The notes beneath the pieces are model-generated. The model saw only the letters and a list, made by a program, of their open reading frames with translations. It was not told the DNA's origin and did no database searches. Positions 1-64,000 of a stretch of DNA of 64,000 nucleotides are shown here, piece after piece. A program made the translations under genes and the position numbers. Source of the DNA: Phlegmacium glaucopus (taxonomy: Eukaryota > Basidiomycota > Agaricomycetes > Agaricales > Cortinariaceae); the NCBI GenBank assembly GCA_015039465.1, contig MU130698.1:112317-176316 (forward strand), written 5' to 3'. How positions within the stretch are numbered: position 1 is the stretch's first letter; the number at the start of each line of letters is the position of its first letter.

Positions 1-131
1 CGTGTTAGTAACCGTTAGTGATGTTGTTATCGTCAACTAAGGGTGTGATTACGACTTTTAGGTTGGTGTTGAATTCATTCGTGTTAGTGGTCGTTAACGA
101 CGTTACCATCACGAGTCAAGGGTGTGATAAC
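1..131. repeat. 79-bp imperfect direct repeat inside the mirror block
   Basis: Two diverged copies start at 1 and at 80, both beginning CGTGTTAGT and containing AAGGGTGTGAT. In the right-to-left reading they lie downstream of the WD40 frame. A third partial copy appears at 2319-2350 (it shares CTTAAGTTGT) only if the block is turned back in place. Confidence 0.6.
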
Positions 132-549
132 GAGTTAGACTATTTCTTGGAGTACAGAGTTATGACTCCCAACAAATTACCAGGATATAAGAAGGTTAAA
201 CTTTCTGTTTCCTGATCTGACGAAAGTTTTATCCATCCCGGTTCTGTAACAAGATGTTTCTGACCAATGTCAAAGACTATAAAAACGTCACGATATCTGG
301 TCTGGAAGTTCGTGATGACTTATAGATGTAGTTTTTAAAGTGTGATACTCACTACGAAACCATTGTAGTACAGTGGTCAAATACGTTAATGTTATGGAAA
401 GTATGATTTAAAACGATTGATGTAACTAGAAACAGAATGTCAGAATACAAGGTCTAGGTAGAGAAAAGTCAGGAAACGTCTTGTAATACAATAACACTTT
501 TCCTTGGTATGGGTATGGGACGGTATTCAAACTCTTCGATTGTAACTTT

Positions 550-2318
550 GATACAAACTCTCTTTTGTAACTCATTACTTTGACACCTCATCTTATATTC
601 CCGGTATGTATGAAGATTCTCGTTTTAAAGAGGAGACTGTATAGGTTCCGTATAAAATCTGTTCACCATCGACTGTCTACAACCTAATACCTTACCACCA
701 CCTTGGACCTAAAATAGAAAGTACCGCACCTTATAACACGAAACTATATACAGTTCCTTACTATTGACATTACAACCTGTCTCATCCGGTACTCGTACTA
801 CCGCCTATATTTATGGTAGTCCATAACTACTACTTGGTCCATTAACTGATAATAGTCTATATCTATCTTGTCTGTATACAGGTAAGTCGAGACGGAGTGT
901 GAGAGGACACCGACATAAGGTCTAGGAACGTCAGAATAGTATTCTACGTCTGTGTTATACGTATGGTAGTCCTCTCTTCTGTCGTCTCAACTGGGTTACA
1001 CTTACAGGGAAGTCGAGACGGAGTGTGAGAGGACACCGACATAAGGTCTAGGAACGTCACAATAGTAGTCTACGTCTGTGTTATACGTATGGTAGTCCTC
1101 TCTTCTGTCGTCTCAACTGGGTTTCACTTACAGGAGAGTCGAGACGGAGTGTGAGAGGACACCGACATAAGGTCTAGGAACGTCACGGTAGATTTCTACG
1201 TCTGTGTTATACGTATGGTAGTCCTCTCTTCTGTCGTCTGAACTGGGATTTACTTACAGGAAAGTCGAGACGGAGTGTGAGAGGACACCGACATAAGGTC
1301 TAGGAACGTCACAATAGTAGTCTACGTCTGTGTTACACGTATGGTAGTCCTCTCTTCTGTCGTCTCAACTGTGTTAAACTTACAGGAAGATCGAGACGGA
1401 GTGTGAGAGGACACCGACATAAGGTCTAGGAACGTCACAATAGTAGTCTACGTCTGTGTTATACGTATGGTAGTCCTCTCTTCTGTCGTCTCAACTGGGT
1501 TAAACTTACAGGAAAGTCGAGACGGAGTGTGAGAGGACACCGACATAAGGTCTAGGAACGTCATAATAGTAGTCTACGTCTGTGTTATACGTATGGTAGT
1601 CCTCTCTTCTGTCGTCTCAACTGGGCTAAACTTACAGGAAAGTCGAGACGGAGTGTGAGAGGACACCGACATAAGGTCTAGGAACGTCACAATAGTATTC
1701 TACGTCTGTGTTATACGTATGGTAGTCCTCTCTTCTGTCGTCGCAACTGGGTTAAACTTACAGGAAAGTCGAGACGGAGTGTGAGAGGACACCGACATAA
1801 GGTCTAGGAACGTCACAATAGTAGTCTACGTCTGTGTTATACGTATGGTAGTCCTCTCTTCTGTCGTCTCCACTGTGACAGGCTTACAGGAACGTCGAGA
1901 CGGAGTGTGAGAGGACACCGACATAAGGTCTAGGAACGTTACAGTAGTAGTCTACGTCTGTGTTATACGTATGGTAGTCCTCTCTTCTGTCGTCTAAACT
2001 GGGTTAAACTTACAGGAAAGTCGAGACGGAGTGTGAGAGGACACCGACATAAGGTCTGGGAACGTCACACTAGTAGTCTACGTCTGTTTTATACGTATGG
2101 TAGTCCTCTCTTCTGTCGTCTCTTCTGGTCTCCTACTTACGGGAGAGTTGAGACGGAGTGTGAGAGGACACCGACATAAGGTCTAGGAACGTCACAATAG
2201 TAATCTACGTCTGTGTTATACGTATGGTAGTCCTCTCTTCTGTCGTCTCTTCTGGGTTAAACATACAGGAAAGTCGAGACGGAGTGTGAGAGGACACCGA
2301 CATAAGGTCTAGGAACGT
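550..2318. other. WD40-repeat protein, C-terminal part, readable only right to left
   Basis: Read from 2318 down to 550 without complementing, the frame encodes tandem 42-residue WD40 units. Each has a GH dipeptide, then VFSPDG, then IVSASDDNTARIW, then a linker NTATGECEAEL. After the last unit an open tail of about 110 residues runs to a TAG at 552-550. The frame has no stop from about 2120 to 550. One unit (about 2122-2147) has an extra base, so the gene is frameshifted there or carries a sequencing error. The N-terminal part lies beyond the window once the block is restored. WD40 arrays of this kind form beta-propellers that bind ligands; in fungi, highly identical arrays are typical of STAND/NLR-type proteins with NACHT or NB-ARC domains. 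No such domain is in the window, so that link is inference. Confidence 0.9.
886..2318. repeat. 126-bp tandem repeat, 11 full units plus a partial
   Basis: Units begin at 886, 1012, 1138, 1264, 1390, 1516, 1642, 1768, 1894, 2020, 2147 and 2273. The period is exactly 126 except for the 2020-2147 unit, which is 127. Units are nearly identical. Differences cluster in two places that, in the mirror reading, fall just after the GH dipeptide and inside the S-x-D-x-T turn of the WD40 unit. Confidence 0.95.
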
Positions 2319-2679
2319 GAGATTGCTTAAGTTGTTGGACTTTCTTAACCTTAGATTAATCTGTTGCTAGTGACTGACAGCAGGAACAAGAACTATACCA
2401 TCCAGGTTGAGCAAACCAAGGACTATGTAGTTATGCACAGTATAAATTGTTGTATGTGTTAATAGACTAGATGGTTATTCTAGCAATTATGACAACCAAA
2501 GAGAAATTGGACTAGTCCTTATGTTAGAATGTCTCCCTGTGTTTGTTTAGGGAAGGCTTAAGATGAGACTTGTAACACACAAAGATAGAGGAGAGAGTAG
2601 AGGATGATAAAGAGAGAGTCTTTAGATAAAGGCTATAGCAGAGGACAGACAGATGGTGACTGAAACAGACAGAAAAATG
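2319..2679. other. Non-coding stretch after the mirror junction
   Basis: No credible frame on either strand. The first about 30 bases resemble the reversed sequence of bases 1-80. The rest is AT-rich with purine-rich GAGAGAG runs near 2585-2620. Dinucleotide balance is normal for the window. Confidence 0.5.
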
Positions 2680-3270
2680 TGAACTTAGAAGGGGAATTCC
2701 AGTGAACTCCAGTGGAAAGATGACTGTAAGAGACTACAATGTGAGTTGGAGGGAACTTCCCATCCTAAATACAAGTGGGCAGTATTTTATACTGTACCAC
2801 TTTGATTAGTTTGTGTCTGTCATGCATCACAGAACCTTTGGTCATGAACAAAATTGTGTGTTTGTCCCTGGTCACATTGGGAGTGGCTGATGGTTGAAAA
2901 CCATTCTCAAAAAACCTCAAAAACCAAATACAAATTAAGTATTTTTAGGGTTGCTATGCCCTTGGATGGAGATACAAAATTGTCCACAGGTCACACCCAA
3001 GACAAACTAATCAAAATGGTACATTACTCCAAGGGTGAGGGCTATGTGAACAATAAACAATAAGCAAAATATGTGCTGTCAAAGGAAGAAAGATGGAGAA
3101 ATGACAGCTGCAAGAAGCAAAGAACAATGGGAGAGGGAAGACAATAATAAAAATTAGTAAGATGACAAAGTGCAAAAGAAAAGGGATAAAGGTAGTAAAT
3201 ATCATTCAATAGCAAAATAAATCCAGCTCCATTCCTGTGGACATGTCAAAAATGTAAAGGGGTGAGAAGG
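2680..3270 (+). repeat. Dispersed repeat, copy A
   Basis: Closely matches 16660-17215 in the same orientation, including the stretch around CAGTGGAAAGATG, the CATTACAGAACC/CATCACAGAACC region and the end near GGACATGTCAAAAATGTAAA. The short frame starting at 2854 is present in both copies ([16 protein letters not shown]) but diverges soon after, so I treat it as part of the repeat and not as a gene. Confidence 0.8.
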
Positions 3271-3281
3271 TTTGAATATAC

Positions 3282-3440
3282 TGTTAAGTTTAAACAAAGG
3301 GATAACGTCGGAGTAACTCCGGAACAGACGGAATGGAACTGGAACAAGTAACGGAAAGGACTTTGGCCTCAGCATATGTGCTGTGCCGCCCAGCTCCTAT
3401 AGTGTCTTGATTTCAGAACTGGAAGAGAAAGGAATAAGAC
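3282..3440 (+). repeat. Fragment of the same LTR family as the solo LTR at 10178
   Basis: Begins TGTTAAGTT like the LTR at 10178 and shares the GCCTCAGC-TATGTGCTGTGC segment and short purine-rich motifs. I could not find a matching TAACA end or a target duplication, so this is a truncated or diverged copy. Confidence 0.5.
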
Positions 3441-3984
3441 AGTGATATGGTGTAAATGTGTATATGCACGGATATTCACATTTTTCCGGATTTCCCTAAA
3501 TAAATAATTAAAAACTAAACTATTGATGCAATCTGGCAGAGAGGGTCATTGGTGGTGACTACACCGGTTGATTAAACAGAAATTGTAATGAAAGGTTCAC
3601 AGCATAAGGCTGGAGATATATTATGGTGTGAATTCACCTAATTGTCACACTGTCTGATAATTGAACTTCCTGGCTAAAACCACAAATATCTGTGACAACT
3701 ATCAGGGAATATATTACAATATTATGTAAATATTAAGTCTACACTATGAGGGGATTTATCCAGTGCATCTGGAGCTATGTCTAAAGGTAGAAGACGAAGA
3801 CTTGTACTCTAACCAAAGTAAAGTCACAAGTGTTACAAAAAGAACACATGAGTAAATAAAGAGAGCCGGGCTGCTGGATGCAAACCCAAAAGGGATACTA
3901 AGTGTACTGTCTCGGTATTCAGATTGTTATCACTGTGACAAAACTTTATGTTGTTGAAGTATAAAGAATGATCAATTCAGTTGA
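3441..3984. other. No gene seen
   Basis: AT-rich sequence with stops in all frames and no repeat partner that I recognised. Confidence 0.4.
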
Positions 3985-4661
3985 ATGGAGCAGGACTACA
4001 AGGATTTGGGGGTAGCTTTGTACTGTCTATGGAATAAAGGAGATGTGTATAAAATACCTGGATTTAAGAATAAAAAATCTAACCCATTGATGGACGCATT
4101 CCTTTCTCATCGTTTACCAATCATTACCAACTGCATTGAATTCTCTCCCCGGAATATTGGCCCACCCCCCATCATCACTCCGAGAATCAATTTTTCAAAA
4201 CGACTCCTAATAGTCACCACAACAGATGAATCAGTATCAACCGACGACAATGATCTGAACGGTGGCACTAGTATAATGGGGAACAATATAGTTGCTATGA
4301 CTCCAACCGTTGATGTCAGTTCGGACTCAGGAACCGAAGAAACGGATCTCGACCTTCTTGATGCTGTCCAATCAAAAATACCAAAGCCAAGGGGACAAGC
4401 TGGCCACCCCGGATCGGGTGGTTATAGCCTGGATATTGTATTACAAAAATGGGGATCGTCACTCATTGCAGATGTCAATGTAAGTGACTAGACTTTCTTA
4501 CAACGATAAACACTCATATCTATTCACAGAAATTAGTGAAACAAAAAGCAGATCAGCTGCTCGATACTAGTCATTCTTACCGCATGCAAAATTCAGCCGA
4601 AATTGACGATATTTGTATTATAGTGAGTTCCATCATTTCAGATAGCCCCATTGATTTCTAA
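3985..4661 (+). CDS. Hypothetical protein, 208 aa, two exons
   Basis: ATG at 3985. Exon 1 is 3985-4479, the intron is 4480-4529 (GTAAGT...CACAG), and exon 2 is 4530-4661 ending in TAA. The spliced frame is in phase. The product has a hydrophobic start (LGVALYCLWNKGDV), an acidic Ser/Thr-rich middle (STDDND, SSDSGTEETDLD) and a basic Pro/Gly patch (KIPKPRGQAGHPG). No domain recognised. It lies upstream of the broken gene at 6198-8357, in a region that looks like a decayed transposon, and could be an N-terminal piece of such a gene. The sequence shows only an open spliced frame; function is unknown. Confidence 0.5.
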
Positions 4662-6197
4662 TTGAATTCATTAAGATTGGAAACACTTTTCCAATTGTTG
4701 CAAAGTACCAAAAGCATTGGCCGGTAAGAGATATGCTCAAACAACATCTCAAATATACATCCGAATCGTCTCGAAAGGAGAAGAAGGGAAAAGCTCGTAA
4801 ACAATAAGCTTCAGTACCAAGTATATACATATTAAATAATCTCAAATGCTCAGTAATGGAGTTTGTAGTCCCTGTTATATCTCAATTTGAATCCTTGATA
4901 GTCATATAGTCCAATGTTTGATCGAGAGACCAAGTTTCAACCTACAAGCAATGCTATTATGGGCTTGAAATGCGTTAAAGAAGACATAATCGCCAAGCTA
5001 AATGACATGATGAGCATTGATGGAAGTAAGGACGCAATGTAGTAAATGTGCGGAAATGTGGTTCGCATGAGGTCCAATCAACACAACCGAGTTAAGATCT
5101 TTGCTAAGAGGAAGTGTGTTTTGTCAATTTTCAAGGAGGATGATGCAGTTGATATTTGAAAAGGGTAAGGAATCAGTCAGATCAATATAACAGGGACTTC
5201 AGTAATGCTTGGTATAGGTCCACTTCAGTATCAACTATATACATATTAAACTATCTCAAACGCTTGGTAAAGATAAGACCTTCAGGAATGGTATTATTAA
5301 TGGCTGATATTGATGATCCAAGGGTGATATGCTGAATAGCCCTGTGGTCTATCAGGACAAGTCTCTGAATTGAAGTATAAAAGAACATACTTTTTTAAAG
5401 CAAAATCAGCGAGTTTCCTATCATGTCCATGCATATTGACAACCCCTTCGGACCGGGCTGAACCACGCAATATCAAAATGTCACCGGTCCATGATAAATT
5501 ACTTGACAGCATCTTGACAGCACGATTAAGGGGTGTCCTGGGGTGTCCTGGGATGTCCTGAGTAGTGATGTGATACTAACAAATTACCCAAGGCTACCTA
5601 GGGCCAAAATCATTTTTCCTGATGAAGTGCAAATCGCCTATGACCATTATCTTGCGCAATGATATTTGTAAACCTAGGGCATGTCTCATTGGTTTTGTAG
5701 ATCCGGCCTTGTATAACAGAATATAAATCCTGCATAAACCATTTGAGACCCAGTCATAATTCAAGTACTAGTTGTTATACCTTTCTATGGGGAAGCATAG
5801 GTGTGTGTGTGTAAGGCATGGTGTGATGAGTGGGTGAAAGTTGAGAAATCCAAAATTGCTGTCGTTCTGATAAGCACTGCATTTGACAATAAATGACCTG
5901 TGCCCTGCAAGTACAAAAAGACACTTATAATTCAGTTGATGACAATTTCGCCAGAGAATTGAATTTCAATAAAGTCTAGAAGGTGGTGAGTCACCAACAG
6001 GGTAAACAAGGTTTTGCCAGGGAATCATAATTTATAGTGAAGGCACAAGTCAAAAGATGCTGAAGTTGTTGACAGAATTTTGACAATGAAGTTTGGAAGT
6101 ACAAAAAAGATGCGGAGTTGATGACAGGACAAACAATGTTTTGCCAGGGAATTAAAATTTAACAGTGAAGACCAGAAGTACAAAAGGCGCTGATTTG
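4662..6197. other. Repeat-rich intergenic stretch
   Basis: No credible gene. A short segment around 4812-4860 (CAGTACCAAGTATATACATA) recurs in diverged form at 5222-5275. Segments around 6017-6060 and 6139-6195, both starting TTTGCCAGGGAAT, are tandem-like copies. A 95-bp repeat shared with 22.5 kb lies at 5530-5624. Confidence 0.5.
5530..5624 (+). repeat. 95-bp dispersed repeat, identical to 22472-22566
   Basis: Both copies run from GGGGTGTCCTGGGG through TGATGTGATACTAAC to TTTTTCCTGATG with no difference that I could see. Flanks differ. Confidence 0.85.
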
Positions 6198-8357
6198 ATG
6201 ACAGGTAAACCAATATTTCAACCAGCATGTCCAACAACCTTCTTACTAAATCACAACTTTATGCCTGGCTTCTCCCAAAACGACCCTATATCCACTCAAG
6301 ATGTCGAAATGGGAACCGAGAGAGAACAGCCAGCTGGTAACGTAGCAGAGCTTTCAAGTCAAACAAGTCAACCCCCTGTCCCACCCCAGATAACTGAAAC
6401 AACCGAAGAGACAGCATTGGTTCCGAGGCAGCCTTCAAACGATATGTCAACTTATCATTCACCCCTACCCACAAACATACCCGAGACCTTGGCATTTATG
6501 GAGGAACAGAAAAGAACTATTAAAATGTGTATGACGCAAGTAAGTCATTAGGATCACATCATAATGATGACACATTGTAATAAATTTTAGTTGGCAAAGG
6601 ATCAAGAGATGTTCCGTGGAATGGAACAGCAATTAACTAATATAAAAACCACAGCAGACGAGCGCATATTCCAAGTGGAGCAATGTGTCCAGGAGACCCA
6701 GGAAGCATGGCAGGAGGCAATCGGACGTGCATCCCAAGCAGAAGAATGGGCAAGAGAACTTGAAAATACAGTCTCATCCCTTCAAGAACAACTACACATT
6801 GACCAGGTACACCGGCAACTTTGGGCTCCAGATCAATCAGAGGCACCGGCCATGCAGGTGGTGGGGAATTCAGGTGATGAGCCCACCCACAACAAGTTGA
6901 TGGAAGGGCCAATCTCGGATAGAATTGAGCATGAAAACAACAGGGATTTGAATGATGATGATATAGATATGAACGAGGTAAAGCAAATATTTGACTGCTA
7001 TATATATTGTATACAAGCTCATCTCTTTCATAGAGATCATTTACTGATCATCATCCCGCCATTTCCCCACCCACACAATTTTGTAGGCCTAGGGGGGGGG
7101 GGGGCGGCGGCAACCCCGAGATTGAGTACCCAATCAGGAATAACAGAGGAATCTGTTTTTCGGACATTGGTTAGTTCAATATATCTATCTTGTGTTGATC
7201 ATCGAACTTACTGTTTCCTTCAGCTGCTAGAAATACAGAAGACCCAAAACATGGTCCTGGAATTTACCAACCAAGGATCCGGGGGGCACACAACACCTCG
7301 CGGACGGCATCCTTGAGAGTTTAAGCCACCAGTAAAGAGGAACCGGGATGCAAATCAAACAGAGACTTTGGTGAGAAGATTCTATATCAGATGAACTTTT
7401 ATCTAACATCAACATTGCATAGGGTTGGTTGAGACAGCGCATGAATAAACTGATGCGGATCAAACATGATAAAGATGTCTTAAACGACAAGGAGCTCCAA
7501 GAACCCAATACTCCGGGGAAGCACAAGATGGCATCTTACAAGAAAAATCAGCGTTTGCCAGGTCCAGATCTGACGCCGATGTTGCCAAATTGGGATGACT
7601 TGGATGGAAAGTGGAATGAGGAATTGTTTAAGCTTTTCGTAGCTCACTGCGAGGATAATGGGGATGGTGATAGAGTGGGAACAGACGAGGACCAATACGA
7701 TATCCACGAAATGTTCATGGACCGCCTTCACCACCTCAAAAACTTGATTAAACAGTCTCAACCTAAGCCCAACGAAGACCAGGAGACTTTGGCAGAGCGC
7801 TTAGATTTGAGGAAAAGACAGGACCTAGAACGCCAGAGGCATCACAGTTGGTGTAAAGAGGTGAGTAGGGATCACATTTAACTAGACTACATGCTGAGTG
7901 GAATCAGTTATTTGAGAGTAGACTTGCAATAACTATTGGGCGTCTACCAGAAAATCCAGAAGAGCCAGAAATCAAGGAAGTTGTCCTCTGGAGGAACAAC
8001 TATATGGTGTTGGATACTTTGGGTGCCAGGGCAATGAGTTCAGATGACAGCGATACAGATGACTTGGGAAATTTGGTTTATTGAGCAAAAATTGTTCCAT
8101 GGTGCAGTAAGGAAATGATTAGGAAGCTCATGGATATCAACCGCAACCACAATACTACAAATGCTTATGGGAATACAAGGGCAGGCAATCCGCCCCGAGT
8201 TCGAAGACATCGAGATGGGCAGGACACATCGAAAAAAGCGATTCCGGGACTCCCTCTCAACTTCTACAATCCCAACTGGTATGCTGGTTTGACTCCAGGT
8301 CAGAAAAGGGAGCTTGCGGCACAACAGTCAAAGCCGCTGTTATTTAAACAAAACTAG
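6198..8357 (+). pseudogene. Transposon-associated conserved fungal protein, broken
   Basis: A multi-exon coding trace. Coiled-coil-like residues (LAKDQEMFRGMEQQ onward) follow an intron at 6540-6590. The conserved central block (LTPMLPNWDDLDGKWNEELF) lies at about 7565-7630, after an intron ending near 7421. The C-terminal motif MSSDDSD is near 8035 and PGLPLNFYNPNWY near 8250. I recall this block order from large Agaricomycete hypothetical proteins found beside transposases. Two defects are visible: an in-frame TGA at 8082-8084 just after LGNLVY, and a 13-G run at 7092-7104 beside an exon start whose obvious splice gives a stop. The first in-frame ATG is at 6198; the true start is uncertain. 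Confidence 0.65.
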
Positions 8358-8536
8358 TTTAGTTAGTCACAAGATATTTACAACATTTGTATGCAGAATC
8401 TACTCACAATGGAAAGTTACTGAGTTGAGCAGAGATCCATCTTCAGGAAGATGGGGGCATGAGCATGACAAGGGTGGCCCAAGTTCATAGTAGGTGGGAG
8501 GTCAGGCTTCAGGCGTTGATGAAGAACCCTCAATCG

Positions 8537-9192
8537 CTTAGCTAGGGTAACCCAAGACTAAGCAGCTGAGAGCAAATGAAGGGAAGTGGGTGGAAGTGGG
8601 AAGCGGGTTCAAATTGAGCGTCGTCGGAGGGTTTGTGAAAGAGATCATAATAATGTGTGAGAGATCACTGATAGAGTTTCAATAATCACTTAGCTAGGGT
8701 TACCCAAGACTAAGCGATGATCGATGAGAGTGTAGTGGGAGAAGTAAGCGGGAGAAGTAAGCGGGTTGGAAATTGAGTGTTGCCTTGTTTGGCAAAACAC
8801 TTAGTTATCAACTTCTTGTTTGGCGTAACACTTAATTTTCAACCCACTTCTAACTCCGACTTATCCACTCTCTTCCCTTCCACTCATCGACACCACTTAG
8901 ACATGGGTAACCCTAGCTAAGTGACAACACAACCCACAGGGACGCTTCAATTTCCAACCCGCTTCCAACTCTCGTCTACTCTCGTCGCTTAGTCTTGGGT
9001 CACCCTAGCTAAGCGACAAAGTTTTTAATCTGCTCCCTTCGTCTACTCTCACTTAGTCTTGGGTCACCCTAGCTAAGTGATTGAGACTTCGTCAACGCTC
9101 GGTCTCTCATACAACACAACGGTCTCAATTTCCAACCTGCTTCCCACTTTCCTTTGCCTACTCTTAGTCGCTTAGTCTGGGTCACCCTAGCT
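8537..9192. repeat. Cluster of six 26-bp imperfect palindromes
   Basis: Copies at 8537-8562, 8689-8714, 8896-8921, 8988-9013, 9052-9077 and 9171-9192 (last one truncated). Each starts CTTAG and ends CTAAG around a GGGT-ACCC centre, so each can form a hairpin. The first two read CTTAGCTAGGGT and the last four read CTTAGTCTTGGGT or a variant, so the two groups are in opposite orientation. Spacers share words such as TTCCAACCC and CTACTCTC. No gene in 8358-9399. Confidence 0.75.
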
Positions 9193-9399
9193 GACCGGTT
9201 CCTTCGTCTCTCACAATCGCAATCTTTAGTCCTAAATAATTGACTAGACTTAATTCTATTCCCATTGTTTTCGAACCATCCTAACAGCTACGATTTCCCA
9301 AATAAATCTGTTTTAATCAATCTTGGGTCACCCTTGTTGATTTCATTGCTTACTTTACGCTCTCCAACCGAACGATTCTACACAAGAATCTACACAAGA

Positions 9400-12300
9400 A
9401 TGCCACTCAACGCTTCCTTCTCTTGTTTCATTACAACTGACAAGGACTCTGACTTGGATCGCTCTCGCGGTCGTGTCCAGTTAATTGAAGGCAATTTTTT
9501 CTATTCCCCCAATTCAAGGCGTGATGTCCAACTTCCACCAGTCTATGATGAGATTCCATATTGTGATTGCTTTAAGCACGGTTTTGCGGAATTTTGCCAA
9601 CCGCTTTGGTGGCAACCCGCTTGCCCTTACCTCGCCTTCCTGCCTCTTCGACCAGTCTTTGCTGGTGTACCATTCCAGGACCTTTTCCATATATCCTATT
9701 TTCCTCGGCTTTGCTATGGAGGTTTTATGATCAATCCACAAACAATTTTAGGGTGGGCGCGCCTTGAAAAGGATATACGAGACGCCGTGGAGCTGCTTTT
9801 GACCCATGAGCGTGCGCCACCAATAATGTGGATAGTGCCAACGTCAATAAGTTGTACAGGCGCATTTAGGCGAGTCCACGACCTTCACACTCACTTTATG
9901 CATTCCAGGGAATGGTTTTCCCAATTCATGGGTGGCTTTTCCTATGCCACTGCAGTCAGCATAACGCTCAATCATGACAATCTTCACCAAGGGGTGCCAC
10001 ACTGGTTTTCTATCCTCAGATCTGGCTGTCAGGAGTAATGTTGTCAATTGTGGCTACCTTCGATTCATCTGTCAATCGAGCCGGCATTTTCATTCAGTTG
10101 CACCAACGTCACCGAGACCAGTTTTCCATTGACTGGCTATGTGATTTTGCTGTACCTGTATGGTATCCTTGGGGCAGTGTTAAGTTCGAGAACTCTGTTC
10201 CAGAGTTTTGGATGGAGTAATGGATGGAGTCACAGAACGGAGTCACAGAAAGGATAGGACTTAGCCTCAGCTTATGTGCTGTGCTACCCAGAACCTTCGT
10301 GTCCTAGATTTTGGAGTAAGACGGAGTGGAGTGGAACCGGGAGTTGCAAAGAACTTAGAGGAAGACCAAGAGTGGGAAACTAAGTCGATATTCGAACTGA
10401 GGAAAACATACAAGATTCGGGTACTTAAATAATAAAAGAAATAGCAACCGAAATATAGAATATAAATATAAGTGCTGCGTACTGCTCCCGGAAGGTCCTG
10501 CATTCTTGGGGTGAATAATCCATAGCTTGTGTGCTGACTGATGGTGGGAAAGTGATGACAAAGAAATAGTGGTTGTGACGAAGATGTGGAAATGAGTTTG
10601 GAGTAACGTCGGAAGAGCCGGAATGATATGGAGAAGTCTCGGAGTTGGACGTAGGAGGAGTAGAACCAGAAACAAGGGAAGGTACTGGAATGGAGTACGG
10701 ACTTCCGGAGACAACTCCGATGGAGCTGGACCGGAGTAACATATAACGGATTGTAACAGGCAGCCAAGAAACCAAAGCATCTCTGACTGATCCTCACCTT
10801 GTTTGTTTTGCACCTTTGCCACACCAGCTACAAGAGGTTGGTACTTTCTTAACAAGGAGCCCAACCCCACAGCCACAGCCACAACCAACCCCAGAGCCCC
10901 AGACCCAGGCCTTTGATTGTAAGCTATTTTTATGTTATCTCCTAATATATACTTATTTTTATTTAGGTGCTGCGAGCTCTGCTATAATCCCTTCCTGGAA
11001 GGCCTTTTTTGAAAAGCGCCAAGCACGAAATGAGCATCTGAAGGCCCGAGAGACAGATAAACAACGACAGTCTCGGGAGAGTCGCGAAAAGAATCCCCCC
11101 GTCAAACGTACAAAGGTTTTCCTATGGAAGCGAATTGAAGGTGGCGGCTACCGTCGGGAGAGCTTTTACCAAGCAGAAAACGGAATGCATCTGGACGCAT
11201 ATAACAAGCGTCAGAAAATATATGATGCCTTCTCAAATGAATGGGACTGCTGTTCAGAATTTGGAGAACCGTCTCAAGGTGATTTCGCGGACGACAATGA
11301 CATTGACGACAACTATCCCATGATGCCTCCCCCCTCGACTTCAGTAGACCAGGCATTGAGGCCTGGTTCCCCACCCCCGGAACCCTCAACACCTACTCTT
11401 GATCATCTGGCCCCTGCTGTGGATGACAGGTCCTTCCATGTTGTTTGTCCAGTGGAAATACCCTTCGATTGGGAGGATTTTAAAACCTCCCAGCTCTTGT
11501 ATGAGATTTATGGCTTCATTGGACCTCTTCCTCTTCCCACCCATCCTTCTTCCATTGATAAAGCTGGGCGCAGCCTCCTTTTGACAATTGTTGGACTGCG
11601 GAGGGACGATTCTGAAAATTTTAAATCCCCCGTTGCGTCTTTTGCCCTCCAATTCTTGAACTTCCTCAATGACTTCAAGACCCCCAAGAATACAACTTGG
11701 GATATTGCGGATGGAAACCGAATGTCAATTTCTGGCTCAAAGCTTTTTCGTCAAATGTATGTAATCAAACATATGGGCGAAGACGGTCATGAAGAAAGGT
11801 GGCATGTATTTGACTTCAAGGAGGCAGCAACAGTGCCCTGGAAGGTAGCAGTCCCCAATGTCATCGATGCCTTCTATGTGTGTCGGTTAGATCACACAGG
11901 AGGACTGCAGCTCACTGACTTCGAAGTTGCTCGAGAGCTGCTGAACCGTGGTGTCCAATTCTGCACATTTCTTCCTGTCAAGCCCTTGCCATGTTCTATT
12001 ACCCCTGCAATCACCGTTCCAGTTCATCTATCCAACTACAAATTCACCCAAAACAATTATTTTGCATACAAACAACAATGTGCTGCCCTCCTCAGTGACC
12101 CTGGCGTAGCTCGGTCTGCATTGTTACACGGTGGGATCGTTTGGCGTCTTGCTGTTGCAACATTAAGCTTTGATGATGTCCTTGAAGGACCGACAACTGC
12201 TGCCACCCTACAGCGTTGTGGCATTGTTACTAACACAAGTGACAGTTCAACCCTGTGTGATGACGGACTGAGTCAACTTGAGCTTGATATCATTTGTGGT

Positions 12301-12627
12301 CTTTACTACTGTCATACAGGTCTATTTCTTTTACTTTTCTCATTCATTTTCTAACAGTCATATTTTTTCATAGGTCAGGGAAATAACTATGCCTCAAAAT
12401 CATGGTGGCCCATGGACAGCAACTGGCAAAAAAATGCTCAACACACCCATTGGACAGAAAGGTCTGACCACTTTTTTAGAACTCGGCACCAGAAGCTTCA
12501 GGCTGGAACTGCTGAGCCCTTGAATTTTGAGCAATGGCGGCAAAACATCTGTGGGTCAAGTAGCACATGGCGTGTCAACAACTTTGTCACTTCATCCTAC
12601 CAAAAGTTTGTTGAGGCACATCTATAG
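9400..12627 (+). pseudogene. Conserved Agaricomycete hypothetical protein, split by a solo LTR
   Basis: Coding trace in pieces: 9400-10038 (for example YGGFMINPQTILGWARLEK and SREWFSQFMGGFSYA), then a shifted frame 10060-10177 with WLCDFAVPVWYPWG, then after the LTR 10759-12627. Removing the LTR and one target copy joins PWG to SQETKASLTDPHLV in frame. Introns: 10919-10966 and 12320-12373. The C-terminal half includes NEWDCCSEFGE, a Pro-rich linker, GVARSALLHGGIVWRLA and LDIICGLYYCHTG, an order I recall from a large uncharacterised family in mushroom genomes. Defects: TAA at 10036-10038, a nearby frameshift, and the LTR. The first in-frame ATG is at 9400. No enzymatic function is known to me. 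Confidence 0.75.
10178..10758 (+). mobile_element. Solo LTR, 581 bp, with 5-bp target duplication
   Basis: Starts TGTTAAG and ends TTGTAACA, flanked on both sides by GGCAG (10173-10177 and 10759-10763). No internal retrotransposon sequence, so the element has recombined down to one LTR. It sits inside the coding region of the surrounding gene, and its excision restores the frame. A related fragment starts at 3282. Confidence 0.9.
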
Positions 12628-13363
12628 GGCTTGTCATTTCTCCGTACGCTTGCTACATATTGAACAATTTTTCAGCTCCATTACCCAATTTTAATTACTA
12701 GTCTTTCATGTTTTCATTTCTAGTAATATCGTAGCCATGTAATATATGTTTTTGACAACCTTTTGAGTTAGGCGATGATCGTCTAGTGAGCGTGTCACTT
12801 CCTGGGTGCTCGGCGCACAATGGATTTTGCATTGCCTAAAATGATATCTTTAGCAAGGAGTCGAAAATATTTAACCTAAACTTTTCTTTTTGTCTTTGTC
12901 AAAATCTCTTTATAAAATATATAAATTTGCTTTATATTAAACATAACCTTTTATTGGTCAGTTTTCAGGGCAACAAAAGTTAGCCTTTTGTTCTTCATTT
13001 TGTCGGCTGCTAAATCTATCCTAGATTCTAAATCTTATTCTAATGTTGGACTTGCGAAAATGTATTGTTTTGTAGCAATCAAAACTTTATCAAAATTTTC
13101 AATTTATGGCATGTTTTGGACCAAACAAAAACAATGGAAAATTTATCATTTGTTACTGATCAAAATCTGATGTAGATTATCAATTTTGGATGAATTTTAT
13201 TTAATACAAAATGTTAAATTTTGGCTTCCTTTTGTAAAAAACAAAATATTTTTACAAAAGTTTGCACATTTGAATCGGATTTTCAATAATTACAAAATAG
13301 TCCCACCGCAGCAGTGATAGGGTCCATCTATCGATGGATTTCTTCATCATGGTCTGGGGCTTG
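12628..13363. other. AT-rich 3' flank, no gene seen
   Basis: Poly-T and poly-A rich sequence. The open frame at 12988-13170 is low-complexity (K/I/F/S) and has no support. Confidence 0.45.
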
Positions 13364-14027
13364 CCAAAAATATCAATATAATCTCCACAGTATGCTCCGA
13401 TTTTGACGGGGGGTAAACATCTATACAGTACTTTTGTAAGTAGATTAGATATGTAGATTACATTACATTATGGACCCCTTTTTATATATGGGGCTGTGAT
13501 GATTGTATCATGATCCAATCAAATCCAAATTAACTTCCCTGACCGTAGCCAGGACCCTGGGCAATAGGCCAAGAGGCAGGGTCCCAGATTTCAACTTTTT
13601 GTCCAGACAGGGCGTCGCAATTCAGTGCAATTCTTGTCCGGACTGCACCTAAGGAGGAGTTAGAAGCCTCGGAGATGGAAATGCGAGAGGACTTGGAGAT
13701 TCCAAAATATCAACGGGCTTGTACAGGGTTTTTAAGTAGTTGTCAAATAAAGATTTTTGAGCTAGAATGAGTGAGCCAAGCTGGATTAGCTCCGCTTCGA
13801 AGCCACATGATTCCTAAAATGGCCAAAGCTGAGCTGAGCCAAGCTGCGGTAACAGAAGTTAATTTGGATTTGATCGGATTATGATACAATCATCACAGCC
13901 CCATACATAAAAATAATGTAATGTATTCTATCAATCTAATCTACTTACAAAAGTAGCGGCGGCCGGCACTGTATAGTAGATGTTTGCCCCCCGTCAAATT
14001 TGCGGAGATTATATTGATACTTTTGTA
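13364..14027. mobile_element. MITE-like element with about 175-bp inverted arms
   Basis: The left arm (13364-13538) and right arm (13855-14027) are inverted copies. Both contain the reverse-complement pair ATATCAATATAATCTCC / GGAGATTATATTGATA and GGGGCTGTGATGATTG / CAATCATCACAGCCCC, ending inside at AAATCCAAATTAACTTC. The right arm has extra bases (GGCGGCCGGC). The interior holds GACCCTGGGCAATAGG, which resembles the terminal motif of the MITE at 59813, so a second element may be nested here. Exact ends and target duplication not determined. Confidence 0.75.
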
Positions 14028-14129
14028 GCCCACAGCCTCTCACATTCGACGGGGTAAACAGGCTGCCCACAGTTCTTGACAGGGAAACTAAGCCATGAAT
14101 TGATGATTGCCAGTAATCCATGGCCTTGG

Positions 14130-14217
14130 AATTCCCTATATAAAACCTGCAAAGGTTGTATGTCTTTGTCTAACTGCATATGTGCTATAGAATGAGTAGG
14201 TAGTTTCCAGGTCCCTT
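14130..14217 (+). promoter_or_regulatory. Core promoter of the membrane-protein copy at 14218
   Basis: Contains CTATATAAAACC about 75 bases before the ATG, followed by CAAAGGTTGTATGTCTT and GAATGAGTAGGTAGTTTCCAG. The same blocks precede the sister copy at 62145-62221, so they were duplicated with the gene and are probably its promoter and leader. Confidence 0.55.
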
Positions 14218-16039
14218 ATGGAATCACTGGCTTACACGAGGGTTCTCATAGAATCCCTCCAACAATTCATTTTATTTGCCATCGTCATTCTCGCCTTTTG
14301 GCCAACCTCAGTCATTGGACGAACAACAGACTTCAACAATTGCATGATTGAGGTGAAGAGCGGCAAACATGGGGATGTAGGTGGCACAGATAGCCATGGA
14401 CGTCCCACAAACCGGTCCAACGCCACAGGTGTCACCTATGACTTCTGTGTCGAGGTGCAGGGGTGGCCAAGAGCCTTTCAATTGGGCCATATTCTCACAG
14501 CAATTCACAGCATGGCTACTTCCTTGGCTTGCTTTTGTATCCCAGCTCCCATTTGGTGCTAATGATAAACTCGACAACCTACATTCCGTGATGCTGACAC
14601 TTGGTTCGCCGACGTTGGCTGCCTATTCACTGGTTCTAACCGTCTTGAATGGGCGCTGGGTTGCACGGCGCTTTTCACAATACACCTATCCCAATGTTCG
14701 AAACGCCATTCACATTCTCAGTAGCCTGCAACAGTCACCTCTCAAAATTGAGACAGAGGATGGGCTTCTTGCGTCTCTTGTCGTCCTTCCTCAAAACGAC
14801 GAGTGGTGGAGGGAGCTCGTCGTGTGGATGAATTACACTCACACATGGTCTATATCTGCCATCAATAACATTGCGTGGGTTGTCATCGCATACATCTTCA
14901 CCCTCGTCGACTCCTTAACAGTAGGCCCAACAAACTTCATCAATTCCAACAGCCAAGCCATAGGTTCACTTTGGATGTGGCTTTTTCCCATTGTCATAGG
15001 ATGGTTACAAATCTCCCCAAAGTGCGACTCGACCCATCTGACCAGTGCCGTCAAACGCACAAATAAGATAGCCTATGTCACTACGGATGACGACATTGTC
15101 CTCGTGAAGAATGCGAAGACCGAAGCACGAGCTATCAAGCTTACCATCATGGAGGTAGACTACTTGTGTCTGGATGAGAAGTGTACATCACCAATCTTCA
15201 ATTACACAAGATTCCTCCCCTGGGTGCAAGCAGTTGAGAAGGTGTCTGAGACTTTCAAGTCTGTGTCCAAGCATTATTAAGCACACAAGTCAGTCAACCC
15301 TTCTAAGGAGTGGTGCACCGTGGCAAGTGGTGAACCTCATGAAAGCAGTCATGTGGGCAACAAGACGCAGGTCACAAACTATTGTATGCCACCATACGAC
15401 AGGCAGCATCATAATCATAATCGTTGGAGACACCGATGGGAGGTTATGTACAGGACGTTTATTGCATCCGCCCTTGCGTTAATGTTGCAATGGGGTACTG
15501 CTGGTGCTGCAATTTTAGATGTCTGGTTTACACCCACACAAGGTGAGTAGAACACGGCAATTCCCTCCTTTACCTCTTGTATTCACTTCTCTGTCACAGG
15601 ACTCGGCTGTCGTTCTGCTGCATATCTTCTCTATGCAGTACTCTCCACCCTCGTCTGGATGCTACTACTCACCTCTAGTATCCTAACCCACTACTACACC
15701 CTTACGAATGGCTCTATTACCTACCGCTGGTCTACATGGGCAGCCAAGCACTTATCAATATTTTTTCACTGTCTCGGGAAGGTCATCACTGCTTTCAACT
15801 CAATCTTGGTAGTCCTCGCATGCCTATTCCAATTTGGCAACTTCTTTAACAGATGTTATTGCAATAGCAGCGTCTTCGGGCTGTGGGGCGGCGCATATAA
15901 TGTCATTACGTTGTTGCAGGATGAAATTATAGGCTTAAGGACTGTCTGGGCTGGGGGTGTAGGTTTGGCGGCTGGGAGTGCTGTCCTTTTCCTCCTTTTC
16001 CTCAATATCTATATCGAGCCGGCTCTTCCTGAATCCTGA
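14218..16039 (+). pseudogene. Multi-pass membrane protein, copy A, broken
   Basis: Paralogue of the gene at 62.2 kb. It starts at ATG 14218 with a hydrophobic leader (FAIVILAFWPTSVIG) and a small extracellular-like domain with N-glycosylation sequons. Several membrane spans follow (WLLPWLAFVSQLPFGA, NNIAWVVIAYIFTLVD, LWMWLFPIVIGWLQI). The intron is 15543-15599; the last exon ends with TGA at 16037-16039 after another span (AGSAVLFLLFLNIYI). Compared with copy B it lacks two bases near 14450-14468, shifting the frame, and has TAA at 15278-15280 where copy B has CAA. It also lacks nine residues in the last exon. I recall this family as conserved but uncharacterised in Agaricomycetes. Confidence 0.85.
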
Positions 16040-16659
16040 TTAATGTCAGGATCCTATTTTTCTTTCCATCCCCCAAAATATACCCACAATGTTGTAATTA
16101 TTGTACGTATAGAAGTCCAAGTACCCCAATCCAGTGAAAATAAAAAGGATCGGCCATTTGGCGTGTTGTATTCTTCTAGTTTTTCATTCTTCTTGTTTCA
16201 TCTGTTGACTTGTCATACAGAATGGAACCCTTTCTGTTTGTCATCGAAATACATGTGGTTCTTTTATGTTGAGTTTAAAACCTGAAGTTACTGGTTAGAG
16301 CTCACTAAATTATACATTTTAACCCCCATGACCGTGTGCGTGACCCTACCAGCCATTCTTGCCAATGCCTTCAAAGCCGTTGCAGAGCAACCTTCCTACT
16401 ATGTTCCAGACTATGTTCCGGCCAGCGTGGCCCAGATTACTCATGACTGTTGGTAACATTGGAGAATGACTCACACCATACAAAGATTTTGATACCTTCC
16501 TTAAGTCGACACGGTGGCTTCACGTGGCAAGAAGTTCATCAAGATGCCCACCCCTGGGAATTTGGTGATTCTGGATCGGTTGTAGAGATGGATAAAGACG
16601 AGGAACCGATGGATCACATCCTTTTACAGTACGGACGAAGGCTTGACCTTAGAAGAAGA
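16040..16659. other. Intergenic, with a short coding-like fragment
   Basis: From ATG 16329 to TAA near 16455 there is a frame of about 42 codons with balanced codon use (VAEQPSYYVPDYVPASVAQ) that looks like an exon remnant of an unidentified gene. Around 16500-16640 another coding-like stretch ([20 protein letters not shown]) runs into the dispersed repeat. Confidence 0.35.
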
Positions 16660-17215
16660 ATTCCAGTGAATTCCAGTGGAAAGATGGCTGTAAGAGATTA
16701 CAATGTGAATTGGAGGGAACTTCCCATCCTAGGTACAAGTGGGCAGTATCTATATTGTACCACTTTGATTAGTTTGTGTCTGTCATGCATTACAGAACCT
16801 TTGGTCATGGACAAAATTGTGTGTTTGTCCCTGGTCACATTGGGAGTGGCTGATGGTTGAAAACCATTCTCAAAAAACCTTAAAAAACAAAATTCAAATT
16901 GAGTATTTTTGGGATATGTCACAGGTCACTATGCCATTGGATGGAGATACAAATTTGTCCACAGGTCACACCCCAGACAAACTAATCAAAATAGTACATT
17001 ATTTCAAGGATGAAGCTATGTGAACAAAGCAAAATATGTGCTGTCAAAGGAAGGAAGGACAGCTACAAGCACAGAAAAATGGGAGAGAAGGGAAGACAAT
17101 AATAAAAATTATTAAGATGACAAAGTGCAAGAGAAAAGGGAGAAGGTAGTAAATATCATCCAATAGAAAAATAAATCCAGCTCCATTCCTGTGGACATGT
17201 CAAAAATGTAAAAGG
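16660..17215 (+). repeat. Dispersed repeat, copy B
   Basis: Partner of 2680-3270 in the same orientation with small indels. The frame at 16817 parallels that at 2854 and diverges after about 20 codons. Confidence 0.8.
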
Positions 17216-20170
17216 TCCTGTGTCAACATTTGAGATGCACAGCCTTGTTCCCATAAAACTTCTGTATGTTCATGATCCCATGTTGTGCAGCCTTGATAAC
17301 ACACTTGACATACTGTAAGAATAGACCTCTCCTGCTGATTCATCCACACCTTCTGCTTGGCCATGATCCTTCTGGACTTCCTATGAGACAGTGGATGACT
17401 TCCTGTAGGAATCTGAAATTTCAAACTGGTATCAAATTCCAGCTTAAATTAGATAGCTTAGATTGAGAATCATTTGAAACCCAGTCTGCATCCTGTGGAC
17501 ATGCAAATTCCAGGTTTTTTTTCATATCAGATTGTGTTTATGTCATCAAAGACCGTCATCAATCTTGGATTATTTGCACTGTCAATAATTTCAAATTCAT
17601 TATATCACATGTAACATACACGGAATTTCATACCACGTTACAATTTTCCAAATTCATACATTTCCTATTTTATCAATTTCAAATCCATTCCCCTTTTGGA
17701 AATTACTCCAAAATTACATATTCTATTCTTACATACTAATTTGCTACCTCCCCATTTTTATTCTCAGATCTAAGATTCCCTTTTATCCATTTTCAAAACA
17801 TAGTACTACAAACCAAAGGTATAAAAACCTGTAGCTATATTGTAGTATAAAAACCAACAAAAACATAACAAATAACTCAGAAACTAAGAAATTTGATAGC
17901 CAAGCACTAAAATAATAAAACAATCAACACATTTGGAGCACTAGAGTTGACAGAGTCAACTCCCCCCCTATATACTTGCACACCCGGAAACTATTCCTCA
18001 CACTGCTGTTTTACCTCATTATTGTTTCTGAATGTCAGGACAATTGGTGATTGGCTGGATGATGGTTATCAGCATATCCTCTGGTAAATGCAATGGAGGG
18101 AGTCAATTAGCAAGATGTTGAAGGTTCACAGCCCTGATTATTATCAGGCTTGTAACACCCAAATGAATCCATGAAGGTCCATAAACAGCAAAGCAGATAA
18201 TATAGGTGAGAGGACTGTTGGAAACAGCTGATCAACAACTAAACATGGATCTTGGTGGTACATATACCATTTATGGACCCAACATGACATCAAAATGCAT
18301 TTGAAATGCCCTGAAATGTTTGTAAGAGGATCCTGACCCTATTTCAGACCAAGCAATCTGAAATCATCTGAAATGCCCTCTCAATTTGAAATTATGTGTG
18401 ATAGGGGTACGGCATTGGGGCTGATGGGAATTTGGAACTATTTAGAATATCAAACTCATATCAAATCTCTATGGGAAGTCATCCAGTCTGTGAGATAAAT
18501 TCTGTGGGAAGTAGTAATGCCACAGTCCAACCTTGAACCAAAGTTTGAACCTGAGAACCAGACCAAAGGTTAGTTCAAAGTTCAGAGCATGGCTGAACTG
18601 AACCTGTTTTGAGGTTAAATGAGGCATAATTTGCATCAAGTGCCCATCCCTGTTATGAACTTTTTACTTTTTCTTTTTCCTTTCTTAACTCCACTGATAC
18701 ATGCTTTATACATACCTTTTCATCTCTGTCTACATGCCTTTACTTGTTATTGTTTCACTAACATGCATATGACTTATTGCATGAGTCATTTCTATATTTA
18801 CTCCTGACTCACTGTTTACATACAACTATGACTCACTCACATATGTGACTCCTCTTTTACTATAAATACTGTATTTACTCCTTTGTACATCATCTAGCTA
18901 GTTCTTGAGAATAGTACCCACTTTCTACTTGATCTCTCTCAAATTCTTAAGACAATACCAAGAGATGACCTCTTGGCACTCTTCTGAGCTCACTATATGA
19001 ACAAACCAATCTCTACATGACTGTTAAAGGTCAGAACACTTCTGAACCTTTTGAAGTTGTAACAATACCTGTTTTGAATGCCCACCCCCCATTTTCAAGA
19101 CCAACCACCACACAACTGCCTATTTTCAACACCAATTGCCCATTTTGATGCCCACTGCCTATTTTTAAGACCCAACTGCCTGTTTTTTCAACCCCATCTA
19201 CTCATCTAAACCCTAAACCCCTCTTGTGGGGGGAGGGTTGCTATTTAATTCTATCTCTTATGTATTACTCAATCTTATTTTATTTCATTCACATAATATG
19301 ACAGGCAGAGAAACCCCTCACAAGAGGGGATTTTACTTTTCATGGAGGTCTTTACACTAAGCCACTAATTGTTAGGGGACGCTAGCTATATTCAGTACTT
19401 TACCCTCCCCCACATATTCCAAGTGGGGTCCAAGCAGGTCTGAGCAATCCAACCAAATTCTGAGTAAATTCCAACCAAATTCCAACCAAGTTCTGACGTT
19501 ATTTAGGGTTAGGTTAAGGTTTGGTTAGAGTCTATTTAGGGTTAGGATTAAGGTTTATTTAAGAGGTTAGGGCAGTATATTGATCCTAGGTAGTTATAAT
19601 GAATTTGATGTAAAATTGGTCAGAATATGGTTGGATCCACTCGGATTCTGGTCAGATTCTGGTCAGATTCTGGTCAGACCTGCTCGGACCTGCTCAGAAT
19701 GTGTGGGGGAGAGTAAAGACCTCACTATAGTGGTCACTACTATTAGCTTAGAGAGCAGGTTATTGCCAGGAAAACAATAGATGGACCTAGGTAACTACCC
19801 CAGGTCCAGGTAATGACATGACAGTAAGTAAAAGTAAATGTAGGACACACCTTCCCTAAGGAACATGTGGTAAGTATCTACCCAGATGCACATTTACTAT
19901 TAAGGAATGTTTGTCAGTGACTACTAATAACTGTTTGTATGACTAAGGACAGGGGCAGGTGGAGTATGTAGTGGTAGGTAAGTACATACATAGTGTCCTC
20001 TTACACTAATTCCAATGGGAATCTGATCAGTCCAAGTAAAATTTTCCTAACTGGGATTTGGCTGCAGACTCACTTGGGCTGACATTTGGTTGGTGTTCCA
20101 GCAGTTTCAAATTTTGAGTCTGAGCTCAGTCCAAGTTCAATATTCTTGTCTTAGATTAGAAAGTCTTTGA
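17216..20170. other. Gene-poor AT-rich region
   Basis: No credible gene. Contains an inverted pair near 19205 and 19313 (CCCCTCTTGTGGGG and CACAAGAGGGG) around a 100-base loop, and the small inverted-repeat element at 19398-19718. Open frames here are short and low-complexity. Confidence 0.5.
19398..19718. mobile_element. Small inverted-repeat (MITE-like) element, 321 bp
   Basis: The left end CTTTACCCTCCCCCACA and the right end TGTGGGGGAGAGTAAAG are inverted copies. Further in, AAGCAGGTCTGAGC mirrors the GGACCTGCTCAGA region. The interior is rich in ATTCTGGTCAG and TTAGGGTTAGG-like words. A related right end (GGTGGGGGAGTGTAAAG) occurs at 20927-20943. No clear target duplication. Confidence 0.6.
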
Positions 20171-20174
20171 GAGA

Positions 20175-20600
20175 ACATGTGATGTCACAGCGTTACACAC
20201 TTCTTCTTTCCAAGACATCCATTGTTCACTCTCAGCATCTGGCTCTCTGCCTCGCTCTGGCTTGTTTTTTGCTCCCTCCCGCCACTCCCTATATAATGCA
20301 AACCCACTCCCCAGGCCAGCACCAATCAGCATTGATCTGACCTGAGAAGCTCTTCCATTTAGATTGGGAAATTTTTCAGTTTGCGAGTTTTCCCTGCCGC
20401 CCTTGCAGCTCATCTCTCCCAGTCTAATTTGGTTGCTACTCGGTCGGGAAGTGCTTTGCGCTTTCACCCATCTAGCTTACTGCGCTCACATCTTAATTAT
20501 CATTTCGGTCTTAGTAGTCTATTAAATATATCTTCACCCTAGAGCATCAACTGCAGTTGATCTCGGGTCTGCATGCTCAAACAAACAAGTGTATTTGCAA
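20175..20600 (+). repeat. Dispersed repeat with promoter-like core, copy 1
   Basis: Shares TGTCACAGCGTTACACACTT, a CTCCCTCCC-ACCGC block, TATATAATGCAAAC and a later ATCAACTGCAGTTGATC-like part with 55325-55600 in the same orientation. Sharp start, ragged end. It could be an LTR or SINE-like element; I cannot decide. Confidence 0.6.
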
Positions 20601-21302
20601 AGAAATTTTACTCAGAGTCTGAGCTCAGTCCAAGCTGAGTCCAAGTAAATGTACTTGGAGTCCAAGCTGAGTCTAATCAGAGTCTGAGTTCAGTCTTAAT
20701 TTACTTGGACTGCTCAAAATATGTAAAAAAACCTTTGCACAATACTATATCCCCTAAATCCTTAACCTAACCTAACCAAACCAACCTTAAACAGCCCTAA
20801 AAAAACCCTAAAAAACCCTAAAAACCTAACAGACTGAACTTGGACCGAACTGAGCTTGGACTGAGCTTGGACTCCAATTGGACTCAGTTCGGACTGCTCA
20901 GACCCTACTCAGAGTCTGATTAGACTGGTGGGGGAGTGTAAAGTCTTGTTTTCATGTATTATTATTTTTTGTAAATTAATTGTAAATTAATGATAAACAA
21001 AGTATAAACATTGTTTATATAATATTAATAATGATATCCCTCCTGTTAAGGAAATATTAACTGAGATGTTGATACTGATTTGATACTGATGTTACACTAG
21101 CAATTGATTTGGAATGAATGAGGAATTGACTTGGTGTTGGAATTATTTAGTGACATGCTGATCATCATCATTCATGTCATATTGCATTATTATGAGCACA
21201 GTGGAATACTGACCAATAGTGGCAAAGACTCATAGATTATTATCTTGCATAGCCACATATCTAGGTAGTATAAGTAGTAAACTGTTGAGGAGAGGACTCC
21301 TA
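20601..21302. other. Low-complexity repeat region, no gene seen
   Basis: 20620-20950 is built from diverged words such as GAGTCTGAGCTCAGTCCAAG and CTTGGACTGAG, ending with a MITE-like terminus at about 20943. The rest is AT-rich. Confidence 0.45.
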
Positions 21303-21827
21303 CATCAGGAAAAATGACTTCTGCCCTAGGCTGTCCTGAAATGTCCTGTGGTGCCCCAGGCAGCTCAGGGCGCTCAGGTCAAGAGGTCGCCCTGGGGTGC
21401 AAGTTACCTATGTATGAAAAGTCTTAGGCTGTCCTGGGGCAACCTGAGGCAACCTGAGAGCATCCTGAGGCAACCTGAGGCAACCTGAGAGCGTCCTGAG
21501 AGCGTCCTGAGGCAACCTGAGGGCAACCTGAGGCAACCTGAGAGCATCCTGAGGCAGCCTTAGTCCCTTCATCAGGAAAAATGACTTCTGCCCTAGGCTG
21601 TCCTGAAATGTCCTGGGGTGCCCCAGGCAGCTCAGGGCGCTCAGGTCAAGAGGTCGCCCTGGGGTGCAAGTTACCTATGTATGAAAAGTCTTAGGCTGTC
21701 CTGGGGCAACCTGAGGCAACCTGAGAGCGTCCTGAGGCAACCTGAGAGCATCCTGAGGCAACCTGAGGCAACCTGAGAGAACCTGAGGCAACCTGAGAGC
21801 ATCCTGAGGCAGCCTTAGTCCCTTTGG
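21303..21827. repeat. Two-unit tandem repeat (267 and 258 bp) with inner GCAACCTGAG array
   Basis: Unit 1 is 21303-21569 and unit 2 is 21570-21827. Both start CATCAGGAAAAATGACTTC and end GCAGCCTTAGTCCCTT. Inside each is an array of GCAACCTGAG and AGCATCCTGAG steps whose number differs between units. Frames made by the array (LRLPQ repeats on the minus strand) are a by-product. Confidence 0.9.
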
Positions 21828-22471
21828 ATCTGATGCTAGAAAACATATATAAACCAGATATTTGAGTGGTCTCACACAACAGAATAATAATAATAACAAT
21901 AAAATTATATTCAATTATTCTAAACATCATATATAGTACTAGTAATAAAATAATAATAAAATAGTGATACATAAATATACTAGTATAATACTGGGGAAGT
22001 AGGAAATAAGAAAACAAAATTGTGGGTGGTTTATATATCTTTTGGATGGCGCACAGACCATTGGTCACATGATCACAGATAAGCATGATTTCAAGCATAT
22101 GGTACTGGGTCAGGGTAGATTACATAAATTCCAAAAAAGGAAATTTTTTTAAAGATGGTAGAGAATTGTTTTAGGACCCTGAATATGTTTAAATTATATT
22201 AATAGCAGCTCTCCTTATTGAGAAAACTTCAAAATACTTTCCTGGACACGGTGGTTAAAGATTTTCTAGCAAAATTCATAAATTCTAAGGGACTCCCAGG
22301 GCCTCCTGATGTGATTTAATTCAGATGGTCAATGCACCAGGATACACTAAAGGTGTCCTGAGAAAATGGGTGACACTCAAAACTTTATCTATGCTGTCCT
22401 AGGTTGTCCTGAGGTGTCCTTGGATGAGTGTGTAACACTCAAATTTTACCTGTGCTGCTCTAGGATGTCCT

Positions 22472-22566
22472 GGGGTGTCCTGGGGTGTCCTGGGATGTCC
22501 TGAGTAGTGATGTGATACTAACAAATTACCCAAGGCTACCTAGGGCCAAAATCATTTTTCCTGATG
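22472..22566 (+). repeat. 95-bp dispersed repeat, identical to 5530-5624
   Basis: See the partner copy. The surrounding 22330-22470 contains more diverged TGTCCTGGGGTG-type units, so this may be the parent array. Confidence 0.8.
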
Positions 22567-24128
22567 TAATCAGTTTGATCCAATACACATATCCCTGCCC
22601 TCATGTTCCTTAAGTGTTCTCACAGGTCTAGTTCATCAAACCAACACCAAACATTTTTACATTTGGAGTTGACTTGGAATTGACTAGGAATTGACTTGGA
22701 ATTGACTGTGAGGAGGGAGTATCCCTGCCTCAAGCAAGAAAATACAAAACAATTCAAAAATCTAATTAAGTCAGTAACTCAATAATCCAGGACCTACAAC
22801 CGAATGCACTTGCATTCTTGAAGACTCAAAATAGGACAAGTTTCATTCTTCCCAAATCCTTTTGTAAATAGCCCCAGAAAAGCTTAAATTCAAATTACCC
22901 AAAACAAAGGAACCTACAAAGTGTTGTACTTACTAAAATGAGATCTATGGATCTTACCCGAAGAATGAACAAATTCATAATGTAACAAATAAATAACTAT
23001 GGAAAATTAGTATAAATAGTTAGGGAAGGAATCTAGGATCACTAGTCCAATATATCTCGATCATATATCTGCAGATCTAAACTACCTGGGACTCACTAAA
23101 GTCTATACTTGATTACGGAACATTATTGCAAGTTACACTAAGCAGTACAGAACCCTGAGGATCAACAGAGTCAATTCTCCCATGTACCATTCCTCTCTCA
23201 CATGATACACAATAAACCTTCCTTACATGACTTGGAATTGAATGAACTAGGGATTGACTGGGAATGGACTCAGAAGTTGTATTATTATTATTTTACCTGG
23301 AATGTGCTCAGATTCTGCTTGGAATGGCACAGAATAGTACATGCCTCATTGTTTTTTTTTACTTGAACTAAGGTCAGAATTTACTTATATTCCACTTGGA
23401 ATGTGGAAGGTAAAGTACTGGAATTTTCTGTGCCAGGTTGTTTGGGGATGGGATTGCTTCAGGCATACCTAGCAGTGCAATGAGAAGCTGCAAAGTGAAA
23501 GGCTGCCTGTTGAAGAAGCCTCACTGAGCAGTCACACAGCTTGATAGGACCACATTGTATTGTTGAGAACAAGACAGATATGAGTATGAGCATAATGTTA
23601 AGAATGAAAATGAGAATCTCCCTATATACTGTCTGATCATGTGACATGAATAAAAGATAAGATAAGAACCCTCAACAGATGAGTAAGACTGGCAGGCTTA
23701 CACAAAGTCAGGTTATGGGCATTAGGGGCCTGTGTAGTATGGTATTTAATCAAGCATGTAAAGTCTACATGGAGCTCTGCTCAAAGACCTAAATTGATGT
23801 TGCAACAGATACCAAAAACCAAGGCAGCAGGACAGCAAATGAGTGATGAGCTACGAATTTGAAGTGAAGAATATTTTACTTACAGGTAACAGCAGAGTAT
23901 TAATTAAATTTACATAAGCTACGGCTGTGGGAGTCACATCTTAACAATTGACACCAAAAAAAAGTACAGGAATTATCCTAGTATTTGTAGCATGGTATAC
24001 AAATAAATATAGGTACTGTGGTTTCGGATATCTGTTTAGTACATAATAGTTTTCTACAATTAGAAGCTGGTTTACTATAATAGCAGCCGTCATTTTCATA
24101 ACACTGAGAAAAATGATAAAAGAAGCAG
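22567..24128. other. Gene-poor AT-rich region
   Basis: No credible gene or clear element. Words such as TTGGAATTGACT recur at 22677-22705 and 23229-23270. Confidence 0.45.
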
Positions 24129-25698
24129 TCATCTGGCAGCAGAATCCATTTCTGCAATCATATCTAGGAAAGAGTCAGTAACCAGTCTCACGGGAACATT
24201 GAGTTTCAGATAAAGTAAGGGAGATTTTGGTGTTGGCGGGGAGATGTCGAGAACAATAAAGTCCTAACAGAACAAAACATGGATGATTCATATCAAGGAT
24301 GAAAGCACTGAACAAGTCATAAACAGAAAGGCCTACCTTCACTTGGACATTTGCGGCATTAAATCCACCAACGGTAACGTTGCTTTGACAGCGCACCTCG
24401 CCCTCCCAATCAATACTGCCCTCGGAATATCCCCCAAGCGTAGCACAACAATTTGATAAATCTGGAGGAACCGGCCAAATGGTGCCTTCGCCCAAGATGG
24501 AATTACTCCAGGCTTTTTCTCTTCGTACCGCCACAGAAACCTGCCGTAGTAGAGTTACACGAACCAACGGCTTTGCGTTCTGAAAATTCCTCTCAGTGGG
24601 GGGACTATCAGAATCTGCAGAGGTAACGCGATCCAGATCCATATGCGCTCCAGAGAGGAGCATATACAGGGAACATGTCAGACCAGCCAGTTGTACATGA
24701 AATTTCATGGTGTCTGTAAGAGCATATATTCGACCACCGGGGACAAAGAGCTGTCAAGAAAGTATGTTAGAACCCAGGCTCGGAGGGTGCTAGGCTAGAA
24801 AAAACATACATGACAGATAATTGGAGTTATTTCCACATTTGGACGCATTTTGAGGTATGTTACTGCCTGATACCATTCCTCCGGAGACGTTTTGATAGAT
24901 GAGAAAAGGCAAGAAGTAGCGACCGAAGGTCGCGGTGCCCGTGTTCGAGGCGCATATTTGAAAGGAATGATCATCCTAAGATAAATAAATAAACGGCAGA
25001 CTGACTAAGGGTTAACAAATACACATACTGTTGTTTCTTAGGCCAGATGGCATCGGTTTTTGGATGGCGTGCATGTGTAACGATGAAACGAAGCTGATAT
25101 GAAGACCGCGCAAGCAGACTTTGAATACCGTCATCGACGAAATGATACGAAGGCGGCAGAGGAAAGGAATTATTGTCGTCCTGAAATGTAGCGGGAAGTG
25201 TTATAGCGAATGGTACCTGAGGGGGGCAGGCTTTGTCTGACGTCAGGTGCGACCACAGAGTATGATAGCTGCTAATGAGCTTGATGGACCAACTTCCGCC
25301 TCCAGAAGTTGAGCTGTCTAGTTTGCCCTCCACCTATCAGATACGATAGCGATAAGCTGATGTGTCTCGGCAATGATGAGACTTACTTTAAGAACAATCT
25401 TACGAATCTTCTCGAGCTGGCCTTGACATAGGACAATCCCGCTAATCACAGCATGTCGGCCAAATACAGGGATGGTTGCATCCACTTCCTGGTCGTTCAA
25501 CACAATGCTCAATTCTCCTGATTTCTTGATAAAAACCGAATTGGTTCGCGATTGCGGTGCCCGCAGACTGGTGTAATCCAGTCTTTGTTCACCATTTGGA
25601 AGTTGACAGGAGTAGGACGGTGATGGCAACGACTTGGAGAATGAGTCATCCGAGCCGTAGCTAGGTAGCTCTGGGGAATTTTCAACTGACATTAGCAT
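24129..25698 (-). CDS. Arrestin-like domain protein, 443 aa, five exons
   Basis: Minus strand, ATG at 25698 (a second ATG at 25692 is possible). Exons: 25387-25698, 25029-25333, 24810-24975, 24337-24750, 24129-24263. All four introns are GT-AG, lengths 53-73, and the spliced length is exactly 444 codons with stop. Residues about 55-190 form the arrestin N-domain (VFGRHAVISGIVL, WSIKLISSYHTLWSHL, FPLPPSYHFVDDG). The next part has SPEEWYQAV and ICHLFVPGGRIYALTDT, typical of basidiomycete members. Arrestin-fold proteins act as adaptors at membranes, for example linking transporters or receptors to ubiquitin ligases. No PPxY motif is obvious in the part I read, so a sorting role is inference. Intact, in a repeat-poor pocket. 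Confidence 0.85.
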
Positions 25699-27094
25699 GA
25701 GGAAGATAAGAAATAGTAGGGACTGGTATGTTCATACTCGTGTACACCTCATAAAAAGTATCCCCTATAAATAACCAAACTCTAGGTAAGTAAATGGAAA
25801 TGACTCGCCACAGCCTTGTCATGAGTCATCGATGTCATGCCTTACCGAGAACAGGCACCAATAAGTACTTAACATAGACGCATGCGGGGAAGGGATCAAA
25901 GATTTCCCTAATCATATAGGTAGCAAAGGCACGGATCACAGTTGTTCTCATATCTTCGTGCGCCTTTGTTCAAGTTTGTGACAAACACCCAAAAATAGTA
26001 GTTATGACTCACACTACGCTCCAATACTCACAGCCCATGGCACCCCGAGTTCAATCATATATTGTAACTGGCACTGCTTACAACTACTCCACTGTGATTC
26101 TGAAGACCGATCACAACCTATGCCAGCTCAAGGCTAGTTTGTAAGCAAAGGCGCACAATGAAAACGTCTACAGATGAGAACAGCTGTAACCAGTTCGAAT
26201 GGCCAACTATAGATTGCTCATGGTGACAATTTGAATAATAAATACAATGTCCAGCTAGCGAGTTAACTGAGTTACATATCATCAAGACCCAATCAAGACC
26301 TCGCGATGTACGCAGCCGAAGGTGGCTTAGCTCATCGATTCAGCGTTTCCTCCAATTGCCGCGGGTGAAGGTAGCTATACCGTTCTCCGCGTAAAACGGA
26401 GGAGGCGACGTTCCAAAAATACAAGCTGTACAAGGACGGTAAGGACGAAAAAAGATGATTGCTGGCTGTCCAGCGAATAGATTTTGTCCTGTTGGCAAAT
26501 GTGCAAAATAAAACCCAGCCAGTGCCCCAGAAGAGTGAGTTGTGCAGCAAATATCAGAAGTGAGGTGAGCCGAAGACCTCCGAATGCAGGAGATCTTTCT
26601 GGCTTGAAAATATTCCATGGCGTTTATTGATAGAGTCACTGGATGAAGATTGTTCGCTACCGTGACATCTCCCGATTGAGCTGGAGGGATTACAGCATCA
26701 GGGGATGCGAGCGATGCGGGTGAGTGATCTCTATCAGCGGGATGCCTCGTCGAAGTAGTATTCAGTGAATTTTCTCCACGGCTGCGATATACCCAATCTC
26801 CCCACGTTCCGACCGCAATGGATCTGCTTGTGGTCGGCGTGAGCTTTCAGCTTCTTTGGAAGGTGCATCACTATGAGGCATTGGGAATGTTGAAGTGCTT
26901 AACCATGTACAACGATCTTGTAGGTAGACAACGACCGCGTAGCAGAAATTGAGAAAAATTGAGCATTGAATTGAAGGAGAGTTGTAAAAGGTGAACCGCC
27001 ACGGTTGTCAAGGGCATATCATTACGTCACGCACCTCGATTACCACCACGACTATAATACATCCACTGGAAGGCTGACACCTTTTAAATATCCC
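25699..27094. other. Upstream region of the arrestin-like gene, no gene recognised
   Basis: 25700-26300 is the likely promoter side. Minus-strand frames at 26332-26639 have no recognisable features. No repeat partner found. Confidence 0.4.
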
Positions 27095-27905
27095 ATCTAG
27101 ATGTCTCTGGTAGTTCCCCCAGGTATAATATCCATCAAGGATACGGTAAAAAACGCAAACGTCTTGATTTCTGGAGATGGTAGGCGTTTTAGAGGGACCA
27201 GCTCCTTCGTTGCTCTCTGACGGCGCGGGGTCATCTGAGCGACATCACTAGCATGTTAAACTAATTTGAAGCCAAGAAACGTTCAGTAGTGAACAAAGAG
27301 ACATCGAATCGGAGAAACAACCTTTATAGTCCGTCTGGCCTCTTTCCAATGACGACTTCGCCGCCGACAAGGTGACGTTCGCACGTTTCTCTAGAACGCC
27401 GACAGTGTAGGTACGACCTTTTGCATCAGACTCCTTCCCCCTTGCCCAACGCCTCCGTCAACGTTAAACATGTCCTCATCGTCTTCATATTCCCATACCT
27501 CTGCAAAAGCAGCAACGGTAGAAGATGACGTTAGAAGAGAGACAGCAGAGGGCGTACGACGGGCTTTCTCCGGTGAGCCACCTTCTGTAGGAAGCACAGT
27601 GGAAACGTGCATCCGCTGGACAGATAATCTAACTTGTATTGGATCATAGAGAAGGTTGCTCAAGGCTAAATGGAAGGGGTACGTCTTTCCTGCATGCACA
27701 TCCGATAGCGAATTTTTCTCCTCGTCTGCGGTCGATTTTCCGAGCGAACTTTTGGAAGCTTCAGCAGCCAGTTGCTGGGCATGAGGTAGAGCAACTGCAA
27801 CTGTTATTGCCGGAAGATAGTTTGCTGCCACAAGCTTGATTTTATAACTCACAGACTCTGCTTTCTATTCTGGTTTTATCGAGCCGGACAACGTTTGGAA
27901 CATTT
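27095..27905 (-). pseudogene. Dynactin subunit 4 (p62) C-terminal fragment, decayed
   Basis: On the minus strand from about 27895, motifs of the p62 C-terminal region appear in order: YKIKLVAANYLPAITVA, YPFHLALSNLLYDPIQVRL, FAEVWEYEDDEDMF, then GRTYTVGVLEKRANVT, GGEVVIGK, EARRTIK, FNMLV, RSDDPAPSESNEG and PEIKTFAFFTVS near 27130. They fall in different frames, so at least four small frameshifts are needed, and a TAG at about 27868 interrupts KPE-KAES. Normally p62 sits at the pointed end of the dynactin shoulder/Arp filament complex used by dynein. No zinc-binding N-terminal part is present. Several shifts lie at short homopolymers, so sequence error is a partial alternative, but the missing N-terminus points to a relic. 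Confidence 0.75.
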
Positions 27906-28568
27906 GGATTAAAGGGGTATACGAAGGGGTTTAAGTTCTCTGGTAGCTTATTGGGTCAAAGCAAAAGAACGAGTTTGTAGCGTTCCGGTGGAGAGTATTA
28001 ATTCTCACGTGGAAGGTCCATATCCACAGAAGCAAATCCACTCAAATACATGCCAACATGGACTTGACTTCATCCATCCATCACTCGATCGAGGTAGTGA
28101 ATTGAATCCGGATCCTTCTCAGGCTCTCTATACGCAGTCTGGTTTTTTATTGGTGAATTTCCTATTGGTTTGAACCATGACTGAAGCTCAATTCAATTTG
28201 ATTTTCTTCTCAGCCAACCTCTCATCATCAACACACTGATCCTGAAAGAGTGAAAGAGGCGCTGAATATGTTTTTGTAAGTGTCGCTCATCCAAAACCCA
28301 ATCTCATCCTTATCGAAATTTGAGGCAAGGGCACAACACTCATTATGTTCCGAGGTATAAATAACATCGACGGCCCTGGCTACGCGTCGTGAGCTTTTAT
28401 CATGATGCAACTCGAGAGGTTCGGGCCCTTCAAGGTTCCGGCGGGCCGTTAGGCCAATCCACATGCCCCCCCGGTCCACCCACATGTCGAACCAATATAA
28501 AATGCCAAACAGTTTGATAAGGTATCCTTTTTTCCCTTCGTTTCCAACCTTCCTACCCACCTGCAGTT
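27906..28568. other. Upstream region of the S28 peptidase gene
   Basis: No supported gene. A minus-strand frame at 28228-28560 overlaps this probable promoter and has no recognisable domain. Confidence 0.4.
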
Positions 28569-30864
28569 ATGCTTCTACCCATTCCAATCCTTTTTCTTCG
28601 TGTCTTTGCGCTTTTGCCAATAATTTCTCATGCATTGAATACTCAGGCATCATTCAATTTCCAGATGTCCAAGATTCCTGGCATGGGAACGCCGGAACGC
28701 TTGGATTTGGTCGAAGATAGGTCACAAGTTATAAATAACGCAAATTTTATCAGGGTGCGTTATATAGGTTATTGGCCTAATGTCTCCACAAAAAACAACT
28801 CAATTGGCTGCTTACATGGTAGATTCCCATCGATCATTTTACGAACAAGAATACCGATACTTTTCTCAACCGCTATTGGGTTAATGCAACGTATTGGGAA
28901 CAAGGCGGACCTGTATTTCGTGAGTATTATCTTCTTACAATATTATTCCCATCCTTTTCTGACTTCCACAAAAAAAAGTCTTTGATTCCGGAGAGCAAAA
29001 CGCCGAACCGTTACTTCCGTATTACCTTCAGGTATCCAAATTCTTCATATTTATGTTTAATAAAATAATAATGCTCATGAAATTGCAGGAATATCATGGC
29101 TTGTCTGCCGTCATGCGTCTTTCTAAAAAATACAAAGGACTTGCAATTCTCTGGGAACACAGATTCTATGGCACCTCTCTGCCTTTTCCCGTAAATGTAA
29201 TGAATTTATTTTTAGCTCTTACACCTATGTTATACTACTAATACTTCTCCGTCAGGAAAATACCACAGCAGATCAGTGGCAGTTCCTCAACACCGAACAA
29301 GCTCTGGAAGACGTTGTATTCTTCGCCAATTCATTCGCTCATCCGGATTCGGCTCATCCATCTGCAACTACACTATCTGATCCGCTCGTCGGCCTTCCTG
29401 TTCATCCTAGCAAAACACCTTGGATATTTCTCGGTGGTTCGTATCCTGGAATTAGAGCCGCGCTTCTGCGTATTCGAAATCCATCTACTATCTTTGCATC
29501 TTGGGCTTCTTCTGCGCCTGTACAAGCCCAAGTCGACATGGCAAGCTATCACAAAGCAGCAGAACGTAGTCTGACCAGGAACTGCTCCGCCGATTGGATT
29601 CAAGTCACTCGGTAAGGTTCTTTCGTGGCATTGTTGCTCTCGTACCCGGATTGATTATATGGTCCGTAGATATGTCGACGAGACATTGAACGGAACAAAC
29701 GAGACCGCTATCGTCGAGATGAAATTTGACCTGCTAAAAGCAAGACTGAGCGGACCTGGAGGAAATACCACTGGCGCGAATAACTTGACTATGGCGGTTG
29801 CCAATCAAACGAGCAATGCAGACGCTGCAGGCATCCTCATGGACCCTCTGGGCTTTTACCAGGTAAAATACCATTCTTCTACTCGACCTCCTCGAGAGCT
29901 TATTTTTTTTTACACGATTCAACCACAGTATTACGGTTTCCAAGCCTCTCTACTTCCCTTCTGCAATATCCTCGAAACACAAAATTTCACTCAGGATCCT
30001 GTAGAAGCGGGTGTTTTTACTGAGTTCGGAATTGAAAAGGGATTCCAATCATTTCTTACAGCCATTAGTGAAGTTGATTATAACGCTATACCTCGATCTG
30101 CGGATGATCCTGTTCAGGATCGTTCATGGATGTGGCAATACTGTTCAGAGTATGGTGTGTGTTTGTTCTCTAGTCTCTCTTCGGGTCAAGTCACCTTGAC
30201 CACCGTAATTCTCGTATTCATCCAAATTGACCAGGTTACTATCAGCGTGGCGACCCTGCCAATCCTCTTTCTATTGAAACTTCTTTCATTTCGCTTGATC
30301 TTTTCCAACAACAATGTAATCAAGCGTTCCCGGATGGTCTACCATCTTCGCCTCAAGTTAATAATGTGAACAAATACGGCGGGTGGGATATGAATCCCTC
30401 GAATGTGATGTTTTCGAATGGTGAATGTACGTTCCACTGGCGCTTTTTATCCATCCAATTACCAAAGTCATTATCTTCCTTCGTTCGTTCAAGTTGATCC
30501 ATGGAGAACGATGGGTCTAGCCTCTATTGAAACAAATTCTCCAAAACGTACCCCAACTGTCATAGTTCCAGCGTAAGTTGTCATTTTCGAAATTTCGCCC
30601 GAGTGACTGTTCCAATATGGCCAACCCCCTTTGCCACTTCAATTTAGGTGTAACACGACTTCAACCTCTTTCTTTGGAATCACCTACTCCAACATGGTAC
30701 ACGTCTCTGACATGCGAGTCCTTCTCACACCGGATTCGAATCACACCGATTTCAAAACGGTGGGTTTCTATAGTCCTATCTCTCAGGAACCGTTTTTTAC
30801 AGGTCTTGGATTATTTCAATTGGCGTTGGATGAATGGTTGCCTTGCTTTGGAGCCGGAAAATGA
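28569..30864 (+). CDS. Secreted serine peptidase, family S28, 566 aa, ten exons
   Basis: ATG 28569. Exons: 28569-28754, 28823-28919, 28979-29031, 29089-29190, 29256-29611, 29670-29862, 29929-30154, 30235-30426, 30494-30572, 30648-30864; the spliced length is 567 codons with stop. The N-terminus is a signal peptide (LPIPILFLRVFALLPIISHA). Family motifs: DHFTNKNTDTFLNRYWVN, WEQGGPVFLFDSGEQN, WEHRFYGTSLPFP, and the nucleophile motif GGSYPG with Ser208. Likely partners are Asp470 (GEFDPWR) and His527 (SNHTDFK). S28 enzymes are lysosomal or secreted prolyl carboxypeptidase/dipeptidyl-peptidase types; here extracellular protein digestion is likely. Several N-glycosylation sequons. Two broken paralogues follow at 32.7 and 39.7 kb, so this is the surviving member of a local amplification. 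Confidence 0.9.
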
Positions 30865-31189
30865 GTTGCAAGGGAGTCCAGTTGCACTTGCTTGTCGTCC
30901 TTGCTACATATGCTACCATTTATCGATAGAGGAAGCTTTCTTTGTACTTAACGTTGAGCAACCGCACGGAAAAATAATATCTAGCCATGGCATAATCGCA
31001 ACCCTGTTTCTTTCGACATGCATAGATTCCCACGATTTTGAAATCGTTATCAAGCCCGACTATGTCTTTCATAAATACCCTCCAACGATTTTCAACAGGG
31101 TGTAATGGCGGAATCGATTCCATCCCTGGAAATTAAATGATACATTGACGCGCCCGCCAGATTTAGGAAAATAGCGAGAATTGGCTTAT
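30865..31189. other. Duplicated 3' flank of the S28 gene
   Basis: Contains the intact insertion-site sequence CTTGCTACATATGCTACC at about 30900, matching the Copia insertion site at 33.97 kb, and a GTAATGGCGGAATC segment (31104) repeated at 36539. Confidence 0.7.
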
Positions 31190-31890
31190 TGGGCCCCGTG
31201 TATCAAGGAACAGCTCAACAGGATCAAAGGTCGACCTCCAAGCTGGGGACCAAGTCGCAACCAACGCGGCGGAGGGCGCCGCAGGACGGGGGTACAACAC
31301 CCATACCAATTTTCACATGGATCATCGGGAACGACCACAAGAGATCGTTCCACTAGTATTCATGCCGGCCATGCCTGGATGGGTGCTGGCAACAACGCAG
31401 GAACTGGTGGGGCATCGAGACCCCCGTCAGGGAACCCATCAACAGCCGATTGCAACTCAACAACACAGATGCAGAAAAGACCGTACAAGGGGGATCGTTC
31501 GAGTCCCTCCTGGACTCGGAGGCGAACCGAGGATATCTCTGAGTATGAAGTCCTTATCATGGACTTGGGAAGTACGTTGATTTCGCAATCAATCCTTCAT
31601 CGATTCTTGATTGACATTAACATCCCTTTGCAGAGGCGCGACTACAGGAGGCTCGAACAGCCCTCCTGTCATTCCAGCGCTATCTCCATCCGCGCCGCAG
31701 CCCTCAACACCTGCATGCGCTACATCAACATCGATAGCCTGTTCTGGGGTATCCGACAAGGATGTGGAGACGACCACAGACACAAATATACAAGGGGGTG
31801 CGCGTATCTTTCTTTGATTTTGTGAAAAGCGTTGCTAACATCCTTCTGAAGCGTCGGTCGAAGACGATGATTTAGGATCTCGTTACCCAA
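31190..31890 (+). pseudogene. Pro/Ser-rich protein family, copy 1, 5'-truncated
   Basis: Aligns with the intact copy at 38289-39148 from YQGT onward (GPSRNQRGGGRRRTG, AWMGAGNNAGTGGASRPPS, SWTRRRTEDISEYEV). The intron position and exon 2 (TTGGSNSPPVIP) are conserved. The first third (SNSNS and QQPPPLPQF) is missing and the junction region is out of frame. Confidence 0.75.
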
Positions 31891-32654
31891 TAGCAACATT
31901 GAAGGAACGATCCATTCCCTGAGAGATTCAAGTTCTTCAATCCAATCAGCGCACATAACTTTCTTGTTGGTACCTTTTGCTATGGCTTTCCTCCCTTCGT
32001 ACGACGTTATATGCTACATAGAATGATATTGTCTTGAATTGAAAAGGTCGTTGAATGAGATAGAAGTGTCATCGATGGACGTGAAGAACTTGACAACGTC
32101 ACGATGTGTGTAGTCACTTGGAACAATCCAGAAAAGGCAATAATAACAACAAACTGCAGTCTACTGCTCAAAACAACGGGAACAATGTGCTGGAGGCTTA
32201 GAAAATTTTTATTTTTGGGGGTCAAACTTTGAAAACTTGCATATAAGTACTTGCCCACACAGTAATACAGTCCCTGGACAGATTTATGGATTAGTTGTTC
32301 CTCATTTAGGTCAGCTGGGCCAATTTTTTTGACTACTGATGGTCCAGTGAAAGGCAAGTTAAGACTTCAAAATAACTTAGACCATGTACTGCTCACATAT
32401 TTACTGCTTACTACATCCTCAAAGATGGTTATTTCTAGTTATCCAAAGTGTTGCAGCTTGGGCGGCTCAAGTTTGGCTCAAGTTCTAGGTCAGAAGGGAG
32501 CAGAGCCCAAAAATGTGGGAAAAACATACCACATTTGGATGAAAACATACCCGATATGGGTTGGGGAGGGGGGAGGGGGGGTTGGCGAGGCCTTAGAGAA
32601 AAAAATCTACCCCGTGTAGTTTTTCGAATCTTGGTGCCCCCTTGCACATAAATC
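31891..32654. other. Duplicated flank plus unrecognised sequence
   Basis: 31890-32030 matches flanks at 39150 and 42490 (GATCCATTCCCTGAGAGATT). 32360-32640 is a purine/G-rich stretch with no partner and no supported gene. Confidence 0.45.
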
Positions 32655-33545
32655 AATTTCTGCTTGCATGGTAGTTTTCTATCGATCACTTTATGAAAAA
32701 GGGTTAATGCAACGTATTGGGAACAACTTGAAGGCGGACCTATATTTCGTGAGTATTATCCTCTTTCACTCTTATTCTCATTCTTTTCTGATTTCCACCT
32801 CGATAAAAAAAGGCTTTGAATCCGGAGAGCAAAATGCGTTACTTCCATATTACCTTCATGTATCCAATTTATTTTCATTAGGTTTAATAATAACATAATA
32901 ATCATGAACTACAGGAATTATCATAGTTTATCGGCCATCATGCGTCTTGCTAAAAAACACAAAGGGCAAGCAATTCTCTGGGAACACAGATTTTATCCTC
33001 TCTTTTCTCGTAAATGTAATTCATTTATTTCTCTTGCACCTACCTAATACTTCTCCATCAGGAAAATGCCACAGCAGATCGGTGGCAGTGCATCAACACC
33101 GAACAAGCTCTGGAAGACGTTGTACTCTTTTCCAACTCATTTGCTCATCCAGATTCAGCTCGTCACCATCATCAACTACAGTATATGATCAGCTCGTCGG
33201 TTCTCCTGTTCGTCCTATCCTGTAATAGGAGCCACGCTTCTGCATATTCGAAATCCACCCACCATCTTTGCGTCTTCTGCACCTGTACAAGCCCAAGTCG
33301 ACACGGGCAAGCTCTCACCAAGCAGCAGAACATAGTGTGACCAGGGACTGCTCCGCTGATTCTATTCAAGTGACTCAGTAAGGTTCTTCCATGGGACTGT
33401 TGCCCTCATACCCGAATTGATTATATTGTTTTTTTTTTTGATTTGTAAATATGTCGACAAGACATTGAATGGAACAAACAAGACCGCTATCGTGAGATGA
33501 AATTTAACTCGCTAAAAGCAAGAAAGAGGCGATCTGGAGGAAATA
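32655..33545 (+). pseudogene. S28 peptidase copy 2, broken
   Basis: Recognisable pieces in order: FESGEQNA (32820), YHSLSAIMRLAKKHKG (32930), ILWEHRF (32970), ENATADRWQ (33062), NTEQALEDVVLFSNSFAHPDSA (33095-33160), then frameshifted remains. The nucleophile exon is lost to deletion and shifts. Exon order and intron positions match the intact gene. Confidence 0.85.
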
Positions 33546-33970
33546 GTGGATATTGTGAGCTTGTGGACAATGTTTCCGGTTTTGAGGCAGTGAAGGGACG
33601 TTGAATGCTGCGAAGGTCTTAAAACTTTCTCGCGCTTCTTCATGGATCAGTATAAGTGAATTATTTGGTTCGTTTCTCGGTATATGATATGTTAAACCTC
33701 GTCATGATTATAGGTTGTGGGCTTCCATTCCCGCCTTGCAGCACCCCTTTTGGATTGCAACTGGGAGCTTCAAGTTGACGCTCCATTGGAGCATTTACCT
33801 CACCCTCACACAAGAGAGTAGAATTGGCCTACGACCCAAGGAACTACTACTAACCTTATGAAGAGCTCTGTAACCGCCGCAGAAGTTATTGGCCTGCCGA
33901 GGCGGCCTGTATGTGCTGAGGGAGAGAGGGATTTAGGCGAAGCAAACTTGTCACTGTTCGTCCCTTGCTA
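33546..33970 (+). pseudogene. Unidentified coding remnant, paralogous to 40380-40618
   Basis: Both places share TTGTGAGCTTG-GGACAATGTTT, GGCAGTGAAGG and GATGCTGCGAAGG, and end in YYxPYEE-like codons. The 40.4-kb copy keeps a longer frame (SRWEAVKETLDAAKAG). Family not recognised. Confidence 0.5.
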
Positions 33971-33975
33971 CATAT

Positions 33976-34198
33976 TGTTGGAATATGTTATCCGCGGGGC
34001 AAACGGTCACAAGCAGTATCATGTGCGATAGGCACCATCAAGCGCTCGATCAGCGCTCTCAGCGTTGCTATGCCCGAGTCACTTCTTGGACCTTCGTAGT
34101 TAATTAAAAGTCATATTTGTACTATCTACTACAAGCCATAGCGTATATAAATCCAGTATCATACTCGAATAAATCGGATTCTCGCTATCGTTCTTACA
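33976..34198 (+). repeat. 5' LTR of the Copia element
   Basis: 223 bp, paired with 36150-36372. Followed directly by GGTTATGGGCCCC, the probable primer-binding site region. Confidence 0.95.
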
Positions 34199-34296
34199 GG
34201 TTATGGGCCCCGACCGTTGCACTTAGAAGAAACTCGTCGCTGAACTCACTGTCCTTACTGCTTGCTTCATTAAACTATCGTCATACTCATTAATAA

Positions 34297-36117
34297 ATGT
34301 CTACGATGCCCGACGTGACTATTCCCCTACTGTCAGATATCCTACCGTCCTCTGTGCCTATGCTCGAAGCCGATGGAAATAACTGGGCGACGTTCTATGT
34401 TCATTTCCGAGGTGCTGTCGAGGCGAGAGGCTTTTGGAGCCATTTTGATGGGCCGTTGTCTGTCCCGGTACTGTCAACCGAGCCTACCGCAGCCGAGATC
34501 GCTGCAAAGGGTCAGTGGGATGGAAACGAGAGATTCGCGAAGACATTACTTACCCAGTGTTTGCCGGACTCGATCGTGATGGAGGTTTATTCCAAGGAAA
34601 CGGTGCGAGAGAGGTGGGAAGCTGTGGTGAAAGGGTATGGGGTCACAGGGGTGGTGTATGCAGAGACGGAGTGGAGGGCAAAGTTAGAGGCTGGCGACGA
34701 AGTGTTGATGGATGAGCCAAGATGGAAAGGCGGTAGAGACCAGGAGCAGGTTGAGTGTCGGGATTGTGGACAGATGGGGCACGTCAGGTTGAGGTGTTCA
34801 AGTCCAAGGAAATCCAGAAACGACTCACGGAATACTGCAGAAGAAAAGTCGAACCAAAGGATCGAAGGGCCATCTGAAACTGCGACTGAAGAAGCAAAGG
34901 GAGCGGAGGGTGTCGAGGAAGAGGTTGAAGTCGCCGAGGAGGAACCTAGGGACTGGTTTCAGGACGCAATCGACGAAATGATCAAAGAAAAAGACCTACC
35001 AACTGAATTTACGGGCAATGTTGAGGTAGATTCCAAGGTCTTGGATGACGAGGAATCCCGGGCGGCAGTGGAAGAGGTTGTTGGTGGTAGCTGTTTCCGA
35101 GTTGTCGAGAAGACGAGGGATTGGTTAGAAGAGGCGGTGGATGAAATGATAGCGGATGAAGAGAGATTGGCGAGGGAAGAAATGAGCAAAGAGGAGAGCC
35201 CGGTGGTCGTCAAGTTTTTTGGCAACAAGTCCAGAGATGCCTCCGCAGCGATGGAACCGAGAGTAAACGGCGAAATCGAAGAGCTCTGTGGCCCAAGACA
35301 TGCCAGTCATACATCTCATCATCAACATCACTGCATTAACCTCGAAGAAACTCCAGATGCGAAAGTGAAAGTCGACGAACGAAATGCCTATTTTGACAAT
35401 TCATCAGTACATTATTTCGAAGAGGAAGAAACAAAGACTTACGAGCTTCAAGATGAAACACCCGATGATATTCAAGTGGACGCACCAAATGGAAAGGACG
35501 AGGTTGTCCTTGGGAAGGAACCAGATAAGGTTGAGATTCGCGAGTGGGGAGAGCCTTGGACAAAGAGAGGCGCCACTGAACTAGGAGGAGAGGTTGACGA
35601 AGAGCCGAATGGTGTACAGATCCACTGGCTAGACACGAAGTGCATCGTTGTCAAACGAAATGGTTACCTTAACGCGATGGACATATTGGCGATGCTGGAG
35701 AATTGGAACATGGTGGACATACCTGAGGGGGAGCAAGTACAGGGGGTGAAATGGATTTTCTGGATGAAAACGGTCACGGCGGTCAGATATGAGGAACGGT
35801 TAGAGATTCGAGGAGCTTACAAAGTAGCTGGCGCTCGCGTTTTCGACACATACGCACCGGTGGGCCAGCAAACCTCAGTCAAGATAGCCATAGCGGCCGT
35901 CTGTCGACCTCAAAAAGGGATTTATTCGTCGACCCGAAAATACTCAATACGGCCAGCGATGCTCTGGAACGATGTGGTACCGAGTAACCAGGAGTTAGTT
36001 GAAAAGAAGATGGAGATGAAGACTGAAAAGGACGCACGAGTTGGATGTCGATGGAAGTTTGGAAGGGATGAAAGGATTTTTGGAATATGTTGCCGAGGAG
36101 AATTTCTTGGAGGGTGA
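34297..36117 (+). CDS. Gag with zinc knuckle fused to a reverse-transcriptase fragment, 606 aa
   Basis: Single exon, ATG 34297. Residues about 20-120 resemble the Copia Gag region (LEADGNNWATFYVHFRGAV, FAKTLLTQCLPDSI). A CCHC zinc knuckle follows (CRDCGQMGHVRLRC, residues about 153-166). A long acidic Glu-rich stretch comes next with a twofold repeated motif (DWFQDAIDEMIKE and DWLEEAVDEMIAD), and then the start of the Copia reverse-transcriptase domain (MVDIPEGEQVQGVKWIF, DTYAPVGQQTSVKIAIA). Protease, integrase and the catalytic YVDD part are absent. The frame has stayed open across several deletion joints, which may mean the product is still needed for packaging, or only that the element is young. 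Confidence 0.85.
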   Translation: MSTMPDVTIPLLSDILPSSVPMLEADGNNWATFYVHFRGAVEARGFWSHFDGPLSVPVLSTEPTAAEIAAKGQWDGNERFAKTLLTQCLPDSIVMEVYSKETVRERWEAVVKGYGVTGVVYAETEWRAKLEAGDEVLMDEPRWKGGRDQEQVECRDCGQMGHVRLRCSSPRKSRNDSRNTAEEKSNQRIEGPSETATEEAKGAEGVEEEVEVAEEEPRDWFQDAIDEMIKEKDLPTEFTGNVEVDSKVLDDEESRAAVEEVVGGSCFRVVEKTRDWLEEAVDEMIADEERLAREEMSKEESPVVVKFFGNKSRDASAAMEPRVNGEIEELCGPRHASHTSHHQHHCINLEETPDAKVKVDERNAYFDNSSVHYFEEEETKTYELQDETPDDIQVDAPNGKDEVVLGKEPDKVEIREWGEPWTKRGATELGGEVDEEPNGVQIHWLDTKCIVVKRNGYLNAMDILAMLENWNMVDIPEGEQVQGVKWIFWMKTVTAVRYEERLEIRGAYKVAGARVFDTYAPVGQQTSVKIAIAAVCRPQKGIYSSTRKYSIRPAMLWNDVVPSNQELVEKKMEMKTEKDARVGCRWKFGRDERIFGICCRGEFLGG

Positions 36118-36149
36118 AGGAGTCGAGCTTGTAACCGTTTGAGGGGGAG

Positions 36150-36372
36150 TGTTGGAATATGTTATCCGCGGGGCAAACGGTCACAAGCAGTATCATGTGC
36201 GATAGGCACCATCAAGCGCTCGATCAGCGCTCTCAGCGTTGCTATGCCCGAGTCACTTCTTGGACCTTCGTAGTTAATTAAAAGTCATATTTGTACTATC
36301 TACTACAAGCCATAGCGTATATAAATCCAGTATCGTACTTGAATAAATCGGATTCTCGCTATCGTTCTTACA
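36150..36372 (+). repeat. 3' LTR of the Copia element
   Basis: Same length as the 5' LTR; the two visible differences lie in the ATCCAGTATC-TACT-GAATAAAT segment. Confidence 0.95.
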
Positions 36373-36377
36373 CATAT

Positions 36378-37359
36378 GATACCATGGGCAGCGTTAGCTT
36401 TCTTTGTACTCAACCGCAAAGCTGCCGCATGAAAAAAAAAATCTGGCTATGTTCTATTCCCAACTTTCAACGATTTTAAACAGTTATCAAACCCGAATGT
36501 GTGTTTCATGAATTACCCTCCAACGATTTCAACTGGATGTAATGGCGGAATCAACCCCATTTCCTGGAATTTAAATGATAGATCAAACCGCCAGATTTAG
36601 AAAAATAGGTAGGATCGCCTTATGCCAAAACCTGTCAAACCCTAGCCTCTGAACAGAACAAAACCCTTGTTCTAAGAAAAGAAGAATACCTTTAAATTGT
36701 ATGTCAATGAAACGAGGCGGCCAGCCATGGGTGACGACTGTTACTCGGGAACTACTAGTAGAACATGTGTGAAAATCTTGGCGAAACATTACATGGATGC
36801 CGGTGGCTGTTAAATTTGAAATGACGAGGAGATGGATACAAAAAGCGTTTGAATATGATTAACCAGGCCGCAGTGTGTAAAGTCAGCTATGCTTGACGAT
36901 TACTCAGGAACTGAACATATGAGAGGCGAAAATATCGGGATAAGTATACGTACATGCAGGCCAGTGGCTATGAGCGGCTGAAGGATATACGGAGATAACC
37001 CATAAACGAGTTTTGACGGGCTCGAGCCCTATGCTTCGAAAGTACTCATTAGCACCTAAACCAACAGTGTGGAACAGAAGACTTACAGATATTGGGTGGA
37101 AGTAGCAGCGTAAGAGTTTCGCACATTACAATAACGAATTTCGAAAGTCGTAGATACGAACCAGTCAATGAACTATGATAGATTCCGAAAAACACTGACG
37201 TAACAAGAACCGTTCGGTGAACGTCTTGACCATTAGTCCATGGAGGTACAAACTGTCTAAACGGTCGAATCAATAATTGATATAGCTGTGAGGCAAACCA
37301 TGACATATCTGCAGAGTGCAAGGCTTGATTCATTAATTAGAAAATGTTCCCTGCATTTA
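36378..37359. other. Duplicated flank, second unit
   Basis: Matches 30910-31160 at its start and 40640-41400 over 36590-37330 (shared AACCCTAGCCTCT, GAGGCGGCCAGCC, TACGTGCAGGCC-like, CACCTAAACCAACAGTG). No gene supported. Confidence 0.7.
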
Positions 37360-38021
37360 CAGGGTTTTGCATAATTCCGTGAACGGCGTGATTTTAGTTT
37401 TCCGGCGTGATGTGACATGACTTCCTAAATAGGGCAAGGGTTGAGGATTATCAATAACCGCTCTCTGCATTCTACTGCTCCCCCTCGACGACTGCTGACC
37501 AGCTACAATGGAGACTAAGCCAATTACTTTCTGCTCTCCACCTCACTATTGCTAGATCCTTCCGTCTCTTTTGTCTGGATGCCTGCAGGGAACACAAGAG
37601 AGTGTTTCAATTGCTAGATAAATGTTTCGAGCTGAGTGAAGTCGTTGCTGAATTTCATCGAGATATAAGACAGGGTTGGTGTAGAGAAGGCTGTAGATAC
37701 ATACATTGTATGTCTCCGTCCTCAATTATACATGGCCTGCCAGTGCATTTGCTGAATGGATTGACGACCTGGCCAAAACGCTCATAGTTGCGCAAAACCT
37801 TTGAGACGAAGGCGATAGAAAATTTGAGCTCAGTCTCAGTCTCGTATATCCCGACATATCAAGCCCTCATCAAAGTACCAAGTAACAATTCAGATCATTA
37901 GATAGAGGAGCAGGTATAACAGATCAATCTTGTCTTCATCATCTTACCTTTTTAGGCTGACAAGGTCACATCACGCCGGAAAACTAAAATCACGCTGTTC
38001 ACGGAATTATGCAAAACCCTG
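37360..38021. mobile_element. MITE, 662 bp, TA target duplication
   Basis: Terminal inverted repeats of about 57 bp start CAGGGTTTTGCATAATTCC at the left (37360) and, inverted, end at 38021. TA lies on each side (37358-37359 and 38022-38023), as in Tc1/mariner-type elements. The copies at the two ends differ by about one base. The interior has no transposase. Confidence 0.88.
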
Positions 38022-38288
38022 TAGAAACACATGCATTTTAGCGTTGTTATCCACGACAAAACAAGTCAAAAGGGGTTGGCTTAAGCCTAAGCCAAAGTAG
38101 TACACATTCATGAGATCTCTCTTGATGGGAACGAGTCACTGTCCTGAAAAAATAAATTTGTGAGCAAATTGTGTACGAAATAGACAAACAAGAGGAACAC
38201 AAGCCCCACATATATAAAGGTATAATCCCGTGGCAGGGGCGACATCAATCTCTTCCCTCAGCTTTGACACAAACCCCTACTACCACGT

Positions 38289-39148
38289 ATGTCGCACTCC
38301 AACTCCAACTCCAACTCCTACCCCAACTTCTACACCTCCCCATGGTCCCAACCACATACAAATCAACAACCGCCGCCTCTCCCTCAATTTTTCTCTCCCA
38401 CTGTCTTGGGAGCACATGCCAACACCATGCCCTTGGGTGCACAACCCTTTCATAGCTGGCCATTCTGGTTTGGCCCTCTCTATCAGGGAACAACTGAACA
38501 GTATCAAGATCAACCTCCAAGCGCAGGCCCTAGTCGCAATCAACGCGGCGGAGGGCACCGCAGGACGGTGTCCACAGCAACATACCAAGTTTTACATGGG
38601 TCATCCAGAACAATCAGAAGTGATCGTTCCGCTGGCACCTATTCAGGCATGGCCTGGATGGGTGCCGACAACAACGCAGGAACTGGCAGGCCATCACGAC
38701 CCCCGTCAGGGAACCCATCAGCCAAGTCGTACAACAGGCATCGCTCCGCTGCCTCCTGGACTCGGAGGCGTATGGAGGATATCTCAGTCTATGAAGTCCC
38801 TCTCATAGACTTGCCAGTAGGAAGTACGTTGATTTCACAATCCATCCTTTATCAATTCTTCATTGACATTTACATCCCTTAGCAGGCAGCATGACTACAG
38901 GGGGCTCGAATGGCCCTGCTGTCATTCCAACAGTATCTCCACCTGCGCCGCAGCCGCCAATACCTGCACCCGCTGCGTCCACGTCGTCAGCCACTTCCGG
39001 GGTGTCCGACGAGGACACACAGACCACAGATGCACAAGAAAGTGCGTACCTTTTTTGATTTTGCGAAAAGCGTAGCTAACATACATTTGCAGGGTCGGTT
39101 GAAGATGAGGATTATGATACGGTCTTACTTGGGTCCAATACCGAATAG
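38289..39148 (+). CDS. Pro/Ser/Asn-rich protein, 248 aa, three exons (copy 2, intact)
   Basis: ATG 38289. Exons 38289-38823, 38886-39041 and 39093-39148 give 249 codons with stop. The N-terminus is low-complexity (SNSNSNSYPN, QQPPPLPQF). Then come PFWFGPLYQGTTEQ, an Arg/Gly-rich segment (RNQRGGGHRRT), AWMGADNNAGTGRPSRPP, SWTRRRMEDISVYEVP, a Pro/Ser/Thr stretch (GGSNGPAVIPTVSPPAPQ) and an acidic end (VEDEDYDTV). No membrane span or known domain. Broken copies at 31.2 and 41.7 kb keep the same introns, so the gene model is supported by comparison. Function unknown. The RGG-like and acidic parts would suit a nuclear or RNA-binding role, but that is a guess. Confidence 0.65.
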
Positions 39149-39744
39149 CGTTATTGAAGGAGCGATCCATTCCCTGAGAGATTCAAGTTCAATCCAATCA
39201 GTGGACGTGATCTGTTTGTCGGTACCTTGGTGTTATGCCTTCCTCGTTTTGTGATATATTATATGCTGCATACTAGTAGAAGTCGTCGACTGAGATAGGA
39301 GCATTATCGATGGACGTGAGACCCTTGACAATGTCACAGTGACAGGTGTCATTTCGACGAATCCAAAAATGGCAATGAGAACCAGTTTAGGGTTGGTGCA
39401 TACAACAATCTGGATGTATTCTGCTCAAAATAATGCGAAAAATGACCAGACACGCCTCTCGGTACGCCGCAATACTTTAATGAAACCACGAGGTAAGTAT
39501 TCCAAGAATTTAGTTTCAGCCTTGTTTTCCAATTTCTTGTGGTTTCCGGTAACATCAATTTGTTGAGCGCTATTAAATGCAGCCTGCACCCCTGGCTCAA
39601 GTATGACATAAATGCGGCTTTATTTAAGAACAAAAAAATACACGTTTGTGGGTGCCGTACTCCTTTTGGGTGACATCTTCGTTGAAGGACGGGACCGATC
39701 TCCTGTACATCTTACGATACCAGTGAGGAATATTGCACTTTATG
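39149..39744. other. Duplicated flank and dispersed repeat
   Basis: 39419-39720 matches 53405-53700 (shared ACTCTCGGTA/CCTCTCGGTA, ATGCGGCTTTATTTAAGAA, GTTTGTGGGTGCC, GTGACATCTTCGTT). 39150-39400 matches flanks near 31900 and 42500. Confidence 0.65.
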
Positions 39745-40330
39745 AACAAGACCACCGGTACTTTTCTCAACCGCTATTGGGTTAATGCTTCTTTCACTGG
39801 CACCTATTATTCCCATCATTTCTGACTTCCACCTCGATAAAAGTCTTTGATTCTAGAGAGCACAACGTGGAACTGTTCCTTTTGTTATTACTTATCTTCA
39901 GGTATCCAATGTCCTCGTAATAAACATAACACTCATGAATTACAGGAATATCACGGCTTGTCTGCCGTCATACGTCTTGCTAAAAAATACAAAGGACTTG
40001 CAATTCTGGGAATACAGATTTTATGGCGCCTCTCTTTTCCCGTATATGTATTAATTCATCTATTTCTTTCTTTTTTATACCTACTCATTTTGTAATACTT
40101 CTCCGTCAGGAAAATACCACAGCAGATCAGTGGCAGTTCCTCAACACCGAAAACACCCTGGAAGACATTGTACTCTTTGCTAAACCATTTGCTCATCCAG
40201 ATTCCGCTCATCCATCCACTGACAACTACACCATGTCATCCGCTCGTCGGTTTTCCTGTTCATCTTAGCAAAATACCTCTGAAATTTAACTCGCTAAACG
40301 CAAGACTGGACTGACCTGAATAACCCTGAC
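39745..40330 (+). pseudogene. S28 peptidase copy 3, broken
   Basis: Pieces: FLNRYWVNA (39764), EYHGLSAVIRLAKKYKG (39945), ENTTADQWQFLNTENTLED (40110-40170) and FAHPDSAHPS. A deletion removes the GGPVF segment, WEHRFYG is shifted, and the nucleophile region is missing after about 40270. Confidence 0.85.
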
Positions 40331-40379
40331 TATCCTAGCGAATGGTTTGTGTGCTCTGTCACTGAATGATTGGATTGGA

Positions 40380-40618
40380 ACGTGAGCTTGGGGACAATGT
40401 TTTCGAGGTGGGAGGCAGTGAAGGAGACGTTGGATGCTGCGAAGGCGGGTTGCTTAGCGTCTTACAGCTTTCTGGTACTTCTTCATCCATCAGCAGAAGT
40501 AAACAGCGAGTCGGGGCAATGCTGCATTAGAGCATTGGCCTCATATAAGAGCATAGTGCCGGCTCACGATCCCAAGAGCTATTACTGCCCTTATGAAGAG
40601 ATCTATAACCGCGATTAA
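40380..40618 (+). pseudogene. Unidentified coding remnant, second copy
   Basis: Open for about 77 codons (SRWEAVKETLDAAKAG ... YCPYEEIYNRD), ending at TAA 40616-40618. Paralogue of 33546-33970, where it is more decayed. No start or known domain seen. Confidence 0.45.
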
Positions 40619-41600
40619 GCGTCAAAACGCCTTTCTTCATGGCAAATTATACATTGACCGGCTAGATTTAGAAAAATAGCTAGGACCAGCTTATTCCAAA
40701 TCCGTCGAACCCTAGCCTCTCAATCAAAAAGAACCCTCATTCTAACACCTTTAAATTGTGCGTCAATAAAATGAGGCGGCCAGCCGTGGATAACGATGTT
40801 ACTCGGGAACTAGAACATGTGTGAGAAGGTGAAAACCCTTCGCGAAACACTACATAGATGCCAATGGCTGTTCAGTGAGAAGATGGATTGTATGAACATT
40901 AACGAGGCAGCCGCGTGCAAAGTCAGCCGCGCCTTGACAATATTACTCGGGAACTGAACACATATAGGAGGGCGAAATCTTGGCATATACGTACGTGCAG
41001 GCCGGTGGCTATGAGCGGCTGAAGTGTTGAGACTAAAACATAAACATTTACTAAAGGGTTATACGGAGATAACTAACCCATAAATGAGTCTTGACGGGTT
41101 CAAGCCCTGTGTTTCGAAATTACTCATTAGCACCTAAACCAACAGTGTTGAACAGAAGACTCACAGATATTCAGCAGACATCCTAAGAGTTTCGCACCTT
41201 ACAATAATGAAAGGAACCAGATATTTTTGCTGTCGATGAACTATCGGAAAAAGGTAATGTACAAAAAAACCGTCGGTTGAACGAGGTGACTACTATTAGT
41301 CTGTTGAGGTACCAACTTTCTAAATGGACGAGTCAACAAATGGAGGTGCATTAAGATGGCTGTTAAGCAAACCATGAGGTATTCATAAATTACCAGCTTT
41401 CAGAAACACATGTATTTTAGCCTCGTTTTCCACGACAAATCATAGCAAGTCCAAAGGGATTGGGTTAAGCCTAAGCCAAAGTAGTGCAGATTCATGAGAT
41501 CTTGATGGTAACGAGTCACTGTCCTGAAAAAAAAAATTGTGAGCAAATTGTGTACGAAATAAACAAACAAGAAACACAAGCACCACATATATAAAGCTAT
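40619..41600. other. Duplicated flank, third unit
   Basis: Parallels 36590-37350 and 38030-38230. No independent gene. Confidence 0.65.
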
Positions 41601-41665
41601 AATCCCATGGTAGGGGCGGCAGCAATCCCTTCCCTCAGCTTTGACACAAACCCCTACTACCACGT

Positions 41666-42490
41666 ATGTCGCACTCCAACTCCAACTCCAACTCCATCCC
41701 CCACTCTCACACCTCCCCATGGTCCCAACCACCTACAAATCAACAACCACCACCTCTCCCACAATTTTCCCCCCTCCACCCATTGTGGGAGCGCAACCTT
41801 TCTATAGCTTCCCGTTCTGGTTCGGCCTTGTGTACCAGGGAACAACCGAACAGCATCAAGACCGACCTCCAACCTCAGGCCCCAGTCACAATCGACACGG
41901 AGGAGGGCGCCACAGGACGGGGTCAACACCATACGCAAGTTCACATGGGTTATCCGAGATGATCGTAGGAGACCATTCCGCTAGCACCCATCCAGGCCAT
42001 GCCTGGATGGGTGCTGGCAATAATGCAGGAAATGGCGGGGCATCAAGACCCCCGTATCCACAGCCAGCTCGTACAACAGGCGCCGCTCTGCTGCCTCCTG
42101 GACTCGGAGGTGTACAGAGGATGTCTCAATGTATGAAGTCCCTCTCGTGGACCTGCCAGTAGGAAGTATGTTGATTTCCCAATCCATCCTTTATCAATTC
42201 TTCATTGACATTTACATCCTTTAGCAGGCAGCACGACTACAGGGGGCTCAAATGGCCCTGCTGTCATTCCAACAGTATCTCCACCCACGCCGCAGTCATC
42301 AACACCTGCACCCGCTGCGTCGACTTCGACAGCCACTTCTGTGGTGTCCGACGAGGACGCGGAGACCACTACTGGCACAGATGCACAAGAAAGTACGTAT
42401 CTTTTTTTTGACTTTGCGAAAAGCGTTGCTAACATGTCGGTCGAAGACGATGATGATTATACGATCTGGTCTGAGTCGGATACCGAATAG
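41666..42490 (+). pseudogene. Pro/Ser-rich protein family, copy 3, frameshifted
   Basis: Starts like the intact copy (SNSNSNSIPHSH, QQPPPLPQF), then shifts frame around 41765-41790 and again after SRPP near 42045. Exon 2 (TTGGSNGPAVIPTVSPPTP) is well preserved and the acidic end SESDTE stops at about 42490. The last intron lacks the usual CAG end. Confidence 0.75.
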
Positions 42491-42895
42491 CGTTATTGAA
42501 GGAGCGATTGTTTTCCCTGGAGATTCAAGTTCTTCAATCTGTCGGTACTTTGTTGCTATGGCCTTCCTCACCTTGTACAATGTTATACACTACATAGAAT
42601 GTCATTATCGTGATTTGAAAAGGTCGTCAAATGAGATAGCAGCGTTATCGATGGAGGTGAGTGTTCAGAAGACCCTTGACAATGTCACGGTATGAATGTC
42701 ACTGGGAAAGATCCAAAAATGGCAATAAGAACCAGTTTAGGATTTGTCGGAAAATTCGAGAAAAATGTATCTACACCAATATTGGCCCATATGTCAGTAT
42801 TAGATGATCAGATTTTGGGGTACTCTATCAGCCACAGAACGTTTCTATAAGTGTGATAAGCTTTATTAGCTAGACTAGTAGTTATCATGCCAATT

Positions 42896-43265
42896 CCCCT
42901 TGATCAAACAATTTTGTGCTGAGAGGGTGCATTAATGACTCATTAATGACTATAATACTTATTTCCCCTGGTCAAACATTTTTATACTGAGAGGGTGTAT
43001 CGGTGATGATATTACTTATTTCCCCTGGTCAAATATTTTTGTGCTGAGAAGGTGTATTGGTGATGATACTACTTATTTCCCCTGGTCAAATATTTTTGTG
43101 CTGAGAAGGTGTATTGGTGATGATACTACTTATTTCCCCTGGTCAAATATTTTTGTGCTGAGAAGGTGTATTGGTGATGATACTACTTATTTCCCCTGGT
43201 CAAATATTTTCATACTGAGAAGGTGTATCGGTGATAATACCACTCATTTCCTCTGATCAAATATT
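42896..43265. repeat. 57-bp tandem repeat, seven units
   Basis: CCCCTGGTCAAA or a variant starts at 42896, 42965, 43022, 43079, 43136, 43193 and 43250. Central units are identical; edge units are diverged. The period is a multiple of three, so an artificial frame of LRRCIGDDTTYFPWSNIFV units runs through it. Confidence 0.93.
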
Positions 43266-43439
43266 CTAGTGCCATGTCAGGGCTTACCCATATTATCGAG
43301 TTGATCAACTATCATCTATGATCTGGGACCGGAATTTCTCCTGTGGATTCCAAACACAATACTCACTGGCCAAAAAGAAAGAAAACTAAATAGTAGGTGA
43401 TATTTCAGGCTGACTGTAGCTACTATATATTAGTAGGTA

Positions 43440-44937
43440 TTACTCTGACCATGCCTCGGCACTGGCCCTCCTATTTCCATCCTGGTCTTCCATCTGGTTG
43501 TCTTCCTCCTCCGAATCCTCCTCTGAATCAGCTGCCAAAAGATTCAACACCTTCTTCAAGCCACTGCCCTCGTCACTCTTCTTATCCTTCACCAGACTCG
43601 AGTCGGAATCAGGGAATATCTTCGCATCCCACTGCTTGATGATGTTGATGACAGTCTTCTTCTTTTGTCGTAAGCCAGTCTCTAGAATTGTTAGATATTC
43701 CTCCAAATCCTTGAAATAATGTATGCCGGTGCTTGAGCCTATCTCTTGAAGAGTTTCATCACCCGAAAGTGCCCAGCGAGCCTGAGAAATACTATTAGAA
43801 ACGCAGGATCAATAATATGAGTGGTGATAACATACCAGTACACCACAGGTAGCAATAGCGCCAGGAGTGATGTTCCGGATGTTATGAATCCGAGCCATCG
43901 TCTCGTTTTGGGGATGGAAGGACTCGCCATCCATGAAATGTTTTCCAGCCCTAGGCCCACGAATTAGGGCAACGTAGATCTACATAAAAAGTCAGTTTCA
44001 CAAAAGTAGATACGAAACATGAAAACTCAGTGACTCACCCCCATAAGTTTCGGATTGAGGAAGATTGAAGAAAGCAAATACTCGCCACACCAATTCTTGT
44101 GAAGGATTGGTCCATCGACACTTGAATACACTCCAGTCTCGCTCACCCATCCAATTTCCTCACGGAATTTGGCCTTCCTGATGTCTCGTTTGAAGAGGTC
44201 ACTTTCGGAGGCACCCAAGATCGATGCACAGCTGTGACGAATCCGGGTAGCAGTATTATGTCGTTGGGTGTTGAGACCATTCAGAAACTAGTCACCGGTG
44301 AGTACAGTGCTGTTGAATATGAACTGAACTGACCTGTCGCCGAAGCCACCTTTGATGTAGGGCCTGCTCAGGCTGCTGGAACCTCACCTGAAGGAGATCG
44401 AGAATTTCCTTGAGCTGACCCTGGGACTTATTCTTGTCGTTCTCGAATCTCTCAGCTGCGTTGTAGTGCTCATCAACATCAGTGTCGAAGAGATCATCCC
44501 CGGAGCGAATCCATGGAGCATAAAGAAGAGAAAACTTGTGTCCAGCTTGGTAGACAAAGTGCTCATTGGCGCGACTGCCAGTAGCGGCATCTTCTTCATC
44601 TGAAACTGCAGGTGGAGACTCATGGCGGGTCCTTCGACGTTTGGGCCTATGACTGGAGTTATCATTGTCGTTGTCATTGTTAGTGATATCTGCAAGCTTA
44701 CAACTGAGACGATTCAATTCAGCCTGTGCTATGTTTTTGTCAACTTCGTACTGTCGAGCAATCTCCAAAACACAATCATATGATATCAATTAAAAAATGT
44801 TGCGCCAAGAATAACTAAGCAGTCACCTTGAGCAAGTTGGCAGGGGAAGTGTTGATGCTGAGTACTGGGATGTTCTCAGAATGTGAGGAGGCTGGCGAGT
44901 TGGAACGATTGACTGACTGTGTTGGTAGTGGTGGCAT
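43440..44937 (-). CDS. Conserved transposon-neighbour protein, 424 aa, five exons
   Basis: Minus strand, ATG at 44937. Exons 44827-44937, 44334-44762, 44039-44287, 43836-43979 and 43440-43781 add up to 425 codons with stop; all introns are GT-AG. Features: a Ser/Thr/Pro start, a helical segment (IARQYEVDKNIAQAELNRL), a basic patch (RPKRRRTRH), then a conserved core (GHKFSLLYAPWI, RHNTATRIRHSCASILG, SVDGPILHKNWCGEYL, ALIRGPRAGKHFM, TPGAIATCGVLARWALSGDE) and an acidic C-terminus (ADSEEDSEEEDN). I recall this core as a widespread Agaricomycete family near transposons; no function is known to me. Intact and well spliced, in contrast to its surroundings. Confidence 0.75.
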
Positions 44938-45566
44938 TGTGAATGAGCAGCGAGTAGAAGTATGAGTCGTTGATTCGTACAAAGGTCTACTTTATACATC
45001 GCACAAGCTCTAGGCTTGTGGAGCTGCTCGGAGCTTGCTCCACCTTGACACTTTACATCCACTAATTAATAAAGAATTGACGTGTTGTGCCAATTAAACC
45101 AAGACTGTGGGCGGCTGACCTTTTACAACTTGTGAGGGCTGCCATCATGACACGTGGCGTATGCAGGTTCTTTTAATAGTACTGGTGGGGGTTTGGCACA
45201 GGGGAAGGCTTCAACTAGAAATGCTAACGCGCATACAACTAGCCATATTGCTTTCCGCATCCACTTTAGAAGTATGTGAATGATTTGAAGTGGGTTGTAG
45301 AAGACGGCTGTCGTTGTTGGATGTTGTTGTATTTTAGGTGAATGTTTTTTTTTGAATTGGCCGTTTGAGGAGGTGGGTTGAGGAAGTCGACGTCGATTGG
45401 TACCCTTGTCTAGAGAGAAGTTAGAAAAAAGGAAGATGTGAAAGAAACAAAAGGAAAAAACTTACGATAGCTGATTTCTTTCAATTCCAACAGATCAAAT
45501 CCACCTCCTTGATGAATAGCCAACCAATGTTTCCTAATTTATTTAAGTAGCTCTAGTCTCGTTTGT
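44938..45566. other. Intergenic region, no gene seen
   Basis: Upstream of the minus-strand gene. 45000-45060 has an inverted pair around AGCTCTAGGCTTGTGG / GTGGAGCTGCTCGGAG. Nothing else recognised. Confidence 0.4.
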
Positions 45567-47017
45567 TTGACTCAAATGCAGACATGTGAAGTCGCTGTGA
45601 ATAAGAAACGGAGGATGATGATGCAGGTGGCGAATAACATAAAGGAAGGCTTGAATGGCTGTGCGGCGTTCTTGGAGATAGACGTTGGAGGGATAAAGAC
45701 CTATGCGCACACGTTTGTGGTGGATTCGGCACCTTATTGTCTCCTACTTGGCAGGCCGTGGCAGAAAGGGGTCAGGCTGGGAAAGATCGAAAAGGATAAT
45801 GGAGAGGTGGATGTGGTAATAAGGGGGGATGAACAGAAGGAAGCAATGAAGGAAGTAAAGAAACGAGTAGCGGCATGTGCAGCAATTTGGCCAATCGATC
45901 ATTCTCAGCCTTACAACATCATTTCATCGGTTGATACTTCAGTTATCGCAGTTGGGTTTATCCTAGCACAGCTAGACGGGGAGGGATGGCGTAGGCCAGC
46001 CAGATTTGGGTCCATTGCCTGGGACAAACGAATCGCTCGATATTCGCAAGCTAAGCTAGAGCTTTACGGTCTTTTCCGAGCATTAAACGCCACAAAACTC
46101 TGGATAATAGGAGCAAAAAAGTTAGTTGTAGAGGTGGATGCGCAGTACACCAAGGGGATGTTGAACAAACCGGGAATGCCGCGTCGATGAACAGGCGGAT
46201 TCCAGCGATCTTGTTATTCGATTTTGAATTGGTCCATGTACCAGGGGCAAAACATAAAGGTCCAGATGGGTTATCAAGGCGTCGCAAAGGAGAAACTGAG
46301 GATTTAGAGGGAGAGGAAGAGGTGGAAGATTGGATAGATGAAGTACTGGGTTGTGGAGTTTGGATGGCCGGTGTAAGGGAACAAAGTGGAAGTGTTAAAG
46401 TTTTGAACACGGGTAGGACCTTGGAAGGCGACGAGGACGTCTCGATGAAAAAGAAAGGGGGAGAGGAAGGGTTTGACAGCTACTTGATGAGACAAGGAGA
46501 CAAGGAGACTAGGAGGGACGAAGAGCTAGGAAAAGTCAGAAAATTCCTGGAAACATTGAAGATTCCCGAAGGACTTACGGGGAAAGGGGAGAAAGCATTT
46601 ATCAAGCAGGCAGGAAGGTACTTTGTGAGCGGAGGAAGATTCTGGAGAAAGGATCATGGGGGACGACACCAACAGGTGGTTACAACCAAACAAGAATGTT
46701 ATCAATTGATTATCGGAGCACATGACCGATTAGGGCACAAGGGATTCTACGCAACGCACCGCACTCTGACAGACTGTTTTTGGTGGCCTAATATCAACAC
46801 AAACATCCGTTGGTTCATTACAACATGCCATCCATGTCAGATCCGTTCCTACGAAAATTTTGTCATTCCACCTACCGTCCAGAGTCCGGCCCCTCTGTTC
46901 CATAAAGCCCACGTCGATACCATGCACATGGTGTATACAATTTTTACAGCACCTGCAAATTGTAGTTGCCCCAACATGTTCAATCCACGACGGTTGTGCG
47001 CTTGCATACTCGCTTGA
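45567..47017 (+). pseudogene. Gypsy/Ty3 retrotransposon relic: protease tail, RNase H, integrase zinc finger
   Basis: The first frame (to 46190) begins inside the aspartic protease (VVDSAPYCLLLGRPWQ), passes directly to the lead of the RNase H domain (EQKEAMKEVKKRV, IISSVDTSVIAVGFILAQ, RYSQAKLELYGLFRAL) and stops at TGA 46188-46190. The whole reverse transcriptase is missing, yet the joint is in frame. A second frame from 46187 continues with RNase H end (FDFELVHVPGAKHKGPDGLSRR) and the HHCC integrase zinc finger (AHDRLGHKGFYATHRTL, TTCHPCQ), then HKAHVDTMHM, the start of the integrase core, and is cut at about 46990. No LTRs found. Confidence 0.88.
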
Positions 47018-48368
47018 CAGGGTTCTCCCTCTTGTCCGTGAGCACCAGCAAAACAGTAAGTCTCCGCCTTTAGTTGAATAGGTATATTTATGCTCAAATT
47101 TACCATCTCCAAGTTCTTGATCAACTTGAACTCCAATGTTCAAGTACCACACGACTCAGGAGGATCCTATCGAATCCGGTTCAGCCAGAGCAGTGGTGTA
47201 CCCATCGTAAGTACAAGAGATATATTAATCTGTTCAATTTGTCCACTGATCCTCTTTCTAGTAATGTCAACCCATTGATACATCACCAACCGCAATTGAC
47301 AGGTACCTTGAGTACTTGACTACTACAAACCTTTTGCAGTTGATCACAAGGCAACATCAATACTTGTATGACTGCAGCGTACGTTTTCTGCATCATATTT
47401 TGTGATTTTTAGCTTATAGTTTTCAGTTATTTGTCTGGCCTGCGTTGTCCTTTCTTTGGGTGGCCCACGTCTGTGCCCTCACTCTCGGATGTCGGAATGA
47501 CCCAAAATCTAAACGGCTCAAGATGTTTCTCAACAATGTCTGAATCTCCATCCCAGTGTCCTCCGTACAAAGACAATCTGTGGTCCTATCGAGCATACTG
47601 GAAGCTGGGAAGTATGTCTTTTCGAAGAATGAAAGTCAGGACAGCACCGTCGCGGTATTTTCTCCTCCATTTATTCATTCGTTTCCGGTTGCTGATTATT
47701 CTATTTTATTTTAAGTTCCACTTCCAGCAAACACACAACATCTGCATCCAATATAATTGGCATCAAGTCCAACGGACACCCTCAAGAATATGCAAAGTCG
47801 AGCAAAGCAGCTTTGATTCGACCTAATAGAGCTGGGTCGATTTGTAATGCAGTCAAGTGCTGGGATGATGTCAGATATGGTACGTCAATTTACTCATTTG
47901 ACCCTCTACTCGATCTGAAATTTTGCTTTCAGGTGCGATGACTCAATGCCTTCGGTTGGGGAGGTTCCTGGCCAATAACCAATACTTAATACACTAGTTT
48001 AGCTCAATGTGAAACATTGGTATTATAATTCAAAAGCCTTCCTTGTCCTTTCACGTTACAGCATTTCTTAATCATAAGTTTTTTTTGAAATTTCCGAACA
48101 CAACTGTCTGTGACTGATTATGGCAACAAACCTCTTCTTATTGAGCTCGTTGGGCTTGAACAAAATCTCCTCGCACACCCATTTACTCTCAGGATACCCA
48201 AAATCATCTGTAGGGAATAGGGCGGACAAAAGGGAAAAGAGAGGCAATACCGTGGTGAGAACGGATTCCATAAGTGGAACTTGTAACTTGAGTCTTGGAT
48301 TCCGTAGAATACAAACACTGACCGCTTCACAAATACAAACTAGGTTACTGTCCTGAACTTACCTCCCA
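47018..48368. other. Unassigned region with coding-like fragments
   Basis: Short coding-like pieces separated by intron-like sequence occur, for example at 47130-47200 (DSGGSYRIRFSQSSGVP) and 47740-47850 (NIIGIKSNGHPQEYAKSSKAA). No family recognised and no consistent gene model. Confidence 0.35.
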
Positions 48369-51300
48369 ATGCCACGTCGTCCAACATATTTGAAGAAGTC
48401 TGTAAAGCTCCAAGTTGAGAGGCTTGAGCGGAAATGTCATTATTGCAAGACCCACCAAAATAGACGGGGTTTTGATAAGCATGAAGCTTGGTGCAAGAAA
48501 ACATGGATGATCCGAAGAGAACTTCATCAGGACTTGCACACACATTCAACCACCAACCGATTTCAAGTTGAAGCAACACCCCCAGTTTCGTTAACAATAC
48601 CTTCGTCCCTCATAAATTTGGATGCCAACAATGAATTTGTGGAAGGGTCTAGCTCAATTCCTATCGAGGTTGAATATATGTCACCAGAGTTGGATCCTCA
48701 AGAGCCTCACAGTATGCTCATTCTTTCTCAAACGTCTCTTCCTGATTTTTACTCAGAATTTTACAGACTCTATTGACATGTTCGGACCTCTTTTACCACG
48801 GGAATACATTAAAATCATTCCCCACCCCCATTCTCCAAATCCAACAGCAAAAATAATTGTGCTGAATACCTTGAACTCCGAGTCAGCCTTTCATTCAGGG
48901 TGCCCGACCTATATGCCTCAGCCCGAGCCTCGCCTGTGGGCTCCATTTGAAAACCTTGCTGATTTTGAATACACGGAGACGGCTATACTGGGTTTGTTAC
49001 CCAAGTGGATCATTGACAAGCAATTAGCCGGTCTCAATTCTAATTGGGCGGAAGGAAGCCGACTTACTATCAAGAATTTCACGGAAATGGACAAGGTTCT
49101 TTCCAAGGCTCGTAAATACTTTGTTCAGGTGAGTAGAAACCAGCTACTGAGTCCATTGCTCATCTTCTGATGCCTCTATCAGTTCAAAAGTGACCGTGTC
49201 ACTGCAATTTATCTGGGTAAAGTATATGAATTCACCTTCAAATATCGAGATCCATGGGAATGGATCCTATCAGTCATCCAAGACGAGTCTCTAGCACCAA
49301 TGGCCATGTGGAATGCAGTTCGGAAGTACTACTGCTCAGGCGACTTCGAAGAACGCATTTATGATGAGCCGAACACGGCTGATACATGGTGGAATGTCGA
49401 CGTGAGCATATAAATTTCTGCCAACCTGTGGGCGTTCCTTATTTTTTCTTCTCAAGTCGGAGCTTCCAGATCAGGATATATTCCCTCATTCCTATCTTCC
49501 GCTCCATTTCTGGCTTAACAAGGGCCTGGTTACACGGCGTGTGAAGAAACATCCCATGTTATTGCGACCTGCATGGCTTCCGCGCCAGATAAGGAATGCC
49601 TCTGGGAATGGAGGTGGTGTTCTCATCGGATACATGCCCATTGTAGGTCATAAGTGCCTGTTCAAAATATATTCTCATATGAGACGGGTACAGATTGAAG
49701 ACCCATCAGATCCAACCAGCCGCTCTGCAGCAGAGAAGGAGGAGTTTGCGCACTTTAAACGAGAAGTTTATCAAAAGGTTTTAAAGAAGGTGTTCCAAAG
49801 CTTGAAGCAACGTTCGCAAAATGGTGAAGCTCATCGTTGTGCAGATGGCGTCAACCGGGTGCTTTACCCTGGTATTCTGATTGAATCACAGGACGCTGAA
49901 GAAGCAGCATATTTCTGTGGCTGTCGTGCCACATCAGCCAATCATCCATGTCCTAAATGTCTTGTCGCGCAGACAGATTTGCATAAAATCTTGGGCGATT
50001 TTGAGCTGCGTACACCACAGTCCATGAGAGCAGTTCTTACACGAGCCTCAAAGGCAAAAACCAAGACCGCAAAGGAGAAAGTTCTCAAGGATAATGGTAT
50101 GCACAACATTGAGGTAAGCCTCGGGTCCAACAGAACACCATTGATTTCTGTTCACTCCCCTAACATATAGCACTTCCTCTGGGATTTCCGATTTTCTGAT
50201 CCCTACCAAGCATATTCATATGATACTCTGCATTCAGACGACTTGGGAAAATGGGGGAAACATTTGTGGGTGTTATTGCTCAATGTTCTTGAGGAAAATG
50301 GTGCGAAAGGAAAAGTTACACAAAGGTAATTATCATAGTTTCCCCGACTAAATATCTGATATGAGTAAATTTGTCTATAGAATGGCTATTTTCCCTCGGT
50401 GGAGCAACCTGAAACACTTTAACAACGTCACTACCACTCATTTTACAGATGGGCAGGCATTCTACGACATTCTCAAGGTATGCACCAATTTTTTGGCAAG
50501 TCAGCGAGTCATTAACTTCACGCTTAGTGCATTCTGCCATGCATCGTGGATTTCCTTCCAAAAAACTCGGTCCTAGTACATTGCATCCGCGCTTATCTAC
50601 GTTTTCGAATACTTGTTGGCCTCCGGTGCATGACAGAAACTCGATTAGAGCGGCTTCAACAAGCCTTATCAGTCTACCAGAAATGCTGCGCTGTCAGTCC
50701 CACAAACCAGTCTCATTGCATGAAGCTCATAATGCTGGTTTTATTTTTAGGACGTCAGTCGGGAATGTGGAAAGTGCTTTGATTTTTTAAAGCAACATGC
50801 TGCCCATCACGTAGCTCAAGATATATGCGACAAGGGAACGGTAGACAATTTCTCAACTCGGACTGGTGAAGGATTTCAGCAAGAATCTGCGCAGGCTTTC
50901 GAACAGACAAATATGAAAGGCGCAGAGCACCAGGTATGTATATTATGACTACCTTCTAAAGGACATTTAATCAATGACTTCCGGAAGATGTGCATCATTG
51001 ATGAGAAACAGGAAGCCATTGCTAGGATACGGATGGCCATAGATAACAACATAAAGGCACATTTAAATCTCGAGTCGATGGAAGACATGACTGAAAGTGA
51101 TGTGGCATTGGATTTGGAGTCGGAAAGCTCAAAGACGTGGCGGTTGGGATCACCGGAAGGAAAGAAGATGAATGTTCGCGCCATGGCTGTCAACTTCCAA
51201 TATCGTTCTCTTGATGAAAGATTGCGAGATTTCATTGCCTGTAACATGCCCGAGGAAGCAGTTCAGATGCGCTTAGAAGATGATGTCTATGTGAGTCTAG

Positions 51301-51777
51301 AATATTGATTCTGAGTTATGGCTCAGAAGGGGTGCTATCTAACGACGCATGTAGGTGCAAAGGTATAAATGTGTCGTCCTCAAGTATCAGTCAGTGGAAG
51401 ATTGGACTGAAGGGACTGACATCATGCGATGCAATCCAAAATTTCATGGCAGGCGGCGATATGACTGTGTTATCATCCACAATGATGCACGAAAACTCAG
51501 CGTTGCTCGACTCTGCGATCTATTTCGCTGCTGGCTTCCATCTGGGAAGATAATTGATTTATCTCTCGTTCGCTGTTTCTCTTGCAGCAAATGGAAGCCT
51601 AGGACCATGTGGGATGGATGTAGAGTGCTGGATGAGGAGTCAGACACGATCTTGGTTCAGATGGACTACCTACTTCGTGGTGCTCTCGTCTGTCCAGTGA
51701 GCGAGCGAGCAAAGGAAAAGTCACACTATTTTATTGACAGTGTTGATCCTGATATTTTCCTCAGAGAGAACATCTGA
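48369..51777 (+). CDS. Plavaka-type (CACTA-like) DNA transposase, 968 aa, ten exons
   Basis: ATG 48369. Exons 48369-48711, 48767-49128, 49183-49401, 49457-50113, 50171-50325, 50381-50477, 50528-50692, 50751-50933, 50988-51290 and 51355-51777 give 969 codons with stop, all GT-AG introns. N-terminal C2H2-like finger (CHYCKTHQNRRGFDKHEAWC, residues about 22-41). Core blocks: FGPLLPREYIKIIPHPHSP, YRDPWEWILSVIQDESLAP, HFWLNKGLVTRRVKKHPM, RPAWLPRQIRNASGNGGGV, YFCGCRATSANHPCPKC (a second zinc-binding motif) and HFLWDFRFSDPY. The late part has CFSCSKWKPR. These match the fungal Plavaka family as I remember it. No disabling change found, so it may be functional. Terminal repeats were not located. Confidence 0.85.
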
Positions 51778-52085
51778 ACTAGTCAATAGAGTAGTCTTCA
51801 GTAACTGACTCTAATTTCCATGTTGTCGTTGCTCAACCATCACCAAGCTAATAGTTCGAGCAAATAAAATTGTAAGTATTATTATGTAATTAGGTTGTAC
51901 ATGTGGGAGGTATTGCCTACAGCGTTGCGTTCCACACAGATTCTGAGCTGCGCCTCCATGGTTCTTTCCATTACTATTAGGTGCGTCACTGCTATATCAA
52001 ATTGAGTTGAATCCTTGGAGACTCCACAGACTAGAAGAGATTGTCATCATGCTCCATGACCCTGCCAAATGTATAAAGAGTCAAG
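51778..52085. other. Spacer between transposase and companion gene
   Basis: 308 bases, AT-rich, with no frame of note. An ATG at about 52050 could start an upstream exon of the next gene (MLHDPAKCIKSQD). Confidence 0.35.
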
Positions 52086-52905
52086 ATGGTGAGTGATCAA
52101 CCCAAAATGAATCGCTATAACGCTCACCATAATTACATTCCGCTCTACTGCAGCCAACCCTCACAAACGCTGCCACAGGGTGATTCCGAAGTTGAACTTT
52201 CGGACTTCCCACCCATTAAAGAACGGAACAGCACACCTCCCATGTCTCCTGTTCCTGTTCATTCTCGTCCACTTCGTCCTAAGGCAGCTCCAGGAGGTTC
52301 ACAACAACTTCCTGTATCTAGCGAGGAAGAACCTCCTCGATCACAGCATCGTCGACAGCCAGGACTTGGACAAGCCAACATACTCAACATGGTTGATGCA
52401 GTTGCACCGGTACCGCATGCCAAGGTGACACCATATATTCTTTTCAGGTAGCCATGCTAATCGTGAATGTAAATTCCAGGGTGTTCGTTCTCATCCAGGA
52501 AAATCCCTGTTAAAGCACCAAGACTCTGGAATTCAGGATGCTGCTGACGAACACCCGTTGAAAAAACAGCGTCTTGCTTTGCGCGATGAAAACAACATGA
52601 AATGGGTGCGGCAAGAGATTGCTGGTGTTAAGGAGAGTCTTGAGAAGATTGCTGCCGAAGCAAGAGAGGATAGACGAGATATCAACAGTATAATTGCAAG
52701 AGCTTCTCTGCGAAATCCAACGAAAGCCGTGAACTTGTATATACCAAATCTGACGAAAGCCATGAGCCTGTACATATATACCAGATACCTAAATGTCGAA
52801 TTTTTATCAAGTCTATGCTTGCATCCTATTCACACACTGCTTACTACTGAGAGTCAACCTGCATCTGCTTGTATGCGTAGTTCTAGTTCCTTTACCTGTA
52901 TATAA
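52086..52905 (+). CDS. Companion protein of the transposon, basic with coiled coil
   Basis: ATG 52086 chosen provisionally; an upstream exon from about 52050 is possible. The exon ends at AAG near 52424 and a GT-AG intron runs to about 52480. The second exon starts GVRSHPGKSLLKHQDSG, then PLKKQRLALRDENNMKWVRQ and a charged helix (IAGVKESLEKIAAEAREDRR) that is likely a coiled coil, and ends at TAA 52903-52905. The first exon is Pro/Ser-rich with basic runs (HSRPLRPKAAP, RSQHRRQPG). It lies 0.3 kb after the transposase on the same strand, as second genes of CACTA-like elements often do. A DNA-binding or nuclear helper role is inference. Tail residues after about 52730 are repetitive and may be read-through. 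Confidence 0.55.
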
Positions 52906-53402
52906 ATTATCTATGTACTTAACAGTACTAATAAGGGATTTCGGAGATTAGCATGGGTTATACAAACTGATTACGTTCCGATATGCTCGCCCGCAGAAAC
53001 TTATTAGCGCTCGCCATATATACCAGCAGTTAGCGTGGGTTACACGACCTGATAAGGTGCTGATATGTCTGCCCGCAGAGACTGATCAGCACTTAGAAGA
53101 CCATCAGCTGCCGCAAGTGCCGATATGCTAATTGGCATTTTTCCGATACCTGTATATAAATTATCTATGTACTTAACAGTACTAATAAGGGATTTCAGAG
53201 ATTAGCATGGGTTATACAAACTGATTACATTCCGATATGCTCGCCCGCAGAAACTTATTAGCGCTCGCCATATATACCAGCAGTTAGCGTGGGTTACATG
53301 ACCTGATAAGGTGCTGATATGTCTGCCCGCAGAGACTGATCAGCACCTAGAAGACCATCAGCTGCCGCAAGTGCCGATATGCTAATTGACATTTTTCCGA
53401 CA
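52893..53402. repeat. 255-bp tandem duplication
   Basis: Copies at 52893-53147 and 53148-53402, nearly identical, starting ACCTGTATATAAATTATC. Inside, two related sub-blocks both carry GATATG-TC/GCCCGCAGA and AGCATGGGTTATAC / AGCGTGGGTTACAC. The first copy overlaps the end of the companion gene. Confidence 0.9.
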
Positions 53403-53404
53403 TT

Positions 53405-53700
53405 CGTGCTGAAAATAACGGGAAAAATGAACAGACCCGACTCTCGGTATGCCGAAATACTTTAGTGAAACTATGAGGTAAGTACTCCAACTTGAACCTA
53501 GTTTCAGCATTTTTTCCGATTTCTTATCTATTTTTTGAGCGCTGTTAAATGCGGTTTGCATCTTTAATGGCTTAATATGAATGCGGCTTTATTTAAGAAA
53601 AAAAATCTACGTTTGTGGGTGCCTTGTTCTTTTCCTGGGTGACATCTTCGTTCAGGGACGGAATCGACTGGTCTCTTGTACATCTTGGGATACCAGTGAG
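53405..53700 (+). repeat. Dispersed repeat, partner of 39419-39720
   Basis: Shared order of blocks including CTCTCGGTA, GTGAAACTATGAGGTAAGTA (ATGAAACC in the partner) and ATGCGGCTTTATTTAAGAA. Diverged copies of its first part also occur near 32150 and 42740. Confidence 0.7.
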
Positions 53701-54334
53701 GAATATATTCCCCTGGATGGGTGTAGACACTTTCTTGCGCCCAACATCTGTTAAGGTTTGTATGTCTTGATACTGGCAGAATACTAGTAACATTTTTACC
53801 ACTTTGACACCCCGCTGTTTTCACCTCTCTTACCAGTTGAAGCGAATTAACACCTTTTATAAAACAGGGGCCATCCCTTATGCAGATAATGATGATCAAT
53901 GAAGAAAATTATCGATAGATAGACCTATGCCCTCAACGTCAACTGTCGAACGCCAACATCTGTCCGGGAGAAGAATCATTATATAAACCTTTGGACACCG
54001 ACGCGTAACTGTCGAGCGGCCGTATTGAAAGTCAGCCAAGCTTGACGAATATTTCTGGCAACGTGATCTGTTCAAGCTCCATATTTTCGTCTGTAGAGCG
54101 TATATCATAGTACCCCGTAACAAGCAACAAAATCCATCCAGTATCAGAGCCAACAGAGAGGCTGGCACGAGACGAAATATAGTAACGTCGAAGATATACC
54201 ACAAACGTTTCATCGCGCCATCCATTGCGAAGACGACTATTCAAAGAGCAAGTCAACATCCAGACTTTGAAACTTGTTCTCGGTAACCACTTAGAAGGAG
54301 AGGATGAAAAGAAATGTGATGAGTCAATCATGAT
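53701..54334. other. Left flank of the lectin duplication, no gene supported
   Basis: 54180-54330 matches 55845-56160 in pieces (AAACGTTTCATCGC, GATGTGATGAGTCAATCA). Minus-strand frames here have no recognised domain. Confidence 0.45.
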
Positions 54335-55015
54335 TCAACAATCAGGTACATCTCGGCTTTGAAGTTCGGCCGCGTTCCAGACCTGGTTCTCCCCATTGTT
54401 GCATGGGTAGGTCTGCACTTGCTCGCCATTACTAGTTGACGAATTTGGTACCTCGAGGCATAGATCTAAATTTGAGGTTAATCAGCATATGATACAATTG
54501 GAGTAGAAGGATTAGAAACAGCTAGTATGATAAAGTCACCATTGGTGAAATCCCACTGCTGTTGTGGTTTTTCGTTGCATTCCAAGATCACCACTTTGTT
54601 ACTGGTATCAACTGTGAAAGAAAGGACAATCAGAAATTTGCACTTGAAGTGTCAAAAAGAGATGTATTGACCGTTAATAGCATCTAAACAAAATCTCACT
54701 GATAGCTCCAGGTCTACCGATCTGACGTCCGTACGTCCCTCGGAAATCAGCCATGTTTGTGCGGCGGATCCGTCGCAATCAGACCTAAAGATATAAAGGT
54801 TAAATCCCATCAGTTATTATCGTCCTATTAACTTTTGTTCAATCAAAGTAAACCAACATCTGAACGGCTGTTCAATTCTTAAACTTGTAACCTCTCACAT
54901 CCAAACATTTCGAGGAAGCCGCAGACGTAATAGGGCCATGCCAACCTTGCGCACTGGCAGATGCGATGCTAGTGACGATGAGAGAGAGGAGAGTGGCGTG
55001 GAGCATCTTCATCAT
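54335..55015 (-). pseudogene. Secreted ricin-B-type lectin, copy 1, premature stop
   Basis: Minus strand, ATG 55015, signal peptide (MLHATLLSLIVTSIASASA). A short beta-trefoil lectin follows with the same four-exon plan as the copy at 56.2 kb. A TGA at 54874-54872 falls in exon 1 where the sister has GGA, which would end the product after about 45 residues. Downstream pieces still show AQTWLIS, RFCLDAIN, KPQQQWDFT and ENQVWNAAE, the W of each being the QxW-type trefoil core. No toxin catalytic domain is attached; it is a lectin module only. Confidence 0.8.
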
Positions 55016-55324
55016 GATGGTGAAAATTGGAATATGTAGTAACAAAGAGTGCTGCTGTGCAACAACTTTTCAATGCGTTATTTACACCGAGTCGCTCTGG
55101 TGCCAGATTAGATCGCGAGCTAACCCATTGGCAGATCAATTGGTGCAAGTCAAGAACGTTTCGGACTGGTTTTACGACACCCTATGAATTCAAGAATTGT
55201 GATTGGAAGATTAGTGAGATCTCGAAAGTCGACATACGGAGGTTTACTTGCTTACTTACATTGGCCAGTATTCTCGTCCTAACGAAGAATGAGTGTAGAC
55301 TAGAATTAAGTACGAGTGAAAGGG

Positions 55325-55600
55325 GTGTGTCACAGCGTTACACACTTCTTCTAACTGCAATCGTTCGCTCAGTGCTTCGCTCTCACTTGGTTTTCGCTCC
55401 CTCCCACCGCTCCATATAATGCAAACTCCTCTATCGCACCAATATAAATCTGACTTGAGAAGCATTTCCAACCAAAAACCAAACCTTAGCTCGCAAAATT
55501 CCCGTCCCGCCCTCGCTTACAACTTCGATTGTTATCATTGAATATTTCATCAACACATTAGTTCTAACAAGCATCAGAAATAGTTGATCTTTTGACGTAT
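55325..55600 (+). repeat. Dispersed repeat with promoter-like core, copy 2
   Basis: Same orientation and start (TGTCACAGCGTTACACACTT) as 20175-20600 and the same TATAATGCAAAC core. Inserted between the two lectin units. Confidence 0.6.
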
Positions 55601-56183
55601 ACTAGTATGCTTAGAGAACAAACTGAATACGCAAAGACAAATTCGTCACTGCTAGTTGACTGGAGAATTGGAAATTAAAGAATTTAGTTTGACGGCAAAT
55701 AGGTTAGCGTACTAAACCTCTTTTTGGCGAGTGGTTCAAGCCGGATCTTACGGTGAATAAGGACGAGGCATGATTCAATCTGACTAGATTTGATCTAGTT
55801 TTCATTGGGAATGAGACACTTGTCATATTCGTTCAGTCAACTTGACATGGCATCGAAGATATACCAAAAACGTTTCATCGCCCTATCCATTGCGAGGACG
55901 TTGACTACTCAATGCCCAAGTCCACATTCAGACCTTGAGGACATGGACTTTGATCCTATCCACATCGTCGACGTCGCCCCAAGGCCCTCAACATGGCCTT
56001 CCATAAAACATCATCTTTCTCCAAGCATTTAAATTTTTCACAGCAGGACAACTGTTCTGACAAATAAGGCAACCAGATATCTATTAAAAGGGCTTTTTAG
56101 CTCGTTCTCAATGACTACTTAGATAGAGGGAAAGCAAGAAAGGAGATGTGATGAGTCAATCAAGAATCAGGTATATCCCGGTT

Positions 56184-56850
56184 TTATTCGTACTTGCTCC
56201 AGACCTGGTTGGGGTTACCGGTGCATTGGTAGGTCTGCACTTGCTCGCTATCCTCAGTTGACGAATAAGGTACGTCGAGGCATAGATCTAAATTTGAGGT
56301 TGTTAACCAGCATATGAATAAATCGATACAATTGGAGTAGAAGGATTATAAACAGACCCGTGAGCGCCAGTGCGATAGGGCCTCTATGGGAGAAAGTCCA
56401 CTGCTGCTGTGGATTTCCGTCAGTGCATTCTCGGATCACCACTTTGTTACTGGTATCAACTGTGAAAGAAAGGATAATCAGAAATTTGCATTTGAACTGT
56501 CAAAAAGAGATGTACTGACCGTTAATAGCATCTAAACAAAATTTCGTGCCTGCCAGTCTGACTTCCGTAGTAGCGAGTCCGTTATAGTCATAAATCTGCC
56601 ATTTTTGTGCGCTGGACTCGTTGCAATCATAGCTAGAAAATAAAGATTGAATTCCATCAGTTTTAACGTGTGTTCAATCAAAGTAAACGAACATCTGAAC
56701 GGCCGTTCCATCCTGAAAGTTGCTATCTCTCACATCCAAACATTTCCAGGCAGAGTTAGATATAATATTGCCAGTCCAAACTCGCGCATTGGCAAATGCG
56801 ATGCTAGTGGCGATGAGAGAGAGAAGAGTAGCGTGGAGCATTCTCATCAT
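56184..56850 (-). CDS. Secreted ricin-B-type (beta-trefoil) lectin, 158 aa, four exons
   Basis: Minus strand, ATG 56850 (MMRMLH...). Exons 56693-56850, 56520-56632, 56358-56459 and 56184-56287 give 159 codons with stop; all introns are GT-AG. Residues 1-22 are a signal peptide. The mature part is one compact lectin domain: SAWKCLDVRD, then AQKWQIYDYNG, FCLDAIN, QQQWTFSHRG, LCLDVPYSS and NPNQVWSKYE, so the three trefoil lobes with their C-L-D-V and Q-x-W marks are present. Such proteins bind galactose- or N-acetylgalactosamine-type sugars and in mushrooms often serve defence or cell-surface roles. There is no enzymatic A-chain. Copy 1 is broken, so this is the only functional member here. Confidence 0.82.
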
Positions 56851-57125
56851 TTGGTGATAATTGGAATGTGTAGTAACACGACCGCGTTGAGGAATTGAGG
56901 ACTTGAGGGTGGTGTGCAACAACTTTTCAACATGTTATTTATACTGAGTTGCTCCGGTGCCAGATTAGATCGCGAGCCGACCCTTGGCACAAGTCAAGAA
57001 CATTTCGGACTGGTTTTACGACACCTATGAATTCAGAATTGTGATACGAATACTGTATTAGTGAGATCTCATAGGTCAATAATATACGGAAGTTTACTCG
57101 CTTACTTACATTGGCGAATTCGTCA

Positions 57126-59804
57126 CTCCGAGTACTAGTTGACTGGAAAAATGGAAACTCAAGAGTTTAGTCTGACGGCAATTATGTTAGTGTACCAAAC
57201 CTTGTTTTTGGCGAGTGGTTCAAGCCCAATGAGAACCGGATCTTACCGCAGTGAATAAGAATGAGGCATCCAATCTGACCGTATTTGACTCAAATTTCGA
57301 GGAATGAGACAGTTCTCCGAGTCATAAGTTCCCACTCCGTTCCAGTCAAATTGATATGGTTAAAACGAGAACGATTAAATAATGTTGATTGACATTGGTT
57401 TGGTTTTTATGAGGCTAAGACCATCCTGCTAACTGTTTACAGGTCATTTGAAGTGTCGAGACTTGAGTCGATGTCAGACGGCTTCAGTTGAAAAGAGACG
57501 ACGGGCCAGGCAGCGTTGTACACGACGTGAGCCTGTTGCTATCGATGCGAACGAGACAGAAGTGAGTGTTGACTCAGGGTGGACTCGGACATGCACCTAC
57601 TCGTGCTGGAGGACACTGTAAAAACCTGTATTAGTGCATCTAATAGACGCAAACCTTCAAATAGAGCTAGAAGAGGAATACCTTCATGGAAGCACCGATA
57701 GCAGAGCAGTTTGTTGCCAGAGAGGGAGGAGGCAAAAAGCAGGATGATGTGGCGAGTAAAAGAGACGAGGTAACTTGGGAATTTCTGATTTTCAATTGTC
57801 TGCGGGAAACCCTCTGTATCATCGCTCTTCTCATCTCTAATAGGCTCTGACCCAGTTTTGACTGGTCTTGGGGTAAATTGAACGATTTGATCAGATTTGG
57901 TCAGACGCTGGGAACGTTGGAGCTCAAGACGTTCAATATTCTTCAAGTTCCCGCACGTTGGCTGGAGTGCCAAAACCTTACTCAGCCGCTTACTCAACGC
58001 TTTTGTACTTTTGTCACAACCTCCATGACATCTCCAAGAGCGCCTTGCTGCAATACCCAAACATCTCAACCCGAAGGCAGAGTAGCTTATATCTTGCTTA
58101 TATCCAACGTATAAATGCATAAAACTATTGTTGAACGCAACAAAAGGGTGAGTTCTTAGACAGAGTAACGTCGGTTGAACTCGACAGGCTTTCGACACAA
58201 CCTCCCGGCCCAGCCATCCTTCTAGCCAATTCTATGGGTGGTCTCTTAGCTGAATGACACAAACAAGTCAAGATCGTTGATGAGAAAGTTACGGATGATT
58301 GGGAAGAATACAAGAAGCGTTCGGAACGCGCGGTGGCTCGATTCAAGTTCTCGTATGACCATCTGCTGATTCCAATGAAAATCATAATTTACCAGTGCAT
58401 CCAGCCTCAAATTCGAATTCTTCCTTGAAGGTTTCCCCACCACAAAGCATATATATGTCAATGAACTCGTCCTCTTGAGCATCATTTCCAGACTCTATCC
58501 CTCGTTTAAATTCACCATCACTATTAGTAGATCATGCGTTTTTATAGATCGCGAAAGACTCCGATGCTCCTATCGTCCGCGGGCTTCGCACGCACGCCGA
58601 CGACCCTTTGCCTGCTGGTAAACGTTGGGCAGTCGAACATTTCCAATGTGGTATCTCCATATTTGATCCTCACGCTACATCCACCTCCTAGAGTGGCAAG
58701 GCGGCTTATGGGCCAATCATTGGATTCTGACTGTACCACACCCCGTTCAAAAACAACCTGCGTCTGATGCAATGCAAACATCAAAAGAAATACTTCTCGA
58801 CAACGACAAAGCCTTGCTTTTGAACGGCATATTTTCCTCAGGCGTTGGTGATGTTGGACTAATATTTTCTGAAGGACGAGGAGTCGCACCAATCTTCCAA
58901 CCCCTCAATACAGAGCCCATCTTCCTACCAGTAGAAGGTCACATATCGCACATGACTGACGCCTTAGAATATCGCCAAAAACTCAAAGACAAAACAATTA
59001 TGAGAAAACTCAGGGACTCAAATCAGGGAAGCACTTTTTGTCCTCCCAAACTGACTCGGTCAAGTTCTAGGCAGAATGAGCAAATGGGAACAAGTCTTAA
59101 TAGGAGGCGTCGAAGGTGAGGTTGCTGCGCACACTGGGTTATTCGTCATGATCAAGCAGGATCTTCAATTCAACATCTTTCCTCAAATCTTGACAAGTTC
59201 TCGCACCAACCTAAAACTCTAGCCTTCACCCGTTTCACCAATCCTTCATAGTCAAGATTTTGATCCAGTATGAGTAACTTCAAGGTAGTTGACTCGGACT
59301 TGCAGCATGTAACAAACCCATCAACCACTACGAGTGTATATATGCCTGGACCCCTTAGAACAACAAGAATAAACCTCAAAGCTATCTGCGAAATGGTATT
59401 AGGCAGTACAAGTTATGTAAATTATCGACGTGCAATGACCATAAGTTAACGGTCCCTAGACCGGTGACCGATCCCTCTGAGAGGTGATGCCAAATGTTCT
59501 CCATCATCTGTGACACCTCATTCAACGGCTGGTTACGAGTCTAAACGGTCCCAGGAGGGCAGCATAAAGTCGACCTTGATACTATGAGATACTATACCGA
59601 CGCGTCATAATACATATAAGACCGTCCTTCTATGGTTTCAGACATCGGAAATCTTTGATGAATATGTATCTCATGACTATGCCACTTTGCCACTCAAATT
59701 TATCATCAAAAATCTAGCTATAGCATAGACCGATGGCGTCCCTTCTAAAAGGGAATATCTGAGTTTGAATTACTCGGAAATTCATTCTCAATTAGCGCGC
59801 GCAT
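57126..59804. other. Region of coding remnants, no intact gene
   Basis: Plus-strand coding-like pieces in different frames: 58261-58370 (VDEKVTDDWEEYKKRSERAV), 58545-58690 (RTHADDPLPAGKRWAVEHF), 58770-58960 (LLNGIFSSGVGDVGLIFSEG) and 59090-59220 (KWEQVLIGGVEGEVAAHTGL). They may belong to one decayed gene, but I do not recognise a family. The minus-strand frame 57539-58198 has no support. Confidence 0.4.
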
Positions 59805-59812
59805 GTACTGTA

Positions 59813-60588
59813 AGGACCCCGGGCAATGCCAGAAAATGCCAGATCCCGAAAATGGGGTTTCTGTCCGGACACAATTTGGCTGTTTTTGTCCGGATGGCAC
59901 CTGGCCTCCTCCCAAAATTTTGGTTTTTGTCCGGGTATCGGGATCTGGCCATTTTTTGGCTGAAATTTGTCCAGATTGACAGACCAAGCCTCCTAGGTGC
60001 CAAAAAATCATTTCTGGCGCTTGGAAAACTCTCAGAAGGTCATCTACGTGAAAATATAGTTGATTAACTAAATTTTGTATCGAAACTCACAACAAACTCA
60101 CAATGACCCCCACCACCATCCTTGAGAAATCCGCGCTTTCGAGAGAGCTTACCTTTAGTTCTTTCTTGCTGCCTTGAAGTACTCAGAACCGGGCCATATC
60201 AAGTGCTAATAATTCAACAGAGGGCCCCGGAATCACGAACTTTGGTGTCAAGCAAAGATAAAAATTGAAAAGGGGGAATAGTGAGAAATTGTACCAGGAT
60301 TCACCGTGAAATTTACAATCAACCGACAAAAAGGTATTTAAAAATAGTGCTGGTGGGAAGTTATACAAATTATCCAAGATTATATAATTTATATTATCCA
60401 TTGCGCCATTATAGTCCGGATAACGGATCTGGCAATTGACTTCGAGGCCAAATTTGTCCAGATTGAGACTCTGGCCTTCTCCGTTTTTTGGCCAATTTTT
60501 GTCCGAATTGGACCTGGCCTAAACGTCAAAATGTATCAAATCTTGTCCGGATAGGGATCTGGCATTTTCTGGTATTGCCCGGGGTCCT
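59813..60588. mobile_element. MITE, 776 bp, 8-bp target duplication (hAT-like)
   Basis: Terminal inverted repeats start AGGACCCCGGGCAATGCCAG and, at the other end, finish CTGGTATTGCCCGGGGTCCT. GTACTGTA flanks both sides (59805-59812 and 60589-60596). An 8-bp duplication is typical of hAT elements. The interior repeats GTCCGGA and ATCTGGC words and has no transposase. Confidence 0.93.
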
Positions 60589-60596
60589 GTACTGTA

Positions 60597-62144
60597 CGAC
60601 CTACCAAAATAGCCCCAGCAACTGCCGAGTTATTCAAACCTCAGCGCTCAGCTGTAAACGCTTATGGAAAGTCATCTAATTTTACATGCATTCCATAAAG
60701 GACGATCTCGGACCCTATCTCCGACGTATTGACGTATCTACAAGCTCCTTGATCGGCAAACATCTATACTAGTATTAACCCACACCTTCCTCCGTATATG
60801 CCTGGGATAAAGATCACGAAAAGGTATGGGTACAAGCATTATGAGTTAAGAGACTGGTAACTGTATTTTCAACACCATAGTTCTATATTGATGTTTACAT
60901 GGTTTTACCTAGCTCTGGAGAAAGGCTGTGGGGGTGAGACGTGTTGGGAAGAGCATCTTGTCAAAGTCAGATATCCCGTCGACCTACCAATACTTATCTC
61001 ACAAGTCCACCATTGTCTTTGACAAAAAAGACTGACCGAGGTGACCGACAGGAATCATTGATATCATCACAGTTCCTTCTAAGCATCTTTCCAGGGCTGT
61101 GAAAGGCTTCGATTTCACACATAAGTAGGATTTTCACACATAAGCAGGAATTGAAAGTATGCCTTGAACCACTCAAGAGGGCCCACAACAACGGCAAGAA
61201 AGAAATGAAGGGAGGCACAAATGCAGTCCCCACTGTCGGGAACTTGAATGAAGCCTCTTCCAAAAATTTCGGGGGAGATAACAATGGAAGAATAATTTGA
61301 TCGTCGTCGATATCACTGCCAGTGAGAGTGATCTGTTGTCATATACAGTTGATTGAACTCTATTAACCCGTGGATGCCTGAGGCTATTTTGGTGTAAAAT
61401 TATGATTCGGTAGCGAAAGGTACGAGTACTAGTTAAGAGAGTTTCAACTATATTTTTACTATCAGAGCTCGTCAACCTCTCTTGCACAGGTTTTAATTTC
61501 CGCAGGTTCCAGTGACAATACCCACATATATCCACCTAGAAATTGACAGGATGGCGGTGTATATAGCTCAAAAACTCTGAACTGAATTGGACATGTGCAC
61601 AAAGCTTTGAATTTCTGATGGGCCTTCTACAAGGTTTCGTTAATATAGTACTAATGTTGTACCGCAGTAAGATGAAAATTCCACCCTTTTCCGAGTCCTT
61701 CTTCACCAGAAGGTGTATTTTTTCCATACTTTTTCTCACTGTCAAAAAAGTTCAAATTCTCGCAGCGGTTCATTGAATCATCATTTCCAAAAACTTGAAA
61801 CTAGAAACTTGTAGTCCTTCCACAGGAGTTAACTAAGTGCATAGACCGATGATCAGCCCCTTTTAAAAGAGGAAGTTTACATTTGGATTCCTCGACACAA
61901 GGACCAAATATCAGAGTTTAAAATTTCGTTGTGGAAGCGCGTGTAGTATACTGTAACTGCGTACGAGAGGTTATTTAAAAATAGACGGCACATTATTCAA
62001 ACTCAGATAAAGTTCCACATTCACCAATACTCGTCGACCTTATCTCTGACTCCACTGACTGGCGGCAATCATTGACACTGGCACTGGCATTAATTAGCGC
62101 ACAGCCTTGGAATTTCCTTCTATCTTTACAAGGCTGTATAATAT
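60597..62144. other. Intergenic region, no gene seen
   Basis: Minus-strand frames at 60994-61745 show no known features. Poly-A/T tracts and short direct repeats only (TTCACACATAAG twice at 61113-61145). Confidence 0.4.
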
Positions 62145-62221
62145 ATAATGGCCTACAAAGGTTGTATGTCTTCGCCTAACTGCATGTGTGCTTAGAATGA
62201 GTAGGTAGTTTCCAGCTCTCT
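62145..62221 (+). promoter_or_regulatory. Core promoter of membrane-protein copy B
   Basis: Contains TATAATATATAATGG, CAAAGGTTGTATGTCTT and GAATGAGTAGGTAGTTTCCAG, matching the blocks in front of copy A. Confidence 0.5.
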
Positions 62222-64000
62222 TATGGGTCACTGGCTTACAGGAAGGTTCTCATAGAATCTCTCCAACAATTCGTTTTATTCGTCATCGTCCTTCTCGCCT
62301 TTTGGCCGACCTCAGTCATTGGACAAACGGACTTCAGCAATTGCATTGTTGAGGTGCGGAGCGGCAAACATGGGCTCGTAGGTGGCACAGACAGCCACGG
62401 ACGTCACGTAAACGTGTCTGATGCCACGGGTGTCACCTATGACTTCTGCATCCAGGCGTGTGGGGGTGACCAAGAGCCTTTCAGTTGGACCGTATTCTCA
62501 CAGCAGTTCGCATCATGGCTACTTCCCTGGCTTGCTTTGGTATCCCAGCTCCCATTTGGTGCCAACGATAAACTAGACAACCTACATTCCGTGATACTGA
62601 CACTCGGTTCGCCTACATTGGCTGCGTATTCACTGGCTCTAACCGTCTTGAATGGGCGCTGGGTTGCACGGTGTTTTGCACAGTACACCTATCCCAACGT
62701 TCGAAACGCCATTCGCATTCTCAGTAGCCTGCAACAGTCACCTCTCGAAATTGAGACAAAGGATGGGCTTCTTGCGTCTCTTGTCATCCTTCCTCAAAAC
62801 GACGAGTGGTGGAGCGAGCTTGTTGTGTGGATGAATTACACTCACACGTGGTCTATATCTGCCGTCAATAACATTGCATGGGTTGTCATCGCGTACATCT
62901 TTACCCTCGTCGACTCCTTCACAGTAGGCGTAACAAACTTCATCAATTCCAACGGCCAAGCCGTAGGTTCACTTTGGCTATGGCTTCTTCCCATTGTCAT
63001 AGGATGGCTACAAATCTCCCCGAAGTGCGACTCGGCCCGTCTGAGCTGTGCCGTCGAACGCGCAAATAAGATAGCCTATGTCGCCACGGATGACGGAGAC
63101 ATTGTCCTCGTGAAGGACGCGAAAACCGAAGCACGAGCTATCAAGCTTACCATCACGGAGGTAGACCACTTGCGTCGGGATGAGAAGTGTACATCACCAA
63201 TCTTCAATTACGCAAGATTCTTCCCCTGGGTGCAGGCAGTTGAGAAGGTGTCTGAGGCTTTCAAGTCTGCGTCCGAGCATTACCAAGAACACGAGTCAGT
63301 CGACCCTTCTAAGAAGTGGCGCACCATGGCAGGTGGTGAACCTCACGAAAGCAGTCGTGTGGGCAACAAGACACAGGTCATAGACTATTGTGCGCCACTA
63401 TACAATTGGCGACATTGTACTCGTTGGAGACGCCGATTGGAGGTTATGTACAGGATGTTTATTGCGTCCGCCCTTGCGTTAATGTTGCAGTGGGGTACTG
63501 CTGGTGCTGCAATTATGGATGTTTGGTTTACGCCCACAAAAGGTGAGTAGGACATGGCAATTCTCTCCTTTACCTCTCTTATTCATTTCTTTGATCGCTC
63601 TCACAGGACTCGGCTGTCGTTCTGCTGCATACCTTCTCTACGCAGTGCTCTCCACCCTCGTCTGGATGCTACTAGTCACCTCCAGTATCCTAACCCACTA
63701 CTACACTATCACAACTCCCGGGCCACGTGCACGCCGCCACAATGGCTCTACCGCCTATCGCTGGTCTACACGGGCAGCCAAGCACTTCTCAATATTTTTT
63801 CGCTGTCTTGGGAAGGTCATCGCCGCTTTCAACTCAATCTTGGTAGTCCTCACATGCCTATTCCAATTCGGCAACTTCTTTAACAGATGTTATTGCAATA
63901 GCAGCGTCTTCGGGCTGCGGGGCCGCGCGTATAATGTCATTATATTGTCGCTGGACGAAATTATAAGCTTAAGGAGTGTCTGGCTTGGGGGTGTGAGTCT
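62222..64000 (+). pseudogene. Multi-pass membrane protein, copy B, start codon lost, cut by window end
   Basis: The coding frame is open from the leader (ESLQQFVLFVIVLLAFWPTS) through the intron at 63543-63606 to the window end. The ATG at 62222 is out of frame, because one base present in copy A (ATGGAATCA) is missing here (ATGGGTCA). No other in-frame ATG precedes the domain; the frame reaches an upstream TGA first. Otherwise the copy is undamaged where copy A has a stop and a shift: ICGGD-like segment intact (QACGGDQEPF), CAA instead of TAA, and spans such as WLLPWLALVSQLPFGA, SLWLWLLPIVIGWLQI and LLYAVLSTLVWMLLV. Probably a plasma-membrane or vacuolar multi-span protein of unknown role. 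A single-base error could make this the functional copy. Confidence 0.75.

Follow-up and report, generated by a model that had tools for sequence, protein, structure and literature searches.

The first 2,318 bases of the window (the whole stretch of 64,000 nucleotides analysed here) are mirror-image DNA, reversed without being complemented, and this block is an assembly artefact and no biological feature. Probably it is the extension of a sequence gap, written in the wrong sense by a gap-patching step of the assembly. The window corresponds to C240:112317-176316 in a genome of 60.5 Mb and 259 contigs from Phlegmacium glaucopus, an agaric of the Cortinariaceae also known as Cortinarius glaucopus. 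The block (window 1-2318) is the right-hand of two mirrored pieces around a run of Ns; both are reversed in place, as judged from their flanks and from an ordinary paralogue on the same contig.

Content of the Mirrored Block

A long WD40 frame is visible only when the block is read from right to left without complementing, as a first-pass annotation of the sequence had claimed. The frame spans window 553-2145, contains 531 codons and holds 10 WD40 stretches (PF00400, E 1.9e-121). A second WD40 profile, derived from 5 repeat units of the ordinary paralogue and distinct from the Pfam model, identifies 10 units in one of the reversed frames and 2 in another; it gives no match at E <= 10 in any of the six ordinary frames, in line with the annotation, which called both true strands non-coding. 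Tandem Repeats Finder reports 11.4 direct repeats of a 126-base unit at 877-2318 (93% matches), which are the mirrored 42-residue WD40 repeats. The dinucleotide content follows the same pattern: observed-to-expected CpG and GpC are 1.07 and 0.05 in the block versus 0.70 and 0.92 in the remaining window, confirming the contrast given in the annotation, and 0.06 and 1.11 in the part of the paralogue that aligns to the block. An Rfam search of the window returned no match.

The left end of the block (1-136) carries two mirrored copies of a 79-base unit, at 1-57 and 80-136, which in un-mirrored order lead into the sequence from 2319 onward. The continuity of this repeat after reversal in place had been proposed from the outset and is borne out, except that four bases, GAGA (2319-2322, forward strand), intervene. 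They have no counterpart in the paralogue and are either a scar of the junction or an ordinary small insertion. From 2323 to 3261 (forward strand) the flank is ordinary and collinear with C240:21716-22659 (94.7% in the ordinary sense). A further small mirrored patch, suspected by eye at about 3301-3360, does not hold up: 3327-3436 matches L004 in the ordinary sense, and no mirrored match was found.

A search with the protein of the reversed frame gave 7,180 matches, and none of the 120 listed is near-identical, so that no correctly written copy of the block's gene was found among them. The best of these 120 by rank is 48% identical, and identity among them peaks at 69% (with 60% of the query covered) and 60% (with 97% covered).

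Alignment to the Paralogue and Junctions

The contig carries a duplicate of the region in the ordinary sense, at about 12.1-22.7 kb. All 2,318 bases of the reversed block align to C240:19406-21715 with 94.5% identity and 3,607 bits. The other senses of the block reach at best 24.7 bits (printed), 28.3 bits (reverse-complemented) and 26.5 bits (complemented). An ordinary inversion, whether biological or made during assembly, resembles the present case in that a segment with collinear flanks runs the wrong way, but it yields the reverse complement, which here scores no more than 28.3 bits against the paralogue. The exclusion of a biological inversion in the first-pass annotation therefore holds.

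The arrangement on the contig continues beyond the window, in sequence that was not visible to the first-pass annotation. C240:108497-110318 matches the paralogue in the ordinary sense and is followed by the other mirrored piece (C240:110319-111256, 938 bases), which matches only when reversed (18124-19060, 97.2%). An N gap of 1,060 Ns (C240:111257-112316), ending at window base 0, separates this piece from the block of the window (C240:112317-114634), which again matches only when reversed, and the ordinary-sense match resumes at C240:114639. The counterpart of the 1,060-N gap in the paralogue is 345 bases long (19061-19405). Un-reversing each piece in place restores collinearity, base-exactly at the left junction and with four extra bases at the right. 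Of the block edges originally given as 1 and 2318, the right one is correct within four bases; the left one is the edge of the N gap, with a further 938 mirrored bases beyond it.

Both junctions lie outside the 126-base array, where register can fit by chance, and are therefore firm evidence of register. The frame upstream in the paralogue encodes NPHP3_N and NACHT, with the NACHT frame starting at about 17429; from these coordinates, the left junction (paralogue 18123) falls inside the NACHT frame.

In this comparison the un-mirrored pieces are 97.3 and 95.1% identical to the paralogue, and the ordinary flanks 96.1 and 96.5%. Such flank-like identity, together with the intact CpG, fits an alteration of a file later than the sequencing and does not fit DNA with a history of ageing in the cell. 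The printed block keeps its CpG and the ordinary copy has lost nearly all of it, which argues that the block has not aged in that sense in the cell. The ratio of transitions to transversions relative to the paralogue is 58:56 in the un-mirrored right piece, compared with 53:17 and 21:12 in the flanks; as a guess, variable WD40 positions may explain this balance. The data are printed letters only, and real mirror-image DNA, made in the cell by parallel-strand copying, would be printed in the same way. This explanation is barely credible: adjacency to an N gap, register in place and undepleted CpG in the printed sense all point to an error of text. We know of no replication, repair or recombination route that reverses DNA without complementing it.

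Mirrored Sequence Elsewhere in the Genome

The printed text of window 1-1500 gives 10 candidates in the genome, all scored, and locates mirrored WD40 text at 9 other places; its plain reversal gives 135 candidates, 40 of them scored. Window 2400-3200 belongs to a dispersed repeat family. The mirrored text of this repeat has 56 candidates, and all 40 that were scored match (rows counted by hand), with 646 first-look candidates, 40 scored, for the ordinary text. Two of the 40 mirrored copies, at C237, share one block, so that copies are not equivalent to blocks. A LINE-like stretch has 16 candidates in its ordinary text and 0 in its mirrored text, where an empty first-look answer alone proves nothing, and a gypsy-like integrase stretch, searched as ordinary text only, has 7.

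Thirteen loci were examined: that of the window, 8 of the 9 other WD40 places (C164:4442 was left out) and the loci of 4 of the 40 repeat copies. Mirrored sequence was found at all 12 loci other than the window's; these were picked by their match to a mirrored query and show the setting of the blocks, not the fraction of gaps affected. At 8 of the 13 loci the mirrored sequence terminates at an N gap (C240, on both sides, C75, C15, C44, C125, C133, C209 and C201). At the other 5 (C164, C237, C224 twice and C225) a mirrored stretch of about 1.1-5.1 kb lies between ordinary flanks without Ns. The mirrored stretch of C164 includes copies of other repeats that are present in the window in the ordinary sense. 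Gap edges in the ordinary sense also occur, at the C246 edge and on the far sides of the C75 and C209 gaps.

The register of these blocks has to be read with the possibility of chance fits in 126-base arrays, which limits the results for C224, C75 and C15. After un-reversing, the ordinary and mirrored parts join base-exactly in 3 of 8 references at C224:279.6 kb and in 1 of 8 at C75, and C15 misses register by about 10 bases. C224:293.1 kb fits to within 0 to 6 bases over its nearest 750 mirrored bases; the word model described below extends the block 2.5 kb further left, so that this locus is not simply explained by one reversal of the whole block.

These loci also bear on the suggestion, made in the first-pass annotation, that either corruption of a file or assembly or a deliberate change lies behind the block. 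Corruption of the assembly is favoured by the occurrence on other contigs, the N gaps and the reversal in place. A one-off deliberate change to the window does not fit, because the mirrored sequence continues past the window and recurs elsewhere. More broadly, the analysis rests on one copy of the sequence and not on the public FASTA, and a deliberate or accidental change confined to that copy, and absent from the public record, would look the same; it is nevertheless very improbable, given mirrored pieces on many contigs, at N gaps and in biologically exact positions.

Word-Model Segmentation

Mirrored stretches were also sought with a two-state model on six-base words (fifth order, strand-symmetric). 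L033, which itself contains mirrored text, was left out of the segmentation references. Of the 200-base bins, all 12 in the block and 51 of the 308 in the rest of the window favour the mirrored sense. Under cross-validation on the window, the mirrored call for the block covers 1-2669 (score -591) and so runs past the edge at 2318. Among 15 control loci, 13 are ordinary throughout, and L006 and L008 have a weak mirrored call at one end. The model missed a 290-base mirrored piece at C133 that is shown by alignment; at C44, the stretch adjacent to the gap is called by the model alone and the alignment starts 1.3 kb further in.

Three further calls in the window are weak (scores -27 to -34). Two of them contain ordinary-sense matches, 18848-20003 to the paralogue and 10229-10761 to a repeat. 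The third, 8466-9295, which recurs in full length at two other places, may be of either sense.

Other Features of the Window

Inverted repeats are abundant in the 830-base repeat at 8466-9295. It recurs in full length at C107:26675 and C32:53157, and C193 has a 222-base piece of it that is 99% identical. CpG is nearly absent from 16501-20000 (0 to 8 per 500 bases), which is printed in the ordinary sense; such depletion marks repeats here. At 42952-43272, 5.6 copies of a 57-base unit stand in tandem, and 52893-53400 holds a 254-base duplication with 98% matches. Remains of a Copia-type gag and RT lie at 34297-36117, with both Pfam matches below the cut-offs, and an integrase H2C2 domain at 46187-47017.

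Origin of the Mirrored Text

Mirrored sequence that either stands at N gaps or is closed within ordinary sequence is the expected appearance of gap extensions and gap closures written backwards. At the present locus, long reads would have extended both ends of a gap inside the repetitive NACHT-WD40 gene; the gap would have remained open, and the added sequence would have been emitted reversed and not complemented. A minus-strand fill that was complemented and not reversed would give identical letters, and the text cannot distinguish the two.

Published methods hint, more weakly, that the patching step could have been PBJelly applied to an ALLPATHS-LG assembly. One JGI paper, in which C. glaucopus is included, describes assembly of Illumina genomes with ALLPATHS-LG and, for hybrid ones, patching with PBJelly (PMC7550596). 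In the available part of another JGI paper with the same species, other tools are given and PBJelly is not among them (PMC8480192). PBJelly closes gaps, or extends their flanks and leaves a smaller gap, as stated in the part of its description available to us (English et al., 2012, PMC3504050). Both forms, closed gaps and gaps with extended flanks, are present in this genome; the difference is that the added sequence is mirrored here, a fault that goes unmentioned in the same part of that paper (PMC3504050). A search of open-licence literature, as far as its texts were available, found no description of such a backwards-fill fault.

Identical letters would also be expected if a scaffold-building or format step had complemented minus-oriented pieces without reversing them, or had reversed plus-oriented ones, and the mirroring is indeed piece by piece. 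Pieces joined as contigs should, however, have Ns on both sides, and here one side or both of the mirrored pieces run straight into ordinary sequence with no Ns between. We consider such a step unlikely, and gap extension by a patching step remains the preferred explanation of window 1-2318.

Implications for NACHT-WD40 Genes and Repeat Families

The un-mirrored text of the locus resembles fungal NACHT-WD40 (NLR-like) genes, in that it encodes WD40 repeats and the frame upstream in the paralogue encodes NPHP3_N and NACHT. It differs in being mirrored from inside the NACHT frame onward, which makes the gene unreadable at this locus. Among 120 listed relatives, all 8 with an organism name are from Phlegmacium glaucopus (69-82% identical). 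One NACHT-WD40 protein has at least 81 matches in the genome (60 scored of 1,314 candidates), indicating a very large NACHT family.

The interest of the finding lies in a genome-wide type of error that conceals real sequence from ordinary search. Mirrored text yields no genes, homologues or library repeats, and can pass as orphan sequence; a predicted receptor-like gene in the block of the window would go unseen in any ordinary search. Gene counts for the NACHT-WD40 family, estimates of repeat content, CpG statistics and claims that a sequence is species-specific would all be affected. Detection is cheap, either by comparing CpG with GpC beside gaps or by searching with the plain reversal. The ratios of mirrored to ordinary first-look candidates (56:646 for the dispersed repeat and 10:135 for WD40), which are rough candidate counts, suggest a hidden share of several per cent for such families in this genome. 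We tentatively raise a wider possibility, which we hold to be somewhat less probable than its opposite: that an unnoticed patching fault, which fills gaps with mirror-image sequence, spans this genome and other public assemblies from the same pipeline, and that several per cent of gap-prone repeat families, including NACHT-WD40 receptor-like genes, may exist in the databases only as mirrored DNA, unseen by ordinary search and legible on plain reversal.
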